The notes beneath the pieces were generated by a model, which worked only from the letters and a program-made list of their open reading frames with translations, was not told where the DNA came from and searched no databases. From the NCBI RefSeq assembly GCF_004345245.1, contig NZ_SLUQ01000002.1, positions 606,105 through 670,104 on the forward strand: DNA of 64,000 nucleotides. Direction: 5' to 3'. Positions 1-64,000 of this stretch are shown here, piece by piece. Position 1 is the stretch's first letter. The number at the start of each line of letters is the position of its first letter. Source of the stretch: Rhizobium sp. BK251 (GTDB taxonomy: Bacteria > Pseudomonadota > Alphaproteobacteria > Rhizobiales > Rhizobiaceae). Position numbers and translations under genes: made by a program.

Positions 1-1
1 C

Positions 2-79
2 TTCGCCGGGACGATCGCCTATGGGGAAAATCCCGACACCGCCGTGAAAAAGCTGGAAAACCTGATCAGCAAGGGTTAG
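2..79 (+). CDS. C-terminal end of an unidentified protein (truncated by window edge)
   Basis: An open frame runs in from the left edge and ends at TAG 77-79, giving 25 residues ending KLENLISKG. It lies 60 bases upstream of prmA on the same strand, so the two could be co-transcribed. The fragment is too short to assign to a family. Confidence 0.55.
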   Translation, partial: FAGTIAYGENPDTAVKKLENLISKG

Positions 80-139
80 CGCCTGAACAGCGCTTCTTTT
101 TTGGCTTAGCCGCCTCCTGCTTGCCGAGGGTTCCAGACC

Positions 140-1018
140 GTGAGTGAAATTCGCCTCTACGTATCCACGACCGAAAAGAAGGCCGAGCAGATCCTCGACC
201 TGATGACCGACGCCTTCGAAGAAGACGACCTGGCGATCGCGACCACGGAAGTCGACGAGAAGAGGGACATATGGGAAGCGTCCATCTATCTCGCGGCCGC
301 CGAGGAGGATGAAGTCCACCTTCGCTTCGATGCGCTGCTGAAGCCTGCCTTTTCGGATCTGGCGATCCAAAGGGAAATCATTCCCGACATCGACTGGATT
401 GCGAAATCCCTCGAGGGCCTGAAGCCGGTGAGGGCGGGACGCTTCCTTGTCCATGGGTCCCATGACCGCGACAAGGTGCAGCCGAACGACATCGCCATCG
501 AGATCGACGCCGGTCAGGCCTTCGGCACTGGACATCATGGAACGACGGCCGGCTGCCTTGAGACGATCGAGAAAGTCGTGCGGGCGCGGCGCGTGCGCAA
601 TGCGCTCGATCTCGGCACCGGCAGCGGCGTGCTGGCGATCGCTGTGCGCAAGCTCAAGAACATTCCGGTCCTTGCAACCGACATCGATCCGATTGCAGTA
701 CGCGTCGCGCGCGAGAATGTCCGTCGCAACGGCATTCCCTCAGGCCTCACGACTCAGACGGCGGCCGGATTCCATTCGACGGCCTTCGCCACGCATGGGC
801 CATTCGACCTCATCATCGCCAATATTCTTGCCCGCCCGCTGATAAGGATGGCTCCGCAGCTCGTTTCGCATCTGGCGCCGGGCGGCTCGGTCATACTCTC
901 CGGTATCCTCGCCGCGCAGCGCTGGAAAGTGCTCGCCGCCTATAACGGTGCCAAGCTCCGGCATGTGGGCACGATCTGGCGCAATGGCTGGGTCACCATT
1001 CATCTCGACCGGCCATAA
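140..1018 (+). CDS. prmA: Ribosomal protein L11 methyltransferase PrmA
   Basis: Predicted SAM-dependent enzyme that trimethylates ribosomal protein L11 in the cytoplasm. The 292-residue length fits the family. The N-terminal ~120 residues match the substrate-recognition domain. The C-terminal half is a class I methyltransferase with the SAM-binding loop DLGTGSGVLAIA (about residues 156-167), the acidic residue of TDIDPIAV, and the catalytic-loop motif IIANILARPL. The FGTGHHGTT segment before the SAM loop is characteristic of PrmA. The start is GTG at 140, with GAGGG about nine bases upstream. A hairpin at 1049-1069 follows, with no T tract on this strand. Confidence 0.95.
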   Translation: MSEIRLYVSTTEKKAEQILDLMTDAFEEDDLAIATTEVDEKRDIWEASIYLAAAEEDEVHLRFDALLKPAFSDLAIQREIIPDIDWIAKSLEGLKPVRAGRFLVHGSHDRDKVQPNDIAIEIDAGQAFGTGHHGTTAGCLETIEKVVRARRVRNALDLGTGSGVLAIAVRKLKNIPVLATDIDPIAVRVARENVRRNGIPSGLTTQTAAGFHSTAFATHGPFDLIIANILARPLIRMAPQLVSHLAPGGSVILSGILAAQRWKVLAAYNGAKLRHVGTIWRNGWVTIHLDRP

Positions 1019-1048
1019 CGAAGGTTTACAGACAGCAGAAAAGCAAAA

Positions 1049-1069
1049 GGCGGTGCCAATGGCACCGCC
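1049..1069 (-). terminator. Hairpin terminator between prmA and a small convergent gene
   Basis: A perfect 9-bp stem (GGCGGTGCC / GGCACCGCC) with a three-base AAT loop. Read on the minus strand the stem is followed by TTTTGCTTTT, a good U tract, so it most likely terminates the small minus-strand gene at 1190-1360. It could also slow transcription leaving prmA, but there is no T run on the plus side. Confidence 0.75.
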
Positions 1070-1189
1070 TGCTGATCAGTTTAGCTGATCGCCCACGAGC
1101 TTAAGGAGGAGGAGCGCTCAAGTGGGCCTACTTGTTCTGAACACCGTGTCCGGGTGAGGGAGGAGGAGAGACCGGACGGGTGCTTAAGA

Positions 1190-1360
1190 TCAGAACGCGT
1201 AGCTGTTTGCGCCGTTGCGGCGAATTTCCTTGCCGGTCGTGCCGAGCATGCGGACGCTGTCTTCCGCGAGGGCACGCGAGCCAATTACATGACGCACGGT
1301 CCGGCGCTCGCCAGCCTGCATCGGGCTCTTGTAAGCGAAACGCGAGAGTGAGGCAGTCAT
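1190..1360 (-). CDS. Small basic protein of unknown function (56 aa)
   Basis: A short gene that long-ORF filters would miss. It begins MTASLSRFAYKSPMQAGER and ends NGANSYAF, and is rich in Arg, Ala and Ser. The ATG at 1360 is preferred because AAGGA lies seven bases upstream; an in-frame ATG at 1366 is too close to that site. The minus strand carries all the parts of a transcription unit: a perfect CTATAT -10 box at 1412-1417, a CCTGCC -35-like box 17 bases further up, a 5' leader, this frame, and a hairpin plus U tract at 1049-1069. No domain is recognised and no membrane segment is visible. A small ribosome- or RNA-associated role would suit the charge and the prmA neighbour, but that is a guess. 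Confidence 0.7.
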   Translation of the reverse strand: MTASLSRFAYKSPMQAGERRTVRHVIGSRALAEDSVRMLGTTGKEIRRNGANSYAF

Positions 1361-1411
1361 TTTCATTTCCTTTTCGTGTCGGGTTCGTTCCCGACGCTGT
1401 TGATGGCGCCT

Positions 1412-1440
1412 ATATAGCTATTTGCGAAAACTCTGGCAGG
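1412..1440 (-). promoter_or_regulatory. Predicted sigma-70 promoter of the 56-aa gene
   Basis: On the minus strand the -10 element is CTATAT (plus coordinates 1412-1417), a full match to the alphaproteobacterial housekeeping consensus. A 17-base spacer separates it from CCTGCC (1435-1440), which matches CTTGAC at four of six positions. The start of transcription would fall near 1405. The leader contains a 6-bp hairpin (GTCGGG/CCCGAC, 1378-1395). Confidence 0.55.
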
Positions 1441-1635
1441 GGGTTTCTTTCATGGGAGCCATGCGCTGCATGCATGAAGCATGCCAAATTGCCGCCAACC
1501 AGCCGCATTTGTGCCTAACTGATGAACAGCGAGCCCAGGAAATATGATCCAGCGCATCGCCAAACGGTGGGAAATTCGGCTAACATGGCGTTCAGCCAAC
1601 TAGTGGATTCACTTCAAATCATTCGGGTTTTCAGC

Positions 1636-3468
1636 ATGTTTCAGTCCTTCGAAGTCACCTCCACCCCGCAATTCGGAAAAGAGCGCGTTGCCGCGCTGCG
1701 CGCAAGCTTCGCCGATCTCGAGATCGACGCCTTCCTGGTGCCGCGCGCCGACGAATATCAGGGCGAGTACGTCCCGAAGTGCTCCGAGCGTCTCTCCTGG
1801 CTGACGGGCTTCACGGGCTCTGCCGGCGTCGCGCTGGTGACGCAGTCGCAGGCGATCGTCTTCGTCGATGGACGCTATGTGACGCAGCTTGTTGAGCAGG
1901 TGGATGGTACCGTCTTCACCGGCGGCGACCTCGTCAACGAGCCGCCGCATCTGTGGATCAGCCGCCACGGCCAGAAGGGCCTGCGCCTCGGCATCGATCC
2001 TTGGCTGCACGCCGGGGCCGAAGTGCGCCGGCTTGAGAAGGCGCTCGGTGACGTCGGGGGCACGCTCGTCTTCCTGCCGCACAATCCGCTCGACCGCCTG
2101 TGGACGGATCGCCCGGCCGAGCCGCTCGGCGCAGTGGCCATCCAGAACATCGCACAGGCAGGCGTGCTTGCGAAGGACAAGATCGCGGCTATTGCCGCCG
2201 ACCTCGGAAAGAAGAATCTTACCGCCGTACTGGTCGCCGATCCGTCTTCGATAGCCTGGATCTTCAATATCCGCGGTGCCGATGTGCCGCATACGCCGCA
2301 TCCCCTTGCGCGCGCAATCATTGACGCCTCTGGAAATGCCGAGCTTTTCCTCGACAAGCGCAAGACCGGTATCGAGGCAGAAGCCTATCTGGCGCAGATC
2401 TGCACACAGCGTCCGCCGGCCGAGCTTTCGGAACGCCTGGAGGCTGTCTCGAAGGACGGGCGCATTCTCGTCGATCCGGATGTGACGCCCTACGCGCTGA
2501 CCGAACTCATCAGCCGCGCCTGGGGCGAGGTGGTCGAAGGAGCCGATCCGGCCAAGCTGCCGCGTGCCGTGAAGAATGCCGTGGAGATCAACGGCTCTGC
2601 CGCAGCGCACCTGCAGGATGGCGCTGCCATGGTCGAGTTCCTATGCTGGCTCGACCAGACGAAGCCGGGGACGATCACCGAGATCGCGGCAACGAAGCAA
2701 TTGGAAGGCGTGCGGGCGCGTGTCGGCCAAAGCATGCAGAACCCGCTGAAGGACATATCCTTCGATACGATCGCCGGGGCGGGGGAGCATGCCGCGATCA
2801 TGCACTACCGGGTGACGACGGAGACCGATCGGCTGATCCAGCCGGGCGAACTCTTCCTCGTCGATTCCGGCGCTCAATATATCAATGGCACGACGGACAT
2901 CACCCGCACGGTCGGTATCGGTGCGGTTCCGGAAGACCAGAAGCGCTTCTTCACGCTGGTATTGAAGGGAATGATCGCGATCAGCCTTGCTCGTTTCCCG
3001 AAGGGTTCACGCGGATGCGACCTCGATCCGCTGGCGCGAATCGCGCTGTGGAAGGCGGGGGCCGATTTTGCGCATGGCACCGGCCACGGCGTCGGTTCGT
3101 ATCTTTCTGTCCACGAGGGGCCGCAGCGCATTTCCCGCCTTTCGACGCAGGAGTTTCTGCCCGGTATGATCCTCTCAAACGAACCCGGCTACTATCGTCC
3201 CGGAAGCTTCGGCATCCGCATCGAAAACCTTGTCTACATCCGCGAGGCGGAGGAGATCGAGGGTGGCGACCTGCCGATGTACGGCTTCGAGACGCTGACC
3301 TATTGCCCGATCGACCGCAGCCTCGTCGTCACCGGCCTGCTCACCCATGAGGAATTGAACTGGCTCAACGACTATCACGACCGCACGCGCGAGGCGCTGA
3401 TGCCGCTGATCCACGATCACGATGTCAGGGCATGGCTCGAAAACGCGACGCTGCCGCTCAGCCACTGA
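1636..3468 (+). CDS. pepP: Xaa-Pro aminopeptidase (peptidase M24, aminopeptidase P type)
   Basis: Predicted cytoplasmic dinuclear-metal aminopeptidase that releases the N-terminal residue when the second residue is proline. At 610 residues it belongs to the long aminopeptidase P form with two creatinase-like N-terminal domains (DAFLVPRADEYQGEY; WLTGFTGSAG) followed by the pita-bread catalytic domain. Metal ligands are visible in FLVDSGAQYINGTTDITRT (two Asp), HGTGHGVG (His), SNEPGYY (Glu) and RIENL (Glu). The frame is open further upstream, but ATG 1636 is chosen because the protein then begins MFQSFEVTSTPQFGKERV, just before the first domain. It ends convergently with azlD and overlaps it by 11 bases. 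Confidence 0.93.
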   Translation: MFQSFEVTSTPQFGKERVAALRASFADLEIDAFLVPRADEYQGEYVPKCSERLSWLTGFTGSAGVALVTQSQAIVFVDGRYVTQLVEQVDGTVFTGGDLVNEPPHLWISRHGQKGLRLGIDPWLHAGAEVRRLEKALGDVGGTLVFLPHNPLDRLWTDRPAEPLGAVAIQNIAQAGVLAKDKIAAIAADLGKKNLTAVLVADPSSIAWIFNIRGADVPHTPHPLARAIIDASGNAELFLDKRKTGIEAEAYLAQICTQRPPAELSERLEAVSKDGRILVDPDVTPYALTELISRAWGEVVEGADPAKLPRAVKNAVEINGSAAAHLQDGAAMVEFLCWLDQTKPGTITEIAATKQLEGVRARVGQSMQNPLKDISFDTIAGAGEHAAIMHYRVTTETDRLIQPGELFLVDSGAQYINGTTDITRTVGIGAVPEDQKRFFTLVLKGMIAISLARFPKGSRGCDLDPLARIALWKAGADFAHGTGHGVGSYLSVHEGPQRISRLSTQEFLPGMILSNEPGYYRPGSFGIRIENLVYIREAEEIEGGDLPMYGFETLTYCPIDRSLVVTGLLTHEELNWLNDYHDRTREALMPLIHDHDVRAWLENATLPLSH

Positions 3469-3775
3469 TGGGCAAGTGACGGGCGGTCATGACGACCGCC
3501 CAGGCGGCGACCAGCATCCATGTGTGCGAAAAGCGCAGGCCGACCAGAAGCGCGGCCAAAAGGGCCAATTTCGATTCCCAGCCGCCGGCAAAGAAAGCCG
3601 GCGCGACGAGCGTGGTCAGGACGGCTGCCGGCACGGCGGCCAGAGCAGCCTCCATGCGCGGCGGAATCCGTTTCATCGTGGTTATGAGGATATAACCGCC
3701 GATGCGGGTTCCATAGGTCGCGACAGCGCCGGCGAGGATGATGAGAACCATGTGAAGATCGAAGGTCATCGTCAT
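3458..3775 (-). CDS. azlD: AzlD family branched-chain amino-acid exporter small subunit
   Basis: A 105-residue protein with four hydrophobic segments and the AzlD hallmark YGTRIGGYILI near the start, ending with VMTARHLPISG. AzlD is the small partner of AzlC in an inner-membrane exporter for branched-chain amino acids or related compounds. Its start overlaps the azlC stop by four bases (ATGA at 3772-3775), the usual sign of translational coupling. Its 3' end overlaps the convergent pepP by 11 bases. Confidence 0.92.
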   Translation of the reverse strand: MTMTFDLHMVLIILAGAVATYGTRIGGYILITTMKRIPPRMEAALAAVPAAVLTTLVAPAFFAGGWESKLALLAALLVGLRFSHTWMLVAAWAVVMTARHLPISG

Positions 3776-4488
3776 ACCTCGTGCAGGTCGGATTCGAGTT
3801 CCTGTTCGTGCGGCGGGGGCGGAAACAGGGTTGCGAGGACGATGCCGGCGGCAGCACCCAGGCTCACATGCCAGGGCGAACCGACGTAGTGGTAGGCGAT
3901 GATCGACGCGACGGCGCTGACGGAGGCCACGGGCAGGAAGTTGTCACGATGGCGGAAGTCGAGGACGATGCCCAGAAAATATGTCGGCAGAAGGATATCG
4001 AGACCGATCGACTTCGGATCACCGATAAAGCTGCCGAGCGTGCCGCCAAGCAGGCTGACAATGACCCAGGGTATGTAGATGATGATGCCAAAGCCGAGAT
4101 ACCAGGCAAAGGTGACGGGTCGGCCTGACTCTCCGCGCTTGACCGTTTCCGCAAATTGCGGATCCACCAGCAGGAAGAAGGTGAAGAACTTCTGGAGCGC
4201 CGAGAAGTGCTTGATGTGCGGCGCGATCGCTGCGGAATAGAGCACATGGCGGAAGTTGACGGCCACGATCGAGGCAACGATTACCCAAGCCTGGATATTG
4301 TGACCGAAGAGTTCCAGTCCGACCATCTGGCTTGCGCCAGCGTAGATGCTGGCGCTCATAAGGGTGATTTCACCGAGCGTCATGCCGTTATCCGCGGCTA
4401 GCGCGCCGAAGAGTGCCGCGAACGGTGCCGAGGCGAGGGCGACGGCGGAACCGCCACGCAGGCCCTCAAAAAAATCCGCTCGTTTCAT
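3772..4488 (-). CDS. azlC: AzlC family branched-chain amino-acid exporter large subunit
   Basis: A 238-residue polytopic membrane protein with family signatures: the N-terminal FFEGLRGGSAVALASAP, SASIYAGASQMVGLELF, NFRHVLYSAAIAPHIK, and a C-terminal set of membrane helices. With AzlD it should form an exporter for branched-chain amino acids, though the substrate is inferred from the family only. ATG 4488 (MKRADFFEG) is preferred over an upstream in-frame start because it has AAGG in the right place and begins at the domain edge. The next gene, at 4621, is divergent, so 4489-4620 should hold both promoters. Confidence 0.92.
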   Translation of the reverse strand: MKRADFFEGLRGGSAVALASAPFAALFGALAADNGMTLGEITLMSASIYAGASQMVGLELFGHNIQAWVIVASIVAVNFRHVLYSAAIAPHIKHFSALQKFFTFFLLVDPQFAETVKRGESGRPVTFAWYLGFGIIIYIPWVIVSLLGGTLGSFIGDPKSIGLDILLPTYFLGIVLDFRHRDNFLPVASVSAVASIIAYHYVGSPWHVSLGAAAGIVLATLFPPPPHEQELESDLHEV

Positions 4489-4620
4489 GAGCCTTCGTCC
4501 TTCCTGACAACAGAGGACCTCCGTAAGGTCCACGGGGCGCCGCGGCAACTGAATTTACTTGATCAGTCAATTGATTTCGCTGAACTGTCTGCGCTGCAAA
4601 CGGCGACGGGAAGGAAGCGA

Positions 4621-4875
4621 ATGAAGAAGATCGTGCTCGAAAAGGATGAGCGGTCGGCAGCCATCGACCGGATCCAGCAATATTTCTCAGACGAGCTGGA
4701 CCAGACGATCGGCCGGCTGCCGGCAGAATTCCTGCTCGACTTTTTCGCCGCCGAGATAGGGCGCTACTACTACAATCAGGGCCTGCGCGATGCCCACGCC
4801 GCGCTGGTCAGGAAGATGGAGGATCTCGGTGAGGCGATCTACCTTCTCGAGCGCGAGCCGCATGAAAAGGGCTAG
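4621..4875 (+). CDS. DUF2164 family protein
   Basis: An 84-residue protein whose sequence fits DUF2164: an N-terminal KDERSAAIDRIQQYFSDEL, then LPAEFLLDFFAAEIGRYYYN and QGLRDAHAAL. The family is short, soluble and of unknown function. The gene is divergent from azlCD and convergent with panB; its stop lies three bases from the panB stop. Confidence 0.85.
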   Translation: MKKIVLEKDERSAAIDRIQQYFSDELDQTIGRLPAEFLLDFFAAEIGRYYYNQGLRDAHAALVRKMEDLGEAIYLLEREPHEKG

Positions 4876-4878
4876 CCA

Positions 4879-5700
4879 TCAGCGCTTCGGCTGGAAGGTG
4901 TGCTCCATGCCCGGAAATGTCCGCGCCCTGACCTCAGCCGCGTAATCCTCCGCAGCCTTCGAGACGATGGGTGCAAGTTCTGCGAAATGCTTGACGAAGC
5001 GAGGCTTGAATTCGTTGAAAAGGCCAAGCATGTCGTCGGAGACCAGAATCTGCCCGTCGCAGGCGGGCGAGGCGCCAATGCCGATCGTCGGGATCGAAAG
5101 CGCGGCAGTGATCTCGCGCGCCAGCGGCTCGATGGTGCCCTCGATGACGACGGCAAAGGCGCCGGCATTGTCGATCGCCCTGGCGTCGCGACGGATCTTG
5201 TCCGCCTCCTTGTCCGAACGGCCGAGCGAGCGGTAGCCGCCCGTCGTGTTCACCTGCTGCGGCATCAGCCCGACATGGCCGAAAACCGGAATTCCGCGCG
5301 AGGTGAGGAAGGAGACCGTCTCGGCCATTTCCTCGCCGCCTTCGAGCTTGACGCCGTCGCAGCCTGTCTCCTTGAGGATGCGGGCAGCGTTGCGGAAGGC
5401 CTGCTCCTTCGATTCCTGGTAGGAGCCGAAGGGGAGGTCGACGATGACACAAGCATTCTTCACGCCGCGCATCACGCCCTGCCCATGGGCAATCATCATT
5501 TCCAGCGTCACACCGACCGTCGATTCCATGCCGTAAAGCACCATGCCAAGCGAATCGCCGACGAGCAGAAGGTCGCAATGTGCATCGATCAGGCGCGCGA
5601 TTGGCGTTGTGTAGGCGGTCAAGGAAACGATGGGCTGCTTGCCTTTCATCGCTTCGATCATGGCGGGCGTCGTGCGCTTGGTCCGGGTGGGAGTACTCAT
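4879..5700 (-). CDS. panB: 3-methyl-2-oxobutanoate hydroxymethyltransferase PanB
   Basis: First committed step of pantothenate synthesis: transfers a hydroxymethyl group from 5,10-methylene-tetrahydrofolate to 2-oxoisovalerate to make ketopantoate. The 273-residue protein carries the family blocks [13 protein letters not shown] (metal-binding Asp), [35 protein letters not shown] (catalytic Glu) and [17 protein letters not shown]. It follows panC on the same strand with two bases between the panC stop and this ATG, so the two form an operon. Confidence 0.97.
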
Positions 5701-5702
5701 GG

Positions 5703-6566
5703 TCAGGCCTTCGCTGGTTTCTCGCCAATGACGCGGTTATCAAGCAGCCGTGTGGAACCGATGCGCACGAAGAGGGCGATCAGGATCGCGCGCTCGGCCA
5801 ACGACGCGAGCGGCTCAAGTGTCTCGGGATCGCGCACCGCGACGACCTCCGGAACCGCAAGCGGCTCTGCTTCGATGTATTTCCGCAAGGCCGCCTCGAA
5901 GGCCGCGGGATCAGTAACCCCCTGGGCATAAAGTCGCTCGGCCTCGGCAAGGGCCTTCGGCACAATGACGGCGGCGGCGCGCTCCTCGTTGGAGAGATAG
6001 ACGTTCCGGGAGGAGAGGGCGAGACCATCGGCTTCCCGCACGGTGGGCACGGGGACGACGCGCACGGGCTGCGCCAGGTCCTCCACCATGCGACGGATGA
6101 TCGCCACCTGCTGGTAGTCCTTCTCGCCGAAATAGGCGGCGTCCGGCTGCACGAGGTTGAAGAGCTTGGTCACAACGGTTGCGACGCCAGCAAAGTGGCC
6201 GGGTCGTACGGCACCTTCAAGCTCGCTCCCCAGCGTCGGGACGTCCACGACTGTCTGCATGGGGCGGGGATACATTTCCTGCATGTCCGGGGCAAAGAGG
6301 ATATCGACGCCTGCTGCTTCAAGCATCGCACTGTCGCGGGCGAGATCGCGCGGATATCTGGAGAGATCCTCGTTCGCGCCGAACTGCAGCGGATTGACGA
6401 AAATGGAGACGGCCGTGACGTGGTTTTCCGCCTTGGCACGGGCGACGAGTTCCATATGTCCGGCATGGAGATAGCCCATCGTCGGAACAAAACCGATGCT
6501 CTGGCCCGCCTTGCGATATGCCGCGAGGCTTGCGCGCAGTTCTGCGACGGTTCTGATCGTTTTCAC
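5703..6566 (-). CDS. panC: Pantoate--beta-alanine ligase PanC
   Basis: ATP-dependent condensation of pantoate with beta-alanine to give pantothenate. The 287-residue protein has [16 protein letters not shown] (HxGH nucleotide-binding signature), [32 protein letters not shown] and [13 protein letters not shown] (KMSKS-like loop). The start is GTG 6566: GGAGGAG lies five bases upstream and translation then begins [12 protein letters not shown], the normal start of the family. It is upstream of panB in a two-gene operon. Confidence 0.97.
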
Positions 6567-6661
6567 GCCGGCTCCTCCAGACTTCGGCTTTGGGCCGCCC
6601 CTCAAACGGCGGGGTTACCTAACCCGCGCCGTTCAAAAAGGCAATTCGCCTTCGGGAGGCT

Positions 6662-7288
6662 TCAGGCGGCGATTGCGTCCCGGCTGGAGATGATGGCAAT
6701 TCCATTCTCGCGCATTTCTTCGATCGCGGCGCTGACGCCTTCCGGCGTAATGCCGCGGCTGGCGTCCTCGATGACGCGAATCGTCGCCTCCGGCAGCATC
6801 TCGATCGCATCCAGGGCCGAGAACTTGACGCAATAGTCGGTCGCCAGCCCGCAGATATCGAGCTCGGTGACCCCTTGGTCCTTCATGAATTGCGAAAGCC
6901 CGGTCAGCGCATCCTTGTCGTTGTCGCGAAAGGCCGAATAGCTGTCGACTCCGTGGCTCTCGCCCTTGAGCTGGATCAGATCTATCTCCTCGACCTTCAG
7001 ATCCGGATGAAGCTCGGCGTCCGGCGTGCCGCGCACGCAATGGTCGGGCCACAACATCTGCGGCTTGCCGGAAAGCACGCCCATCTCAAAGGGCTCCTTG
7101 TCGGGGTGCATGGACGCAAAGCTGCCGTGGCCGGGCGGATGCCAATCCTGGGAGGCGACGATCAGATCGTATCTGCCGCTGTCGATCAGGGCATTTGCAA
7201 TCGGCACGATGGCATGGCCGTCCGCCACCGGCAGATTACCTCCGGGGCAAAAGCCGTTCTGAATATCGATGAGAAGAAGGGCTTTCAC
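6662..7288 (-). CDS. pncA: Nicotinamidase (pyrazinamidase type) PncA
   Basis: Hydrolyses nicotinamide to nicotinate and ammonia in NAD salvage. The 208-residue isochorismatase-fold protein has the catalytic Asp in LIDIQNGFCPGG, the metal-site motif ASQDWHPPGHGSFA, a conserved Lys in IQLKGE, and the nucleophilic Cys in GLATDYCVKFSALDA. GTG 7288 is chosen because GGAG lies eight bases upstream and the protein then begins VKALLLIDIQNGF at the domain edge. It is co-directional with panCB, 95 bases upstream of panC. Confidence 0.93.
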   Translation of the reverse strand: MKALLLIDIQNGFCPGGNLPVADGHAIVPIANALIDSGRYDLIVASQDWHPPGHGSFASMHPDKEPFEMGVLSGKPQMLWPDHCVRGTPDAELHPDLKVEEIDLIQLKGESHGVDSYSAFRDNDKDALTGLSQFMKDQGVTELDICGLATDYCVKFSALDAIEMLPEATIRVIEDASRGITPEGVSAAIEEMRENGIAIISSRDAIAA

Positions 7289-7589
7289 GAGCGATTCTCC
7301 AGCGTGTTCTCGTGCCAATGCTGCATTGCAAATGTAGTGACGATCACGTTTATTTTAAAGCTCCCGGTTTCTGCGGGCTACGGCTGGGGAAAAGCTACGA
7401 AAAGCCTTGCTGTGCAGGGCAGACACCTCCGAACGACGTACAGGAAACGACCGCCTACGTCGATTAGTCATTTTTTCCGAACAGTGCGTTTGCTTAGCGA
7501 CCCTTTAATTTCTTGCTGCGAAACCTCACATCGCCTTTTAGGGGCTATTTGTGAAAACCTGCGCTCACCGGTCGCGGGAGGGATTTGAT
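7289..7589. other. Divergent intergenic region pncA / small membrane protein
   Basis: About 300 bases between the pncA start and the gene at 7590. It should hold both promoters. I see AT-rich patches (for example CGTTTATTTTAAAG near 7347) but no clear -35/-10 pair and no RNA gene or repeat. Confidence 0.4.
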
Positions 7590-7904
7590 ATGACGGATTA
7601 CGATTTTGACGAGTCTCGCCGCCGGGCTGCCCGGGATACGACGGAAAACAGGGGCGAAGGCGAACATGAGTATTTCGATCATCTCCGCACGCTGAGTCTC
7701 TCCATTGGCGAGCGTGTCATTGTTTTCTGCGTGCTGGCACTTATCGCCGGCGTCGGCGTTGCAGGCTATATGACGGAGCCCGGCACCTCGCCGCAGACGA
7801 CCGGTTCCATCCGCATGGAGCCTGTGGCCGAGACTCCCCGTCCGACCTTTCCGGGTCATAGCCGCTGCAGCGACGTCTCGCCGTTTCCGGGCCGGGAGTG
7901 CTGA
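7590..7904 (+). CDS. Small single-span membrane protein of unknown function
   Basis: A 104-residue protein with an acidic/basic N-terminal part (MTDYDFDESRRRAARDTTE), one membrane segment near residues 42-60 (IVFCVLALIAGVGVAGYM) and a short polar tail with two Cys (SRCSDVSPFPGREC). ATG 7590 is preferred to a start 39 bases upstream because GGGAGGG lies six bases before it. The likely topology is cytoplasmic N-terminus and periplasmic C-terminus. No family is recognised. It converges on the uvrD-type gene. Confidence 0.6.
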   Translation: MTDYDFDESRRRAARDTTENRGEGEHEYFDHLRTLSLSIGERVIVFCVLALIAGVGVAGYMTEPGTSPQTTGSIRMEPVAETPRPTFPGHSRCSDVSPFPGREC

Positions 7905-7913
7905 TCAAGCGCT

Positions 7914-7945
7914 GAGCGGGCAGCTGTTTAGCTTCATGCCCGCTC
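7914..7945. repeat. Inverted repeat at convergent gene ends
   Basis: Perfect 9-bp arms GAGCGGGCA (7914-7922) and TGCCCGCTC (7937-7945), 14-base loop. The right arm overlaps the last codons of the helicase gene. There is no T tract on either side, so a terminator role is possible but unproved. Confidence 0.4.
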
Positions 7946-10405
7946 CACGAAGCCTTCCAGCACCCGCTTCTGGCCAGCCTTGTCGAAATCGATCGTGAGT
8001 TTGTTGCCGTCGATGGCGGCGATATTGCCGTTTCCGAACTTCATGTGGAAGACGCGGTCTCCGACCGTGAAACGCGACGGTTCATTGGAGGTCGAGCGCG
8101 CAACGAGTTCGCCTTCGATCGTGCGCCCCTTCGGTCCGCTTTCACCATAACCTATCCGCTCGACGGCATGCCCTGAACGCGTTCCCCAGTTGTCGCGCGT
8201 GGCATCGGTCTTGTTTTGCTGGGCGCGCTTCCAGCCTGGCGTCGAATAGGAGTTGGCGAAGGGCTCGGTCTTGTCGAAGCGTGACTGGCCGTATCCGCCG
8301 CGGCCGTACCCGCCGTAGCTCTGCTCCATCTCGGCGACCTCGACATGGGGTTCCGGCAGCTCGTCGAGAAAACGTGACGGCATCGTCGATTGCCACAGGC
8401 CGTGGATGCGCCGGTTCGACACGAACCAGATGTGGCAGCGCCGCTTGGCGCGGGTGATGCCGACATACGCAAGACGGCGCTCTTCCTCCAGTCCCGCGCG
8501 ACCGCTCTCGTCGAGCGAGCGCTGGTGAGGGAACAGGCCCTCCTCCCAGCCGGGCAGGAAGACGGTGTCGAATTCCAGGCCCTTGGCAGAATGCAGCGTC
8601 ATGATGGAGACGGCGTCGAGGTTCTCGTTCTGCTCGGCGTCCATGACCAGCGAGACGTGCTCCAGGAAGCCGCGCATCGACTCGAAGCTCTCCATCGAGC
8701 GGATCAGTTCCTTGAGGTTGTCGAGGCGACCCGGTGCTTCGGCACTCTTGTCGTTCTTCCACATGTCGGTGTAGCCCGACTCTTCGAGGATCTGTTCGGC
8801 GAGCTCGGTATGCGGAGTCTTTTCAAGCATTTCCTGCCATCGGCGGAAAGATTGAATCACATCGAACAAGGCCTTGCGCGCCTTGGGTTTCAGCTCGTCG
8901 GTCTCGATGATGTCGGCGGCAGCGGCAAGCATCGGAATGTCGCGGGCGCGAGCATAGTCATGCAGCGCCCGGACGGTCGTGTCCCCGAGACCGCGCTTCG
9001 GCGTGTTGATTATGCGTTCGAAGGCGAGGTCGTCGGCCGGCTGGGCGACGAGGCGGAAATAGGCCATGGCATCCCGGATTTCGAGGCGCTCATAGAATCG
9101 TGGACCGCCGACGACGCGGTAATTCAGGCCGAGCGTGACGAAACGGTCTTCGAATTCGCGCATCTGGAAGGAGGCGCGCACCAGGATGGCCATGTCGTTG
9201 AGGGCGTGCTTCTTGCCGTCGGCATCGCCGCGCTGGAGCCGCTCGATCTCCTCGCCGATGGCGCGGGCTTCCTCTTCGGAATCCCAGGAGGCATGCACCT
9301 GCACCCGGTCGTCTTCGGGATCGGTGCGGTCGGTGAACAGGGTCTTGCCGAGCCGGCCCTCGTTGTGGGCGATGAGATGCGCCGCGGCACCCAGAATATG
9401 CTCGGTAGAGCGGTAGTTGCGCTCCAGCTTGATGACCTTGGCGCCCGGGAAATCCTTTTCGAAGCGCAGGATGTTGTCCACCTCCGCACCGCGCCAGCCG
9501 TAAATCGACTGGTCGTCGTCGCCGACGCAGCAGACATTCTGCAATTCGCCCTTCGGCCGCTGCGCAAGCAGGCGCAGCCACATGTACTGCGCAGTGTTGG
9601 TGTCCTGGTACTCGTCGACGAGGATGTAGCGGAACCGGGCGTGATATTCCTTCAGCAGATCCGGGTTCTTCCGGAGGATATGGATCGGGTGCATCAGCAG
9701 ATCGCCGAAGTCGCAGGCGTTCAGCGTCGTCAGGCGTGCCTGATAGGCGAAATAGAGTTCGCGGCCCTTGCCGTTGGCAAAAGCGCGGGCGTCGCCCTCG
9801 GGAATGTCCGCCGGACCGAGGCCCTTGTTCTTCCAGGTGTCGATCATTCCGGCGAACTGCTTGGCCGGCCAGCGCTTGTCATCGAGGCCTTCCGCCTGGA
9901 TCAGCTGCTTGATGAGGCGCACGACATCGTCGGTATCAAGGATGGTGAAGTCCGAGCGCAGGCCGACAAGCTCGGCGTGGCGACGCAGGAGCTTGACGCC
10001 GATCGAGTGGAAGGTGCCGAGCCACGGCATGCCTTCGACCGCACCGCCGACGAGGAGCGCGATGCGTTCCTTCATTTCACGAGCGGCCTTGTTCGTGAAG
10101 GTGACGGCGAGGATCTGAGAGGGAAAGGCGCGCCCGCTGGCAAGGATATGGGCGATACGCGTGGTCAGCACGCGCGTCTTTCCGGTGCCGGCGCCGGCGA
10201 GAACCAGCACCGGACCCTCGATCGTTTCGACGGCTTCGCGCTGTTCTGGGTTAAGTCCCGCCAGATAATCGGGCCTGTTTCCGGTATCGCGGGCCGCCAT
10301 GGCCCGGGCGGCTATGCCACCGGCAACCGGTGCGGCGGAAGCGACGGGCCCGCGCGGCGCAGGCTCCTCGTCGAAGAAGGGAATATCGTCATTTCCGATG
10401 GTCAT
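7934..10405 (-). CDS. uvrD: UvrD/PcrA-type 3'-5' DNA helicase (superfamily 1)
   Basis: Predicted ATP-dependent helicase for nucleotide excision and mismatch repair and for clearing proteins from DNA. The 823-residue protein has all SF1 motifs: Q-motif GLNPEQREAV, Walker A AGAGTGKTRVL, motif Ia VTFTNKAAREMKER, Walker B VDEYQDTNTAQY, motif III GDDDQSIYGWRGAE, motif IV LERNYRST, and motifs V/VI SIMTLHSAKGLEFD and EERRLAYVGITRAK. After a Gly/Tyr/Ser-rich linker, the C-terminus (KFGNGNIAAIDGNKLTIDFD) is the Tudor-like domain that contacts RNA polymerase in PcrA/UvrD. ATG 10405 (MTIGNDDIPFFDEEPAP) is chosen; the open frame further upstream lacks family-like sequence. UvrD and PcrA cannot be told apart from sequence alone. 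Confidence 0.93.
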   Translation of the reverse strand: MTIGNDDIPFFDEEPAPRGPVASAAPVAGGIAARAMAARDTGNRPDYLAGLNPEQREAVETIEGPVLVLAGAGTGKTRVLTTRIAHILASGRAFPSQILAVTFTNKAAREMKERIALLVGGAVEGMPWLGTFHSIGVKLLRRHAELVGLRSDFTILDTDDVVRLIKQLIQAEGLDDKRWPAKQFAGMIDTWKNKGLGPADIPEGDARAFANGKGRELYFAYQARLTTLNACDFGDLLMHPIHILRKNPDLLKEYHARFRYILVDEYQDTNTAQYMWLRLLAQRPKGELQNVCCVGDDDQSIYGWRGAEVDNILRFEKDFPGAKVIKLERNYRSTEHILGAAAHLIAHNEGRLGKTLFTDRTDPEDDRVQVHASWDSEEEARAIGEEIERLQRGDADGKKHALNDMAILVRASFQMREFEDRFVTLGLNYRVVGGPRFYERLEIRDAMAYFRLVAQPADDLAFERIINTPKRGLGDTTVRALHDYARARDIPMLAAAADIIETDELKPKARKALFDVIQSFRRWQEMLEKTPHTELAEQILEESGYTDMWKNDKSAEAPGRLDNLKELIRSMESFESMRGFLEHVSLVMDAEQNENLDAVSIMTLHSAKGLEFDTVFLPGWEEGLFPHQRSLDESGRAGLEEERRLAYVGITRAKRRCHIWFVSNRRIHGLWQSTMPSRFLDELPEPHVEVAEMEQSYGGYGRGGYGQSRFDKTEPFANSYSTPGWKRAQQNKTDATRDNWGTRSGHAVERIGYGESGPKGRTIEGELVARSTSNEPSRFTVGDRVFHMKFGNGNIAAIDGNKLTIDFDKAGQKRVLEGFVERA

Positions 10406-10706
10406 GCGGCGTAATGTAGTGATTCGGGGTGGAAAGACCAGAAAAGATGTTCTGCTTTCATTCCTATATCCTTTGGCTCTGCGGCGAAAGGGAGGCCTGC
10501 CCGTCGAAGGCGACTTCGGCAAGGCGCTGCAATCCGGTTCCGGGGCGGGCGCGTCTCCTGAAAGGATGTCAAGATTACATTTATGTCATCTTGTCATGCA
10601 AAGCTTGCCGGGTATCTGCAAAAGAAGGATATTGCGCGATACGAGTGGGAATCGCGGCTTGTTCCGCCTCCATATGTTCCTTTTTCAGGTCCTTCCGGAG
10701 ACGTGA
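10406..10706. other. Divergent intergenic region uvrD / RND efflux operon
   Basis: About 300 bases between the helicase start and the membrane-fusion gene. It must contain both promoters. No RNA gene, repeat or confident operator is visible and no regulator gene lies beside the efflux operon. Confidence 0.4.
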
Positions 10707-11879
10707 ATGCAAGTTTGGAAGCAGTCTGTCCTGTCCGTTGTTGTCCTGTTGGCCGGTGTGGCCGGCTGGGTGGCCTTTGTGCCCGGGGCAGGCGAAGGGC
10801 TGGAAAAGATAGGTGTGCCAGCGCGGCTGGTCGGCCTTGTCGCGCCCAAGGGTGCCGAGACGGCGGGCGAAGGTGCCGGCGGGCAAGGGCAGGGACGCCG
10901 TGAAGGCGGGCGCAACGCGGCGCCAATGGTCGTAACCCAGGCCGTGGTGCGCGGCGTCGTCAACGACCGACTGAGTGCAATCGGCACGGGCGACGCGATC
11001 CGTTCCGTGGCGGTTACGCCGCAGGCAACAGGCACGATCCGCGAAATCCTCATCAAGTCGGGTGACCGGGTGAAGCACGGCCAGGTGCTTGCCAAGCTCG
11101 ACAGCGAGGAACAGATCATTTCCCGCGGCCAGGCAGAGGTGGCGCTGAAGAGCGCCGTCGAGAAGTCGCAGCTCTACCACAACATCAAGTCCAGCGTTTC
11201 GCGCATGGATGTCTTCGATGCGGAGATCGCCGAGCAGGGCGCGCGGCTGCAGCTCCAGGCCGCCGAACTCAACCTCGCACGGCGCGACATCGTCGCCCCG
11301 ATCGACGGCATCGTCGGCATCGTTCCCGTCAATATCGGTGACAACGTCACCACGACGACCAGCATCGTGACGCTGGACGACCGGTCCGAAGTGCTGGTCG
11401 ATTACTGGGTGCCGGAGCGTTTCGCGAATACGATCGAAGTAGGACTTCCGGTGGAAGCGACGTCGGTGGCGCGGCCGGGCCAGGTCTTTAAGGGCGTCGT
11501 CGAAGCGATCGACAACCGCATCGATGCTGCAAGCCGCACGATGCATATCAGGGCGCGCATCGACAACAAGGCCGACGAGCTGCGTGCCGGCATGTCGTTC
11601 AACGTTACCATGCGTTTTGCAGGGCAGAGCTATCCGGCCGTCGATCCCCTGTCCGTGCAGTGGGATTCGGAAGGTTCTTTCGTCTGGCAGGTGAAGGACG
11701 GCAAGTCGGAGAAGGTGCGCGTGACGATCGTCCAGCGCAATCCCGACCGCGTGCTCGTGGCGGGCGACCTCCAGGATGGTGACGCCATCGTCACCGAGGG
11801 ACTGCAGCGGGTGCGCGTGGGCGGCAACGTCCGGGTCGCCAGTGAACTCGCAGAGAATGCCGGGGTCGCGACACAATGA
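10707..11879 (+). CDS. RND efflux periplasmic adaptor (membrane fusion protein)
   Basis: Links an inner-membrane RND pump to an outer-membrane channel. The 390-residue protein begins with an inner-membrane anchor (SVLSVVVLLAGVAGWVAFV), then a Gly-rich stretch, a biotinyl-lipoyl half (TGTIREILIKSGDRVKHGQVLAKLD), a short alpha-helical hairpin, the second lipoyl half (VAPIDGIVGIVPVNIGDNV), and beta-barrel and membrane-proximal domains. The next gene starts at the overlapping ATGA, so adaptor and pump are translationally coupled. No outer-membrane factor gene is present here; the pump probably uses a TolC encoded elsewhere. The substrate cannot be read from sequence. Confidence 0.9.
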   Translation: MQVWKQSVLSVVVLLAGVAGWVAFVPGAGEGLEKIGVPARLVGLVAPKGAETAGEGAGGQGQGRREGGRNAAPMVVTQAVVRGVVNDRLSAIGTGDAIRSVAVTPQATGTIREILIKSGDRVKHGQVLAKLDSEEQIISRGQAEVALKSAVEKSQLYHNIKSSVSRMDVFDAEIAEQGARLQLQAAELNLARRDIVAPIDGIVGIVPVNIGDNVTTTTSIVTLDDRSEVLVDYWVPERFANTIEVGLPVEATSVARPGQVFKGVVEAIDNRIDAASRTMHIRARIDNKADELRAGMSFNVTMRFAGQSYPAVDPLSVQWDSEGSFVWQVKDGKSEKVRVTIVQRNPDRVLVAGDLQDGDAIVTEGLQRVRVGGNVRVASELAENAGVATQ

Positions 11880-14800
11880 GCGCAACCGGCGAGCCTCATC
11901 CCCAGCCGGCCTCCGGCAAGCAGACCTTTACCGCACTCTTCGTTCGTCGCCCCATCTTGGCGCTGGTCTTCAACACGCTTCTCGTCGTCGCTGGCCTCGC
12001 GGCCTATTTCGGCGTCGAGGTTCGCGAGCTTCCCGACGTCGACCGGCCGGTCGTGACGGTGCGTACGACATTCGACGGCGCATCGCCGCAGACGATCGAC
12101 CAGGAGTTGACGAAGGTGATCGAAGGCGCGGTAGCGCGCGTCAGTGGCCTGAAGTCGATTTCCTCCAGCTCGCAGTTCGGCTCCAGCCGGGTGACAATCG
12201 AATTTTCCGACGCCACCGATCTCGCCGTTGCCGCCAATGACGTGCGGGACGCGATCGGCCGCATCAGCGGCCAGCTGCCCGACGAAGCCGACCCGCCGCA
12301 GATCGTCAAGGCCGATTCGGATTCGCAGCCGATCATGCGGCTTGCCGTAACGTCCAGCAAACTCTCGATGGACGATCTCACGCTGCTCGTCGACAACGAG
12401 ATCATCGACCGTCTTGCTTCCGTCGAGGGCGTGGCCGATGTCGAAACCTATGGCGACCAGGAAAAGGTCTTTCGCGTTGACGTGGACCAGGGCGCGCTTG
12501 CAAGCCGCGGCCTGACGATCGGCGACCTGACCGAGGCGCTTTCCAGCTCGGCGCTCGATGTACCGGCCGGCTCGCTCAAGAGCACGACGCAGGACATCGT
12601 GGTGCGGGCGACCGCCAACCTGCAGAAGCCCGAGGATTTCTCGAACCTCATCGTCGACGACAAGGTGCGGCTGGGCGACGTGGCGACTGTCACCCTCGGG
12701 CCGAGGGACGGGACGACGGCGCTGCGCTCGAATGGCGTGCCCGGCATCGGGCTCGGCATTATCCGCCAGGCGCAATCCAATACGCTCAACATTTCGAACG
12801 GCGTAAAGGCGGCCGTGGCACAGCTTTCGAAGACGCTGCCGGAGGGCACGCGGATCGCGATCACCAGCGACGACGCCGTCTTCATTCAGGGCGCCATCCA
12901 TGAAGTCGTCCTGGCACTCGTTCTCGCTGCGGTCATCGTCATTGGCGTCATCTACCTGTTCCTGCGAGACTGGCGGGCGACGCTCATTCCGGCGGTAACG
13001 ATGCCGGTCGCCCTGATCGGCACGCTGGCGGCTATCTACATGGTCGGTTTCTCGATCAACATCCTGACGCTGCTTGCAATCGTGCTTGCAACCGGCCTCG
13101 TCGTCGACGACGCGATCGTCGTCCTGGAGAATATCGTGCGTCGCCGCTCGGAAGGCATGGGGCCGCGCGCCGCGGCGGTTCTCGGCACGCGCGAGGTCTT
13201 CTTCGCGGTGATTGCGACCACGGCGACGCTTGCCGCGGTATTCATTCCGCTTTCATTCCTGCCGGGGCAGGTCGGTGGCCTCTTCCGCGAGTTCGGTTTC
13301 GTGCTTGCCTTCTCGGTCGGCCTGTCGTCGCTGGTCGCCCTGACGCTTTGCCCGATGCTCGCCTCGCGCATGTTGACCAGGGAAATGTTGGAGGATCACG
13401 GCGCTCTCGGACGCTTCGGCGAAGCCTTCGCCAGCCTCTACCAGTGGTCGCTCAGGGCATGCCTCAATGCGCCTCTCGTCGTCATCGTCGCATCGACCCT
13501 GTTCGGGGCGGCGGCGGTTTTCGCATTCACGACGGTGAAGAGTGAGCTGACGCCGAACGAGGACCGGGCGATGGTCATGATGCGGCTGACGGCGCCGCAG
13601 GGCTCGAGCCTCGATTACACGCGCGACCAGCTCCAGCGCGTCGAGGAATACCTGCAGCCCCTCGTCGACAGCGGTGATATCCGCAACATCTTCTCGATCT
13701 CCGGCCAGGGAGGCTCCGCCAATAGCGGCTTCATGGTGCTGACGCTTGCCCCCTGGAGCGAACGCGATCGGACGCAGGCCGAGATCGTTGCCGATATCAA
13801 CCGGGCCGCCTATCGTGTGCCGGCGCTACGCGGCAACGCGATCTCCTCCAACAGCCTTCGCATCCGCGGGGCGGGCAACGGCTTGCAGATGGCGCTGGTC
13901 GGCAACGACCACGAGGCACTCACGGCCGCGGCCGCGAAGCTCGTCCAGGCGATCGATGCCACCGGCCAATACGACACGCCGCGGCTGACCAACGAGCCGA
14001 CGCAGGCGCAGGTTTCCGTCGCCATAGATCGCGAACGCGCCTCCGATCTCGGGATCGACATCACCGGCCTCTCGACGGCCATGCAATCGCTTCTCGAGGG
14101 CCGGTCGGTCGTCGATGTCTTCGTGGCCGGCGAAGCATATCCCGTCCTCCTGGCTTCCACGACCCGGCCGATCGACGATCCGACCGATCTCGAGAACGTC
14201 TTCCTGAAGACGGGCGACGGCAAGATCGTGCCGATGTCGGTGATCGCGAGCCTCAAGGAAGGCGCCGTCGCACCACAGCTTAACCGAGAACAGCAGCTCG
14301 CCTCCGTCGCGATAACCGCGGGCCTGAAGCCCGGAATGTCGCTTGGCGATGCCGTCAAGCAGGTGACAGAGCTTGCGCAGCCGCTCCTTCCGCCCGGCGC
14401 CCGGCTGATACCGCTCGCCGAGGCAGCGACGCTGGAGGAGAATTCGAGCGGCATGGCGCTGACCTTCGGCTTTGCCATCGTCATTATCTTCCTCGTCCTG
14501 GCGGCGCAATTCGAGAGCGTTCTTTCCTCGGTGATCATCATGTCGACGGTGCCGCTCGGGCTTGCCTGTGCTGTCTTTGCGCTGATCATCACGGGCTCGA
14601 GCCTCAACATCTACAGCCAGATCGGCCTCGTGCTGCTTGTCGGTGTGATGGCGAAGAATGGCATCCTCATCGTCGAATTCGCAAACCAGCTGCGCGACCG
14701 GGGCGAGGGCGTGCGCTCGGCCATCGAGAAGGCCTGCGCGCTGCGCCTGCGTCCGGTAATGATGACGATGATCGCCACCATCCTGGGCGGCGTTCCGCTG

Positions 14801-15034
14801 GTGTTCGCGCATGGTGCCGGCGCGGAGGCGCGAGTTGCGCTCGGATGGGTCATCGTGGGCGGGCTCGGATTTGCAACGCTCGTGACATTGTTCATCACGC
14901 CGGTTGCCTATCTGCTGATCGCGCGCTTCGCCAAGCCGCAATCCCACGAGGAAGCGCGGCTGCACGAGGAGATGTCAGTTGCGACTCGCCCGAGGCCGGT
15001 GCCGGATCCCGGTCATCTCGAGGCGGCGGAATAA
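11876..15034 (+). CDS. RND family multidrug efflux transporter (AcrB/MexF-like)
   Basis: A 1052-residue proton-driven inner-membrane pump. It has the RND plan of two repeats of membrane helices and large periplasmic loops. TM4 contains the proton-relay Asp pair in ATGLVVDDAIVVLENI; the family motifs FVRRPILALVFN (N-terminus), VRELPDVDRPVV and GVMAKNGILIVEFANQLRDRG are clear. The length is typical of the hydrophobe/amphiphile efflux-1 group. It overlaps the adaptor gene by four bases. A GC-rich inverted repeat follows at 15058-15085 without a T tract. Confidence 0.94.
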   Translation: MSATGEPHPQPASGKQTFTALFVRRPILALVFNTLLVVAGLAAYFGVEVRELPDVDRPVVTVRTTFDGASPQTIDQELTKVIEGAVARVSGLKSISSSSQFGSSRVTIEFSDATDLAVAANDVRDAIGRISGQLPDEADPPQIVKADSDSQPIMRLAVTSSKLSMDDLTLLVDNEIIDRLASVEGVADVETYGDQEKVFRVDVDQGALASRGLTIGDLTEALSSSALDVPAGSLKSTTQDIVVRATANLQKPEDFSNLIVDDKVRLGDVATVTLGPRDGTTALRSNGVPGIGLGIIRQAQSNTLNISNGVKAAVAQLSKTLPEGTRIAITSDDAVFIQGAIHEVVLALVLAAVIVIGVIYLFLRDWRATLIPAVTMPVALIGTLAAIYMVGFSINILTLLAIVLATGLVVDDAIVVLENIVRRRSEGMGPRAAAVLGTREVFFAVIATTATLAAVFIPLSFLPGQVGGLFREFGFVLAFSVGLSSLVALTLCPMLASRMLTREMLEDHGALGRFGEAFASLYQWSLRACLNAPLVVIVASTLFGAAAVFAFTTVKSELTPNEDRAMVMMRLTAPQGSSLDYTRDQLQRVEEYLQPLVDSGDIRNIFSISGQGGSANSGFMVLTLAPWSERDRTQAEIVADINRAAYRVPALRGNAISSNSLRIRGAGNGLQMALVGNDHEALTAAAAKLVQAIDATGQYDTPRLTNEPTQAQVSVAIDRERASDLGIDITGLSTAMQSLLEGRSVVDVFVAGEAYPVLLASTTRPIDDPTDLENVFLKTGDGKIVPMSVIASLKEGAVAPQLNREQQLASVAITAGLKPGMSLGDAVKQVTELAQPLLPPGARLIPLAEAATLEENSSGMALTFGFAIVIIFLVLAAQFESVLSSVIIMSTVPLGLACAVFALIITGSSLNIYSQIGLVLLVGVMAKNGILIVEFANQLRDRGEGVRSAIEKACALRLRPVMMTMIATILGGVPLVFAHGAGAEARVALGWVIVGGLGFATLVTLFITPVAYLLIARFAKPQSHEEARLHEEMSVATRPRPVPDPGHLEAAE

Positions 15035-15302
15035 TTCTAGACCTTTAAGTCGCAGCAGCGCCGCTGTTCCTCCGTTCGGCGGCGCGCTCTGCATGGTCAA
15101 CGGGGAATTGCGAAACAGCGTAAACCGATCCTGATTGTTAGCTGTTTCTTAAGTGTAAAACGCAATGATTGCACTGTGACCGAAAGAGCCTCCAGCGTTT
15201 CGGAGGATCGATTTTCCGCTGCTCCCAGCGCCCGGACATGATGTTTCGCGGACCGGTCATTGTCAGTTTGTTGCGTATAGTTGTGTTCGGAGTTTCAGTC
15301 CC
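15035..15302. promoter_or_regulatory. Leader region upstream of the orphan flagellin
   Basis: This 268-base gap holds a 7-bp GC stem (GCGCCGC 15058-15064 / GCGGCGC 15079-15085), possibly the end of the RND transcript, and a more AT-rich stretch (15130-15175) where the flagellin promoter should lie. I cannot assign a sigma-28 or sigma-70 promoter with confidence. Confidence 0.35.
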
Positions 15303-16301
15303 GTGAGTATCTTTCAACGCACATCGGTCGATGCGGCGCTGCATATCGTGCGCGATATCAACCGAAATCTGACGCAGACGCAAAACCGGGTGTCGACCGG
15401 ACTGCGCGTCGAGAAGGCCCGCGACAACGCTGCCTACTGGGCGGTCGCCACGACCGCACGTTCGGATAACAAGGCGCATGCCGCCATCCAGGACGCGCTT
15501 GGGATCGCCGCTGCAACCATGGGCACGGCGTACACGGCAGTGGCCGCCGCAAGCGACCTTGTCTCCGCGATCAAGGCGAAGCTGGTGGCGGCGACCGAGG
15601 ATGGTATCGACAAGGAAAAGATCGACGCGGAGATTACGCAGCTCAAGGCGCAGCTGCGTACGGTGTCAGAGTCTGCGAGTTTCAACGGTGACAATTGGGT
15701 CGTCCTGACGGATGAGGACAATCCGACGCGACCGAAGCAGATCCCGGCTTCCTACATTCGCGCAGCCGACGGCACGGTATCGATCGACACGCTTTCCTAC
15801 CACATCGACCTTCCTTCGACCGGCGTGACGACATCGCAGGATGCGCGCTACATGGTCGATGATCGCAGCGGCGGGACCGGCGAATACGGTGCCTTGACGT
15901 CGGATCATTTTGCGACGGAACTCGGCGCGTCGAAGAACTACGTGATGATTCTAAGCAAGGGCGGCAATACGACGGGCCAGGTCGAAATCGGGCTCACTGC
16001 AACGACGAGCGACAGCGAGATCGACGAGATGATCAGCATTGCCGACGCGGTGCTGCGGCAGATGACGTCGGTGGGGTCCGCCTTCGGCGCCCTTGAAAGG
16101 CGCATCGACCTGCAGAGCGAATTCGCCAAGAACCTCTCCGATTCCTACACCTCCGGTATCGGCCGCTTGGTCGACGCCGACATGGAGGCGGAATCGACCA
16201 AGCTGACGGCGCTGCAGACGCAGAAGCAGCTCGGCCTCCAGTCGCTGCAGATCGCCAATGCGAGCTACGACACGATCCGGCAGCTGTTCCAGAATATCTA
16301 G
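15303..16301 (+). CDS. Flagellin-family protein (stand-alone)
   Basis: A 332-residue protein with both flagellin domains. The N-terminal domain (residues 1-140) has INRNLTQTQNRVSTGLRV and ARDNAAYWAVATTARSDNKA. The C-terminal domain (about 245-332) has RIDLQSEFAKNLSDSYTSGI, GRLVDADMEAESTKL and LGLQSLQIANASYDTI. A variable central region of about 100 residues separates them. Flagellins polymerise as the filament after type III export. The usual rhizobial N-terminus (MTSI followed by Asn/Ala-rich sequence) is replaced by MSIFQRTSVDAALHIV. Translation starts at GTG 15303 with GGAG about ten bases upstream. No other flagellar gene lies in the window, so this is an isolated paralogue. Confidence 0.9.
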   Translation: MSIFQRTSVDAALHIVRDINRNLTQTQNRVSTGLRVEKARDNAAYWAVATTARSDNKAHAAIQDALGIAAATMGTAYTAVAAASDLVSAIKAKLVAATEDGIDKEKIDAEITQLKAQLRTVSESASFNGDNWVVLTDEDNPTRPKQIPASYIRAADGTVSIDTLSYHIDLPSTGVTTSQDARYMVDDRSGGTGEYGALTSDHFATELGASKNYVMILSKGGNTTGQVEIGLTATTSDSEIDEMISIADAVLRQMTSVGSAFGALERRIDLQSEFAKNLSDSYTSGIGRLVDADMEAESTKLTALQTQKQLGLQSLQIANASYDTIRQLFQNI

Positions 16302-16915
16302 GATCGCCGGAGGGAAGCGCCGGCGTCAGCGGCTTCCGGCACGCCCGCCATTCGGAGATAGACGTGGCCTCGGGGCGAAAGCCGGTAGCCGGTGGTGAGG
16401 CTTTCAGTGAGACCAAGCTCCTTCACCTGGCGGAGACCGGCCTTCAACCTGTCCTTTGCAAGGCCGAGCCTCGCTGCGATCTGGGTGGCGGCCAATCCCT
16501 CGTTCGACGCGATGATCGCCAGAGCCGGTCTTGTCCATCTCAGGCCTGCGGTACGGTCGAGCCGATCCAGCTTTGCTCCGATACTCTCCATTTCGGCGTT
16601 CGAGATTGCGTCCTGCTCGCGCAGGGTGAGACGCGGATCGTTTCCTTCACGATGGAACCGGATGCGAAATAGGCGTGCGTCGGGCTTGGGAATGAGCTCG
16701 GCCTTTGCCTCCTGTTCCGAGGCGTAGCCCGCCTGGCGGAATTCTTGCTGCGTAATCTCGGCCCATGTGACCTCCGCCAGCTCTGTAATCGCGAGAACGC
16801 CGACAGATGTTCTCAGGCTTCCTCCTGCGCGCACCGTCGGGCGCTTCCATACCCGGAAGGCCAGCGTGATTTCCCCGGTCTCGATGCGATCGAGTATCGT
16901 CTTGCGAAAAAGCAT
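16298..16915 (-). CDS. ASCH-domain protein with C-terminal winged helix
   Basis: About 205 residues. The N-terminal half begins MLFRKTILDRIETGEI, then LAFRVWKRPTVRAGG and VLAITELAEVTWAEIT, which fits an ASCH-type beta-barrel of the PUA-like superfamily that binds RNA or nucleotides. The C-terminal half (LRWTRPALAIIASNEGLAA, then TQIAARLGLAKDRLKAGLRQ) looks like a winged helix-turn-helix ending in a short wing (GYRLSPRGHVYLRMAG). ATG 16915 fits the domain edge; a GTG 18 bases upstream is possible. It overlaps the flagellin stop by four bases, convergently. The function is unknown; a nucleic-acid-binding regulator is a reasonable inference. Confidence 0.75.
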   Translation of the reverse strand: MLFRKTILDRIETGEITLAFRVWKRPTVRAGGSLRTSVGVLAITELAEVTWAEITQQEFRQAGYASEQEAKAELIPKPDARLFRIRFHREGNDPRLTLREQDAISNAEMESIGAKLDRLDRTAGLRWTRPALAIIASNEGLAATQIAARLGLAKDRLKAGLRQVKELGLTESLTTGYRLSPRGHVYLRMAGVPEAADAGASLRRS

Positions 16916-17078
16916 CGGCTCCCCGTCGACCACAAGGAATTTGGTGATATCCCTGCCTTAACGCAAGCACAGTGTGTCCATTTCCGAAGTTTTGCGATAT
17001 CGGATGAACATCGTTCATCTTGTTGCCGCAATCCTTGATATTTCCTCGCATGGGCCCCGAACGGAGACAATCGATTCC

Positions 17079-17744
17079 ATGATCAAGAAATTCATCCTGC
17101 TCGCGCTTGCGACCAGCTATCTCAGCGCCTGCACGACCACTGACCCCTATACCGGTCAGCAGAAGGTATCGAATACGGCAGGTGGAGCCGCGCTCGGCGC
17201 CGTCGGCGGCGCGCTCGTCGGTCTTGCAGTGGGCGGTTCTCCGGTGGGACGGCGTAATGCGGCGCTGATCGGCGCAGGCGTCGGTGCGCTCGCAGGCGGC
17301 GCGATCGGCAACTACATGGACCAGCAGGAAGCCGAGCTTCGTGCGCAGCTCGAGGGAACGGGCATTTCGGTTACGCGCGTCGGCGATCGGATCATTCTCA
17401 ACATGCCGTCGAACATCACCTTCGACGTCGACCAGGACGCAGTGAAGCCGGGCTTCTATCCGACGCTCAATTCGGTCGCCATCGTGCTGCGGAAGTTCAA
17501 CCGCACGCTGATCGACGTCAACGGCTTCACCGATTCCACGGGCAGCGTGCAGCATAACCAGGACCTATCGCAGCGCCGCGCCTATTCCGTCGCCGGCTAT
17601 CTGGGCGGACAGGGAATCGACCAGCGCCGCATGTCGGCCGTCGGCTTCGGCCCGTCGCAGCCGATCGCCTCGAATTCGACCGAGGCCGGACGCGCGCAGA
17701 ACCGCCGCGTCGAGATCCAGATTGCCCCGATCACCCAGAGCTGA
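17079..17744 (+). CDS. OmpA-family outer-membrane lipoprotein (YiaD-like)
   Basis: A 221-residue lipoprotein. The signal peptide ends in the lipobox LSAC with the lipidated Cys at residue 18. Residues 30-80 are a glycine zipper (GGAALGAVGGALVG, GAGVGALAGGAIGNYM). The C-terminal half is an OmpA peptidoglycan-binding domain: ITFDVDQDAVKPGF, DVNGFTDSTGS and QNRRVEIQIAP hold the Asp and Arg expected to bind diaminopimelate. It should tether the outer membrane to peptidoglycan. ATG 17079 is chosen over a longer frame because it gives an intact lipoprotein signal. A terminator follows at 17847. Confidence 0.9.
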   Translation: MIKKFILLALATSYLSACTTTDPYTGQQKVSNTAGGAALGAVGGALVGLAVGGSPVGRRNAALIGAGVGALAGGAIGNYMDQQEAELRAQLEGTGISVTRVGDRIILNMPSNITFDVDQDAVKPGFYPTLNSVAIVLRKFNRTLIDVNGFTDSTGSVQHNQDLSQRRAYSVAGYLGGQGIDQRRMSAVGFGPSQPIASNSTEAGRAQNRRVEIQIAPITQS

Positions 17745-17846
17745 TCTGCTCTTGCGGCAGACGGGTGGTTCCTTCCAGAAGAAAGGAGCTGCCCAAGTCG
17801 TTGTTTTCATGCATTTCTGGTCGGAAAACTATATCTGCCAATCGAC

Positions 17847-17872
17847 AAGGCCCCACGCGGGGCCTTTCGTGT
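17847..17872 (+). terminator. Rho-independent terminator after the OmpA lipoprotein gene
   Basis: An 8-bp stem AAGGCCCC/GGGGCCTT (17847-17854 and 17859-17866) with a four-base ACGC loop, followed by TCGTGTTTC. It sits about 100 bases past the stop and just before the end of the convergent DUF2000 gene. Confidence 0.7.
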
Positions 17873-17873
17873 T

Positions 17874-18281
17874 TCAGGGGTGAGGTGTTGCGCCCTTCAT
17901 GATCTTGTCGACAATCTTCTTCTCCGTGCGCAGCGCGATCCCGACGACCTTGGCATCCTCCGGTGCGTATTCGGCGAAGACCGCGCGATTGGCAACGTCA
18001 TGGCCGGTTGCGAACATTTCCTCGATGAAAACGGAAGCCGGTACCTCGCGCTCCAGCGCGCGGCGGTGGATCGTCGCGATTGCGGCCTCGTCGGCGGCAA
18101 GCACGATGACGGGCTGGATCGACAGCGCGTTGAAAAGATTGCCTGCGCGATCCCGATAGGCTTCGCCGATGATCTGCGGGCTTTGCCCGACGATGCCGCT
18201 CATCAGGAAGGCGGTGACGTTCAGCTTCTGCCAGGTGGCAAGATTGTTTCGCAAGACGATTGCAATTTTGGTATCAAACAT
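17874..18281 (-). CDS. DUF2000 family protein
   Basis: About 135 residues starting MFDTKIAIVLRNNLATWQKL and containing VTAFLMSGI, FNALSIQPVIVL and RRALEREVPASVFIEEMF, all features of DUF2000, a family with a fold akin to peptidyl-tRNA hydrolase 2 and no fixed function. ATG 18281 matches the usual family start; an in-frame ATG at 18296 has no ribosome-binding site. The divergent AraC-type gene begins 34 bases away, suggesting that the regulator controls this gene. Confidence 0.85.
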   Translation of the reverse strand: MFDTKIAIVLRNNLATWQKLNVTAFLMSGIVGQSPQIIGEAYRDRAGNLFNALSIQPVIVLAADEAAIATIHRRALEREVPASVFIEEMFATGHDVANRAVFAEYAPEDAKVVGIALRTEKKIVDKIMKGATPHP

Positions 18282-18314
18282 TCCGGTTTCTTTCATGCGG
18301 GATGCACAAGGCGG

Positions 18315-19202
18315 TTGAGCCAGGATCTAAACAGCCGTGCCTTCGAGGGTCTTGAACGTTTGTGCGTCACGCCCGGCGCAAGCGGCATCGTCACCGCGCC
18401 GGAGTTTCCCGGCATCGAGCGCATGCAAGCGAACTTCAGCGGCAACGCATTCGAGCCGCATCGCCACGACACCTACGGGCTCGGTCTCACCATGAAGGGG
18501 GTTCAGACATTCTCCTATCGAGGCGAGCGCCGCTTCAGCCTGCCCGGGCAGGTGATCGTGCTGCATCCGGACGAGGAGCACGACGGCGGTGCCGGCACGG
18601 AGGAGGGGCTGCAATATCGGATGCTTTATCTGGAGCCGGCGCTGCTGACCGAATGCCTGGAGGGGAAAGGCATCGGCCTGCCCTTCATCGACACGCCGGT
18701 GATCCAGGACAAGGCGCTGGCAGGTCTGCTTGCGGCTGCCCTCGGCGAACTCGACAGCGCCCTGGAGCCGCTCTTCGTCGACGATTTTGTCTCGCAGCTC
18801 GCCGAAGGCCTGACGCGGCACGCCCGTATTCCGCAGCGTCCGCTTGGCGCCGTTGCCTGGCGGCAGGTGCGCAGGGCGCGAGACTACCTCGACACCCACG
18901 CGACGCGCGCCGTTTCCTCGAGGGAACTGGAGGATGTCGCGGGGCTCGATCGCTTCATGCTGTCACGGCATTTTCGCGTCGCCTTTGCCACGAGCCCGCA
19001 TCGTTTCCAGCTGATGCGGCGGCTGCAGCGGGCAAGGACGATGATGGGCCTGGGCGAGCCGCTGGCGGAGATCGCCTTCGCGACCGGCTTTGCGGACCAG
19101 AGCCACCTCAACCGCCATTTCAAGAAGGCCTACGGCATGACGCCCGGCCACTGGCTCGCGCTCAGGCGGGGCTTTCCACAAGCCCCGTCCGCCTGGCGAT
19201 AA
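18315..19202 (+). CDS. AraC family transcriptional regulator
   Basis: A 295-residue regulator. The N-terminal cupin-like sensing domain has NAFEPHRHDTYGLGLTMKG and LPGQVIVLHPDEEHDG. The C-terminal 100 residues hold two helix-turn-helix units: SSRELEDVAGLDRFMLSRHF and LAEIAFATGFADQSHLNRHF. The proposed start is TTG 18315, because the frame contains no earlier ATG that makes sense and the upstream extension overlaps the divergent gene. A later in-frame ATG at 18423 would remove part of the sensor domain. It is divergent from the DUF2000 gene and overlaps the convergent AbrB-type permease gene by 41 bases. Confidence 0.85.
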   Translation: MSQDLNSRAFEGLERLCVTPGASGIVTAPEFPGIERMQANFSGNAFEPHRHDTYGLGLTMKGVQTFSYRGERRFSLPGQVIVLHPDEEHDGGAGTEEGLQYRMLYLEPALLTECLEGKGIGLPFIDTPVIQDKALAGLLAAALGELDSALEPLFVDDFVSQLAEGLTRHARIPQRPLGAVAWRQVRRARDYLDTHATRAVSSRELEDVAGLDRFMLSRHFRVAFATSPHRFQLMRRLQRARTMMGLGEPLAEIAFATGFADQSHLNRHFKKAYGMTPGHWLALRRGFPQAPSAWR

Positions 19203-20265
19203 AGCGCGCAAGCATGGGGCCGGTGAAGAGGATGATCAGGAACCTTCCCGTCTGCATCGCCATGACGAAGGGCAGGTCCACATCGCTGGAGGCGGCGATG
19301 ATGGCGACCGAATCGGCGCCGCCGGGGCTGGTCGCAAGATAGGCGGTCAGCGGATCGACACCGGCGACCTTCGTCAGCACGAAGGCCATGCAGCCGCACA
19401 GCGACATCAGGAGCAGCGTCGATCCGGCCACGCGGGGCAGGGCGCGGGCCGCATGCATCAGGATCGGGCGCGTGAAGCGCAGGCCGATGCTCCAGCCGAT
19501 CAACGCATAGCTCGCTGCCAGAAGCCACATCGGCAATTCGATGGTCAGCAGGCCGAAGCCCTGAAGCAATGAACCGATAACCAGCGGCAGGATGATCGTG
19601 CCGCCCTGTATCCGGAAGCGTGTCGCAACGAACGCGCAGAGGGCGGTCAGCGAGACCGTGGCGGCAAATGCGCCCCACTGAACCGCAGGAAACAGAATGA
19701 GCGGCGGCGGTTCCACGCCGTCTGCTTCCGCCCAGAGGCGGGCAACCAGCGAGGCGGCGACGGCGACGAATACGACGCGCAGATATTGCATGAATGCGAC
19801 GAGCCGGGCATCCGCCCCATAGGCCTCCGCCATGATGACCATTGCCGACGCAGCGCCGGGTGAGGAACCCCATACCGCCGTCGTACCGGGCAGAACCTGC
19901 CAGCGAGTGAGCAGCCAGCCGAGAGTGGCGCTGACGAGGATGACGGCAATCACCATTGTCAGGAAGAGAGGTGCATCCGCAGCCATCGTGCCAATGATGT
20001 CAGGCGTGATGCTGCGCGCCATCATGAAACCGACGAGGCTTTGCGAAAAGAGGAGTGGCCAGCGCGGCACGGCCACCGAGCGCTGCTGGCTCAGCAAGGC
20101 GAGGGCGATGGCCGCGGCCATCGGCCCGATCAGCAGGGATGCCGGCAGTGCGAACTGCTCCAGAACGACAACGATAGCGATGGAAAGAACAAGCAGCACG
20201 ACCCATTGCGGCAGGCCTGCGCGAGGCCCGAGGCCAAAGCCGCGGCGGATTTCCTTCAGAAGCAT
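19162..20265 (-). CDS. AbrB-type integral membrane protein (AbrB duplication domain)
   Basis: A 367-residue protein with about ten membrane helices arranged as two similar halves. Each half carries the family motif: WGSSPGAASAMVIMAEAYGA in the first and ATSPGGADSVAIIAASSDVD in the second. These fit the AbrB duplication family (COG3180), described as putative transporters or ammonia-monooxygenase-related regulators; the true function is unsettled. The 3' end overlaps the AraC gene by 41 bases, an unusually long convergent overlap. Confidence 0.85.
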   Translation of the reverse strand: MLLKEIRRGFGLGPRAGLPQWVVLLVLSIAIVVVLEQFALPASLLIGPMAAAIALALLSQQRSVAVPRWPLLFSQSLVGFMMARSITPDIIGTMAADAPLFLTMVIAVILVSATLGWLLTRWQVLPGTTAVWGSSPGAASAMVIMAEAYGADARLVAFMQYLRVVFVAVAASLVARLWAEADGVEPPPLILFPAVQWGAFAATVSLTALCAFVATRFRIQGGTIILPLVIGSLLQGFGLLTIELPMWLLAASYALIGWSIGLRFTRPILMHAARALPRVAGSTLLLMSLCGCMAFVLTKVAGVDPLTAYLATSPGGADSVAIIAASSDVDLPFVMAMQTGRFLIILFTGPMLARFIARRTGLVESPA

Positions 20266-20615
20266 CGGTCCGTCCCACGTCTGGCAGAGGCGGTCCGCCG
20301 CATACAGAGGGTCGGCGTCGCAATCGATATGTTTTGGCGGGACAATGGAAAACCTGGAAAAGGGGTCAAACAGGAGCGAATGCTGCGTGGCATATCGAGA
20401 GTAAAATAGGAGGCGGGAATGCCGTCGGTCAATTGCCAGATCTCGCCTTGCCGTTCTCCGGCAGCCGGTTAGCCCGGTTCTGTCGCTAGAGGGTCACGCA
20501 TTTGGCACGCCATCCTCATATGCGGATTCTGGTACTGGACAGCGCCGGTGGCTTGTCCCATAGAACGGTAAAGAGCCGAAATGATGATCGGCAAAAACTG
20601 GGAGGTATCAAGGGG
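20266..20615. other. Divergent intergenic region AbrB-type / FAD dehydrogenase
   Basis: About 350 bases. The left part should contain the promoter of the AbrB-type gene. On the plus strand a strong Shine-Dalgarno (AGGAGG at 20408-20413) precedes a 17-codon frame at 20419-20472 (MPSVNCQISPCRSPAAG), which could be a leader peptide or chance. No RNA gene or repeat was recognised. Confidence 0.35.
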
Positions 20616-22028
20616 ATGGCTCTGGAGGACGCGAGGGTGGGCCGCCGCAACGAAGCGGGAATTGCCGCCGTCATCGGCATTTTGAAGCAAGCTTTCGGCG
20701 AGAGGTTCCAGACGGGCGTCGCATATCGGGCGCAGCACGCCCATACGACAACCTATATTCCAGCGCAGTTTCCGGACGGCGTGTTGTTCGTGGAAGGCGC
20801 CGACGACGTGAAGGCTGCCGTCAGGACCTGCGCGGAGCACAAGGTGCCCGTCATCGCTTTCGGCACCGGCTCCTCGCTGGAGGGCCAGGTGAATGCACCC
20901 AACGGCGGAATTAGCCTCGATTTCAGCAGGATGAATCGAATTCTTGAAGTCAATGCCGAGGATCTCGATTGCACCGTTGAACCAGGAGTTACGCGCGAGC
21001 AACTCAACACCTATCTGCGCGATACGGGTCTGTTCTTTCCGATCGACCCCGGCGCCAACGCGTCCATAGGCGGCATGGCCTCGACCCGCGCCTCCGGCAC
21101 CAATGCCGTCCGCTATGGCACGATGAAGGAGAATGTCCTTGCGGTAACGGCCGTCACGGCAAAGGGCGAGGAGATCCGCACGGCGCGGCGGGCGCGCAAG
21201 TCGTCTGCCGGTTATGACCTGACGCGGCTCCTCGTCGGGGCGGAGGGAACGCTCGGCATCCTCACGTCGATCACGCTGAAACTGCAGGGCATACCGCAGA
21301 AGATCGTCGGCGGCGTCTGCGGCTTCCCCAGCGTGAAGGCTGCCTGCGATGCAGTGATCATGACGATCCAGATGGGCGTGCCGGTGGCGCGCATCGAAAT
21401 TCTCGATGCGGCGCAGATTAAGGCCTGCAACAACTATTCGGGGCTGTCCTATGACGAGCGGCCGACGCTCTTTCTCGAATTCCACGGCTCGGACGAAACG
21501 GTCGCGCTTCAATCGGCCCAGTTCGGCGAGATCGCCGCGGAATGTGGAGGCGGCGAGTTTCTCTGGACGGCCAATGCCGAGGAGCGCACCAAGCTCTGGA
21601 AGGCGCGCCACGACGCCTACTGGGCTTCGCGGGCGCTCGCGCCGACGCTTGCCGCCTTGTCTACGGATGTCTGCGTCCCGATCTCCCGACTGGCGGATTG
21701 CGTTTCCGAGACCCAGGCCGATCTCGAGGCGCACGGCCTGCTTGCGACGATCGTCGGCCATGCCGGCGATGGAAACTTCCATGTACTCCTGTTGTTCGAC
21801 GACACCGCTGCCGATAGCGTGGCCGGGATCGAGGCGTTCGTCTCCCGTCTCACTGCACGTGCCTTGGCCATGGACGGAACCTGCACCGGCGAGCATGGAA
21901 TAGGGCAGGGCAAGATCGGCTTTCTCGAACAGGAACTCGGCGGTGCCGTCGATCTGATGCGACAGCTCAAGGCAAGCCTCGACCCCGACAATATACTCAA
22001 TCCCGGCAAGATCTTCCGCATGGGCTGA
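20616..22028 (+). CDS. FAD-linked D-lactate / 2-hydroxyacid dehydrogenase
   Basis: Predicted flavoenzyme oxidising D-lactate or a related D-2-hydroxyacid and passing electrons to cytochrome or quinone. The 470-residue protein has a PCMH-type FAD-binding domain (VPVIAFGTGSSLEGQVNAP; PGANASIGGMASTRASGTNA; LLVGAEGTLGILTSIT) and a C-terminal FAD-oxidase domain with the metal-site motif GHAGDGNFHVLLLF and the terminal CTGEHGIGQGKIGFL. GlcD and D-lactate dehydrogenase share this layout. The lack of glcE/glcF partners favours a stand-alone D-lactate type. ATG 20616 is chosen with GGAGG 11 bases upstream. Confidence 0.88.
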   Translation: MALEDARVGRRNEAGIAAVIGILKQAFGERFQTGVAYRAQHAHTTTYIPAQFPDGVLFVEGADDVKAAVRTCAEHKVPVIAFGTGSSLEGQVNAPNGGISLDFSRMNRILEVNAEDLDCTVEPGVTREQLNTYLRDTGLFFPIDPGANASIGGMASTRASGTNAVRYGTMKENVLAVTAVTAKGEEIRTARRARKSSAGYDLTRLLVGAEGTLGILTSITLKLQGIPQKIVGGVCGFPSVKAACDAVIMTIQMGVPVARIEILDAAQIKACNNYSGLSYDERPTLFLEFHGSDETVALQSAQFGEIAAECGGGEFLWTANAEERTKLWKARHDAYWASRALAPTLAALSTDVCVPISRLADCVSETQADLEAHGLLATIVGHAGDGNFHVLLLFDDTAADSVAGIEAFVSRLTARALAMDGTCTGEHGIGQGKIGFLEQELGGAVDLMRQLKASLDPDNILNPGKIFRMG

Positions 22029-22069
22029 AAACCGAATATTGCCATGTTCCCGGCTTGCTCAGGACACGA

Positions 22070-25000
22070 ATGTCGGTACTGTCTCTACAGACTGACGCAT
22101 GGAGAATTCACAGGTTGCTAGGACGGTTTCTGGTCTTTTTGGGCGGGCTACTGGTCGTAGTGCTATTCGTGGCGCTGCTAGCGCCGCTCTTCATCGACTG
22201 GACCGATTTCCGTGTGAATTTCGAGGATCAGGCGAGCCGCATCATCGGCAAGAAGGTTACCGTGCACGGCACGGTCGACGCACGACTCTTGCCCTTTCCC
22301 TCCGTGACGTTGCACGACGTGCGGGTCGGCCAGGAAAGCGATGGGACTCCGGTCGTCCAGATCGAGCAATTCTCGATGGATGCCGAGCTGGCGCCTTTCC
22401 TGAGTGGCGAGGCCCTCATCTTCGACATGCGCATCGTAAAGCCCAAGGTGCGGCTCCGGCTTCTCAATGACGGTACGCTCGACTGGATGCGCGGAAGCAG
22501 GCCGGAAATTCCCGCGAAGACCGTCGTGCTCGAAAGCGTGCATGTCGATGGCGGCGAGATCGAATTCATCGACGAGCAGACCGGCCGCACGCGGCATGTC
22601 ACGGGGCTTACGGCCCAGATGTCGGCGAAGTCGCTTGCTGGTCCCTGGCGCATCGACGGCGACGGCTCAGTCGATGGCGAGCATGGCAACTTCTCGATCA
22701 CCAGCGGCCAGCCGGACGACAACGGCGTGCTGCGCGTACGCACCCGCCTGCAGCCCGATCGCCATCCTCTCAGCATCGATCTCGATGGCGAACTCAAGCT
22801 CGTCGACCGGAAGCCGAACTATCAGGGCCTCTTCTCCGCGGCGATCGAACAGCGCGATGGCAGCCGTTCCGCCGATCAGGACAAGCAGGCCGAGCCGCGC
22901 CTGAAAGGCCACTTCGAGCTGACGAACGATCGCGTTCGCGTGCCCGACTATCGGCTAGAGGTAGGGCCACTCAATGATCCCTATGTCGTAACCGGAGAAG
23001 CGACGCTCGATACGGGCAATGCCCCGGAATTCCTGCTGACCGCAGAGGGGCAGCAGATCGACGTCAACCGCATCGGCAACCAGGGCCCCGGCGGCAAGAC
23101 CATGCGCGATCCGAGTGTGTCGGCGCGCCAGCGGCTCAACTCGCTGATCGAGATTGCCGCTGCGATCCCGGTGCCGCAGGTGCCGGGCCGAGCCACGCTA
23201 AAGCTGCCGGCGATTGTCGCGGGCGACACGACGATCCGTGACGTGCAGCTCGATCTCGAACCGGCCGGCGCCGGCTGGACGATAGACAACGCGGTCGGCC
23301 TCCTGCCTGGCCGCACCCAGGTGGAGGCCAAGGGCAGCCTGCGCCTACAGGGCGATCCGAGCTTTACCGGCAACGTGGTTGTGGCCTCCAACCAGCCCTC
23401 TGGCCTTGCCTCCTGGCTCACCGGATCCGTCGACCCGGCAATTCGGCGACTGAAGGCGGCGGGCTTCTCTGCGAATGTCAGCCTGACCCACGAGTTGCAG
23501 CGCTTCGAAAACCTCGAGATCGCGATCGGCAGCGCAACCCTGAAGGGACGGCTGGAGCGGCAGTCGGTGTCCGACCATACGCCGAACCTTTCGGTCGATC
23601 TTGCCGGCAACGAGCTGGACCTTGACGCGCTCCGGGCGCTCGCCGGGCTCTTCACCGGCGAAGACGCCGGGAACAACTTGCTGGATCACAGCATCGCGGC
23701 CCAGCTGAAGGCCGACAAGTTTACCGCTTTCGGCGTGACTGCGCAGAATGTCGAGACGGTCTTCACGATCGCCGATGGGTCGCTGGCTCTCGACCGGCTC
23801 TTCATTCGTGATCTTGCCGGCGCGGAATTCACGGCGACCGGCCGCACCGAGGGTTCGCTCCTCGATTACAAGGGTTCCGGCGAGATCACGTTCAAATCCG
23901 CCGATCCCGGGCCCTTCTTCGCGATGCTGCGCGCGCAGCTGCCGCATCATCCCGTCCTCGACCGGCTGGTGCGCAACGCCTCCTGGTACGGCAATACGGC
24001 ACTGCGCGGCGTTGTTACGCTCGGCGGCGACCAGGACGACGGCGTCGCCGTGACGCTCGCCGGCGTGTCGAACGGCAGCCGTGTCAATCTCGACTATCGG
24101 ATGTCCGATCTGCTCGGTCTCTTCGGCAAGGGAACGGTGAGCCTCGAGGCAACGCTCGAGAACGCGGTGACTTCCATCCTCTTCGGCCAGGCGGGGCTCG
24201 ATCCGCTTCCGGTCGAGGCTGATACGAACGGCCGGCTGTCATTGAAGGTGCAGGCGAGCGGAGCCGATCCCGCGGATGCGTCTCTCACCTTTGCGACCGA
24301 CCGGACCTCGTTTACGGCGACCGGCAAGGTCGATGTCAGGCCCGACACTTTCATGAATGGCGATATCGCGCTCTCTCTGGAGAGTGCCGATCTGGATCCC
24401 TACTTCGTCATGAACGGCATCGGGTTGCCGCAGATGGGTACCGGCATGCCCGGAAAGATGCAGGCGACGCTTACGGTCGATCCGAGCAAGATCGCCCTTT
24501 CCGGCCTGCAGGGGCAGCTTGCCGACAATGCGTTTTCCGGCGCACTGACCTTTGACCGGACGGCTCCGAACGTGAAGGCGATGGGCGAGCTTGCGCTTAC
24601 CAAGGCCGATCTCGCCTGGCTGGGTGAGGCGGTCTACGGGCCTTTGACTGATCCTGCGACCGGAAACTTCTCGACCGCGGCGCTCGGCCTTCCGGTGTTC
24701 AAGGGCATGGACGTCAATCTGAAGCTCTCGGCAAAGGAATTCTGGCCCGAGATCGCCGGGCCGATTACGGACTTCACGACGAACGTCATCTACAAGGGCG
24801 ACGAATTGCAGTTGAACGATCTGGCAGGCGGCTGGGACGGCGGCACGATCGGCGGCAGCGTGGTGATGAACAACAGTGAAGGCGCGGGCTTCTTCCAGAC
24901 CAAGCTGCAGCTTACCAACGCCGACATTGCCGGCATCTCGTGGCAGCGCGACGGCGCGCCCGTCGCCGGCGGCCGCTTCGGCCTGTCGCTTACCATGGAG

Positions 25001-25882
25001 GCAAGCGGCAAGAGCCCGGCGGAGATCGCCTCGTCCGCGAACGGCTCTGGCGAGATCCAGCTCGGCGAAGCGAGCGTCCGCGGCCTCAACCTGGCGATCC
25101 TGCCGCCGCTTCTTGCCGCGACCGACCAGATGCAGGGCGACATCACGGCGCAGAAGGTGCAGCCGATCATCGAGACGTTGCTGAACAATGGCGAGGCAAA
25201 GCTGCCGCCGTTGAACATCCCTTTCAATATCACCCAGGGCGTGGTGCGAATCCAGAACCTTGCTACCTCGAGCAACCTTGCTCAGCTTTCGGCCGATGCC
25301 GAGATCAACCTGCCCGAAGAGCGGATCAAGGCATCGCTCGGCGTCAATCTGGTGGCCGGCGACGAAGCGCTGAGCGGCGCCGAACCGGCACTGCGGCTCG
25401 ATTTCGCCGGTCAGTTGGAGACGCCCGGCCGAACGCTGGACGTAACCGATGTGACGAATTTCCTGTCGCTGCGGGCCTTCGAGCGTGAAAGGCGGCGGGT
25501 CGAGCGCCTGCAGGCGAACGTCCTGGAAAAGCAGCGGCTGCGCCGCGAGGTGGCGCTCTACAAATTCAATGAAGCCGAGCGCGAGGCGGAGCGCCAGAGG
25601 GTGGCCGAGATCGAGCGGCAGCGGCAGGCCGAAGAGCAGCGGCTGCGACAGCTTGCGGCGGAGGCGGACGCGCGCAAGAAGGCGGAAGCAGCCGCCAAGG
25701 CCAAGGCAGAAGCGGAAGCCCGCGCCAAGGCGGAGGCCGAAGCGCGACGCCGTGCCGAAGACAGGCAGTCCGGGGGTGCCAACCCCTCTTCCCCTGGTGA
25801 TAGCGACGAAGTTATCCGGGGCGACCTGCCCCCGGTGGGGCGACCGCTTAATTTCGAGGGAATGCCGGGTATCCAGCAATAA
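22070..25882 (+). CDS. AsmA family protein with C-terminal charged coiled coil
   Basis: A 1270-residue envelope protein. A single membrane segment near residues 20-42 (FLVFLGGLLVVVLFVALLAPLF) is followed by the AsmA N-terminal motif DWTDFRVNFEDQASRIIGKK, then about 1000 residues of beta-rich repeats and the C-terminal AsmA domain (GSGEIQLGEASVRGLNLA). AsmA-like proteins span the periplasm and are thought to carry phospholipids between membranes. Unusually, after the AsmA domain there are about 90 residues of Glu/Arg/Ala/Lys-rich coiled coil (near residues 1140-1235) and a Pro/Gly-rich end. ATG 22070 has AGGA five bases upstream. Confidence 0.88.
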   Translation: MSVLSLQTDAWRIHRLLGRFLVFLGGLLVVVLFVALLAPLFIDWTDFRVNFEDQASRIIGKKVTVHGTVDARLLPFPSVTLHDVRVGQESDGTPVVQIEQFSMDAELAPFLSGEALIFDMRIVKPKVRLRLLNDGTLDWMRGSRPEIPAKTVVLESVHVDGGEIEFIDEQTGRTRHVTGLTAQMSAKSLAGPWRIDGDGSVDGEHGNFSITSGQPDDNGVLRVRTRLQPDRHPLSIDLDGELKLVDRKPNYQGLFSAAIEQRDGSRSADQDKQAEPRLKGHFELTNDRVRVPDYRLEVGPLNDPYVVTGEATLDTGNAPEFLLTAEGQQIDVNRIGNQGPGGKTMRDPSVSARQRLNSLIEIAAAIPVPQVPGRATLKLPAIVAGDTTIRDVQLDLEPAGAGWTIDNAVGLLPGRTQVEAKGSLRLQGDPSFTGNVVVASNQPSGLASWLTGSVDPAIRRLKAAGFSANVSLTHELQRFENLEIAIGSATLKGRLERQSVSDHTPNLSVDLAGNELDLDALRALAGLFTGEDAGNNLLDHSIAAQLKADKFTAFGVTAQNVETVFTIADGSLALDRLFIRDLAGAEFTATGRTEGSLLDYKGSGEITFKSADPGPFFAMLRAQLPHHPVLDRLVRNASWYGNTALRGVVTLGGDQDDGVAVTLAGVSNGSRVNLDYRMSDLLGLFGKGTVSLEATLENAVTSILFGQAGLDPLPVEADTNGRLSLKVQASGADPADASLTFATDRTSFTATGKVDVRPDTFMNGDIALSLESADLDPYFVMNGIGLPQMGTGMPGKMQATLTVDPSKIALSGLQGQLADNAFSGALTFDRTAPNVKAMGELALTKADLAWLGEAVYGPLTDPATGNFSTAALGLPVFKGMDVNLKLSAKEFWPEIAGPITDFTTNVIYKGDELQLNDLAGGWDGGTIGGSVVMNNSEGAGFFQTKLQLTNADIAGISWQRDGAPVAGGRFGLSLTMEASGKSPAEIASSANGSGEIQLGEASVRGLNLAILPPLLAATDQMQGDITAQKVQPIIETLLNNGEAKLPPLNIPFNITQGVVRIQNLATSSNLAQLSADAEINLPEERIKASLGVNLVAGDEALSGAEPALRLDFAGQLETPGRTLDVTDVTNFLSLRAFERERRRVERLQANVLEKQRLRREVALYKFNEAEREAERQRVAEIERQRQAEEQRLRQLAAEADARKKAEAAAKAKAEAEARAKAEAEARRRAEDRQSGGANPSSPGDSDEVIRGDLPPVGRPLNFEGMPGIQQ

Positions 25883-25889
25883 ATCCCGG

Positions 25890-26114
25890 TTATGACGGGC
25901 GGCCGACGCGCTGCTTCAGCCATTCCAGCACGTAGAGCCTCAGCGCCGAGGAGAGATTGCTCTCGCCGGGCCGCCGATCGTCTATTTCGGAGAGCAGTGC
26001 GGCCAGCGGCATGGACCGAATGCCGGCAATCGCCTTGAGTTCTTCCCAGAAGGCATCTTCCAGCGAGAAGCTGGTGCGATGCCCATGGAGCGTGGCGGAG
26101 TGCTTTCGGATCAT
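25890..26114 (-). CDS. Ribbon-helix-helix domain protein
   Basis: A 74-residue protein matching the RHH_4 type seen in alphaproteobacteria: the N-terminal strand HRTSFSLEDAFWEELKAIAG, the linker IRSMPLAALLSEIDDRR and the helix NLSSALRLYVLEWLKQR. Such proteins are presumed DNA-binding dimers. It lies last in a minus-strand row ssrA - sspB - DUF4169 - RHH, 66 bases from the DUF4169 gene, and ends seven bases from the convergent AsmA gene. Confidence 0.85.
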   Translation of the reverse strand: MIRKHSATLHGHRTSFSLEDAFWEELKAIAGIRSMPLAALLSEIDDRRPGESNLSSALRLYVLEWLKQRVGRPS

Positions 26115-26180
26115 CTCCGGCTGCCTTCATTGCGTGGGGGGAGGAAGCGCTGAGGCGGGAGGACTGGGGGCATTGCCCGG

Positions 26181-26375
26181 TCAGTCGTCCTTCCCGTCCT
26201 TTTCCAGGCGGCCCTGGCCGTGGCTCTTCTCGGCCTTTTCATTGAGCGCTTCGGTCAGCTTCTTCTCGGCCTTGGTGCGGCCGAAGCTGATGCGATTCTG
26301 TTCGGCTTGCCGCTCCTTTTCGGAGCGGGCCTGCTTCTTGCGGAATTGGCGCAGATTGACGATTTCGGCGCTCAT
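26181..26375 (-). CDS. DUF4169 family protein
   Basis: A 64-residue, very basic and probably helical or disordered protein that fits DUF4169: AEIVNLRQFRKKQARSEK, then QNRISFGRTKAEKKL. Function unknown. ATG 26375 has AGGGA six to seven bases upstream. It lies 42 bases after sspB on the same strand. Residues 5-15 (IVNLRQFRKKQ) resemble the last 11 residues of SspB (VVSLDAFRKKQ), the part of SspB that binds ClpX; the two genes even share 14 identical bases there. This raises the possibility that DUF4169 is a ClpX-docking protein. Confidence 0.85.
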   Translation of the reverse strand: MSAEIVNLRQFRKKQARSEKERQAEQNRISFGRTKAEKKLTEALNEKAEKSHGQGRLEKDGKDD

Positions 26376-26417
26376 CAAAAATCCCTGCTGTCGTGGGGAG
26401 GGGATCTGCCTCGTGGG

Positions 26418-26930
26418 TTATTGCTTCTTGCGGAAGGCGTCGAGCGAAACGACAGAGCCCTCCTTCTTTTCGTCACCGGCGCTCTTTGCCTGCGCCTCGT
26501 CCTCGGCCTTCTCCGCCGGGGCGACGGGATAGGCGGTGATCTCGCCTTCGGTTTCCTCTTCCTCGCCGCTCAGCGGTACGTCGAATTCGAGCTCGAAATT
26601 GACGGACGGATCATAGAAGCCGCGGATGGCATTGAACGGGATCGAAAGCTTCTCAGGGACATCGGAGAAGGAGAGGCCGATCTCGAAATGAGCCTCGGTG
26701 ATCTTGAGTTCCCAGAACTGGTGCTGGATGACGATCGTCATCTGCTCGGGATACTTTGCCTTGAGGTGCTGCGAAATCCGCACTCCGGGGGCGCCGGTCA
26801 GGAAGGTGATGAAAAAATGATGATCACCGGGCAGGCTGCCGGTCGCGGCAACCTCGGACAAAACCTTACGGATCACACCGCGAAGCGCGTCCTGTGCGAG
26901 AATGTCGTAGCGGATATGGTCCTGCCCCAT
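26418..26930 (-). CDS. sspB: SspB family ClpXP adaptor
   Basis: Alphaproteobacterial SspB delivers ssrA-tagged and some other proteins to the ClpXP protease. The 170-residue protein has a conserved substrate-binding domain (residues 1-120: LPGDHHFFITFLTGAPGV, YPEQMTIVIQHQFWEL, IPFNAIRGFYDPSVNFELEF), an acidic flexible linker (GEEEETEG), and a short conserved tail VVSLDAFRKKQ that would dock on the ClpX N-terminal domain. It lies just downstream of ssrA on the same strand; a hairpin with a U tract at 26997-27027 separates them, so sspB probably has its own promoter or receives read-through. Confidence 0.93.
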   Translation of the reverse strand: MGQDHIRYDILAQDALRGVIRKVLSEVAATGSLPGDHHFFITFLTGAPGVRISQHLKAKYPEQMTIVIQHQFWELKITEAHFEIGLSFSDVPEKLSIPFNAIRGFYDPSVNFELEFDVPLSGEEEETEGEITAYPVAPAEKAEDEAQAKSAGDEKKEGSVVSLDAFRKKQ

Positions 26931-26996
26931 GCTTGTCCTGTCTCTTGTTGGTTTCGAAGTCTTTTCGCAAGGCTATATGCCACGCCATGGCCCCAT

Positions 26997-27027
26997 GGAA
27001 AAGACCGGAGCCGAGTCATAGTCGGCT
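26997..27027 (-). terminator. Probable terminator of ssrA
   Basis: On the minus strand, a 6-bp stem AGCCGA/TCGGCT (27022-27027 and 27009-27014) with loop CTATGAC is followed by CCGG and TCTTTTCC. It lies between the coding half of ssrA and sspB and would end the tmRNA precursor. Confidence 0.55.
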
Positions 27028-27054
27028 GATGATACATGATTTCGATTGGGCGGA

Positions 27055-27377
27055 GAAGGTGAAGGCTTCTGTTGCCAGGTGCCTTCGAACCCCGCCTGCC
27101 GGTGCGAACCGTCAGGACTTTATTTGAAGTGTCACACCGCCATTAGGCAGCGAGACGAGCTTCCGCATAGTTGTCGTTTGCAACTACAATTTTAGCCCGA
27201 TAACGGTGGTACAATGCCGAGCGAAAAGTCGATCTTTACACCCTTGTCGATCCTGTTTCGCCCCCATCAAAAGCCGGCCTGCTGGCCAGTTTTTGGTGGA
27301 GGCGCCGGGTACCGCCCCCGGGTCCAATAGGTTTATTCCATCGCCCGTTTATCGCCATAGCCGACCCGAAGACCGGC
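27055..27377 (-). ncRNA. ssrA: Permuted two-piece tmRNA (ssrA)
   Basis: Transfer-messenger RNA that rescues stalled ribosomes and tags proteins for ClpXP. The gene is circularly permuted as in alphaproteobacteria. Read on the minus strand, the acceptor piece comes first (about 27377-27294) and ends CGGCGCCTCCACCA with encoded CCA. A 28-base spacer (27293-27266) follows, then the coding piece starting GGGGGCGAAACAGGATCGAC at 27265. GGGGGCG pairs with CGCCTCC to form the acceptor stem. The tag frame is 27181-27143: GCA resume codon, then ANDNYAEARLAA and TAA. This matches the known rhizobial tag. The 5' end is placed from the promoter; the 3' end (about 27055) is approximate. Confidence 0.93.
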
Positions 27378-27384
27378 AATAGGG

Positions 27385-27413
27385 ATATAGTGCCTTCCGC
27401 GCGTCCTGAAAAG
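27385..27413 (-). promoter_or_regulatory. ssrA promoter
   Basis: On the minus strand: -35 CTTTTC (27413-27408), spacer of 17 bases, -10 CTATAT (27390-27385). The -10 is a perfect match to the rhizobial consensus. The predicted start, near 27377, gives an acceptor piece of about 84 bases, as expected for two-piece tmRNA. Confidence 0.65.
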
Positions 27414-27627
27414 GGCATTGATCGCAAATACCTGCCCTGGCGAGCAGGCAAATTGGCCGGTCCGCGCGGTCGGGCGGGTGGCACCACCTCTGGACCGTGC
27501 GAGGACGCCAATTTGCCGCTCCGGTCGGCGCGTCGCTGTGGATCAATTTCGGGCCGCGTCCCTCGGCCATTCATTCGCGAAGCGCTATGTTCTAGGGTAC
27601 CGCCGAATCACCGAGAGCAACGGCATC

Positions 27628-28566
27628 ATGAAGACCCAGCCTGAACAGCAATATCTCGACCTCATGGACCAGCTGCTGCGCAACGGCGACGAGCGCATCG
27701 ACAGAACCGGCGTCGGCACGCGCTCCACCCTGGGCGCGATGATGCGCTTTGATCTCTCGGACGGCTCGTTCCCCGTCATCACCACGAAGAAGGTCTTCTG
27801 GAAGGCCGCGGTCAAGGAGATGCTCTGGTTCCTGACCGGCGGCACCAATATTCGCGACCTGCTCCAGGAAAACGTCAGGATCTGGACGGACTGGCCGCTC
27901 GCGAAATACCGCAAGGCCGCGGGAAGCGACATTTCGCAGGAGAGTTTCGAGGCACGGATCCTCGAGGACGAGGCGTTCGCCGCCGAATGGGGCGAGTTGG
28001 GCCCTGTCTATGGCAAGCAGTGGCGGCGATGGGCCGGCGCCGACGGGCGTGAATATGACCAGGTGGCGGAGGTGATCGCCACGCTCAAGAGCAATCCGAC
28101 GAGCCGGAGAATGCTGTTCCACGCCTGGAACGTGCCGGAACTGCCGCAGATGGCTCTCCATCCCTGTCACATGGTTTACCAGTTCCATGTCTCCAGCCGG
28201 AGACATGATGGAGCCGCTCAATCCGCCGACGACCGGAAGCAGCATCTCAGCATGGCGATCTACCAGAGAAGCTGCGACGTCATGCTGGGGTTGCCATTCA
28301 ATCTCGTCGGCGGTGCGGCCTTGCAGGCGATGGTCGCGCAGCAGGTCGGCATGGAAGTTGGCGACCTGGTGTGGATGGGCGGCGACGTCCACCTCTATCT
28401 CAACCACCTAGATCCGGCGCGCGAACAGCTTTCCAGAACCCCGCGGCCGATGCCGAAGCTGCGGCTGAAGCGCCGGGCGACATCGATCGACGACTATCAC
28501 ATCGACGATTTCGAGGTTGAAGGCTACGATCCTTATCCCGCGATCAAGGCCGATGTCGCGGTATGA
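27628..28566 (+). CDS. thyA: Thymidylate synthase (long form, with an inserted loop)
   Basis: Converts dUMP to dTMP with methylene-tetrahydrofolate. The 312-residue protein has the family motifs RTGVGTRSTLGAMMRFDL, WFLTGGTNIRDLLQ, GPVYGKQWRRW, NPTSRRMLFHAWN, the catalytic Cys in MALHPCHMVYQFH, YQRSCDVMLGLPFN and GGDVHLYLNHLDPAREQL. It is the long type with an extra segment (KAAGSDISQESFEARILEDE) in the small domain. Between YQFHV and LSMAIYQRS there are about 18 residues (SSRRHDGAAQSADDRKQH) where most ThyA proteins have about four; the DNA there forms a perfect hairpin (28186-28207). ATG 27628 starts the family-like sequence MKTQPEQQYLDLMDQLL. No folA follows. It is divergent from ssrA. Confidence 0.92.
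   Translation: MKTQPEQQYLDLMDQLLRNGDERIDRTGVGTRSTLGAMMRFDLSDGSFPVITTKKVFWKAAVKEMLWFLTGGTNIRDLLQENVRIWTDWPLAKYRKAAGSDISQESFEARILEDEAFAAEWGELGPVYGKQWRRWAGADGREYDQVAEVIATLKSNPTSRRMLFHAWNVPELPQMALHPCHMVYQFHVSSRRHDGAAQSADDRKQHLSMAIYQRSCDVMLGLPFNLVGGAALQAMVAQQVGMEVGDLVWMGGDVHLYLNHLDPAREQLSRTPRPMPKLRLKRRATSIDDYHIDDFEVEGYDPYPAIKADVAV
28186..28207. repeat. Perfect hairpin inside thyA at the inserted loop
   Basis: CATGTCTCC (28186-28194) and GGAGACATG (28199-28207) form a 9-bp perfect inverted repeat with loop AGCC, exactly at the left edge of the extra loop in ThyA. The reading frame continues through it. Confidence 0.7.
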
Positions 28567-28764
28567 CGCCGGGATGGGCTGGCTTGGTCGTCATCCATCT
28601 GTCATCATGAGTAAATACTGAAATATTACCGAGCCCGCGTCCCCGTGCAGAACGGGTCCGAGAGGGGCGTTTCGTTTCGCAGGTGGCGCAGGTGTTGCTT
28701 TTCTGACGGACTGCAGCCACGAACAGGCGGCCAGGCCGCCCGTCATTGACTGGGAGGGACAGCC

Positions 28765-29253
28765 ATGGAGCACAAGCCATTCGATGTCCTCTTCCTCGGC
28801 TCGGGCAACACAGCCCGCTCGATCATTGCCGAGGCCATCCTGCGCCGCGAGGGGATCGGAAAATTCAGGTCTTTCTCGGCCGGATTGCACCCCAAGGGGG
28901 AGGTGCATCCCTATGCGCTGCAACTGCTCAAGGGGCTGAATTACGAAACGTCGTGGGCACGGCCCAAGGGGCTCGAGGAATTTACTGCGGCCGGCGCTCC
29001 CCACATGGATTTCGTGTTCACGGTCTGCGATGAGGTGCAGAGCTATCCGTCGCTGCCGGGCGAGCCGATGATCGCCCATTGGGGCGTGCCGGATCCTGCG
29101 GCGGCGGAGGGGGCCGAAGCGGAAAGGCATTTCGCCTTCGCCGAAACCTATCGCATGCTCCACAACAGGATTTTGATCTTCACGAGCCTGCCGATGACGT
29201 CACTGGACAAGCTTGCGCTGCATGAGCGGCTCCACGAGATCGGCGGCGGCTGA
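28765..29253 (+). CDS. LMW-phosphatase/ArsC-fold protein lacking the catalytic cysteine
   Basis: A 162-residue protein with the fold of low-molecular-weight tyrosine phosphatases and thioredoxin-coupled arsenate reductases: DVLFLGSGNTARSIIAEAIL, SAGLHPKGEVHPYALQLL, FVFTVCDEV and the acid loop HWGVPDPA. In active members the P-loop is C-x5-R-S. Here position 12 is Gly (codon GGC, 28798-28800), while Asn15, Arg18 and Ser19 are kept. The distal TVCD Cys and the general-acid DP loop remain. Normal reductase or phosphatase chemistry through the P-loop Cys is therefore not possible. It may be a phosphate/arsenate-binding or regulatory pseudo-enzyme. A good ribosome-binding site (GGGAGGG) precedes ATG 28765. 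Confidence 0.88.
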   Translation: MEHKPFDVLFLGSGNTARSIIAEAILRREGIGKFRSFSAGLHPKGEVHPYALQLLKGLNYETSWARPKGLEEFTAAGAPHMDFVFTVCDEVQSYPSLPGEPMIAHWGVPDPAAAEGAEAERHFAFAETYRMLHNRILIFTSLPMTSLDKLALHERLHEIGGG

Positions 29254-29270
29254 CCTCGCCCCGGCTGCTT

Positions 29271-29363
29271 GGAGCATTTTCGCACGTTCGAGTCACGGAA
29301 ATGCTCTATCGCTTTGTTTTTGCACCATTCTAGACGCAAGATCGCTTCGCACTTTTGCTGGAT
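29271..29363. repeat. Rhizobial intergenic palindromic (RIME/mosaic type) element
   Basis: Begins with an 8-bp perfect stem GAGCATTT/AAATGCTC (29272-29279, 29299-29306) and continues CTATCGCTTTGTTTTTGCA, then TAGACGCAAGATCGCTTCGC and ACTTTTGCTGGA. This order of blocks resembles the short mosaic repeats scattered between genes in Sinorhizobium and relatives. Only one copy is recognisable in this window, so the repeat status rests on recalled consensus, not on copies seen here. Confidence 0.6.
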
Positions 29364-29368
29364 TTTCC

Positions 29369-30070
29369 CTAGTCGCGCAGCCTCAGCTCGTCGGTCTGCA
29401 TCTGCATGGAGCCGAGCGTCTCGAGAAAACTCATGCCGAGGAGGCTCTGGTCGAGCCTGCCTTTCTCGGCGACGCTTGCGGCGACATTGGTGCGGGCAAT
29501 CGGGCCGATGGAGACATCGGCAAGCCGCACCGGCGCGGCGCGGGCGCGGCCGTTGGCCGTCATGACGGTCATCGAATAGGTGAGGTTTTCGGGAATGATG
29601 CCGGCGCGCTCAGCATCCTCGTGGGAAAGCGTCACGAGGCTCGCTCCTGTATCCACGAGCATTTCGATCATCTGGCCGTTCACCGAGACGTCGGCCTCGA
29701 AATGGCCGTTCAGCAGCTTGTGAAGGATGATCTCCTGGCCGCCCTCGCTGGTGGTGACCACGACGGCGTGGCCAGGCATCAGCCCGGAGACGAGGCGCTG
29801 TCCGACGCCTTCGAGGTCGTGGCGATAAAGATAGGCGGTGGCGAGCGCCAGTATGATGACCAGCCAGGCCATCAGATTCCGAACCATCTCGCTCAGGGAC
29901 GTGCGCCGCGCCCAGACGGCGGCGCTCAGCATGAGCGCTATCGGCAGCAGATAGATGAAACGCCCGAAATCGTCGTTGTCCATGCCGAAGGTGCGGCCGG
30001 TATCGTGATTGAAGAGAAGCAGGCCGAGGCCAATGCCGATGACGGCAAGAAAGATGGTAAGGCGATTCAT
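29369..30070 (-). CDS. Membrane-anchored retropepsin-like aspartic protease (TIGR02281 type)
   Basis: A 233-residue protein with three membrane segments near the N-terminus (FLAVIGIGLGLLLF; FIYLLPIALMLSAAVWA; LMAWLVIILALATAYLY) and a C-terminal clan AA domain of about 120 residues. The single catalytic motif MLVDTGASLVTLS and the later SLLGMSFLETLGSMQMQ fit dimeric, single-domain aspartic proteases of proteobacteria. ATG 30070 is chosen; it overlaps the stop of the upstream DUF1289 gene (ATGA). The open frame continuing upstream is not family-like. Substrate unknown. Confidence 0.82.
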   Translation of the reverse strand: MNRLTIFLAVIGIGLGLLLFNHDTGRTFGMDNDDFGRFIYLLPIALMLSAAVWARRTSLSEMVRNLMAWLVIILALATAYLYRHDLEGVGQRLVSGLMPGHAVVVTTSEGGQEIILHKLLNGHFEADVSVNGQMIEMLVDTGASLVTLSHEDAERAGIIPENLTYSMTVMTANGRARAAPVRLADVSIGPIARTNVAASVAEKGRLDQSLLGMSFLETLGSMQMQTDELRLRD

Positions 30071-30288
30071 GCCATCCCACGCTCTCGAGCGAGACGCTGG
30101 CGCCGCGTTTCGCGCCTTGGCCGACGCTCCACGGTTGCCAGCCTGTCGGGCAAGACTGCCATGATGCGATGCCGCTCCTCGTCGGAATACCCCATCCATG
30201 CCCCGATCTCCTCCCGCGTGCGGCCACAGCCGAAGCAATAAGCGGTCGCGATATCGATCGAGCAGACAAGAATGCAGGGTGTTTGCAT
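30067..30288 (-). CDS. DUF1289 family protein
   Basis: A 73-residue protein with four Cys at residues 5, 9, 18 and 21 (PCILVCSIDIATAYCFGCGR), followed by TREEIGAWMGYSDEERHRI and a very basic tail. This is the DUF1289 pattern, probably a metal-binding (Zn or Fe-S) knuckle. It is coupled to the aspartic protease gene by a four-base overlap and is 18 bases downstream of cobS. Confidence 0.85.
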   Translation of the reverse strand: MQTPCILVCSIDIATAYCFGCGRTREEIGAWMGYSDEERHRIMAVLPDRLATVERRPRRETRRQRLARERGMA

Positions 30289-30306
30289 GGCAAATATATC
30301 GGTGTT

Positions 30307-31089
30307 TCAAACAGCCATGGCAAGGGTGCAGAGGGCCGCGATCTCGCAAATCTGCTGGGTCGCTCCCAAAGTATCGCCAGTGTGACCGGAAAGCCGCCGT
30401 CGCACCTGTATGGTCGCCAACTGCGAGCAAACGGCGGTGACGAGAAGCCCGGCAACGACCGGTGGAAGAGGGAAGGCTGGCCAGAGCAGGAAGGCGGAAA
30501 GCAGGCCGGCGCTGACGATTGCGACCTGTACTGCGGCTTCATCCGGCTTGCCGGCGGCGGCGGCGACGCCATCCGAACGGGCAGACGGCAGCGCGAACCA
30601 GTGCCAGACGAGGCCGCCGCGGCTGAGTGCGCCTGCGGCCGGTATACAAAGGGCGGCCGCGGCCGGCGGCAGGCCGCGCGCAATGGCGGCAAGCGCGGCG
30701 GCCCTCAGACCAAAGGAAAATATGAGCGCTGCAGCGCCATAGGTGCCGATCCGGCTATCGCGCATGATGGAGAGCGCGTGCTCCCGGTCGCGCCCACCGC
30801 CGAGGCCGTCGGCGGTGTCGCACAGACCATCCTCATGCAGGAGGCCGGTGACCACGGCCTGGATGGCGAGAGCAATGAGCGCGGCAAGCATCGGGTCGGC
30901 ATGGAGTGCAAGCAGCATCCAGAAGGCGAGGGCAGGAGGAATGGCGATGACGACGCCCGCGAGGGGGAAGGCGCCAGCAACACGCGTCATCCTGCCGTCA
31001 TGGTCTGCGAAGAAACGCTGCGGCACGGGAATGCGGCTGAGGAAGCCAACGGCGCGAGCGACATCGCCCGCATAGTCCCTGACGTTCAT
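30307..31089 (-). CDS. cobS: Adenosylcobinamide-GDP ribazoletransferase (cobalamin synthase)
   Basis: Membrane enzyme joining adenosylcobinamide-GDP with alpha-ribazole in late B12 synthesis (CobV in rhizobial naming). The 260-residue polytopic protein has the signature [36 protein letters not shown] (its Asp residues bind Mg), here quoted in parts: [17 protein letters not shown] and [14 protein letters not shown] 31089 is preferred, with GGGGGA five bases upstream. It is divergent from cobT, its metabolic partner. Confidence 0.93.
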
Positions 31090-31213
31090 GAGATCCCCCG
31101 TGGTCCGCGACAGCATCGGACGCTTTTGGAGTTGTTCGGGCGTCCTCGGCGCTCTAATAGAGTCGCCACGCAAAGAAGCTGATTTGGACCGAAATTACAA
31201 GGAAGCCGCCTCC

Positions 31214-32230
31214 ATGAGCGTTTCAGGCCTGCCGTTCGACGATTTCCGCGCGCTGCTGCGCGAACTGCCGGGACCGGACTCCCGTGCCCTGGCGGCTGCA
31301 CGCGAACGTGATGCGCAGCTGACGAAGCCACCCGGCGCCCTCGGCCGGCTCGAGGAGATCGCTTTCTGGCTCGCGGCCTGGACTGGACGATCGCCGGCGG
31401 TAAATCGTCCGCTCGTGGCGATCTTCGCCGGCAATCATGGTGTCACACGACAGGGGATCACGCCCTTTCCGCCGACGGTGACGCAGCAGATGGTCGAGAA
31501 TTTCGCGGCCGGCGGTGCGGCGATCAACCAGATCTGTGTCGCCTATGATCTCGGCCTCAAGGTTTTCGACCTTGCTCTCGATTATCCGACGGGCGACATC
31601 ACCGAAGAGGCCGCCCTTTCGGAGCGCGATTGCGCCGCCACGATGGCCTTTGGCATGGAAGCGATCGCGGGCGGCACAGACCTCCTCTGCATCGGCGAAA
31701 TGGGCATCGGCAACACCACGATTGCCGCCGCGATCAACTACGCACTTTACGGCGGAACGGCACGCGAATGGGTCGGACCGGGCACGGGCGCTCACGGGGA
31801 GATGCTGGAGAGGAAGATCGCGGCCGTGGAAAAGGCGGTCGCCCTTCACAGCGAGCATCTCAGCGATCCGCTGGAAATCCTGCGCCGCCTCGGCGGACGT
31901 GAAGTCGCCGCGATGGCGGGTGCGATCCTTGCCGCACGCGTCGAGAGAATTCCTGTTATCATCGACGGCTATGTGGCAACGGCAGCGGCTTCGATCCTGA
32001 AGGCTGCAAACCCCTCCGCGCTTGACCATTGCCTGATCGGGCACGTCTCGGCAGAGCCCGGGCATCTCAATGCCATCGAGAAGCTCGGCAAGACGCCGCT
32101 CCTCGCACTCGGCATGCGGCTCGGCGAGGGCACAGGTGCTGCGTTGGCGGCCGGTATCGTCAAGGCCGCGGCGGCGTGTCACTCCGGCATGGCGACATTT
32201 GCGAGCGCCGGCGTTAGCAACCAGCATTGA
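31214..32230 (+). CDS. cobT: Nicotinate-nucleotide--dimethylbenzimidazole phosphoribosyltransferase
   Basis: Makes alpha-ribazole phosphate from NaMN and dimethylbenzimidazole, the lower ligand of B12 (CobU in rhizobial naming). The 338-residue protein has KPPGALGRLEEIAFWL, FAGNHGVTRQGITPFP, GEMGIGNTTIAAAI, VGPGTG and LIGHVSAEPGH, the last with the catalytic Glu. ATG 31214 begins the family sequence MSVSGLPFDDFRALL; the frame is open upstream across the divergent region but not family-like. The 124 bases shared with cobS are too short for a cobalamin riboswitch and I see no B12 box. Confidence 0.95.
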   Translation: MSVSGLPFDDFRALLRELPGPDSRALAAARERDAQLTKPPGALGRLEEIAFWLAAWTGRSPAVNRPLVAIFAGNHGVTRQGITPFPPTVTQQMVENFAAGGAAINQICVAYDLGLKVFDLALDYPTGDITEEAALSERDCAATMAFGMEAIAGGTDLLCIGEMGIGNTTIAAAINYALYGGTAREWVGPGTGAHGEMLERKIAAVEKAVALHSEHLSDPLEILRRLGGREVAAMAGAILAARVERIPVIIDGYVATAAASILKAANPSALDHCLIGHVSAEPGHLNAIEKLGKTPLLALGMRLGEGTGAALAAGIVKAAAACHSGMATFASAGVSNQH

Positions 32231-32361
32231 GAGCGGCCGGAGCCACGCAAGAGGTTTCGTGCCCGTCTTGCGCGACATGGCGTCAGCCTGTATGCGCATA
32301 GTCGCTAATTTTAGGCATCCGCACGAATTGCATCGAGCGCTGACAGGGGATTAAGGACGAA

Positions 32362-32745
32362 TTGACGAAGCCGGTCGTGACCAAGGAACGGGGGATAAGA
32401 CATCTCATCGCAGCAGCTGGTTATTCCTGGGGCGGATTTCTCCGCCTGCTGAAAGAGGCCGCCTTTCGTCAGGAACTCACATTCTGCGTGATCGCGCTCG
32501 TCCTGCTCTTCCTCGTTGGCGCGTCTGCCGCGGAGATCGGTATCTCCGTGCTGCTTTTCCTCGGTCTCTTCGCCATAGAGGCGATGAATACGGCAGTCGA
32601 GGAAGTAATCGACCGCATCTCCCCGGAGATCTCGATGGTCGGCAAGCATGCCAAGGACCTTGGCTCCTTCGCAGTCGCCTGCATGATCGCTGCCTGTGGC
32701 CTGCATTTCCTCTTCACGGCCTGCCGCCACCTTTTCTTCGTGTGA
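32362..32745 (+). CDS. dgkA: Diacylglycerol kinase DgkA
   Basis: Small inner-membrane kinase that phosphorylates diacylglycerol, recycling lipid released by membrane-derived glucan or lipid modification. The 127-residue protein has three membrane helices and the active-site motif EAMNTAVEEVIDRISPE, with AAGYSWGGFLRLLKEAAFRQE before it. It starts at TTG 32362, with AAGGA four to five bases upstream. It is convergent with the histidine kinase gene. Confidence 0.93.
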   Translation: MTKPVVTKERGIRHLIAAAGYSWGGFLRLLKEAAFRQELTFCVIALVLLFLVGASAAEIGISVLLFLGLFAIEAMNTAVEEVIDRISPEISMVGKHAKDLGSFAVACMIAACGLHFLFTACRHLFFV

Positions 32746-32764
32746 CTTGGGTTCTTCGGGCGAT

Positions 32765-34300
32765 TTAGGCGAAGCTTCTGCGGCGTCGCTCGACCGCATG
32801 GGCATCCTCGACGGCGGGAAGGCTCTGGAGAACCCGCTTTGCCGGCAGGATCGCGATTGCCTCGGTGCCTTCGCGAAGCTTGGATTTCAAGACGAACTGG
32901 CCGTCGTGCTTGGCAAGGATGGCCTGGACGATCGGCAGGCCGAGGCCGGTACCCTGTTCGGCGCTCTTGATGGCGATCGAACCCTGACCGAAGGCCGAGA
33001 GCACGACCGGGATCTCTTCCTCGGGAATACCCGGCCCGTTGTCCTTGATCGATATGTACTGGCCGCCGCCGGCGGTCCAGCCGACCTTGACGCGGATTTC
33101 GCCGCCCTTGGGCGTGAATTTCACGGCGTTTGACAGGAGGTTCAGGACGACCTGGCGCATGGATTTCTCGTCCACCCAGACCGCCGGCAATTCGGGTTCG
33201 AACTGCTCCGAGATCGAGATGTTCTTGTCGCGGGCGCGCAACTGCACCATGCCGATGCAATCCTCGGCGATGTCCAGGACAGATACGGATTCTTCGCTGA
33301 GTTCATATTTGCCAGCCTCGATCCTCGAGAGGTCGAGAATCTCGTTGATGAGGTTCAAGAGGTGCTGGCCGGAGCGGTGGATGTCGCCCGTATATTCCTT
33401 GTATGTCGGGTTGTTGAGCGGACCCATGACCTCCGCCGACATGACCTCGGAAAAGCCAAGAATGGCGTTAAGCGGCGTGCGCAGCTCGTGCGACATGGAG
33501 GCAAGGAAGCGCGACTTGGCGAGATTGGCCTCCTCGGCGCGGCGGCGGGCCTCGTCCGACATCGACTTGGCGACTTCCAGCTCGGCGATGAGGTCGTCCT
33601 TCTCCGACTGGAAGAAGAGTATCTTGAGGTTCGATTGAAACAAGCGGTCGGCGACATAGGAGAAGAAAACGACCGTCACCGCAAAGACGGCCGTGAAGCT
33701 GAGTTCCAGGAGGTCGCGCGAGACCGTGGCCTTGATCGCAAGCGCGACGATTGCCGGCGCGAAGGCCATGAGAACGGCCCGCGGCAGCATGAAGTTCGAC
33801 ATCGCGGTCAAGGAGAGCGCGATCAGGAGCGTCGCTCCCTTATAAAGAATGAAACTCTCCGGACTGCAGTTCGCACATTCCTGGAGCGCAAAGACTGCCC
33901 AGCAGCAGCCGATCATGACCTGCCCGAGAACGAGGATGCCGCGCCACTTGCGAGTGCTCTCGACCGTGATCTCGTGCTTTCGGGCCCGGCGCCCGAGAAG
34001 CATGTTCACGGCGTGCGCCGAAAGCGTCAGCAGCGCCCAGAGGAAGAACTGCGCATCGCGCGTGAAATAGCCGCCGATCGCAGCAATGGTGATCACGAAG
34101 ATCGGCGTGACGGATGCGCTCTGCAGAATTGCGTTCACATGCATCATCAGCATGTCGCGGTCGAAGGCGTGCGTCGGAGAATGGCCCGATTGCAGTCGCT
34201 CGCGCGTCTTCCGCACGGCCTTGGAGACGGCCTTGTTGCGGTGACTGCGCGATCTGTCGACGATGATCTTATCTGTCGATGTGCTGACGCCGGTACTCAT
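32765..34300 (-). CDS. Membrane sensor histidine kinase (PleC/DivJ/PdhS type)
   Basis: A 511-residue kinase. The basic cytoplasmic N-terminus (about 60 residues) is followed by six membrane helices (residues 64-218), a coiled coil (230-260), then HisKA with the phospho-accepting His271 in SMSHELRTPLNAILGFSEVM, and HATPase with the N box QVVLNLLSNAVKFTP, G1 SIKDNGPGIP and G2 GTGLGLPIV. The H-box sequence is typical of alphaproteobacterial kinases that act on DivK-type regulators in cell-cycle control. No response regulator lies beside it, which also fits that group. The exact orthologue cannot be fixed by eye. Confidence 0.88.
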   Translation of the reverse strand: MSTGVSTSTDKIIVDRSRSHRNKAVSKAVRKTRERLQSGHSPTHAFDRDMLMMHVNAILQSASVTPIFVITIAAIGGYFTRDAQFFLWALLTLSAHAVNMLLGRRARKHEITVESTRKWRGILVLGQVMIGCCWAVFALQECANCSPESFILYKGATLLIALSLTAMSNFMLPRAVLMAFAPAIVALAIKATVSRDLLELSFTAVFAVTVVFFSYVADRLFQSNLKILFFQSEKDDLIAELEVAKSMSDEARRRAEEANLAKSRFLASMSHELRTPLNAILGFSEVMSAEVMGPLNNPTYKEYTGDIHRSGQHLLNLINEILDLSRIEAGKYELSEESVSVLDIAEDCIGMVQLRARDKNISISEQFEPELPAVWVDEKSMRQVVLNLLSNAVKFTPKGGEIRVKVGWTAGGGQYISIKDNGPGIPEEEIPVVLSAFGQGSIAIKSAEQGTGLGLPIVQAILAKHDGQFVLKSKLREGTEAIAILPAKRVLQSLPAVEDAHAVERRRRSFA

Positions 34301-34425
34301 GAGCAGGTTGAAACTTGTTCCGCGGATAGGTTACAGCCTAGCGGGCAATTCTTAAGAAGATGCTGCTGGAGAAATGATTTGTTTGCCATCTTTGCCAAGG
34401 AATTGTTCTTGAAGGAGGCGAAAGG

Positions 34426-34986
34426 GTGACGCGTTTCGGGCGGCTCTTCCGCGATGGAGTGACTGCATTTGCGCTGCTTGCCTTCATCTGGCTGATTGCG
34501 CAGAAGCTGCAGGACACGCCGCAGATGGTCCATGCCGGCGGCTTCGTCGCAGTCGACGGCGATACGCTCTCCCGGAATGGCGAGCGCCTGCGACTGAAGG
34601 GTATCGACGCACCTGAATACAGCCAGTCCTGCGAACGGGAAGGTCGGACATGGGCCTGCGGCCTTGAGGCGAGGCTGCTGCTCGAGCAACTGATCCTGCA
34701 ACAGAATGCGCAGTGCCGCGGCGACAGACGCGACCGCTATGATCGGTTGCTGGTGGTCTGCATGGCGGGTGGAGAAGACATCAACGCGGACATGGTGCGT
34801 GAGGGCCTTGCCGTCTCCTATGGTGGCTACCGGGCGGAAGAGGAAATGGCCCGAAGCGAGCGGGCAGGGCTCTGGGCGGGCGCCTTCGAAATGCCGCAGG
34901 ACGTTCGGCATCATCCTGAAGGGATGTACAGCAGTCGGCTTTCGGATGCAGTGGATTTCGTCAGGCAAATCGCAGGATGGCACTGA
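34426..34986 (+). CDS. Thermonuclease (SNase-like) family protein
   Basis: A 186-residue protein with an N-terminal membrane anchor or uncleaved signal (DGVTAFALLAFIWLIAQKLQ) and an OB-fold nuclease domain: VAVDGDTLSRNGERLRLKGI, IDAPEYSQSCEREG, RYDRLLVVCMAGGEDINADM and VREGLAVSYGGY. The calcium-binding Asp residues and catalytic Arg/Glu expected for staphylococcal-type nucleases seem present. It should act in the periplasm or at the membrane face. GTG 34426 is the start, with GGAGG eight bases upstream. Confidence 0.87.
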   Translation: MTRFGRLFRDGVTAFALLAFIWLIAQKLQDTPQMVHAGGFVAVDGDTLSRNGERLRLKGIDAPEYSQSCEREGRTWACGLEARLLLEQLILQQNAQCRGDRRDRYDRLLVVCMAGGEDINADMVREGLAVSYGGYRAEEEMARSERAGLWAGAFEMPQDVRHHPEGMYSSRLSDAVDFVRQIAGWH

Positions 34987-35022
34987 GCCGAGGATGACGC
35001 TCGAATTGCGGACGACATTGAA

Positions 35023-35670
35023 ATGAGTGAGATTCAGAGGGATCGGGAAGAGGCGCTGCAGGCGTTGCGCGACACGATCACCGCTTGTCGCGTCTGCCGC
35101 GATGCCCCGGCGCGCGGGCCGCGGGACCGGCTGCCGCACGAGCCCCGGCCGGTTCCGGTGCTCTCCTCGAGCGCGCGCATCCTTATCGCCGGCCAAGCCC
35201 CGGGCCTAAGGGTTCATGAAACCGGGATCCCCTTCAACGACGCGTCGGGTGATCGGCTGCGGCAATGGCTGGCTGTCGATCGCGACGAATTCTACGATCC
35301 CGATCGCTTTGCCATCGTGCCGATGGGCTTCTGTTTTCCGGGATATGACGGGCATGGCGGCGACCTGCCGCCGAGACGCGAATGCGCGCCGCTCTGGCGG
35401 GCAAGGGTGATCGCGGCCATGCCGCAGATCGAGCTCGTGCTGGCGATCGGACAATACGCCCAGACGTGGCATCTGGGCAGAGCGCGCGCGCCCTCGATGA
35501 CGGAAACGGTTCGCAACTGGCGAAGCTATCTCTCGGTCGAGCGCTTTCCGGCCGTATTGCCGCTGCCGCATCCGAGCTGGCGCAACAGCGGGTGGTTGAA
35601 GAAGAATCCGTGGTTCGAGGCGGAACTGCTGCCGGTACTGCGTGAACGAGTGAAACTACTCAAAATGTGA
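35023..35670 (+). CDS. Uracil-DNA glycosylase superfamily protein with four-cysteine (Fe-S) pattern
   Basis: A 215-residue protein of the UDG superfamily (COG1573 type). Motif 1 is GQAPGLRVHETGIPF followed by DASGDRLRQWL; motif 2 is LPLPHPSWRNSGWLKKNPWF. Cys22, Cys25, Cys104 and Cys121 match the C-x2-C...C-x16-C spacing of the 4Fe-4S site of family 4/5 glycosylases. Motif 1 has Gln where family 4 enzymes usually have Glu (GEAPG), so activity or specificity may differ. It starts 36 bases after the nuclease gene and may be co-transcribed with it. Confidence 0.85.
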   Translation: MSEIQRDREEALQALRDTITACRVCRDAPARGPRDRLPHEPRPVPVLSSSARILIAGQAPGLRVHETGIPFNDASGDRLRQWLAVDRDEFYDPDRFAIVPMGFCFPGYDGHGGDLPPRRECAPLWRARVIAAMPQIELVLAIGQYAQTWHLGRARAPSMTETVRNWRSYLSVERFPAVLPLPHPSWRNSGWLKKNPWFEAELLPVLRERVKLLKM

Positions 35671-35735
35671 AATAAGTTTCTTTTCGTTCGGCGGAATCGG
35701 GGTATACATGGAAAATAATTCGAAAGGACTCTGGA

Positions 35736-36224
35736 ATGGATCGCCTCGACCGAAAGATACTGCGCCTTCTGCAGGAGGATTCCACGCTTGCCGTCGCCGA
35801 TCTCGCGAAAAAGGTCGGGCTTTCGACAACGCCCTGCTGGCGCCGTATCCAGAAAATGGAGGAAGATGGTGTCATCAAGCGCCGCGTCGCGATCCTCGAT
35901 CCGGAGAAGGTGAACACGAAAGTCACCGTGTTCGTTTCCATTCGCACCAGCAGCCACTCGATCGAATGGCTGAAGCGTTTTTCGGAGGTCGTGACGGAGT
36001 TTCCGGAGGTCGTGGAATTTTACCGCATGAGCGGTAACGTCGACTATCTCCTGAGAGTCGTCGTGCCGGACATCGGGGCTTACGACGCATTCTACAAGCG
36101 ACTGATCTCGAAAATCGAGATCCGCGACGTTTCCTCAGTCTTCGCCATGGAGCAGATCAAGTATTCGACGCAGCTGCCGCTCGACTACATGCTGCTGGAA
36201 AACGCGAAGTCGAACGAGGACTGA
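35736..36224 (+). CDS. Lrp/AsnC family transcriptional regulator
   Basis: A 162-residue regulator with an N-terminal winged helix (LDRKILRLLQEDSTLAVADL; KKVGLSTTPCWRRIQKMEED) and a C-terminal RAM/AsnC sensor domain (VVEFYRMSGNVDYLLRVVV). These proteins bind amino acids and form octamers on DNA. The 65 bases upstream are AT-rich, consistent with autoregulation. No adjacent amino-acid gene indicates its effector. Confidence 0.93.
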   Translation: MDRLDRKILRLLQEDSTLAVADLAKKVGLSTTPCWRRIQKMEEDGVIKRRVAILDPEKVNTKVTVFVSIRTSSHSIEWLKRFSEVVTEFPEVVEFYRMSGNVDYLLRVVVPDIGAYDAFYKRLISKIEIRDVSSVFAMEQIKYSTQLPLDYMLLENAKSNED

Positions 36225-36594
36225 CCTCACACTTTACCGCTGTCATTGTCGTTGGCCCGTTTGCGCATTTTTTGCGCGAGCAGGCGTTTTAGTTGTAATT
36301 TCACAGCTGATTTCTGCGCGCGAAGCGCTGGAATATCCAAGAGTTTGGCCGAAGCGCGTCATATTACATATGTCGAAGTCGCCAAACCGATCGCCTATCC
36401 CGAACAGACGCCGAACTAGACGGCGCCCAATCGTAACTGGCCTGCCTGCCGGACCGAGATGTTCCCGGGCAATGCCATTGGTCGATGGTTTCGGCGACTG
36501 TCCCGCTGGGACAACCGATCGCCGCGTACAGCACATCAAGCTGCCGCTTCGGTCGGGTCGACCTCTTGAACAGACCGCTTTGAGGAAGCTCGCC
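36225..36594. other. Intergenic region before the oxalate decarboxylase gene
   Basis: About 370 bases. It holds small hairpins (GCGCA/TGCGC at about 36265-36279; GTCCC/GGGAC near 36500) but no convincing terminator, RNA gene or promoter that I can point to. The frame of the following gene is open through much of it, without family-like sequence. Confidence 0.35.
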
Positions 36595-37842
36595 ATGGAT
36601 CCTATTTCACGTCGTACAATGCTCGCGCTGGGGGCCCTCGGCGGCACCGCGATTGCAACCGGTGCGGTTCAGGCCGCGACTTTCGGAAATCCCGACGAGC
36701 CGGCGGAAGGCGCAATCAATGCCAACCCCGGCGGTCTCTCGGATCCGGGACCGCAGGACCCGACCCTTGACAGCCAGTTCCCGTCCTTCGAAAGCCCGCC
36801 GGCGACCGACGTCGGCAACATGCAGCTTTTCTGGGCCTCGTTCAACAATGCGCCGAAGCGCATCCAGAACGGTGGCTGGGCGCGGCAGGTCACCCAGGAG
36901 AGTTTCCCGATCTCCAATACCATTGCCGGCGTCAACATGCGCCTCGGCCCCGGCGGTATCCGCGAGCTGCACTGGCACCGGGCGGCCGAATGGGCGATCA
37001 TGACGAACGGCCGTTGCCGCATCACGGTGCTCGACCCCAAGGGTCGTGCCTACGTGCAGGACGTCGGCGAAGGCGATCTCTGGTATTTCCCGGCGGGCTA
37101 TCCTCACTCGCTGCAGGGCCTCGGGCCTGATGGCGCCGAATTCGTTCTCGCATTCGATGACGGAAACCAGTCCGAATACGGCACGCTGCTGGTGAGCGAC
37201 TGGCTCGCGCATACGGAGCCCGACCTGCTCGCAGCGAACTTCGGCGTCTCGAAGGATGTATTCAAGAACATTCCGCTTCATGATCTCTGGATTTTCCAGG
37301 GCGAGGAGCCTGGGCCGCTGTCGGCCGACCAGGAGGCCGTAGCCTCCGGCGGCCTTCCGCCTTTCCCCTTCACCTTCCGGCTCGGCGCGGCCAAGCCGTT
37401 CAAGGAAACCAAGTCGGGCAATATCAAGCTCGCCGATAGCACGACCTTCAACGTCGCAAAGAACGTCGCCTCGGCAATCGAGACGATCAAACCTGGCGCA
37501 GTGCGCGAGATGCACTGGCATCCCAATGCCGATGAATGGCAATACTGGATCAAGGGCCAGGGCCGCATGACGGTGTTCGACGCCGGTCCGCGGGCGCAGA
37601 CGGCCGACTTCCATGCCGGCGACATCGGCTATGTGAAGAAGCAGCAGGGGCATATCATCCAGAATACCGGCGATGAGGATCTGGTCTTCGTGGCAGTCTT
37701 CCGGGCGGACGAATACCAGGAGATCGGCCTCTCGGACTGGCTGACGCATACGCCGCCGGCGTTGGTTTCCCAGCACTTCAACATTCCGGTGAACGAGATC
37801 GCCAAGTGGCCGACCAACGATCCCGGGATCATGCCTGAGTGA
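36595..37842 (+). CDS. oxdC: Oxalate decarboxylase (bicupin), Tat-type signal
   Basis: Manganese enzyme splitting oxalate to formate and CO2. The 415-residue protein has an N-terminal Tat-like signal (SRRTMLALGALGGTAIATG), suggesting periplasmic export, and two cupin domains. Metal ligands are in ELHWHRAAEWAIM and YPHSLQG (cupin 1), and EMHWHPNADEWQYW and QGHIIQN (cupin 2). The active-site lid, SENST in the Bacillus enzyme, appears here as SEYGT, keeping the Glu tied to decarboxylase rather than oxidase activity. ATG 36595 has GAGGA nine bases upstream. A strong terminator follows at 37876. Confidence 0.92.
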   Translation: MDPISRRTMLALGALGGTAIATGAVQAATFGNPDEPAEGAINANPGGLSDPGPQDPTLDSQFPSFESPPATDVGNMQLFWASFNNAPKRIQNGGWARQVTQESFPISNTIAGVNMRLGPGGIRELHWHRAAEWAIMTNGRCRITVLDPKGRAYVQDVGEGDLWYFPAGYPHSLQGLGPDGAEFVLAFDDGNQSEYGTLLVSDWLAHTEPDLLAANFGVSKDVFKNIPLHDLWIFQGEEPGPLSADQEAVASGGLPPFPFTFRLGAAKPFKETKSGNIKLADSTTFNVAKNVASAIETIKPGAVREMHWHPNADEWQYWIKGQGRMTVFDAGPRAQTADFHAGDIGYVKKQQGHIIQNTGDEDLVFVAVFRADEYQEIGLSDWLTHTPPALVSQHFNIPVNEIAKWPTNDPGIMPE

Positions 37843-37875
37843 TTTCCAGCCCGGTTTCCGTCGGGCATGCAATCG

Positions 37876-37912
37876 GCCCGGTTACGCTCAAGGCGTGGCC
37901 GGGCTCTTTTTG
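37876..37912 (+). terminator. Rho-independent terminator of the oxalate decarboxylase gene
   Basis: A 12-bp stem (37876-37887 with 37893-37904, two G-U pairs), loop TCAAG, followed by TCTTTTTG. It overlaps the 3' end of the convergent AlkD-like gene. Confidence 0.85.
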
Positions 37913-38595
37913 TTAAGTCGAGCGAGCACCTTCTCGTCGGCGAGTTCGCGAACGGCATCCTTGCCGATCCAGCGCGCGGTTCTGTCCTCGCTTGCGGCAA
38001 GACGCTCCGCCAGTCGGAGGGCGGGCCCATGGCAGGCCAAATTGCGCTTGCCGATATTGCGAAGCGCCCAGTTCACCGCCTTCTTCACGAAATTACGCGA
38101 GTCCATGGCGTGGGCCGCGATCAGAGGCAGCCACCCCAGGAGGGTTTCATCCGGTTCCTTCTTCAGATGGACGGCGGCTCCGGCGATCATCGCAAATGCC
38201 GTGCGGCGAACGAATTCGCGCTCGTCGGCAGCAAATTCCGGGACGAGGGTCTGCTCGAGCCGCGCCTCGACAAAGAGGTCGGCGGCCGTATCGACAATCT
38301 CCCAGGAAGCGAAGTCGTCGGCCAGGCGGCGCGCTTCGTCGGGAGTAAGCTTCTTCGGTTCGGCGGTGTAGAGCGCCAGCACGCGCGCCTCGCGGATGCC
38401 GCTCTCCCAGAGTTCCTTCGCCCGCTCGTGTTTGCGTTTCACAAGGCGGGCGATCTTCTGAATGTCGGGGTTGGATATGCCGAGCGCCGTCTCCGTGACG
38501 ATGCCGAAACGCGCCATGCCGGCGACGTTCTCCTCCGAGCGCAACGTGCGCAGATGAGCGACAAGCTCGGCTGCGTCAGAGGAGGGGCCGATCAT
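37888..38595 (-). CDS. DNA alkylation repair protein (AlkD-like)
   Basis: A 235-residue all-helical protein of the DNA alkylation repair family, built from HEAT-like repeats that bind DNA and excise or process alkylated bases. Visible features are VAGMARFGIVTETALGISNP, LWESGIREARVLALY, ADDFASWEIVDTAADLF, REFVRRTAFAMIAGAAVHL and DSRNFVKKAVNWALRNIGKR. The catalytic Asp and Trp of the ASWEIVDTAAD segment are in place. Its ATG overlaps the stop of the upstream gene (TGATG), showing an operon of two. Confidence 0.88.
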   Translation of the reverse strand: MIGPSSDAAELVAHLRTLRSEENVAGMARFGIVTETALGISNPDIQKIARLVKRKHERAKELWESGIREARVLALYTAEPKKLTPDEARRLADDFASWEIVDTAADLFVEARLEQTLVPEFAADEREFVRRTAFAMIAGAAVHLKKEPDETLLGWLPLIAAHAMDSRNFVKKAVNWALRNIGKRNLACHGPALRLAERLAASEDRTARWIGKDAVRELADEKVLARLNKKSPATP

Positions 38596-39464
38596 CAGCG
38601 TTCGAGGCGAGCCAGAAGCGAGGATGTATCCCAACGCTTGCCGCCCATGGCCTGTACCTCGGCGTAGAATTGATCCACGAGCGCGGTGACAGGCAGCTTG
38701 GCGCCGTTGCGGCGGGCTTCGGTGAGCACGATGTCAAGATCCTTGCGCATCCAGTCGACCGCAAAACCGAAGTCGTATTTGCCCTGGTTCATAGTCTTGT
38801 GGCGGTTCTCCATCTGCCAGGATCCGGCAGCGCCCTTCGAGATCACCTCGACGACCTTCTCGATGTCGAGACCGGCTTTCTTGCCGAAATGAACGGCTTC
38901 CGCCAACCCCTGCACGAGGCCCGCGATGCAGATCTGGTTCATCATCTTCGTCAGCTGGCCCGCGCCCGCCGGCCCCATGAGGCCGACCATGCGCGCATAG
39001 GCATCGATGACCGGCCGCGCTTTTTCGAAAACGGCTTCGTCGCCACCGCACATGACCGTCAGCACGCCATTCTCGGCGCCAGCCTGGCCCCCGGAAACGG
39101 GGGCATCGATGAAGTGGCAGCGCTTCGCCGTGGCCGCTTCATCGAGTTCGCGCGCTACCTCGGCGCTCGCGGTCGTGTTGTCGATGAGAACCGCCCCAGC
39201 CTTCATGCCCTGGAAGACGCCATCCTTTCCGGTCGTGACCGAACGAAGGTCGTCGTCATTGCCGACGCAGGTGAAAACGAAATCCGCCCCCTCGGCAGCC
39301 GCGGCCGGCGTGGCCGCGCTCTTTCCGCCAAAGCGGGAAACCCAATCCTCAGCCTTCGCTGACGTCCGATTGTAGACGGTAACATCATGGCCGCCCTTGA
39401 CCTTCAGATGACCCGCCATCGGGTATCCCATTACGCCGAGACCGATAAACGCGACTTTCGCCAT
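38595..39464 (-). CDS. NAD(P)-dependent 3-hydroxyisobutyrate dehydrogenase family oxidoreductase
   Basis: A 289-residue beta-hydroxyacid dehydrogenase. It has the Rossmann motif AFIGLGVMGYPMAGHL, the substrate-binding motif FIDAPVSGGQAGAENG, the catalytic Lys in GQLTKMMNQICIAG and the C-terminal helix bundle. Candidate substrates in this family include 3-hydroxyisobutyrate, tartronate semialdehyde and 2-(hydroxymethyl)glutarate; sequence alone does not separate them. ATG 39464 starts MAKVAFIGLG; the longer open frame is not needed. It precedes the AlkD-like gene with a one-base overlap. Confidence 0.88.
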   Translation of the reverse strand: MAKVAFIGLGVMGYPMAGHLKVKGGHDVTVYNRTSAKAEDWVSRFGGKSAATPAAAAEGADFVFTCVGNDDDLRSVTTGKDGVFQGMKAGAVLIDNTTASAEVARELDEAATAKRCHFIDAPVSGGQAGAENGVLTVMCGGDEAVFEKARPVIDAYARMVGLMGPAGAGQLTKMMNQICIAGLVQGLAEAVHFGKKAGLDIEKVVEVISKGAAGSWQMENRHKTMNQGKYDFGFAVDWMRKDLDIVLTEARRNGAKLPVTALVDQFYAEVQAMGGKRWDTSSLLARLER

Positions 39465-39637
39465 TTCCGAATTTCCTTCTTGAGACCGAGCTTCGAGAAT
39501 TAACGGAAAGCCAAGGGCGGGGAAAGGTCGGAGTCCGGCCGGAACGATCACCACTTTGCTAGTGATGGAAGAAAATCCCGATGCCGCCGGGATTCGCGGA
39601 ATGGAAATTCAGAAAAGGCCCGTCAATTTGCAACTTA

Positions 39638-39648
39638 TATTGTCGATA
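39638..39648 (+). promoter_or_regulatory. Shared 11-bp motif upstream of first ssuA
   Basis: TATTGTCGATA, 92 bases before the ATG of the first ssuA gene. The identical 11 bases occur at 40837-40847, a similar distance before the second. The ends TAT/ATA are an inverted pair, so it could be an operator half-site or part of a promoter. The regulator is not encoded here. Confidence 0.5.
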
Positions 39649-39740
39649 AAAATACTGGATTACTGATGATTTCCCTGTTGTCGATCATCGGCGGCGACGC
39701 CTTCCAAGGCGGGACATCATCTCAAGGAGGGGAAATTCTC

Positions 39741-40703
39741 ATGATTTCGCGCAGACAGACACTCGGCCTGATCGGCGCCGCCGCAGCGGCAGCGTTCCTG
39801 CCTGCAACACGCCGTGCGGCCGCATCGACGGAATTCCGGATCGGCTGGCAGAAGAACGGCGTGCTTGCGCTCGCCAAGCGGCGCGGCGCAATCGAGCAAC
39901 GGCTGGCCGACCGCGGCATCACCGTCACCTGGTCGGAGTTCACCTCCGGGCCGCCGCTGCTCGAGGCGCTTGGGGCAGGGGCTCTCGATTTCGGCGCGAC
40001 CGGCGACGTTCCGCCGCTCTTTGCGCAGGCCGCAGGCGGAAACCTCTACTATGTGGGGACTTACAGGGGCAGCGCGGCAGGCTCGGCAATCCTGGTGCGC
40101 AAGGATTCGGCGATACAGTCGCTTGCGGACCTGAAGGGCAAGAAGGTGGCATTCAAGCGCGGGTCTAGCGCGCATAACGTCACGGTAAAGGCACTGCGTT
40201 CCGCAGGGCTTACGCCTGCGGATGTCGAGGCCATCGACCTTGCGCCGCCGGATGCTGCGGCTGCCTTCAAGAACGGCAGCATCGACGCATGGTCGATCTG
40301 GGATCCCTATCTCGCAATTGCCGAGGCCGATCCGGAAACACGGATACTCTCCACCGCTGAGGGGATCGTCGATTCCTGGAGCTTCTTCCTGGCAAACGCC
40401 GACTTCACCACTGGCAATCCGGCTGTCGTCCAGGACGTCATCTATGAGCTTCACAATGTCGGGACAGTCGCCCAGACCAATCTCGACGACACAGTCGCTG
40501 CCCTTTCGGAGATTACCGGGGTTCCCGCCGAGGTGACGCGGGTCACGCTCACGCGACCCGGCGCAAATCTCGGCAGCGTTGCCACGATCTCCGACGCCGC
40601 AGTCGCCTACCAGCAGGCGCTCGCCGACGAATTCCTCGGGCTTGGAATTCTGCCGAAGCAGCTAACGATCAGCGACATCGTCTGGAGACCCAAGGCGAGC
40701 TGA
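39741..40703 (+). CDS. ssuA: Aliphatic sulfonate ABC transporter substrate-binding protein (copy 1)
   Basis: A 320-residue periplasmic binding protein for sulfonates. It starts [20 protein letters not shown], a Tat-like signal with a twin Arg. Family features are [76 protein letters not shown] and [19 protein letters not shown] second, closely similar gene follows 249 bases downstream. GGAGGGG lies eight bases before ATG 39741. It is probably first in the ssu cluster but with its own upstream region. Confidence 0.9.
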   Translation: MISRRQTLGLIGAAAAAAFLPATRRAAASTEFRIGWQKNGVLALAKRRGAIEQRLADRGITVTWSEFTSGPPLLEALGAGALDFGATGDVPPLFAQAAGGNLYYVGTYRGSAAGSAILVRKDSAIQSLADLKGKKVAFKRGSSAHNVTVKALRSAGLTPADVEAIDLAPPDAAAAFKNGSIDAWSIWDPYLAIAEADPETRILSTAEGIVDSWSFFLANADFTTGNPAVVQDVIYELHNVGTVAQTNLDDTVAALSEITGVPAEVTRVTLTRPGANLGSVATISDAAVAYQQALADEFLGLGILPKQLTISDIVWRPKAS

Positions 40704-40836
40704 CGCGGGAGCAGATGGCGCGGGTCCGGCGCATCATCGACATACGGTGATCGCCGGCTCGTGCCGTCGTCTCTGCCTGCGCGGAGCGTCGTGGCGAGAA
40801 AAATATTCCTCCTGCCGGAATAGAATAGAAAATTGG

Positions 40837-40847
40837 TATTGTCGATA
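40837..40847 (+). promoter_or_regulatory. Shared 11-bp motif upstream of second ssuA
   Basis: TATTGTCGATA, identical to the site at 39638-39648, 105 bases before the ATG of the second ssuA. It suggests that the ssuA duplication included its control region or that both are co-regulated. Confidence 0.5.
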
Positions 40848-40952
40848 TAATGAGTAGTCTATGCCACTATGCGGATGATTTCGCCGGCGCGGGCACTGGT
40901 TTCGACAGAGACCACTCGGCGCCGCCACAGCTGACGCAGGAGAGGGCATTCC

Positions 40953-41921
40953 ATGTTTACGCGCAGACAGACACTTGGGTTGATCGGAGCAGCCGCTTCG
41001 GCAGCAATGCTGCCGCAGGTCCGCGGTGCGAGAGCCCAGGGCGCGACGACGTTGCGGATCGGCTGGCAGAAATTCGGTGTCCTGGCGCTTGCCAAGCGCA
41101 AGGGCGTGCTGGAAGAGAGGCTGGCAGGCAAGGGCGTGACAGTCGAGTGGAACGAATTCACGTCCGGCCCGCCGCTCCTGGAGGCCGTCGGTGCCGACGC
41201 GCTGGATTTCGGGGTGACCGGCGACGTGCCTCCACTCTTCGCCCAGGCCGCGGGCGGCAATCTTCTCTATGTCGGTGCCTACAAGGGTCCGGCTGCCTTC
41301 CACGGGCTTCTGGTCAACAAGGACGCACCGATCAATTCGCTGGAAGAGCTGAAGGGCAAGAAGCTTGCCTACAAGCGCGGTTCCAGCGCCCATAACTTTG
41401 CGATCAAGGCTCTCGCGAAGGCCGGTCTTGGTCTCGGTGACATCACCGAGGTCGATCTCGCGCCGCCGGATGCCGCCGCAGCCTTCAAGAACGGCAGCAT
41501 CGATGCCTGGGCGATATGGGATCCCTTCTTCGCGGTGGCCGAGGCTGATCCGCAGACCCGTGTGCTGACGACCTCCGACGGGATCGTCGACAACTGGGGC
41601 TACTTCCTCGGCAACGGCACCTTCACGGCCGCCAATCCCGAGGTGATCGCAGACGTCATCGACGAGCTCGCAAAGGTGGGGGCTGCGGCGCAGGCCGATC
41701 TCGATGGCACGGTAACCGCACTATCCGAGATCACCGGTGTGCCGCCTGCTATCACTCGCGTCACCCTGACGCGCAGCCAGGCCGACCTCGGCAAGGTCTC
41801 GCTCTTCCCCGACGCCGCGCTCACCTACCAGCAGGCGCTCGCCGACGATTTCTACAAGCTCGGCATCGTGCCCAAGCAGCTCACCATCAACGATATCGTC
41901 TGGCGCCCGAAGGCCAGCTGA
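40953..41921 (+). CDS. ssuA: Aliphatic sulfonate ABC transporter substrate-binding protein (copy 2)
   Basis: A 322-residue paralogue of the preceding gene, alike along its whole length: [96 protein letters not shown] and the end [13 protein letters not shown]. Differences in the middle (GSAAGSAILV versus [10 protein letters not shown]) may reflect another ligand range. It lies 35 bases before ssuD and is clearly part of the ssuDCB operon. Confidence 0.9.
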
Positions 41922-41956
41922 TCCACTTCGATCGACCACAGAACAGGATATCTCCC

Positions 41957-43132
41957 ATGACCGCCGACACCCAACCCATCAACTTCCTGTGGTTCATTCC
42001 GACATCGGGCGATGGAACCTATCTCGGCTCCGCGGAGCTCAACCGCGCTCCGGAGATCGGCTATCTGACGCAGATCGCCCAGGCCGTCGATCGGCTCGGC
42101 TATTCCGGCGTGCTGCTGCCGACGGGCGTGGCCTGTGAGGAATCCTTCGTCACGGCAGCCGCTCTTGCGGCCAAGACCGAGAAGCTGCAGTTTCTTGTCG
42201 CCATCCGTCCCGGCACGGCCTCTCCCGCCTACTATGCCCGACTGACGACGACGCTCGACCGCATCTCGAACGGCCGCCTGTTGCTCAACATCGTGGTGGG
42301 CGGCAGCCCTGCGGAACTTGCAGGCGACGGCATCCACCTCGAGCATGACGAGCGCTACGCCCATGCGGAGGAGTTCTTCACGGTCTTCGAAGAGCTGCTG
42401 GAGAAGGGGACGGCGACCTTTGACGGCAAGTACATCAAGGCGACAGGCGCACGGCTTGGCTTCCCCTCGGTACAGAACCCGCGTCCGCCGCTCTATTTCG
42501 GCGGCTCGTCGGATGCCGGCATCGATTTCTCCGTCGGCCGCGTCGACAAGTACCTGACCTGGGGCGAACCGCCCGCACAGGTCGCCGAAAAGGTCGAGAA
42601 GGTGCGGGCCGCCGCCGCACAGCGGGGCCGCGAGGTCAGCTTCGGCATTCGCCTCCACTTCATTGTTCGCGAAACGGACGACGAGGCCTGGGCGGCGGCC
42701 GATCGGCTGATCTCCCAGCTCGACGACGAGACGATCCGCGAGGCGCAGGAGCGCTTCGTGAAGGAGTCCGATTCCGTCGGCCAGAAGCGCATGGCAGCGC
42801 TTCACGGAGGGCGCCGCGACAAGCTCGAAGTCTCGCCCAATCTCTGGGCGGGCGTTGGTCTTGTGCGCGCCGGTGCGGGCACCGCGCTTGTCGGCTCGCC
42901 GAAGACGGTCGCCGCAAGGCTGCGCGAGTACCAGGAAATCGGCATCGATACGGTGATCGGTTCCGGCTATCCGCATCTCGAGGAGGCCTATCGCGTTGCA
43001 GAACTGCTTTTCCCCGAACTCGGCATCACGCGCGAAGAACAGCGCCACGGCTTCCGGAGCGATTTCGGCAAGCGTCAGGTTTTCGGCGGTGGCAGCCATG
43101 GCGGAAACCTGAAGGTGGTTTCCGGCTCCTGA
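41957..43132 (+). CDS. ssuD: FMNH2-dependent alkanesulfonate monooxygenase SsuD
   Basis: Cleaves alkanesulfonates to aldehyde and sulfite using FMNH2 and O2 in the cytoplasm. The 391-residue luciferase-like TIM-barrel protein begins [18 protein letters not shown], with [68 protein letters not shown] and [10 protein letters not shown], close to E. coli SsuD in length and motifs. No SsuE-type flavin reductase gene is present in the cluster, so FMNH2 must come from a reductase encoded elsewhere. Confidence 0.95.
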
Positions 43133-43160
43133 TCCGGCAGGGAGAGAAGAGGATTTATTG

Positions 43161-44000
43161 ATGTCTGCATTCGATACCCCGCTTGCGCGGACCGCGGCCG
43201 CCGGAAGAACGACAGGAGAGGCGGGCGCTCGCCTTTCCCTGCCGAGCCGCGAGGCGCTGCTGCCCTATCTCGTGCCGGTTGCAATCATCGCGCTTTGGCA
43301 GCTCGGCTCATCCGCTGGCTGGATATCCTCTCGCATTATGCCTTCGCCTGTCGATGTGGCGCGGGCCTTCTGGTCGACGACTGCGTCCGGACAGCTGCCG
43401 CACGACATTCTCGTCAGCGCCGGCCGCGCCCTCGGTGGCCTCCTTGTCGGCGGCTCGATCGGCTTTCTGCTCGGCATAGCGAATGGCGTATCGAAGCTTT
43501 CCGAGCAGCTGACGGATACGACGCTGCAGATGCTTCGCACCATTCCGCATCTCGCCATGATCCCGCTGGTGATCCTCTGGTTCGGCATCGGTGAGGAATC
43601 CAAGCTGTTCCTCACATCGCTCGGCGTGCTGTTTCCGGTCTATCTGAATACCTATCATGGCGTGCGCAGTGTCGATCGCGACCTGATCGAGATGGGCAGG
43701 GTCTACGGCATGGGAAGCTGGACGCTCTTTCGCAAGGTGATCCTTCCAGGCGCCTTGCCCTCCATCTTCGTCGGCCTGCGCTATGCGCTCGGCATCATGT
43801 GGCTGACGCTGATCGTCTCGGAATCCATCGCCGCCTCGTCGGGGATCGGCCACATGGCCAACAACGCACGCGAGTTCATGATGACCGACGTGGTCGTGCT
43901 GGCGCTCCTGATTTACGCGCTGCTCGGCAAGCTCGCCGACGTCACCGCAAGGGCGCTGGAGCGCAAGGCGCTCGCCTGGAACCCGGTCTACCAGCGGTGA
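43161..44000 (+). CDS. ssuC: Aliphatic sulfonate ABC transporter permease SsuC
   Basis: A 279-residue inner-membrane permease with six membrane helices and the ABC permease loop [20 protein letters not shown] that contacts the ATPase. Sulfonate/nitrate/taurine family sequence is clear ([20 protein letters not shown]). ATG 43161 has GAGGA eight bases upstream. It lies 28 bases after ssuD and 11 before ssuB. Confidence 0.93.
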
Positions 44001-44011
44001 GGAGGAAAGCC

Positions 44012-44824
44012 ATGACCGTCATTACCGACGAACGCTTCCATTCCGCCGGTTTCGAACAGGAGCACGAGGACAATGCCTCGCGCCCCGCGCCGGGAGCAGC
44101 ATCCATTCGCCTCAAGGGGCTTGAGAAGAGCTTCGGTGGCAACCGCGTGCTGCGCGGCATCGACCTCTTCGTACCGGCCGGACAATTCGTTGCGGTGATC
44201 GGCAAGAGCGGCTGCGGCAAGAGCACGCTGTTGCGCATTCTCATGGGTCTCGACCAGCCGACGGGCGGCAGTCTGGGCTTCGAGGATGCGGAGGGCGAGG
44301 CGGTGGCGCCGAATGCGCGCATCGTCTTTCAGGAGCCGAGGTTGCTGCCGTGGCTGAGCGTCGCGGAAAATGTCGTGGTCGGCCTCGGCGAGGGTGTCCC
44401 AAAGGCTGAGGCCCACGCGCAGGCACTCGACGCGCTCTCGGAGGTGCAGCTTTCCGAAAAGGCGAGGGAATGGCCGGCCCGGCTCTCCGGCGGGCAGAGG
44501 CAGCGCGTCGCGCTGGCGCGCGCCCTTGTCAGCACGCCCGGCGTGCTTGCCCTCGACGAGCCGCTCGGCGCTCTCGATGCCCTGACCCGAATCAGCATGC
44601 AGGAGCTCTTGAACCGCGTATGGCGCGAACTCGGCTTTACCACCGTCCTCGTCACCCATGACGTCAGCGAGGCGGTGCATCTCGCCGACCGTGTCATCGT
44701 GCTTGACGAAGGCCGCATCGCGCTCGACCTTCCCATCCCCTATCCGCACCCGCGCAGGCATGGCAATCCGGCGCTTGCCGAGCTGGAAGGACGCCTGCTC
44801 GGCGCGATCCTGGGGAAGAGCTAG
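44012..44824 (+). CDS. ssuB: Aliphatic sulfonate ABC transporter ATPase SsuB
   Basis: A 270-residue ATPase energising sulfonate import. Walker A is [11 protein letters not shown], the Q-loop [16 protein letters not shown], the signature [16 protein letters not shown], Walker [16 protein letters not shown] and the switch His in [14 protein letters not shown] 44012 follows GGAGGAAAGCC, a strong ribosome-binding site. It is last in the operon; a stem made from the two convergent stop codons follows (44822-44843). Confidence 0.95.
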
Positions 44825-44843
44825 GTGGTGGCCTAGCCACCTA
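44822..44843. repeat. Palindrome joining two convergent stop codons
   Basis: TAGGTGG (44822-44828) and CCACCTA (44837-44843) form a 7-bp stem with an eight-base loop. The left arm begins with the TAG of ssuB and the right arm ends with the TAG of the opposite-strand gene. There is no T tract, so a terminator role is uncertain. Confidence 0.5.
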
Positions 44844-46484
44844 CAGCACCGGTTCTTCCGAAGTTTTCGCGGAGCTTTCTTTGGCTGGCGTGCGTGTGCC
44901 GGAGCCCTGACTGTCGGTCGAGGCCGCGGCGTCACCGACCGTTGTTTTGGTCGCGGGATTGTCGAGCCGGGCGGATCGCTCACCGAGGCTATCGGACATC
45001 TCCTGCCAGATGCGTCTCAGCCGGCGGACATGCAGGTCGTCCGAGATCCAGGACATGATGTGCTCGACACAGATCTTGGTCCTTTTGTCGTCGCTGCTTA
45101 TGAGCTCGCGGGCCCATACGCAGTAGGTATCGACGTCCACCGGCTGCCAGCTTGTAGCGCCGGTCGCAGGGTCCTTCTTCATGATTAGCGGTCTCACCCC
45201 ACTTATGGTGCCGACATCCCGCATCGTCCTCGTCGGCGCAAAGAGAATGCCGGCCAATATCGCATCGAATTCGTCCGGACTGGAAAAGCCGATATTTGTC
45301 GAGGTCTTGCCTGTCTGGTAGTCGATCGCGCGCTCCAGATCGAAGATCGACTTGATATTCAGCTCCCGCAGCAGAAGGAAACGATCAAGGCCAACGATAT
45401 GGCAGAGCTGCGCCTGTGCCACCCAATCTATCGATCGGTAGATGGTATATGGCGTCTCGATGTGCAGCAGAATGGGGTTGTAGGTCGCAAGGTTCTGGAC
45501 ATCAGCGATGCCGCATTCCTCCAGACGGAAACGCGTCCAGTAGTCGATCCCGTCTATCACATCGAGCGGCACGATGCGGGTGACGCCATTGAAACGGTCG
45601 TCGTCAAGCTTGATCCAGCTCACGATCGACCGCATTCGCACCAGGAGAAAGCGCGTGGAGCTTTGTGGCAGGAGCCCCAGCACCGGCGCCAGCGCCAACC
45701 ACACCCAGGATATTTCGGCACAAGGATCGCGCGCGGCGGGGCCCCCAACGATCAGGGTCTCGAATGGTTTGGTTGGGTCCGCAAATGCGCTGAAGAGGAA
45801 GATGACGATCAGGATCGACGCGAGCATTTCGAAGCTCTGCCGCAGCACGGTGTAAGCCGAGACGTCAAACACTGCGAGGCTGCGGACAAAGATTCCAAGC
45901 GCTGCCAGGAACGCGCCTGCGAAGGCGAGCGATCCGACGATCAGGATTTTGCTGTAGAAGACGTTGGCTGCACAGCAGGCATTCGCGCTGGTGCCTGATG
46001 GGCAAGCCACCTTCGGCGTTTCGAAGCCTGCCGCCAGAACAGCCATAAGATTGGAGAATCCGTAATAGGTCAGGATTATCAAACCGATAGAGGCTATGAA
46101 TATCTGGCCGTCACCATGACTTCCAAATCGGTACGCGGATCGGATGAATTCCTCGATACGTTTGCTGGCGCTGGCGTTGCTCAATCTCAGATAGTCTTTG
46201 GCTGAGAGGCGTACGCTGGAGGTGTATTTCGACACCACGAACTCCAGCGATGGGTTCCTGTCCGCAGCGTCACCCTTTTGCGGCTGGTCTGTTGCCGGAT
46301 AGGCCGTGATGAAATCCTGTATGTCGCGCAGCCGGCGGTTTCTGATTTCGTTGCGTGCGGAGATGATGAGAATTGGCACGAGAAACGCAACAACCAACGC
46401 GATCCAGTTCGCGCCAGCAAAGGCGTGCCCCAGCTTCTCGAGCACACCCACCAGTCCTTCCCTGAGAAACTCCCGGATATCCAC
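44841..46484 (-). CDS. Polytopic membrane protein of unknown function (547 aa)
   Basis: No known family is recognised. Hydrophobic segments lie near residues 26-43 (WIALVVAFLVPILIISA), 125-150 (IFIASIGLIILTYYGF), 178-203 (ILIVGSLAFAGAFLAALGIF), 216-234 (ASILIVIFLFSAFA) and 256-275 (WVWLALAPVLGLLP). The C-terminal half (about 275-500) seems cytoplasmic and includes RFRLEECGIADVQNLATYNP, YRSIDWVAQAQLCHIVGL and LRELNIKSIFDLERAI, which look like paired helix-hairpin-helix units. Extracytoplasmic Cys residues occur in VACPSGTSANACCAANVF. The last 45 residues are Ser/Thr/Ala-rich and low-complexity. It seems monocistronic: 119 bases to the GST gene upstream, and convergent with ssuB. Confidence 0.75.
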   Translation of the reverse strand: MDIREFLREGLVGVLEKLGHAFAGANWIALVVAFLVPILIISARNEIRNRRLRDIQDFITAYPATDQPQKGDAADRNPSLEFVVSKYTSSVRLSAKDYLRLSNASASKRIEEFIRSAYRFGSHGDGQIFIASIGLIILTYYGFSNLMAVLAAGFETPKVACPSGTSANACCAANVFYSKILIVGSLAFAGAFLAALGIFVRSLAVFDVSAYTVLRQSFEMLASILIVIFLFSAFADPTKPFETLIVGGPAARDPCAEISWVWLALAPVLGLLPQSSTRFLLVRMRSIVSWIKLDDDRFNGVTRIVPLDVIDGIDYWTRFRLEECGIADVQNLATYNPILLHIETPYTIYRSIDWVAQAQLCHIVGLDRFLLLRELNIKSIFDLERAIDYQTGKTSTNIGFSSPDEFDAILAGILFAPTRTMRDVGTISGVRPLIMKKDPATGATSWQPVDVDTYCVWARELISSDDKRTKICVEHIMSWISDDLHVRRLRRIWQEMSDSLGERSARLDNPATKTTVGDAAASTDSQGSGTRTPAKESSAKTSEEPVL

Positions 46485-46603
46485 GTCGACGTCCCCCGAC
46501 CCGATTGGAGACGATTGCTCAATCTGAGCCTGTCGTCCACCAATCAGGCACGCCTACTGATTGTAGCGCCTGCGGTCGTGCTATTGTCCCGTTGTGGGGA
46601 TGC

Positions 46604-47281
46604 CTACCCTCTGAAGCGTGCCGGAAGGTTCTCGCGGTAGGGGTAGAACATGAAATAGGGTCTGGCCTCCTGCAGGACGCGGGCGAAGGAGGGTCTTTCG
46701 ATCAGTCGATCGTAATATTCCTTGAGCTTCGGGAGCTTGTCGTCGAACGGCACGAGGGTCTCGGCGTAGAAGAGCGCCGGCGCGGCCGCACAGTCGGCCA
46801 TGGTGAAGGCTTCGCCGGTGATCCAGCGGTTCTCGCCGAGTTGCTTTTCGATCATCGAGTAAGCGGTGCGCAGCAGCGTCTGCGCTTCTTCAACGCCATG
46901 CGGATCATTCATGCCTTCAGGGCGCAGCCGGTCGATGACAATCTTCTGCATCGGAACCTGGACATAGAGATCGAAGAAGCGATCCCAGAGCCTTACCTGC
47001 AGGGCCTCGCTGGGGACCTGCGGCAGAAGCGGAATCTCGCCCGGATAATGGCGGTCGAGATATTCGATGATGATGCTGGTCTCGGGAATGGTGCTGTCGC
47101 GCGCCTCGTCCCTCAGCACGGGCATCTTTCCGACCGGCCAGAGACGCTCGATCTCCGCGCTCGAAGCTGCGTCCGCCAGATCGACCAGGCGGTTTTCGAA
47201 CGCAGTGCCGTTCTCGTAGAGTGCGATCAGGACCTTGTGACAGAACGAGGCGAGGGGATGCATATAGAGAACGAGTGACAT
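46604..47281 (-). CDS. Glutathione S-transferase family protein
   Basis: A 225-residue cytosolic GST. The N-terminal thioredoxin-like domain is SLVLYMHPLASFCHKVLIAL with WPVGKMPVLRDEARDSTIPE and TSIIIEYLDRHYPG (the cis-Pro and Ser/Thr-Ser pair for glutathione). The C-terminal helical domain has WITGEAFTMADCAAAPALFY, containing the N-capping box. The Ser/Cys near residue 11-13 is the likely catalytic position, as in beta-class enzymes. ATG 47281 has GGGAGA eight bases upstream. Substrate unknown. Confidence 0.9.
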   Translation of the reverse strand: MSLVLYMHPLASFCHKVLIALYENGTAFENRLVDLADAASSAEIERLWPVGKMPVLRDEARDSTIPETSIIIEYLDRHYPGEIPLLPQVPSEALQVRLWDRFFDLYVQVPMQKIVIDRLRPEGMNDPHGVEEAQTLLRTAYSMIEKQLGENRWITGEAFTMADCAAAPALFYAETLVPFDDKLPKLKEYYDRLIERPSFARVLQEARPYFMFYPYRENLPARFRG

Positions 47282-47455
47282 GCGGCTTTCTCCCTGCCGG
47301 TGGTCTGTTTCGTCTGAGCAACCTTGTGATGGTGAATTACCAATTTGCGGCGAAAGCCGCAACTCCCAGTTACACCTCAGCGATCATCGGCTACCTGCCG
47401 ATGATCGGGAAATTCCCCTTCGTGTTCGCGATGATAGCGTCCCTGCGAGGATAAG

Positions 47456-48265
47456 CTAGATCAACCTTGCTATCACCAACTGGCCGGGCGACGGTTCGCC
47501 ATTTTGCATGCGGACGTTGATATCGGTGATTTCGACAAGCTCGAAGCCCGTCGCGGTAAGCCGCTCGCGTATATAGGCTTCCGCGTGCAGAAAGCGCTGG
47601 TGCGGGCCGACGACATAGGCATTGCTGCCTTCCTGCAGCAATTCCGAGGAAAAGACGAAGATGCCGCCTGCCACCATATTTTCGGCTACGCCGAAGAAAA
47701 GCGGCTCCAGCGCGCCGAGATAGGGCAGCACGTCCGTTGCCGTCACGAGGTCGAAAGGATCCTCGTCGTTGTCGTCGAGGAAATCCTCGGCTTCCGCCAC
47801 GAAGAGCGTCTCATAGAGGTCCTTCTCGTGGGCGATCTCGACCATCTTCTCGGAAATGTCGATGCCGGTGATATCGTCGACGACGTCGCGAAGCGTGCCG
47901 CCGGTTAGGCCCGTGCCGCAGCCAATATCCAGCATGCGCTTGAACGGCCCGAGGGAAAGCGCCTGCAGGCGCTGGCGCGCGAGGACCGGGACATGATAGC
48001 CGAGTTGTTCGACGAGGACGTCCTCGAATACTTCGGCGTGCTGGTCGAAAAGGGTCTCGACATATGCATCCGGCGCCTTCGGCGGGGTTTCGCCACGTCC
48101 CATGGACGCGATGCGGACGGCCGCGCCGCCATGGTCCTCGGGATCCAGTGCCAGAACCTCACGGTATGCTTCCACGGCAGCGTCGATATCGCCCGCCTTT
48201 TCCAGAGCGAGTGCGCGGTCGTAGGCTTCCGCCAGAGCTTCCTCGTCGATCTTCTTGCTGGTCAT
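47456..48265 (-). CDS. TPR-containing SAM-dependent methyltransferase
   Basis: A 269-residue protein. One TPR-like helical pair lies at residues 8-45 (AEAYDRALALEKAGDIDAAV; EAYREVLALDPEDHGG). A class I methyltransferase domain follows, with the SAM loop MLDIGCGTGLTGGTLRD, GIDISEKMVEIAHEKDLY, FDLVTATDVLPYLGAL and the C-terminal FELVEITDINVRMQNGEP. Proteins of this layout are common in rhizobia; the substrate is unknown. ATG 48265 gives the TPR at the very N-terminus. Confidence 0.86.
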   Translation of the reverse strand: MTSKKIDEEALAEAYDRALALEKAGDIDAAVEAYREVLALDPEDHGGAAVRIASMGRGETPPKAPDAYVETLFDQHAEVFEDVLVEQLGYHVPVLARQRLQALSLGPFKRMLDIGCGTGLTGGTLRDVVDDITGIDISEKMVEIAHEKDLYETLFVAEAEDFLDDNDEDPFDLVTATDVLPYLGALEPLFFGVAENMVAGGIFVFSSELLQEGSNAYVVGPHQRFLHAEAYIRERLTATGFELVEITDINVRMQNGEPSPGQLVIARLI

Positions 48266-48394
48266 CTCTGCCGTCCTTGAAATTGATGCGCAGGCTCTAC
48301 GGCCCTGCGAGGCATTTGGCAATGGCTGCGGGCAAAGCGGAACAAAGGGAGTATGATGTGCCTTACCAAGAAAAGAAAATGGGGAGGTTTCATC

Positions 48395-49120
48395 ATGGTT
48401 GCCGAACTCAGCAAGGTCGCCCTCGACGACGGCAAGACCGAGGGGCGTCGGTCGCCGCTTCCTTCCACACCCGGAGAGATCACCAATACGCTCTGTCACT
48501 ACTATCGCGGCGAGCTGGGCCGCATGACCAGCTGGCGTGACCGGATCGACCGGACCTCGAACTGGGCAATTACAATGGTTGCGGCATTGCTCTCGGTCTC
48601 GCTCTCAACGTCGACCTCGCATCACGGGGTCGTCGTGTTCGCCATGCTGCTGATCACGCTGCTGCTGCTCATCGAGGCGCGGCGGTACCGGTTCTTTGAC
48701 GTCTATCGGGCGCGTGTCCGGCAAATGGAGCGCAGCTACTTCGCCCAGGTGCTGGCGCCAGAGGCAGAGTTGACGCCGGATTGGGCCGGCGCGATTGCGA
48801 AGAGCCTGCGCAAGCCGGCTTTCCTCATGAGCTATCGCCAGGCGCTGCTACGGAGGCTCAAGAGGAATTACTGCTGGATGTATTTCATCCTGCTTCTGGC
48901 TTGGGCCTTGAAGATCTCGACACCACATCTGCAGGACGCAGGTGCGCCGCCGGCCGAGGTTCACACCTGGACGCGACTGGCAGAGAACGCTGCACTCGGA
49001 CCCGTGCCGGGTTGGCTCGTCATCGCTGCCGTAGCCGCGTTCTATCTCGTGATCCTGTATGGCGTCCTTTACCGGGAGCGCGACGAGGGCGAGTTCGCCT
49101 TCGGCGAAGTCCACGTGTGA
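48395..49120 (+). CDS. DUF2270 integral membrane protein
   Basis: A 241-residue protein matching DUF2270: TNTLCHYYRGELGRMTSWRD, RIDRTSNWAITMVAALLSVS, EARRYRFFDVYRARVRQMER and a C-terminal helix pair. About four membrane helices are visible. Function unknown. ATG 48395 follows GGGGAGG by seven bases, better than the upstream in-frame ATG codons. It is divergent from the methyltransferase gene (129 bases) and converges on usg. Confidence 0.85.
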   Translation: MVAELSKVALDDGKTEGRRSPLPSTPGEITNTLCHYYRGELGRMTSWRDRIDRTSNWAITMVAALLSVSLSTSTSHHGVVVFAMLLITLLLLIEARRYRFFDVYRARVRQMERSYFAQVLAPEAELTPDWAGAIAKSLRKPAFLMSYRQALLRRLKRNYCWMYFILLLAWALKISTPHLQDAGAPPAEVHTWTRLAENAALGPVPGWLVIAAVAAFYLVILYGVLYRERDEGEFAFGEVHV

Positions 49121-49133
49121 GCGGCGAGGGGCG

Positions 49134-49400
49134 TCAGTGCAGTATCAGTTCACCGCGCAGTGCCCTCCATTCTGTGGCTGAGACAAGCCTGCGGTGGACA
49201 TAACGCACCGAATGCAGCGGCCCGTCGAGTTTCTCCTGCCAGAATTGCAGGAAGCCATGCATTTCGGGGAAGCTGGGGGCAAGGTCGTAGTCCTGCCAGA
49301 CATAGGTCTGCAGGATCGCCGGATGATCCGGCAGGTGGTAGAAAATCTGTGCCGTCGTCAGGCCGTAGCCTTTGAGCTGCATTTCCATGTCTTTGTGCAT
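49134..49400 (-). CDS. usg: Usg family protein
   Basis: An 88-residue protein of the Usg family, small soluble proteins of unknown function found in alphaproteobacteria. Signature: MQLKGYGLTTAQIFYHLPDH, PAILQTYVWQDYDLAPSFPE, FLQFWQEKLDGPLHSVRYVH and RRLVSATEWRAL. ATG 49400 is preferred with AGGA about nine bases upstream. It lies between the DUF2270 gene (convergent) and the amino-acid ABC genes. Confidence 0.88.
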   Translation of the reverse strand: MHKDMEMQLKGYGLTTAQIFYHLPDHPAILQTYVWQDYDLAPSFPEMHGFLQFWQEKLDGPLHSVRYVHRRLVSATEWRALRGELILH

Positions 49401-49580
49401 GCTGCTTCCGTCCTTTGTTCCCACTCGAAGCCGACCGTCTTTGCGCGGTCGCTAAAATGGAAGCATGACATGGTTGACCGAAGCTTTACACTTCGACCTT
49501 GGGCGGATATTTATTCACTATATTCAATATGTTAGCAGCGAGCGGTACGGAGTGCTGCCAGCCGTCTGCGGCGGAATGCG

Positions 49581-50411
49581 TCAGCGTTTGAGATGCCGGG
49601 TCAAGCGCCGTTCGATCCATCCCCAGACGTGGCGCAGCGTCTCGACGATGGCGAGGTAGAAGATCGCCGCCCACAGGTAGGTCTGGTAGTCGAAGGTGCG
49701 GGAGAAGGCATAGCGCGTCTCGCCCATGAGATCGAGGACGGTTATGATCGCAACCACCGCCGATCCCTTGACCAGCAGGACGATCTCGTTGCCGTAGGGG
49801 CGCAGCGCGACGATGAGCGCCTGCGGCAGGATGATCTTGCGGAAGGCGATGACCTTGTGCAGGCCAAGCGCGGCGGCAGCCTCTATCTGGCCGTGCGGCA
49901 CGCTCTGGATGGCGCCTCTCAGAATTTCGGCCTGATAGGCGGCCGTGTTGATGGTCATCGCAAAGAGGCCGCAATACCACGCGTCACGGAAAAACCACCA
50001 GAGACCCACGGCCTCAAGCTGCGGGCGGAACGTGCCGAGGCCGTAGTAGACGAGGAAGAGTTGGGCAAGGAGCGGCGTGCCGCGGAAGACATAGACGTAG
50101 CAATAGGCGAGGCCGTTCAGTACGGGGTTCTTCGACAGGCGGGCGAAGGCCAGCGGCAGCGACAGCACGGCGCCACAGGTGAACGAGACCGCAACCAGCG
50201 TCAGCGTCGTGAACAGGCCGTGCAGGTAACGCGGGCCGTAGCGCGCGAACTTTTCGGGATCCCATCCGGTGATGACCATGGCGAGGAGCGATATCCCGAG
50301 GATGGCCCAGATGGCGAGCAGACCATAACCGGCGATTCGCGCGCCGGTCACTTGCCGGGTCGTCTCCGCGGGGGCGGGGCGCGGTGGTATAAGCGTTTCG
50401 GCGTAGCTCAT
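49581..50411 (-). CDS. Basic amino-acid ABC transporter permease (HisM-like)
   Basis: A 276-residue permease of the polar amino-acid group (HisM/ArtM type). After the first membrane helix it has LHGLFTTLTLVAVSFTCGAV, FRGTPLLAQLFLVYYGLG and the ATPase-contact loop EAAAALGLHKVIAFRKIILP. It overlaps the upstream permease gene by four bases. With the second permease and the binding protein it forms an importer for lysine/arginine/ornithine or histidine. No ATPase gene (HisP) is found in the window next to it. Confidence 0.92.
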   Translation of the reverse strand: MSYAETLIPPRPAPAETTRQVTGARIAGYGLLAIWAILGISLLAMVITGWDPEKFARYGPRYLHGLFTTLTLVAVSFTCGAVLSLPLAFARLSKNPVLNGLAYCYVYVFRGTPLLAQLFLVYYGLGTFRPQLEAVGLWWFFRDAWYCGLFAMTINTAAYQAEILRGAIQSVPHGQIEAAAALGLHKVIAFRKIILPQALIVALRPYGNEIVLLVKGSAVVAIITVLDLMGETRYAFSRTFDYQTYLWAAIFYLAIVETLRHVWGWIERRLTRHLKR

Positions 50412-51211
50412 CGGCGGATCTCCGAGCGCGCCGCCCAGCGATCTACATAGCTGAGCACTGCAGAAGAAAGGACCGCAAGCACGAGATAGAGGACGCAGGC
50501 CAGCATGTAGAAGAAGAAGGCCTCCTTAGTGACCCTGACCGCGACGCCGGTCTGCCGCAGGATGTCGGCAAGTCCGATGATCGAGACATAGGATGTGTCC
50601 TTCAGCAGGATCATCCAGAGATTCGTAAGGCCGGGAAGGGCGATCCTCACGAGTTGCGGCAGAATGATGAGCCGCATCGTGCGGCCTCGATGGAGGCCGA
50701 GTGCGTCGCCGGCCTCATACTGCCCGTTGGGGATAGCGCGGAAGGCGGATAGCAGGACTTCCGCGCAATAGGCAGAAAACACCACGGCAAGCGCGATCAT
50801 GCCGGCAACATAGGCGTTGATCTCGATGCGACCTTCATAGCCAAGGGAGGCGAGGGCCGACTGGATCAGGATCTGCATGCCGTAATAGATGATGAACAGC
50901 GTCAGCAGTTCCGGCAGGCCGCGAAAAATCGTGGTGTAGATGCCGGAGGCAAGCCGGAGCGACTTTTCCTGCGATTGCTGGCCAAGGGCAACGAAGAAGC
51001 CGATGACAAGGCCGATGGGCAGCGTTGTGAGCGCGACCGAGACGGTGACCTGCAGGCCGAGCGCGATCTCATCGCCCCAGCCGGTATCGCCGCATGCGAG
51101 AATCGTCGAACGGGCAAACCAGGTGAAAATGCCGACAGGCCCGCAGAGCGGATCGAGAAGATGCGACAGCCAGGCCCAAAGCGAACCAAGCGCCGAAGAC
51201 AATCCGCCCAT
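50408..51211 (-). CDS. Basic amino-acid ABC transporter permease (HisQ-like)
   Basis: A 267-residue permease with LGLQVTVSVALTTLPIGLVI, FRGLPELLTLFIIYYGMQ and the loop EAGDALGLHRGRTMRLIILP. It pairs with the HisM-like protein to form the membrane channel. A terminator/attenuator hairpin precedes it at 51269-51297, so its expression is probably lower than that of the binding protein. Confidence 0.92.
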   Translation of the reverse strand: MGGLSSALGSLWAWLSHLLDPLCGPVGIFTWFARSTILACGDTGWGDEIALGLQVTVSVALTTLPIGLVIGFFVALGQQSQEKSLRLASGIYTTIFRGLPELLTLFIIYYGMQILIQSALASLGYEGRIEINAYVAGMIALAVVFSAYCAEVLLSAFRAIPNGQYEAGDALGLHRGRTMRLIILPQLVRIALPGLTNLWMILLKDTSYVSIIGLADILRQTGVAVRVTKEAFFFYMLACVLYLVLAVLSSAVLSYVDRWAARSEIRR

Positions 51212-51268
51212 GCCAAACTTCCCCTTGCGGCTTTTGCCGCCTTGCCGTTTTGATCCTTGTCAAACAAA

Positions 51269-51297
51269 AATGGCGGAAGAGCAAGCCTTCCGCCATT
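51269..51297 (-). terminator. Intra-operon hairpin between binding-protein and permease genes
   Basis: An 11-bp perfect stem AATGGCGGAAG/CTTCCGCCATT with a seven-base loop, followed on the minus strand by TTTTTGTTTG. It lies 24 bases after the binding-protein stop. Partial termination or 3'-end protection here is a known way to make more binding protein than permease. Confidence 0.8.
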
Positions 51298-51321
51298 AAC
51301 TCCCGGAAATTAGGGGATTTC

Positions 51322-52095
51322 TCAGTCGCCGTAGACGTCGAAATCGAAGTACTTGTCCTGGATTTCCTTGTACTTGCCGCTGGCGCGGATGGCAGCGATC
51401 GCCGTGTTGAGCTTCTCGCGGAGCGGGTCGCCCTGACGGATGGCGATGCCGGCGCCTTCACCGTTGATTTCCTTGTCGACCGGAAGGGTCGTCAGGATCT
51501 TGCAGCATGCACCGGCTTCGGACTTGACCCATTCCGACAGAACGACGACGTCGTCGATGACGGCGTCGACGCGGCCGCTGGAGATGTCGAGCTTGTACTC
51601 GTCAGCGGTCGGATAGAGCTTCAGTTCGGTGTCGGCGAGGTGCTTTTCGGCATAGTTGGCATGGGTCGTAGACGTCTGAGCGCCGATCGTCTTGCCCTTC
51701 AGGCCTTCGACGTCGGTGATCGTCGAGTCCTTCGGAATGGCGACTGCCGGCGGCGTGTTGTAGTACTTGTTGGAGAAGTCTACGAGCTTCAGGCGCTCAG
51801 GCGTGATCGACATGGACGAAACGATCATGTCGAACTTCTTGGCCTGGAGTGCCGGAATGATGCCGTCCCAGTCAGCGCTGACGAAGCTGCACTCGGCCTT
51901 CATCTCCTCGCAAAGTGCCTTTGCGATATCGATGTCGAAGCCCTGGATGGTGCCGCTCGCGTCGACGAACTCGAAGGGTGGGTAGGTCGAATCCGTGCCG
52001 ATGACATACTTTTCACCGTCGGCCATGGCCGAACCGGCAAAAAGAGACATCGCGGCGATCGAAGCCGCGGCCAGGAAACGTGTGGAATTGCGCAT
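51322..52095 (-). CDS. Basic amino-acid ABC transporter periplasmic binding protein (ArgT/HisJ-like)
   Basis: A 257-residue periplasmic protein. The signal peptide (RFLAAASIAAMSLFAGSAMA) is followed by YVIGTDSTYPPFEFVDASGT, IQGFDIDIAKALCEEM, FVSADWDGIIPALQAKKFDM, IVSSMSITPERLKLVDFSN and the second-domain motifs IGAQTSTTHANYAEKHL and RVDAVIDDVVVLSEW. The Asp/Ser/Thr/Arg ligand residues of the lysine-arginine-ornithine family are present. ATG 52095 has AGAGGA five bases upstream. It is first in the operon, ahead of the two permease genes. Confidence 0.93.
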   Translation of the reverse strand: MRNSTRFLAAASIAAMSLFAGSAMADGEKYVIGTDSTYPPFEFVDASGTIQGFDIDIAKALCEEMKAECSFVSADWDGIIPALQAKKFDMIVSSMSITPERLKLVDFSNKYYNTPPAVAIPKDSTITDVEGLKGKTIGAQTSTTHANYAEKHLADTELKLYPTADEYKLDISSGRVDAVIDDVVVLSEWVKSEAGACCKILTTLPVDKEINGEGAGIAIRQGDPLREKLNTAIAAIRASGKYKEIQDKYFDFDVYGD

Positions 52096-52443
52096 GAGGA
52101 TCCTCTCTGTTGGTGGCCGTCGGATGTTCTTTGTTCTCGCGATCGGCCGAAATGTAGCAAGGCATGGACCAAGCTTGGGGGGATAATCAAACTTTTTTTT
52201 CGCAAAATGCAACAGGAATCGCTGGGAGTAGTGCGGTGCGGCATCTGCACCCGCCCGAAGGCATCAGGCGGAGCAAGGCAAGTGGCGCTCCACAGCCATG
52301 TTCATACCATGTTCATTCCCCCTTCCTAACACTCCCTGACATATCGCCGCGCGTCGGCTTGTGCGCCGATCCGACCATAGAAGCGTCGGGTTTGGCCGCA
52401 AGAACCGCGGCTGCAAGATAGAAACTGAAATGAGGAAACCCGA
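52096..52443. promoter_or_regulatory. Divergent control region, amino-acid ABC operon / OmpA-like gene
   Basis: About 350 bases. It includes an A/T-rich patch (TTTTTTTT at 52192-52199) probably near the ABC operon promoter, and a tandem direct repeat CCATGTTCAT at 52296-52305 and 52307-52316. The repeat period of 11 bases places both halves on one face of the helix, as at OmpR/PhoB-type regulator sites. Confidence 0.45.
52296..52316 (+). repeat. Tandem direct repeat, possible response-regulator site
   Basis: Two exact copies of CCATGTTCAT with an 11-base period, 128 bases before the OmpA-like ATG. The pattern resembles the direct-repeat operators of OmpR/PhoB-family regulators; which regulator, if any, is unknown. 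Confidence 0.45.
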
Positions 52444-54414
52444 ATGGGAATGAAATCGAGACTGTTTGCCAGTGCAGCCTTCCCGCTGCTTTCGCTGTCG
52501 CTGACCTTCCATCCCGCCGCGGTCATGGCGTCGGCAGGAACGGTGGCGGCCGATGGGCAGACGGCCGTCATGCATCATGGCGCGGCTTCCGATGGCGCCT
52601 TCGAGGTCGCGCAGGATGCGGCACCCTCGGAAGAAGAATTGCTGAAACGCCAGAGCGAGCAGGCGCCACAAGCCGAGCCCGAGCAGCCGGCACCCGCGCC
52701 GGAACCCCAGGCGGAGGCACCAGTGGCCGAGCCGCAGGCCGAGGCGCCAGCGCCGGAACCGCAGCCGGAAGCACCCGCCGAGCAACCGCAGGAACAGCCT
52801 GCCCCGGCTGCCGAAGCAGCGCCGGAACCCGCACCGCCTGCTCCGGAACCCGAGGCTGCCGCCCCCGCGCCGGAAGCTCCGGCGCCCGAGCCGGCGCCGC
52901 CTGCCGCGGAACAGTCGGCGCCGCAGGCCGAGCCCCAGCCCGCCGCAGAACAGCCCGCCGGCGGGCAGCCACCACAGGAGGGACAAGCCGCCCCGGCTCC
53001 CGAGGCGGCTCCTCCAGCCAGCGGTGAGCCGGCTCCGGCACAGCCTGCCCAGGGCGGGCAGCCCGCTGATCAGCAGGCACAGCCGGATGGTGGCGCGCCA
53101 TCGCCGCAGACCCCACCCGCCGAACAGCAGGGCAGCGGCAGCGCCGCGCCGGCGCAGGGGGGCGATCCCGTTCCGCAGGGCGTGCCCGCCGAAGGCGGCG
53201 AGCGCGTCGAGCAGCCGATACCGGCGCCGGAGCAGATCACGCCCGAGGAACTCGAGCGCCGCAAAGAGATCGCCGAGGATCCCTCGAAGAGCAGCGAAAC
53301 CGTCATCCTTCCAGTCGAGAATGGCGCAGCCGTGCTCGATAGCGACAAGGAAGCGGAGCGGCGTGGCGGACGAAACGGCCGTGGTGAGCGTGATCGCCAG
53401 CGCTCGCAGGAGCGGGAGGTGAGGGTGCCGACGTCGGATGCCGATGCCCAGGTCGCCCCGCAGGGCCAGCAACGCCCGCCGGTGCGGATCGAGGCTGCGA
53501 CCGGGGAGGAAGGGCGCCGCCTACGCCAGCGTCCCGACTTCACCCGGCCCGAAGGCGCTCGTTTCGGCGAGGCGCGCGACAACCGGGTCATCATGCAGTA
53601 TGGCGACGACGTCTATGTCCGCAGCGACGACGACAGGCGTTTCCTGCGTGACGGCGAGCGGCCGATCTACGAACAGCTTTCGCGCGACCGCTATCGCGAG
53701 ACGATCGACCGGCCGGACGGCTATCGCATCGTGACCGTGCGCAATCGCTACGGCGACATCATCCAGCGTTCACGCATCGACAGCCGCGGGCGCGAGTATG
53801 TGCTCTACTATTCGCCTGAGCTCTATGAGGATCCCGACCGCGATTACTTCCGCGATCCGGCTGAGGACCTGCCGCCGATGCGCCTGCGTATTCCGGTTCG
53901 CGACTACATCATCGACACCAGCAGCGATCCGGACAGGGACTATTACGACTTCCTGAGCCAGCCGCCGGTCGAGCCGGTAGAACGCGTCTACTCGCTGAAC
54001 GAGGTGAAGTACTCGGCCCGCATACGCGACAAGGTCCGCCGCATCGACCTCGACACGGTGACCTTTGCCACGGGAAGTTCCGAGATCCCGATGAGCCAGG
54101 CAAGGACGCTCCGCAAGGTCGCCGATGCGATCAACGAGGTTCTCGAACGCGATCCGAGCGAGACCTTCCTGATCGAGGGGCACACCGATGCGGTGGGATC
54201 GGCACAGAGCAACCTCGTGCTCTCGGACATGCGTGCGGAATCGGTCGCCAACGTACTGACCGACGTCTACGGCATTCCTCCGGAGAACCTTGCGACGCAG
54301 GGCTATGGCGAGCAGTACCTGAAGGTCAACACCGCCGCAGCGGAGCAGGCGAACCGCCGTGTCACCGTCCGCCGCGTCACGGCGCTGGTTCGTCCCGTCG
54401 CAGCCAATCGATGA
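52444..54414 (+). CDS. OmpA-family protein with long Pro/Ala/Glu-rich linker
   Basis: A 656-residue envelope protein. A signal peptide (SAAFPLLSLSLTFHPAAVMA) is followed by an extended low-complexity stretch, roughly residues 60-260, made of Pro, Ala, Glu and Gln (repeats such as PEPQAEAP, APAPEAAPP). Next comes a charged Arg/Asp/Tyr-rich region (350-500) with YGDDVYVRSDDDRRFLRDG-like sequence. The end (about 540-650) is an OmpA domain: VTFATGSSEIPMSQARTL, FLIEGHTDAVGSAQSN and EQANRRVTVRRV. The long linker could span the periplasm. GAGGA lies seven bases before ATG 52444. Its GC-rich repeats create long open frames on the other strand, which are not genes. Confidence 0.88.
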   Translation: MGMKSRLFASAAFPLLSLSLTFHPAAVMASAGTVAADGQTAVMHHGAASDGAFEVAQDAAPSEEELLKRQSEQAPQAEPEQPAPAPEPQAEAPVAEPQAEAPAPEPQPEAPAEQPQEQPAPAAEAAPEPAPPAPEPEAAAPAPEAPAPEPAPPAAEQSAPQAEPQPAAEQPAGGQPPQEGQAAPAPEAAPPASGEPAPAQPAQGGQPADQQAQPDGGAPSPQTPPAEQQGSGSAAPAQGGDPVPQGVPAEGGERVEQPIPAPEQITPEELERRKEIAEDPSKSSETVILPVENGAAVLDSDKEAERRGGRNGRGERDRQRSQEREVRVPTSDADAQVAPQGQQRPPVRIEAATGEEGRRLRQRPDFTRPEGARFGEARDNRVIMQYGDDVYVRSDDDRRFLRDGERPIYEQLSRDRYRETIDRPDGYRIVTVRNRYGDIIQRSRIDSRGREYVLYYSPELYEDPDRDYFRDPAEDLPPMRLRIPVRDYIIDTSSDPDRDYYDFLSQPPVEPVERVYSLNEVKYSARIRDKVRRIDLDTVTFATGSSEIPMSQARTLRKVADAINEVLERDPSETFLIEGHTDAVGSAQSNLVLSDMRAESVANVLTDVYGIPPENLATQGYGEQYLKVNTAAAEQANRRVTVRRVTALVRPVAANR

Positions 54415-54419
54415 AAGCC

Positions 54420-54448
54420 GGGCTCCCTTCCTTGATGGGAGGGAGCTC
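54420..54448. terminator. Hairpin between convergent OmpA-like and mobB genes
   Basis: A 12-bp stem with two G-U pairs (54420-54431 with 54437-54448) and loop TTGAT, five bases after the OmpA-like stop. Downstream U content is poor on both strands (CCTTGCC; GGCTTTC), so termination would be weak or factor-aided. Confidence 0.45.
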
Positions 54449-54471
54449 CCTTGCCACCGCTGGCCGCGAAC

Positions 54472-54987
54472 CTACTTCGCGTCAAGCCCGACGACGCCGG
54501 CGATAAAGTCGGCAATGGCATTGATATCGTTAAGGTCGAAGACCGGCAGACCCGTGTCGTCTACCGGATGGTCGGCGGCGATGGCGACGATGTGCGGATC
54601 CTCCGGCGCAAGCGGATCACGCCTGGCGGCCTCGAGGCGCCGGGCCTCGATCTTCGGGATCGGCTCGCGCTTGTAGCCCTCGATCAGAACGAGATCGCAT
54701 GGGGCGAGGCGGGCAAGGATTTCCTCGAAGGCCGGCTCCGGCTCGCCGCGCAGTTCGTGCATGATCGCATAGCGCGTGCCGGAAACGATCGTCACCTCAT
54801 GGGCACCGGCCTGGCGGTGGCGATAGCTGTCGGCACCGACTTTGTCGATGTCGAAATCGTGGTGGGCATGCTTGATAGTGGAGATGCGGTAGCCGCGGCG
54901 GGTGAATTCCGTAACCAGGCTAACGGCGAGCCCGGTCTTGCCAGAGTTCTTCCATCCCGCAATGCCGAATACCTTGGGTCGCGTCAT
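54472..54987 (-). CDS. mobB: Molybdopterin-guanine dinucleotide biosynthesis protein MobB
   Basis: A 171-residue P-loop GTPase that helps MobA in making the guanine-dinucleotide form of the molybdenum cofactor. Walker A is GIAGWKNSGKTGLAVSL; family motifs include ISTIKHAHHDFDIDKVGADS, YRHRQAGAHEVTIVS and DLVLIEGYKREPIPKIE. It overlaps mobA by four bases (ATGA) and is last in the operon. Confidence 0.95.
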   Translation of the reverse strand: MTRPKVFGIAGWKNSGKTGLAVSLVTEFTRRGYRISTIKHAHHDFDIDKVGADSYRHRQAGAHEVTIVSGTRYAIMHELRGEPEPAFEEILARLAPCDLVLIEGYKREPIPKIEARRLEAARRDPLAPEDPHIVAIAADHPVDDTGLPVFDLNDINAIADFIAGVVGLDAK

Positions 54988-55607
54988 TCAATAACCTCCA
55001 ACCATTTCTCTGCGTCCGCAAGGTCCTGCGGATTGTTGACGTTGAAGAACGGATCGAGTTGACCAAGCCTCGTTTCGATCAAGGGAAATGATACTTCCCT
55101 AACGTCATGACGTAAAAGGAAGTCTCGGACGCGTCGGTTTTCGCCATTTTCGAGCCATGTCGCGAGGTCATCGGCCAACGCGGTGGACCAAAGCCCGAAA
55201 ACGGGATGCTCTCGGCCCTGGCAGGTCGCGATGATGATCGAACGCGAAGCCTGCATATTATTCGATAGCCGACTAATCAAATCGCGTGGAAAAAACGGAC
55301 TATCGATGGGGACGGTGGCCACATGGGACGCCTCTCCACCGGCGGCGTAGCGCATCGCGGCAAGGACGCCGGCGAGGGGGCCAGCCTTTCCGGGAATTTC
55401 ATCCGGGACCAGCGGCAGCGCCTCATGGCCGGGCCGCTCCTCGTCGGCATTGAGTGCCAGGGAGGAGACCTGCGGGGCGAAGCGCGCAACGGCGCGATCG
55501 AGCAGGCTGATGCCGCCAAGCCTGACGAGCGCCTTGTCGGAACCCATACGCCGCGAGCGCCCGCCGGCCAGAATGACCCCTGGTATCGGAGGCGGGTTTG
55601 ATGTCAT
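54984..55607 (-). CDS. mobA: Molybdenum cofactor guanylyltransferase MobA
   Basis: Transfers GMP to Mo-molybdopterin to give MGD. The 207-residue nucleotidyltransferase has VILAGGRSRRMGSDKALVRL (GTP-binding loop), GPLAGVLAAMRYA, VATVPIDSPFFPRDLI (Mg-binding Asp) and the C-terminal FFNVNNPQDLADAEKWL. It is upstream of mobB and 12 bases downstream of the EamA transporter gene. Confidence 0.95.
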   Translation of the reverse strand: MTSNPPPIPGVILAGGRSRRMGSDKALVRLGGISLLDRAVARFAPQVSSLALNADEERPGHEALPLVPDEIPGKAGPLAGVLAAMRYAAGGEASHVATVPIDSPFFPRDLISRLSNNMQASRSIIIATCQGREHPVFGLWSTALADDLATWLENGENRRVRDFLLRHDVREVSFPLIETRLGQLDPFFNVNNPQDLADAEKWLEVIE

Positions 55608-55619
55608 CGGCGATGCTCC

Positions 55620-56531
55620 TCAGACGGTCGCCTTCGCCACCGGTTCCTGTACAACATGCGCGGCGGCGCGGCGCTTGCTTTCCCGATAGAAAGTATAGAG
55701 CCCGGAGCCGATGACAATCGCCGAACCGAGGATCGTCCAGAGATCGGGAACTTCTGCGAAGAACAGCATGCCGAGCAGTGCCGAGAAAATCAGGCTCGTA
55801 TAGCGGAAGGGCGCCACGAACGAGATTTCGCCGGTGCGCATCGCCATGATGACCGACTGATAACCGACGAGCACGAGCACCGAGGCGAGCAGCAGGTGCG
55901 AGAAGGAGGTGAGCGTGACCGGTTGCCAGCCGCCGAGAGGCGCGACGCTGAGCGCACCGAATATGGAGATCGAGATCGCGGTGACGACGGTCACCATGAG
56001 CGAGGGCACCTCCGCCTTTATTCGGCGCGTGGCGAGATCGCGTCCCGCGGTCGCAAACACGCTTGCGACGACGAGCAAAGCGGCCGTCGTGAAGCCTTCG
56101 GGGCCGGGGCGGATAATGATGAGCACGCCGAAGAAGCCGACGATGATCGCCGTCCAGCGACGCCAGCCGACCGGCTCATGAAGGAAGAGAGCGCCGCCCA
56201 GCGTAACTGCCAGCGGAAGCGCCTGCAGGATCGCGGAGGCATTTGCTATCGGCATCATGCCGAGGGCGGTTATATAGGTGATCGCCGCGATGATCTCGCA
56301 GATGATGCGCAGGATGATCATCGGCTGGAGCATGACGCGCCAGGATCGCAGGGCGCCCATGTGCCGCGCGATCAGGTAGACCAAGAGGCTGGTGAAGAGG
56401 CCGCGCAGGAACATGATCTCGCCGGCGTTCATCTGGAAGATCACGGACTTGGAAAGTGCGTCGCTGCAGGAGAAGCCAAACATCGCGAGCGCCATGTAGA
56501 TCGCGCCTTGCGAGTTCTTCGACTGTGCCAT
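55620..56531 (-). CDS. EamA/DMT family transporter
   Basis: A 303-residue inner-membrane protein with ten helices in two EamA repeats (GAIYMALAMFGFSCSDALSK; MNAGEIMFLRGLFTSLLVY; VGWRRWTAIIVGFFGVLIII; FRYTSLIFSALLGMLFF). These drug/metabolite transporters mostly export small metabolites; the substrate is unknown. It lies between moaA and mobA on the same strand, 12 bases before mobA, so it is probably co-transcribed with the cofactor genes. Confidence 0.9.
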   Translation of the reverse strand: MAQSKNSQGAIYMALAMFGFSCSDALSKSVIFQMNAGEIMFLRGLFTSLLVYLIARHMGALRSWRVMLQPMIILRIICEIIAAITYITALGMMPIANASAILQALPLAVTLGGALFLHEPVGWRRWTAIIVGFFGVLIIIRPGPEGFTTAALLVVASVFATAGRDLATRRIKAEVPSLMVTVVTAISISIFGALSVAPLGGWQPVTLTSFSHLLLASVLVLVGYQSVIMAMRTGEISFVAPFRYTSLIFSALLGMLFFAEVPDLWTILGSAIVIGSGLYTFYRESKRRAAAHVVQEPVAKATV

Positions 56532-56654
56532 CTGGTAGAGTTCCGGTTGGTATCGCGCGCCTTCTTAGAGCGGTTCGCGACCAATTGGAATCATTTCCGG
56601 AGGGTTTGAAAAGAAATAGCCGGGGCGTGGCACTATGCGCACGGCGCGCATATG

Positions 56655-57701
56655 TCACCCACCGGTGACGCTCATGTGGCGGGCAACGGCGGGGCGATTG
56701 TGGGTGCGGTCGATGATGAAATCGTGGCCCTTCGGCTTGCGCGTGATCGCCTCATCTATCGCGGCATGAAGGAAGCCATTGTCTTCGGAAGCGCGCAGCG
56801 CCGTCCGCAGGTCTGCGGCGTCGTTTTGCCCGAGGCACATGTAGAGCGTGCCGGTGCAGGTCAGCCTGACGCGGTTGCAGCTTTCGCAGAAATTATGGGT
56901 GAGCGGCGTGATGAAGCCGAGGCGTCCGCCGGTTTCGGAAACCTCGACATAGCGCGCCGGGCCACCGGTCTTGTAGGGAATGTCGGTCAGCGTGAAATCA
57001 CGTTCAAGGTCGGCGCGCAGCTTCGAAAGCGGCAGGTATTTGTCGGTGCGGTCTTCGTCGATCTCGCCCATCGGCATGGTCTCTATGACGGTGAGATCCA
57101 TGCCCCGGCCGTGCGCGAAGCGCATCAGGTCCGGAATTTCCGCCTCGTTGAAGCCCTTGAGCGCGACGGCATTGAGCTTGATCTTCAGGCCGGCCCGCTG
57201 TGCGGCGTCGATGCCTTCCATCACCTTGGCAAGGTCGCCCCATCGCGTAATCGCCCGGAACTTGTCCGGGTCAAGCGTATCGAGAGAAACGTTGATGCGA
57301 CGAACGCCGCAATCGTAGAGCTCTTCGGCGTGGCGGGCGAGCTGTGAGCCATTCGTCGTCACCGTCAGCTCGTCGAGGCCGGAGCCTATCTGTTTCCCGA
57401 GTTCGCGAAACAGGAACATGATGTTCTTGCGCACCAGCGGTTCGCCGCCCGTAAGCCGAATCTTGCGGACACCCTTCGCGATGAAGGCCGAACAGAGGCG
57501 GTTCAGCTCTTCCAGCGTCAGAAGGTCCTTCTTGGGCAGGAAGGTCATGTTCTCGGCCATGCAGTAGGTGCAACGGAAGTCGCAGCGATCGGTCACCGAC
57601 ACGCGCAGATAGGTTACCGCCCGCCCGAACGGGTCGATCATCGGCGCAGCATCCGCGTCGATCGGCGTCGCTCTGCCAATGGAACCGATATTGCTATTCA
57701 C
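56655..57701 (-). CDS. moaA: GTP 3',8-cyclase MoaA
   Basis: Radical-SAM enzyme for the first step of molybdenum-cofactor synthesis (GTP to 3',8-cyclo-GTP). The 348-residue protein has the radical-SAM site CDFRCTYC (C-x3-C-x2-C), [18 protein letters not shown], the second 4Fe-4S site in [19 protein letters not shown] and the C-terminal double Gly (MSVTGG) needed for catalysis. GTG 57701 has GGAGG five to six bases upstream and is preferred over the TTG four codons further up. It heads the moaA - EamA - mobA - mobB row. moaC, moaB, moeA and moaD/E are not in the window. Confidence 0.95.
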
Positions 57702-57839
57702 GAAGACCTCCAAACCCCTATCTTATGTGTGTATATGTGATTGCAGCGTCAAGGCAAACCACCATCAGATAAGCTAAAATACCCCTTGGTACCGCGTGAG
57801 CAAGGCTCGCGTTTCGGAAAACAGCGGACGGATGCAAAA

Positions 57840-58214
57840 ATGAGCGATATTTGGCCAAGCGAACTTAGAGTTTCCAAGGATCGCCACCGACTCAAAGTCA
57901 CCTTCAACGACGGAGCAAGTTTCGAGCTTCCGGCCGAGATGCTGCGTGTCCTATCGCCGTCGGCCGAGGTGCAAGGTCACGGCCCCGGCCAGAAGGTGAC
58001 CGTGCCTGGCAAGCGCAATGTCGGCATCATATCGATGACACCCACGGGCAATTATGCAGTGCGCATCGGCTTCGACGACATGCACGATACCGGCATCTTC
58101 ACCTGGGTTTACCTGCGGGAACTTGGCGAGCACGGAGGCGAGCTTTTCGCTGCCTATGAAGAGGACCTCAAGGAGAAGGGCATGAGCCGCGATGCCCCAA
58201 CCACCACACGCTGA
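57840..58214 (+). CDS. DUF971 family protein
   Basis: A 124-residue protein of the DUF971 / GBBH-like N-terminal family: IWPSELRVSKDRHRLKVTFN, DGASFELPAEMLRVLSPSAE, VGIISMTPTGNYAVRIGFDD and HDTGIFTWVYLRELGE. It is divergent from moaA, with 138 bases between the starts. The domain is related to Fe-S-associated and hydroxylase N-terminal domains; its role is unknown. The C-terminus may overlap weakly with the LtrA leader. Confidence 0.88.
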   Translation: MSDIWPSELRVSKDRHRLKVTFNDGASFELPAEMLRVLSPSAEVQGHGPGQKVTVPGKRNVGIISMTPTGNYAVRIGFDDMHDTGIFTWVYLRELGEHGGELFAAYEEDLKEKGMSRDAPTTTR

Positions 58215-58248
58215 GCAAGTGAAAATGGCAAAGAAGGGGACGGAATAC

Positions 58249-59439
58249 ATGGAGACGAAGACGAGACGTCACTGGCTACGCGAAAGGGGGAGCTCTGCGG
58301 AGAGCAAGGTCTCCTTCCTCGAGCTGTTCTTTGACCTGGTCTTCGTCTTTTCCGTCTCACAGCTCGCCCATACGCTCGCCGCCCATTTCACCTTTCTTGG
58401 CGCGATCGAGGCAGCCCTGCTCGTCTTCGCCATCTGGTGGGTCTGGATATTCACCGCTTGGGTGACGAACTGGCTTGATCCGGAGAAGATGCCGGTCCGT
58501 TTCATGCTGCTGGTGCTGATGCTTGCGGCGCTCATCATGTCTGCATCCATTCCCGAAGCGTACGCAGAGAAGGGGCTGATTTTCGCAGGCGCCTACGTCT
58601 TCATGCAGGTCGGCCGCTCGCTTTTCACCCTCTTCGCGCTAAAGAAGGCCAACCAATCGAGCCATCTCACCTTCGTGCGCATCAGCTGCTGGCTCATTGT
58701 GTCGGGCGTGTTCTGGATTGCCGGTGGCCTTGCCGAGCACGAGACGCGGATTCTGCTTTGGGCGATCGCCGTGGCTATCGAATATGCGGGCCCCGCCGCC
58801 GGCTTCTGGGTGCCGTCGATAGGCAGATCGAGCGCAGCAGACTGGGATATTTCGGGCGCGCATCTCGCCGAGCGCAGCGCGCTCTTCATCATCATCTGCC
58901 TGGGAGAGACGATCATCGTCTCGGGCCGCACCTTCGCCGAGCTACCCGTGTCGTCGCTGACAAGCGTCGTGTTCGCGATCAGCTTCATCGGCAGCGTTGC
59001 GATGTGGTGGCTCTATTTCCATGCGGGGCACGAGCGCGCGGCGCAGCGCATAGAACATGCGCAGACTCCGGGAAGCCTGGGCCGCCAGGCCTTTACCTAT
59101 GCCCATCTCCCCATTCTTGCCGGCATAATCCTCAACGCAGTGGCCGACGAGTTCACTTTTTCCCACCCGCATAATCCGGTCGATCCGGCGGCCGCGATTG
59201 CCATTCTGGGAGGGCCGGCACTCTTCCTTGCCGGCAATCTGTGGTTCAAAGGCGCGACGAGCCCGAGGCCGCCGCTTTCACATTTCCTCGGTCTGCTCCT
59301 GTTTGTCCTGCTGGCGTTCCTGATTCCGGTACTCGAGCTCTACCAGTTGGCTTTTCTGGCGACGGCCGCGCTTCTGGTCGTGGCACTCTGGGAATATGTA
59401 TCCCTGCGCCGCACGACGGACGTGATTGTTGAGAGCTGA
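58249..59439 (+). CDS. Low temperature requirement protein A (LtrA) family membrane protein
   Basis: A 396-residue membrane protein with about ten helices. LtrA features: SFLELFFDLVFVFSVSQLAH near the N-terminus, WWVWIFTAWVTNWLDPE, HLAERSALFIIICLGETIIV, and the end LYQLAFLATAALLVVALWEY. The family is linked to cold growth in Listeria, but the molecular function is unknown. ATG 58249 (METKTRRHWLRERG) has AAGGGG eight bases upstream; two upstream in-frame ATG codons (58192, 58225) would overlap or abut DUF971 and have weaker sites. Confidence 0.87.
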   Translation: METKTRRHWLRERGSSAESKVSFLELFFDLVFVFSVSQLAHTLAAHFTFLGAIEAALLVFAIWWVWIFTAWVTNWLDPEKMPVRFMLLVLMLAALIMSASIPEAYAEKGLIFAGAYVFMQVGRSLFTLFALKKANQSSHLTFVRISCWLIVSGVFWIAGGLAEHETRILLWAIAVAIEYAGPAAGFWVPSIGRSSAADWDISGAHLAERSALFIIICLGETIIVSGRTFAELPVSSLTSVVFAISFIGSVAMWWLYFHAGHERAAQRIEHAQTPGSLGRQAFTYAHLPILAGIILNAVADEFTFSHPHNPVDPAAAIAILGGPALFLAGNLWFKGATSPRPPLSHFLGLLLFVLLAFLIPVLELYQLAFLATAALLVVALWEYVSLRRTTDVIVES

Positions 59440-59573
59440 GAGCCGCCACGCCTGCCGGCGAAAGGGCCCGACCGCACTGTTGTTGTCCCGGCTATCGTTC
59501 GGGTGTCTGTCATCGTAACGTCATCAAGCGCCTGTACCGGGCGCACTTCATCTTCTGTAAAGGGCCAGAAATT

Positions 59574-60182
59574 ATGCGGCTGATCACATCCGTCGAAGAA
59601 CTCAACGAGCGCTATGGCGGCGTGACCGAAGCGTCCGTCGCCAAGGTGACGAAGACCCTGACGCCGCTCTATCGCCAGATGATCGAAACGTCGCCGTTCA
59701 TGGCGCTGGCGACCGTCGGACCCGAGGGGCTCGATTGCTCACCGCGCGGTGACATAGGCGGCGTCGTCCGGGTGATCGACGAAAAGACGCTCCACCTGCC
59801 TGACTGGCGCGGCAACAACCGGGTCGACTCGCTTGCCAACATCGTGCGCGATCCGCGCATCGCCCTGATGTTCCTTATTCCCGGCTCGAACACGACGATG
59901 CGCATAAACGCCCGTGCGGTCGTTGCGATCGATGACGAGGTGCTCTTGAGCTTCGAGATGGATGGGAAGCATCCGCGCAGCGTCGTAGTGATCACTATCG
60001 ATGAGGTCTATTTCCAGTGCGCCCGCGCCGTCATGCGTGCGGAGCTGTGGAATGCCGACCGGTTCGTGGATCCGTCAAGCCTGCCGACACCCGGCCTGCT
60101 GCTGAAAGCGGCGAAGGAGGACTTCGACCAGGAGACCTACGACCGCGAATGGCAGCAGCGTGCTGCAAAGACCATGTGGTAA
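59574..60182 (+). CDS. PPOX-class FMN-binding flavoprotein (MSMEG_1061/DR2398 type)
   Basis: A 202-residue split-barrel protein of the pyridoxamine-phosphate-oxidase-like group: SPFMALATVGPEGLDCSPRG, LHLPDWRGNNRVDSLANIVR, IALMFLIPGSNTTMRINARA and VYFQCARAVMRAELW. The FMN-phosphate-binding Arg/Asn residues appear conserved. The exact reaction is not known; oxidoreductase or FMN-dependent detoxification roles are described in relatives. It converges on the GGDEF gene, 20 bases apart. Confidence 0.88.
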   Translation: MRLITSVEELNERYGGVTEASVAKVTKTLTPLYRQMIETSPFMALATVGPEGLDCSPRGDIGGVVRVIDEKTLHLPDWRGNNRVDSLANIVRDPRIALMFLIPGSNTTMRINARAVVAIDDEVLLSFEMDGKHPRSVVVITIDEVYFQCARAVMRAELWNADRFVDPSSLPTPGLLLKAAKEDFDQETYDREWQQRAAKTMW

Positions 60183-60202
60183 AGGCGACGCTTCGCGCGG
60201 CG

Positions 60203-61270
60203 CTATGACTTGTAGATCAGCCAGCTCTTGGTGAAATCCTTCTGCATGCCGTCCTGATAGACGACTGTGCAGTTGCGGCCGGCATTCTTCGCGCAATAGA
60301 GGGCGATATCGGCCTTGCTGTAGAGCTCGCCGGGGTCACCGGCGGTCGAGGCCATGCAGATGCCGAGCGAGATGGTGATCGGGCCGTAGTTGACGCGGGT
60401 ACGCGAGTTCTTGAACGGCGTCGTCTCGAGCGTGCGGCGGATGCGCTCGCAAAGCGCCTGGATCTCCTCGAGCGTGTTGCCCTCGAAGATCAGCGCGAAT
60501 TCCTCGCCGCCGGTGCGTGCGACGAAGACTTCGCGACGCACATTGGCGCGGATCACGGATGCGACGGTCGCTAGAATCTTGTCGCCGACCGGATGGCCGT
60601 AGGTGTCGTTGACCTTCTTGAAGTGGTCGATATCGACCAGCACGAGTGCCGCGACGGGCAGCGTGATGGGATTGTTGTAGATGGCTGCAAGCCGGTCGTC
60701 GAAGGCACGGCGGTTGGCCAGGCGGGTCAGCGAGTCGGTATTGGCGATGCGCTTGTACTCGTCGAGTTCCTTGCGGACCTGGTCCATCTCCTGCGAGCGC
60801 TGGGTCATGTCCTCGACCGTGCGTTCGCCGTGGGCCATCGTGTCGCCCGTCGCCTCGGTCAGGATCGCGATGGCATTCTGGAGGAGGTCGGCGCTGGAGT
60901 GGCTTTTCGAGCTGATGCGCTTGAACGTCTCACCGAGAAGCTTGTTGTAGCTTTCGAGAGATGTCTGTTCCTGCCTGAGGACACGCAGCACGCCGTCGAG
61001 TTCGGTAATGATGCGCGAATGGGCATCATCGAAGATCCGGCCGGGATTGTGGTTGAAATGCTGGGCGCTGATTGCGTCCAGTTCTTCCTGGGTCGCGTGG
61101 CCGCCAAGGGCCGCCAGTTCGCGGGTGAGCGTCGGATTGGCGCCGATATAGGCTTCATAGAAGAGTTCGTAGTTGCGCGGGATCGGCGCGACGCCCATGG
61201 TCCTCATGGCATAGGTAATCTGACCTGCCACGTCCGGAACCGGCGCCTTTGGCGCAACGACCGTACTCAT
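60203..61270 (-). CDS. GGDEF-domain diguanylate cyclase
   Basis: A 355-residue protein. The N-terminal ~170 residues contain no membrane segment and are largely helical (MGVAPIPRNYELFYEAYIGA; FNHNPGRIFDDAHSRIITEL), a soluble input domain shared by several rhizobial GGDEF proteins. A coiled coil leads to the GGDEF domain: NTDSLTRLANRRAFDDRLAA, LVDIDHFKKVNDTYGHPVGD and the active site RTGGEEFALIFEG. The inhibitory I-site RxxD is not conserved (RREV at that position), so product feedback is probably weak. Predicted to make cyclic di-GMP in the cytoplasm. Confidence 0.93.
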   Translation of the reverse strand: MSTVVAPKAPVPDVAGQITYAMRTMGVAPIPRNYELFYEAYIGANPTLTRELAALGGHATQEELDAISAQHFNHNPGRIFDDAHSRIITELDGVLRVLRQEQTSLESYNKLLGETFKRISSKSHSSADLLQNAIAILTEATGDTMAHGERTVEDMTQRSQEMDQVRKELDEYKRIANTDSLTRLANRRAFDDRLAAIYNNPITLPVAALVLVDIDHFKKVNDTYGHPVGDKILATVASVIRANVRREVFVARTGGEEFALIFEGNTLEEIQALCERIRRTLETTPFKNSRTRVNYGPITISLGICMASTAGDPGELYSKADIALYCAKNAGRNCTVVYQDGMQKDFTKSWLIYKS

Positions 61271-61813
61271 TCGGCGAACTCCCCGTCAAATTCAAAGACA
61301 ACCTCACTTTTCGTAGCGTAAAATTCTTTGAAAAAGATTAAAGGCAGCATTACCAAAGATCACATGCAACATGTCCGTCCGACAGGACTCGCGTGTAATC
61401 TCATGATTTTGCAACGTTATTTCCTTGGCTTCGTGCCCAAGCGATGGCTAAATAAATCACTAGGCTATTTCCTTCCTGTGATTGCAACCTATGGTAATCA
61501 TGCGACGAGATGACCGTCAACGCAGCGTTGACAATCGGTTCGCAAAGTTCGCTCTTATTGTTCAGCGCAGACGACCTTACTTTGTTGGGGAGTTTCGAGG
61601 CGAGCCCGGTGGGGCATTGCCATCGCGCGCACAGCCCTCGGGTTGCCTGTCGCATTGGCATGCCAGCCACGGCATTTTGCCTCAAGTAGCGCTCGGTTTC
61701 GGCAAGATCGGCCGGGACAACAGGAATAGGACATCATCTCGCCGTGACGATTCGAGTCGGCGAGCCGCTGGTGCCGATGCCGGCATCGAACCGTCAGGAA
61801 AAGGCAGAAGACA
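61271..61813. other. Long intergenic region (543 bases)
   Basis: Between the divergent GGDEF gene and a small plus-strand gene. The only clear structure is a 17-bp palindrome GTCAACG-CAG-CGTTGAC at 61516-61532 that overlaps a TTGACA (61528-61533). Open frames on both strands at 61482-62058 show no gene-like features. No tRNA or repeat was recognised. Confidence 0.4.
61516..61532. promoter_or_regulatory. Palindrome overlapping a possible -35 element
   Basis: GTCAACG/CGTTGAC with a three-base centre, overlapping TTGACA at 61528-61533 on the plus strand. This layout would suit a repressor operator covering a promoter, but no convincing -10 is seen at the expected distance. Confidence 0.4.
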
Positions 61814-62038
61814 ATGGATAAGTCTCGCCATATTTCTCCGCTGATTCTGCTCCTCGTCATGGTGGCGGCGTCGGGATACATGCTGGTCCATATCGGGGCC
61901 TTCAAGGGTGCGTTCCAGACGAAGATCCTGGCAACGCTGACTTCCGACGACGTCCTCTTCCCTGATGGTGTCGACGCAACCGGACAGGTTTCCTCGCTTG
62001 CCAAGACCGACCCCAATCTGACCTCTTCAATCCGATAG
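61814..62038 (+). CDS. Small membrane or secreted protein of unknown function
   Basis: A 74-residue frame with a basic start (MDKSRH), one hydrophobic segment (ISPLILLLVMVAASGYMLVH, residues 7-26) and a polar Asp/Ser/Thr-rich tail. AGGAAAAGG lies about nine bases upstream of ATG 61814. It resembles a small anchored envelope protein. No family is recognised, and it could be a chance frame, but the membrane segment and start site favour a gene. Confidence 0.5.
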   Translation: MDKSRHISPLILLLVMVAASGYMLVHIGAFKGAFQTKILATLTSDDVLFPDGVDATGQVSSLAKTDPNLTSSIR

Positions 62039-62088
62039 CCGCCTGCAGTCACCCGCACTGTCCGGCCGTCCCCCTGCGGCCCGACGCG

Positions 62089-63696
62089 TCAGCCGAGATT
62101 GAGCTCCTGGAAGAAGTCGTTGCCCTTGTCGTCGATGACGATGAAGGCCGGGAAATCCTCGACCTCTATCTTCCAGACGGCCTCCATGCCGAGCTCCGCA
62201 TACTCAAGCACTTCCACCTTCTTGATGCAGTCCTGGGCGAGACGCGCGGCCGGGCCGCCGATCGAGCCGAGATAGAAGCCGCCATGCGTCTTGCAGGCCT
62301 CGCGCACGGCGCGCGAGCGGTTGCCCTTGGCGAGCATCACCATGGAGCCGCCGAAGGACTGGAACTGGTCGACATAGCTATCCATGCGGCCGGCGGTCGT
62401 CGGGCCGAATGAGCCGGAGGCGTAACCGGCCGGCGTCTTGGCCGGGCCTGCGTAGTAGACCGGATGGTTCTTCATGTAGTCCGGCATGCCTTCGCCTCTT
62501 TCCAGCCGCTCGCGGATCTTGGCATGGGCTAGGTCGCGGGCGACGATGATGGTACCGGAGAGCGAGAGGCGCGTCTTCACTGCATGCCTCGAGAGCTCGG
62601 CCAATATCTCGCTCATCGGCTGGTTGAGGTCGACACGGACCATCGATTCCGACAGTTTCGCTTCGTCGATCTCGGGCATGTATTTCGAAGGATCGGTCTC
62701 GAGCTGCTCGATGAAGATGCCGTCGCGGGTGATCCTGCCTTTGGCCTGGCGGTCGGCGGAACAGGAAACGCCGAGGCCGATCGGCAGCGAGGCGCCGTGG
62801 CGGGGCAGGCGGATAACGCGCACATCATGACAGAAATACTTGCCGCCGAACTGGGCGCCGACGCCGAGGCTCTGCGTCAGCTTGTGGATTTCCTTCTCCA
62901 TCTCGACGTCGCGGAAGGCATGGCCGTTCTCCGAACCTTCGGTCGGCAGGTCGTCGAGGTAGCGCGTCGAGGCGAGCTTGACGGTCTTCAGGTTCATCTC
63001 CGCCGAGGTGCCGCCGATCACGATCGCAAGATGGTAGGGGGGACAGGCCGCTGTACCCAAGGTGAGGATCTTCTCCTTGAGGAAGTCCAGCATGCGGTCA
63101 TGGGTCAGGAGCGAGGGCGTGCCCTGGTAAAGGAAGGTCTTGTTGGCCGAGCCGCCACCCTTGGCGACGAAGAGGAAGTCATAGCTGTCCGTGCCTTCCT
63201 CGTAGATGTCGATCTGGGCCGGCAGGTTGTTCTTGGTGTTCTTCTCCTCGAACATCTTGATCGGTGCGAGCTGCGAATAGCGCAGGTTCTTCTTCTCGTA
63301 GGCATCGAGAACGCCGCTGGCGAGCGCCGAATAGTCGCCACCCTCAGTCCAGACGCGTCGACCTTTCTTCGCCATGATGATCGCCGTACCCGTATCCTGG
63401 CACATGGGCAGCACGCCGCCCGCGGCAATATTGGCGTTCTTCAGGAGGTCGTAGGCGACGAAACGGTCGTTCTCGGTCGCTTCGGGGTCATCGAGGATCG
63501 CGGCCAGCTGCTTCAGGTGGCCGGGGCGCAGGAGATGGTTGATGTCGGCGAAAGCGGTTTCCGCCAGCAGCCGCATTCCCTCGGGCTCGACGGTCAGGAT
63601 CTCCTGTCCCTTGAAGGTATCGACGGATACGAAATCGCCGCTGATCTTGCGATAGGGCGTGCTGTCCTTGGCGAGAGGGAAGAGATCATCAGCCAT
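62089..63696 (-). CDS. fumA: Class I fumarate hydratase (Fe-S)
   Basis: Converts fumarate to malate in the TCA cycle using an oxygen-sensitive 4Fe-4S cluster. The 535-residue protein has the N-terminal alpha domain with [20 protein letters not shown] (Cys ligand), [38 protein letters not shown] (Cys ligand) and [14 protein letters not shown] (Cys ligand). The beta domain has [38 protein letters not shown] and [15 protein letters not shown]. Alpha and beta parts are fused, as in other class I single-chain enzymes. Confidence 0.95.
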
Positions 63697-63774
63697 CGAA
63701 TGGACCTTTCGTGCGGGCCGGAAAAGAAAGTCGCACCTGCTCTATTCGCGCCACCAGGCAATTGCAATCACTCT

Positions 63775-63790
63775 AAAACCTGCTGGTTTT
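63775..63790. terminator. Weak hairpin between ABC ATPase and fumarase genes
   Basis: AAAACC/GGTTTT with a four-base loop, 19 bases beyond the stop of the minus-strand ABC gene. It is short and A/T-rich, so only a tentative terminator. Confidence 0.3.
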
Positions 63791-63808
63791 CCTCAAGAAA
63801 AACGATGC

Positions 63809-64000
63809 TCATGCCATGACGAAGTGGCCGTTTTCGATCTGCCGGTATGATCGTTTCTCCGGGACGTATCCGGCTGGCCGGACGGGGCTCTTGAGTTCGT
63901 CGGCTGTGAGGTTTCTGCGGATGCCGCGGCGAGCGGGATCGGGGACGGGGACGGCGGCCATCAGCTTCTTGGTATAGGGATGCTGGGGATTTTCGAAGAC
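63809..64000 (-). CDS. Peptide/oligopeptide ABC transporter ATPase, C-terminal fragment
   Basis: The gene enters from the right edge; 63 residues are visible. VFENPQHPYTKKLMAAVPVP followed by DPARRGIRRNL is the conserved C-terminal helper region of OppD/OppF/GsiA-type ATPases that drive peptide or glutathione import. The stop is TGA at 63809-63811. The Walker motifs lie outside the window. Confidence 0.8.
   Translation of the reverse strand, partial: VFENPQHPYTKKLMAAVPVPDPARRGIRRNLTADELKSPVRPAGYVPEKRSYRQIENGHFVMA

Follow-up and report, generated by a model that had tools for sequence, protein, structure and literature searches.

The locus and its two terminal peptides

The window, which is the whole stretch of 64,000 nucleotides analysed from Rhizobium sp. 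BK251, carries on its minus strand the genes ssrA, sspB, DUF4169 and RHH_4 in this order, with 42 nt separating sspB and DUF4169 and 66 nt separating DUF4169 and RHH_4. The features considered here are as follows.

27052-27388, minus strand: ssrA (tmRNA), upstream of sspB, predicted by ARAGORN; same position in relatives
26418-26930, minus strand: sspB (PF04386), 170 aa; Pfam 3.9e-49
26421-26453, minus strand: C-terminal tail of SspB, residues 160-170 (VVSLDAFRKKQ), putatively ClpX-docking from the case of E. coli SspB
26181-26375, minus strand: DUF4169 gene (PF13770), 64 aa; Pfam 6.5e-21; calculated pI 9.8
26331-26363, minus strand: SspB-tail-like peptide of DUF4169, residues 5-15 (IVNLRQFRKKQ), from pattern search, profiles and alignment
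26262-26306, minus strand: conserved patch of DUF4169, residues 24-38 (AxxNRxxFGRTKAEK), from alignment and AlphaFold2
25890-26114, minus strand: RHH_4 ribbon-helix-helix gene (PF13467), from Pfam; a frequent neighbour of DUF4169

The original prediction had described DUF4169 as a small, basic protein encoded beside sspB and ssrA. The protein scored 74.8 bits with the PF13770 model (cut-off, 25), which places it in this family; PF13770 was its sole Pfam match with E up to 0.1, and no SspB domain (PF04386) was detected in it. SspB has the PDB relatives 2nys, 2qas and 2qaz. The tmRNA gene of the window was called permuted by ARAGORN, with the tag ANDNYAEARLAA, and tags such as ANDNNAKEYALAA were called in some relatives.

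The start of DUF4169, MSAEIVNLRQFRKKQ, resembles the end of SspB. The predicted match of SspB residues 160-170 to DUF4169 residues 5-15 was confirmed in its positions and in its identity (seven of the eleven residues), and the 14 identical bases at 26422-26435 (sspB) and 26332-26345 (DUF4169), 90 bases apart, were also present when the sequences were read by eye. A degenerate DNA pattern for [V/I/M][V/I/M]-x-[L/F]-x-x-F-[R/S]-K had three matches in the 6.69-Mb genome (one for the reversed-pattern control), two of which were the SspB tail and the DUF4169 start. The third match falls within a 490-aa open frame, at its residue 426, and is thus non-terminal, so that a third protein with a terminal motif was rejected for this genome; judging from its composition, we take the 490-aa frame to be a putative antisense frame. 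Among 12 other genomes of the same genus, nine have both peptides about 100 bases apart, two have the SspB peptide without the DUF4169 peptide (G464 and G471), and neither peptide was found in one (G466, which is 82% complete). Other motif-like strings recur in relatives, e.g. VI[F/L]LWYFRK in five same-genus genomes.

Distribution, gene order and peptides in Alphaproteobacteria

We sampled 289 alphaproteobacterial genomes, with Caulobacter vibrioides among the controls. SspB was found in 266 and DUF4169 in 125 of them, and 123 of the latter also have SspB; no SspB match was found in the other two (G156 and G194), the DUF4169 proteins of which retain EIVNLNHVRK and ETVNLRLVRK. Outside Alphaproteobacteria, no DUF4169 was found among 199 genomes of the phylum, all 52 matches being inside the class. 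From the fetched stretches, peptides were recovered for 123 DUF4169 genomes and 133 SspB genomes (133 of the 266), including 100 genomes with both; the HMM used in the script missed DUF4169 in two of the 125 genomes (G243 and G252).

In all 36 genomes with both genes on one fetched stretch, sspB preceded DUF4169 in the same orientation, and this linkage in 36 of 123 genomes is a lower bound because SspB positions were listed for part of the 266 genomes. Direct adjacency as a general trait was rejected, since the genes are directly adjacent in two of the 36 genomes and up to about 15.5 kb apart in the others. The same order and strand were found in all 80 named loci, which are the best 80 of at least 453 confirmed relatives and are mostly Rhizobiaceae by title. 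The gap was within 132 nt in 78 of these 80 loci; seven of the 78 gaps were negative, the script having mis-set the DUF4169 start, probably at GTG or TTG starts, of which seven were counted. Of the 80 loci, 56 were scanned for a tmRNA gene, and all of these had one upstream; in the class sample, where the flanks are short, 17 of 34 linked stretches had one. In 73 of the 80 named loci, RHH_4 follows DUF4169 within 400 nt and in the same orientation, and 45 of 123 class-sample genomes have the two on a single fetched stretch; RHH_4 could work with DUF4169 as a partner or be its client.

The residues at nine aligned positions of the two peptides, with the numbers of genomes, were as follows.

SspB tail (n = 133): 1, V 126; 2, V 111; 3, S 49, T 41, A 31; 4, L 128; 5, D 126; 6, variable; 7, F 125; 8, R 131; 9, K 117
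DUF4169 start (n = 123): 1, I 61, V 45; 2, V 74, I 39; 3, N 114; 4, L 118; 5, N 56, R 50; 6, variable; 7, A 45, F 30, V 19, Y 11; 8, R 114; 9, K 121

The part common to both peptides is [VI][VI]xLxx(hydrophobic)RK. A loose core, [VI][VIL]x[LV]xxx[RK][KR], was found in 127 of 133 SspB genomes and 101 of 123 DUF4169 genomes, whether the genes were linked or not; a strict motif was found in 25 of 36 linked DUF4169 vs 75 of 87 not seen linked. The families differ at position 5, which is mostly Asn or Arg in DUF4169 vs Asp in SspB, and at position 7, where Phe is general in SspB and present in about a quarter of DUF4169 (30 of 123). The family motif of DUF4169 is [IV][IV]NL[NR]x[A/F/V/Y]RK. The proposal that xVVxLxxFRKK is common to both families held for the two leading hydrophobic residues, for the Leu and for the Arg-Lys but not for FRKK, which is untypical of DUF4169 family-wide; since the class-wide likeness consists of the former residues, the FRKK identity in the window is a form of the close relatives.

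When nine-column peptide profiles were ranked against 15,084 other open frames, the SspB-tail profile placed 80 of 131 DUF4169 loci in the top 0.1% and 118 in the top 1%, and the DUF4169-start profile placed 115 of 144 SspB loci in the top 0.1% and 136 in the top 1%. These figures are a ranking and not a probability, because overlapping loci and non-coding frames are counted among the open frames; one high-scoring "other" frame (L155, genome G243) was a DUF4169 gene missed by the HMM. Judged from the sequences, the likeness is neither a chance nor a local one, and it is sound and wider than first stated.

The SspB and DUF4169 peptides of a genome did not covary in 100 pairs (mean similarity 18.74 vs 18.77 when shuffled). 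Among the genomes lacking a DUF4169 match, 30 of 33 retain VVxLxxFR in the SspB tail, as do 96 of 100 having one; the tail is therefore independent of DUF4169.

Two groups of departures were also observed. In one locus (L153, genome G022), SspB has VIALSNYRK and DUF4169 has IISLSQYRK, a single case of parallel departure with Ser at position 5 and Tyr at position 7. The SspB tails of L044, L046, L055 and L213 (four genomes of one family) and of L139 (G058) are VVTVDFGRKK-like, with Phe one place forward and Val replacing Leu; in that group, the DUF4169 proteins of G207, G010 and G058 have the usual spacing.

Conservation, spacing and predicted structure of DUF4169

In an alignment of 117 DUF4169 rows (six of the 123 sequences, lacking a usable start, were left out), the most invariant columns cluster in two patches, namely N7, L8, R12 and K13 (112, 116, 111 and 115 of 117 rows, respectively) and A24, N27, R28 and G32. 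The original prediction was to be refuted if DUF4169 homologues showed no enrichment of the motif. It is not refuted on this count, given these near-invariant residues and the ability of the two profiles to find each other, and its interpretation is supported in part. Among 81 close relatives (the window and the 80 named loci), N7, L8 and K13 are constant, R9, Q10 and R12 vary once each and F11 varies in nine, and Leu8 uses five codons; the residues are retained while the codons vary, so that the protein sequence is under selection.

The distance from the motif to the second patch is 22 in 102 of 123 DUF4169 proteins and 29-39 in seven genomes from two taxonomic families, in which the motif is kept (the spacing rule gave no value in 13 of the 123, and an artefact value of 44 for G233). 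The peptides at the longer spacing include NIVDFGSARK, NIVNLSSFRK, NVVDLASVKR and TLINLSDARR. Among 33 further DUF4169 loci from the same two families, 26 fit the motif rule and one lacked the core by rule, and six had a Lys variant of the NIVKIATFRK type when seen by eye. The shifts are mostly of +7, which is compatible with one longer helix as well as with a putative docking peptide separable from the rest of the protein; prolines are present in the +13 and +17 cases, and in G103, G190 and G263 they lie between the motif and the core helix. In one taxonomic family (L336-L365), mostly seven extra residues, i.e. two helical turns, were seen between the motif and the core. The DUF4169 protein of L028 (G224) is much extended at its C-terminus, and the last residues of this extension, RKSNVVSIFAPNIPDRK, are reminiscent of a second tail-like peptide.

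An AlphaFold2 model of DUF4169 from 56 sequences (mean pLDDT 79.3, pTM 0.40) has residues 1-7 extended, followed by helices 8-31 and 35-53 in a helical hairpin, so that patch 24-38 spans the end of the first helix, the turn and the start of the second. A search for related solved structures yielded no credible match (one chain of a GABA receptor, E 0.051), and Foldseek found no match to the model in the PDB. The SspB model was too weak for comparison (mean pLDDT 42, with a short helix at 164-168). Helix-capping rules describe an N-cap residue and a hydrophobic staple around a helix start. Because the modelled first helix begins at L8, Asn7 would be its N-cap, and V6 and F11 would presumably form the hydrophobic staple. 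The position equivalent to Asn7 is N, S, T or D in 119 of 123 DUF4169 and Ser, Thr or Asn in 94 of 133 SspB. The capping residues are consistent with a common local shape of the two peptides, and are equally the basis of the main alternative explanation treated below.

Predicted docking on ClpX and alternative explanations

The ClpX zinc-binding domain of this genome is identical at 35 of 39 positions (alignment count) to the one solved in structures 1ovx and 2ds5, which we take to be that of E. coli. According to PMC3983244, the C-terminal peptide of E. coli SspB, RGGRPALRVVK, which differs from the alphaproteobacterial tail, binds this domain and inhibits the degradation of other proteins using overlapping ClpX sites; according to PMC7226468, RssB and SspB compete for one ClpX platform, and LKxh is proposed as a consensus. 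L[RK]xh was found in 43 of 123 DUF4169 (96 if Asn is allowed), including residues 8-11 (LRQF) of the window protein, vs 0 of 133 alphaproteobacterial SspB tails, of which 119 have LDxh; the consensus thus suits some of the DUF4169 proteins but not the tail of alphaproteobacterial SspB. In our search of titles and abstracts on SspB, docking of the alphaproteobacterial tail on ClpX was not found. In the literature searched, DUF4169 was mentioned in one paper, as one differentially expressed gene, and no described function was found, nor was any mention of PF13770.

By analogy with E. coli, the alphaproteobacterial SspB tail would be a ClpX-docking element. DUF4169 may then dock by its N-terminal peptide on the same site of the ClpX zinc-binding domain. 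There it would serve as a small, accessory adaptor in competition with SspB, and the second patch, AxxNRxxFGRTKxEK in the predicted hairpin, would hold a partner or client. We regard this as the best single explanation and put its chances at nearly even; it rests on the shared peptide, which both families conserve and which persists in DUF4169 over the changes of spacing, and on the gene order. The differences at positions 5 and 7, the lack of covariation, the +7 shifts, the lower frequency of the strict motif in linked genes, the occurrence of DUF4169 in G156 and G194, the absence of L[RK]xh from SspB tails and the possibility of reading the motif as a helix-capping sequence, with Asn7 at the modelled helix start, speak against docking. 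A more elaborate and rather doubtful form of the proposal is that DUF4169 is a second docking-tail protein, an N-terminally tethered adaptor that brings a possibly nucleic-acid- or ribosome-bound partner to ClpXP and swaps with SspB; the ssrA-sspB-DUF4169 block would then combine a tagging system with a switch for which adaptor ClpX heeds.

The best rival is convergence on a helix start, in which both peptides are hydrophobic-staple and N-cap beginnings of the form [VI]-[N/S/T]-L-x-x-h-R-K and DUF4169 is unrelated to ClpX. The modelled helix start directly after Asn7, the frequency of capping residues in both families, and the differing, non-covarying peptides favour it. However, capping alone would not require the two families to have the Leu and the Arg-Lys in common, or SspB to end in a conserved tail. 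Moreover, matches to the bare pattern are very rare in this genome, and the prolines of G103, G190 and G263 part the motif from the core helix. We consider this convergence unlikely, but it remains a serious contender.

Docking could also make DUF4169 a pure competitor, which delivers nothing and lowers SspB-dependent degradation. The shared peptide and the position of the gene beside sspB in close relatives would suit such a role, as would the blocking of other ClpX clients by the SspB-tail peptide and SspB in E. coli (PMC3983244 and PMC7226468). The second invariant patch would then be needless, however, and two of the 125 DUF4169 genomes have no SspB match; we consider this role improbable.

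A peptide near the N-terminus of UmuD contacts the ClpX N-domain. DUF4169 might accordingly be a ClpXP substrate tethered by its N-terminal peptide, as UmuD is in E. coli, and direct contact of UmuD and other substrates with the N-domain is described in PMC3983244. However, the window DUF4169 ends KDGKDD, without a C-terminal Ala-Ala, and UmuD differs in sequence and fold; we hold this possibility to be quite remote.

In comparison with known adaptors, DUF4169 would share a docking site with SspB, the ClpXP adaptor for ssrA-tagged proteins and its neighbour in Rhizobiaceae-type genomes, and has the SspB-like terminal peptide of such zinc-binding-domain-docking proteins, save at positions 5 and 7. 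It differs from SspB in that the peptide is N-terminal instead of C-terminal and in being a short, basic protein with a helical model and no SspB domain. RssB, in contrast, belongs to the response regulators and uses its C-terminal domain for docking (PMC7226468). LarA (DUF1150), a regulator of Lon, is also a small protein of alphaproteobacteria that was once a DUF, and it too acts on a protease by a terminal peptide, but it belongs to another family and targets Lon through its C-terminus (PMC10665427). If docking is true, the DUF4169 family would become a partner of ClpXP open to a straightforward binding test and an unrecognised participant in bacterial protein quality control, the alphaproteobacterial ClpX-docking peptide would gain a sequence definition, and such a peptide would work from either end of a chain.

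Finally, a recent DNA copy of the sspB 3' end at the DUF4169 start, to which the 14 shared bases might point, is hardly credible, since throughout the class each family has a consensus peptide of its own, whether or not the genes are linked, and the matching bases span codons for shared residues only; the word "copy" in the original prediction was, for the former reason, too strong as a DNA history.
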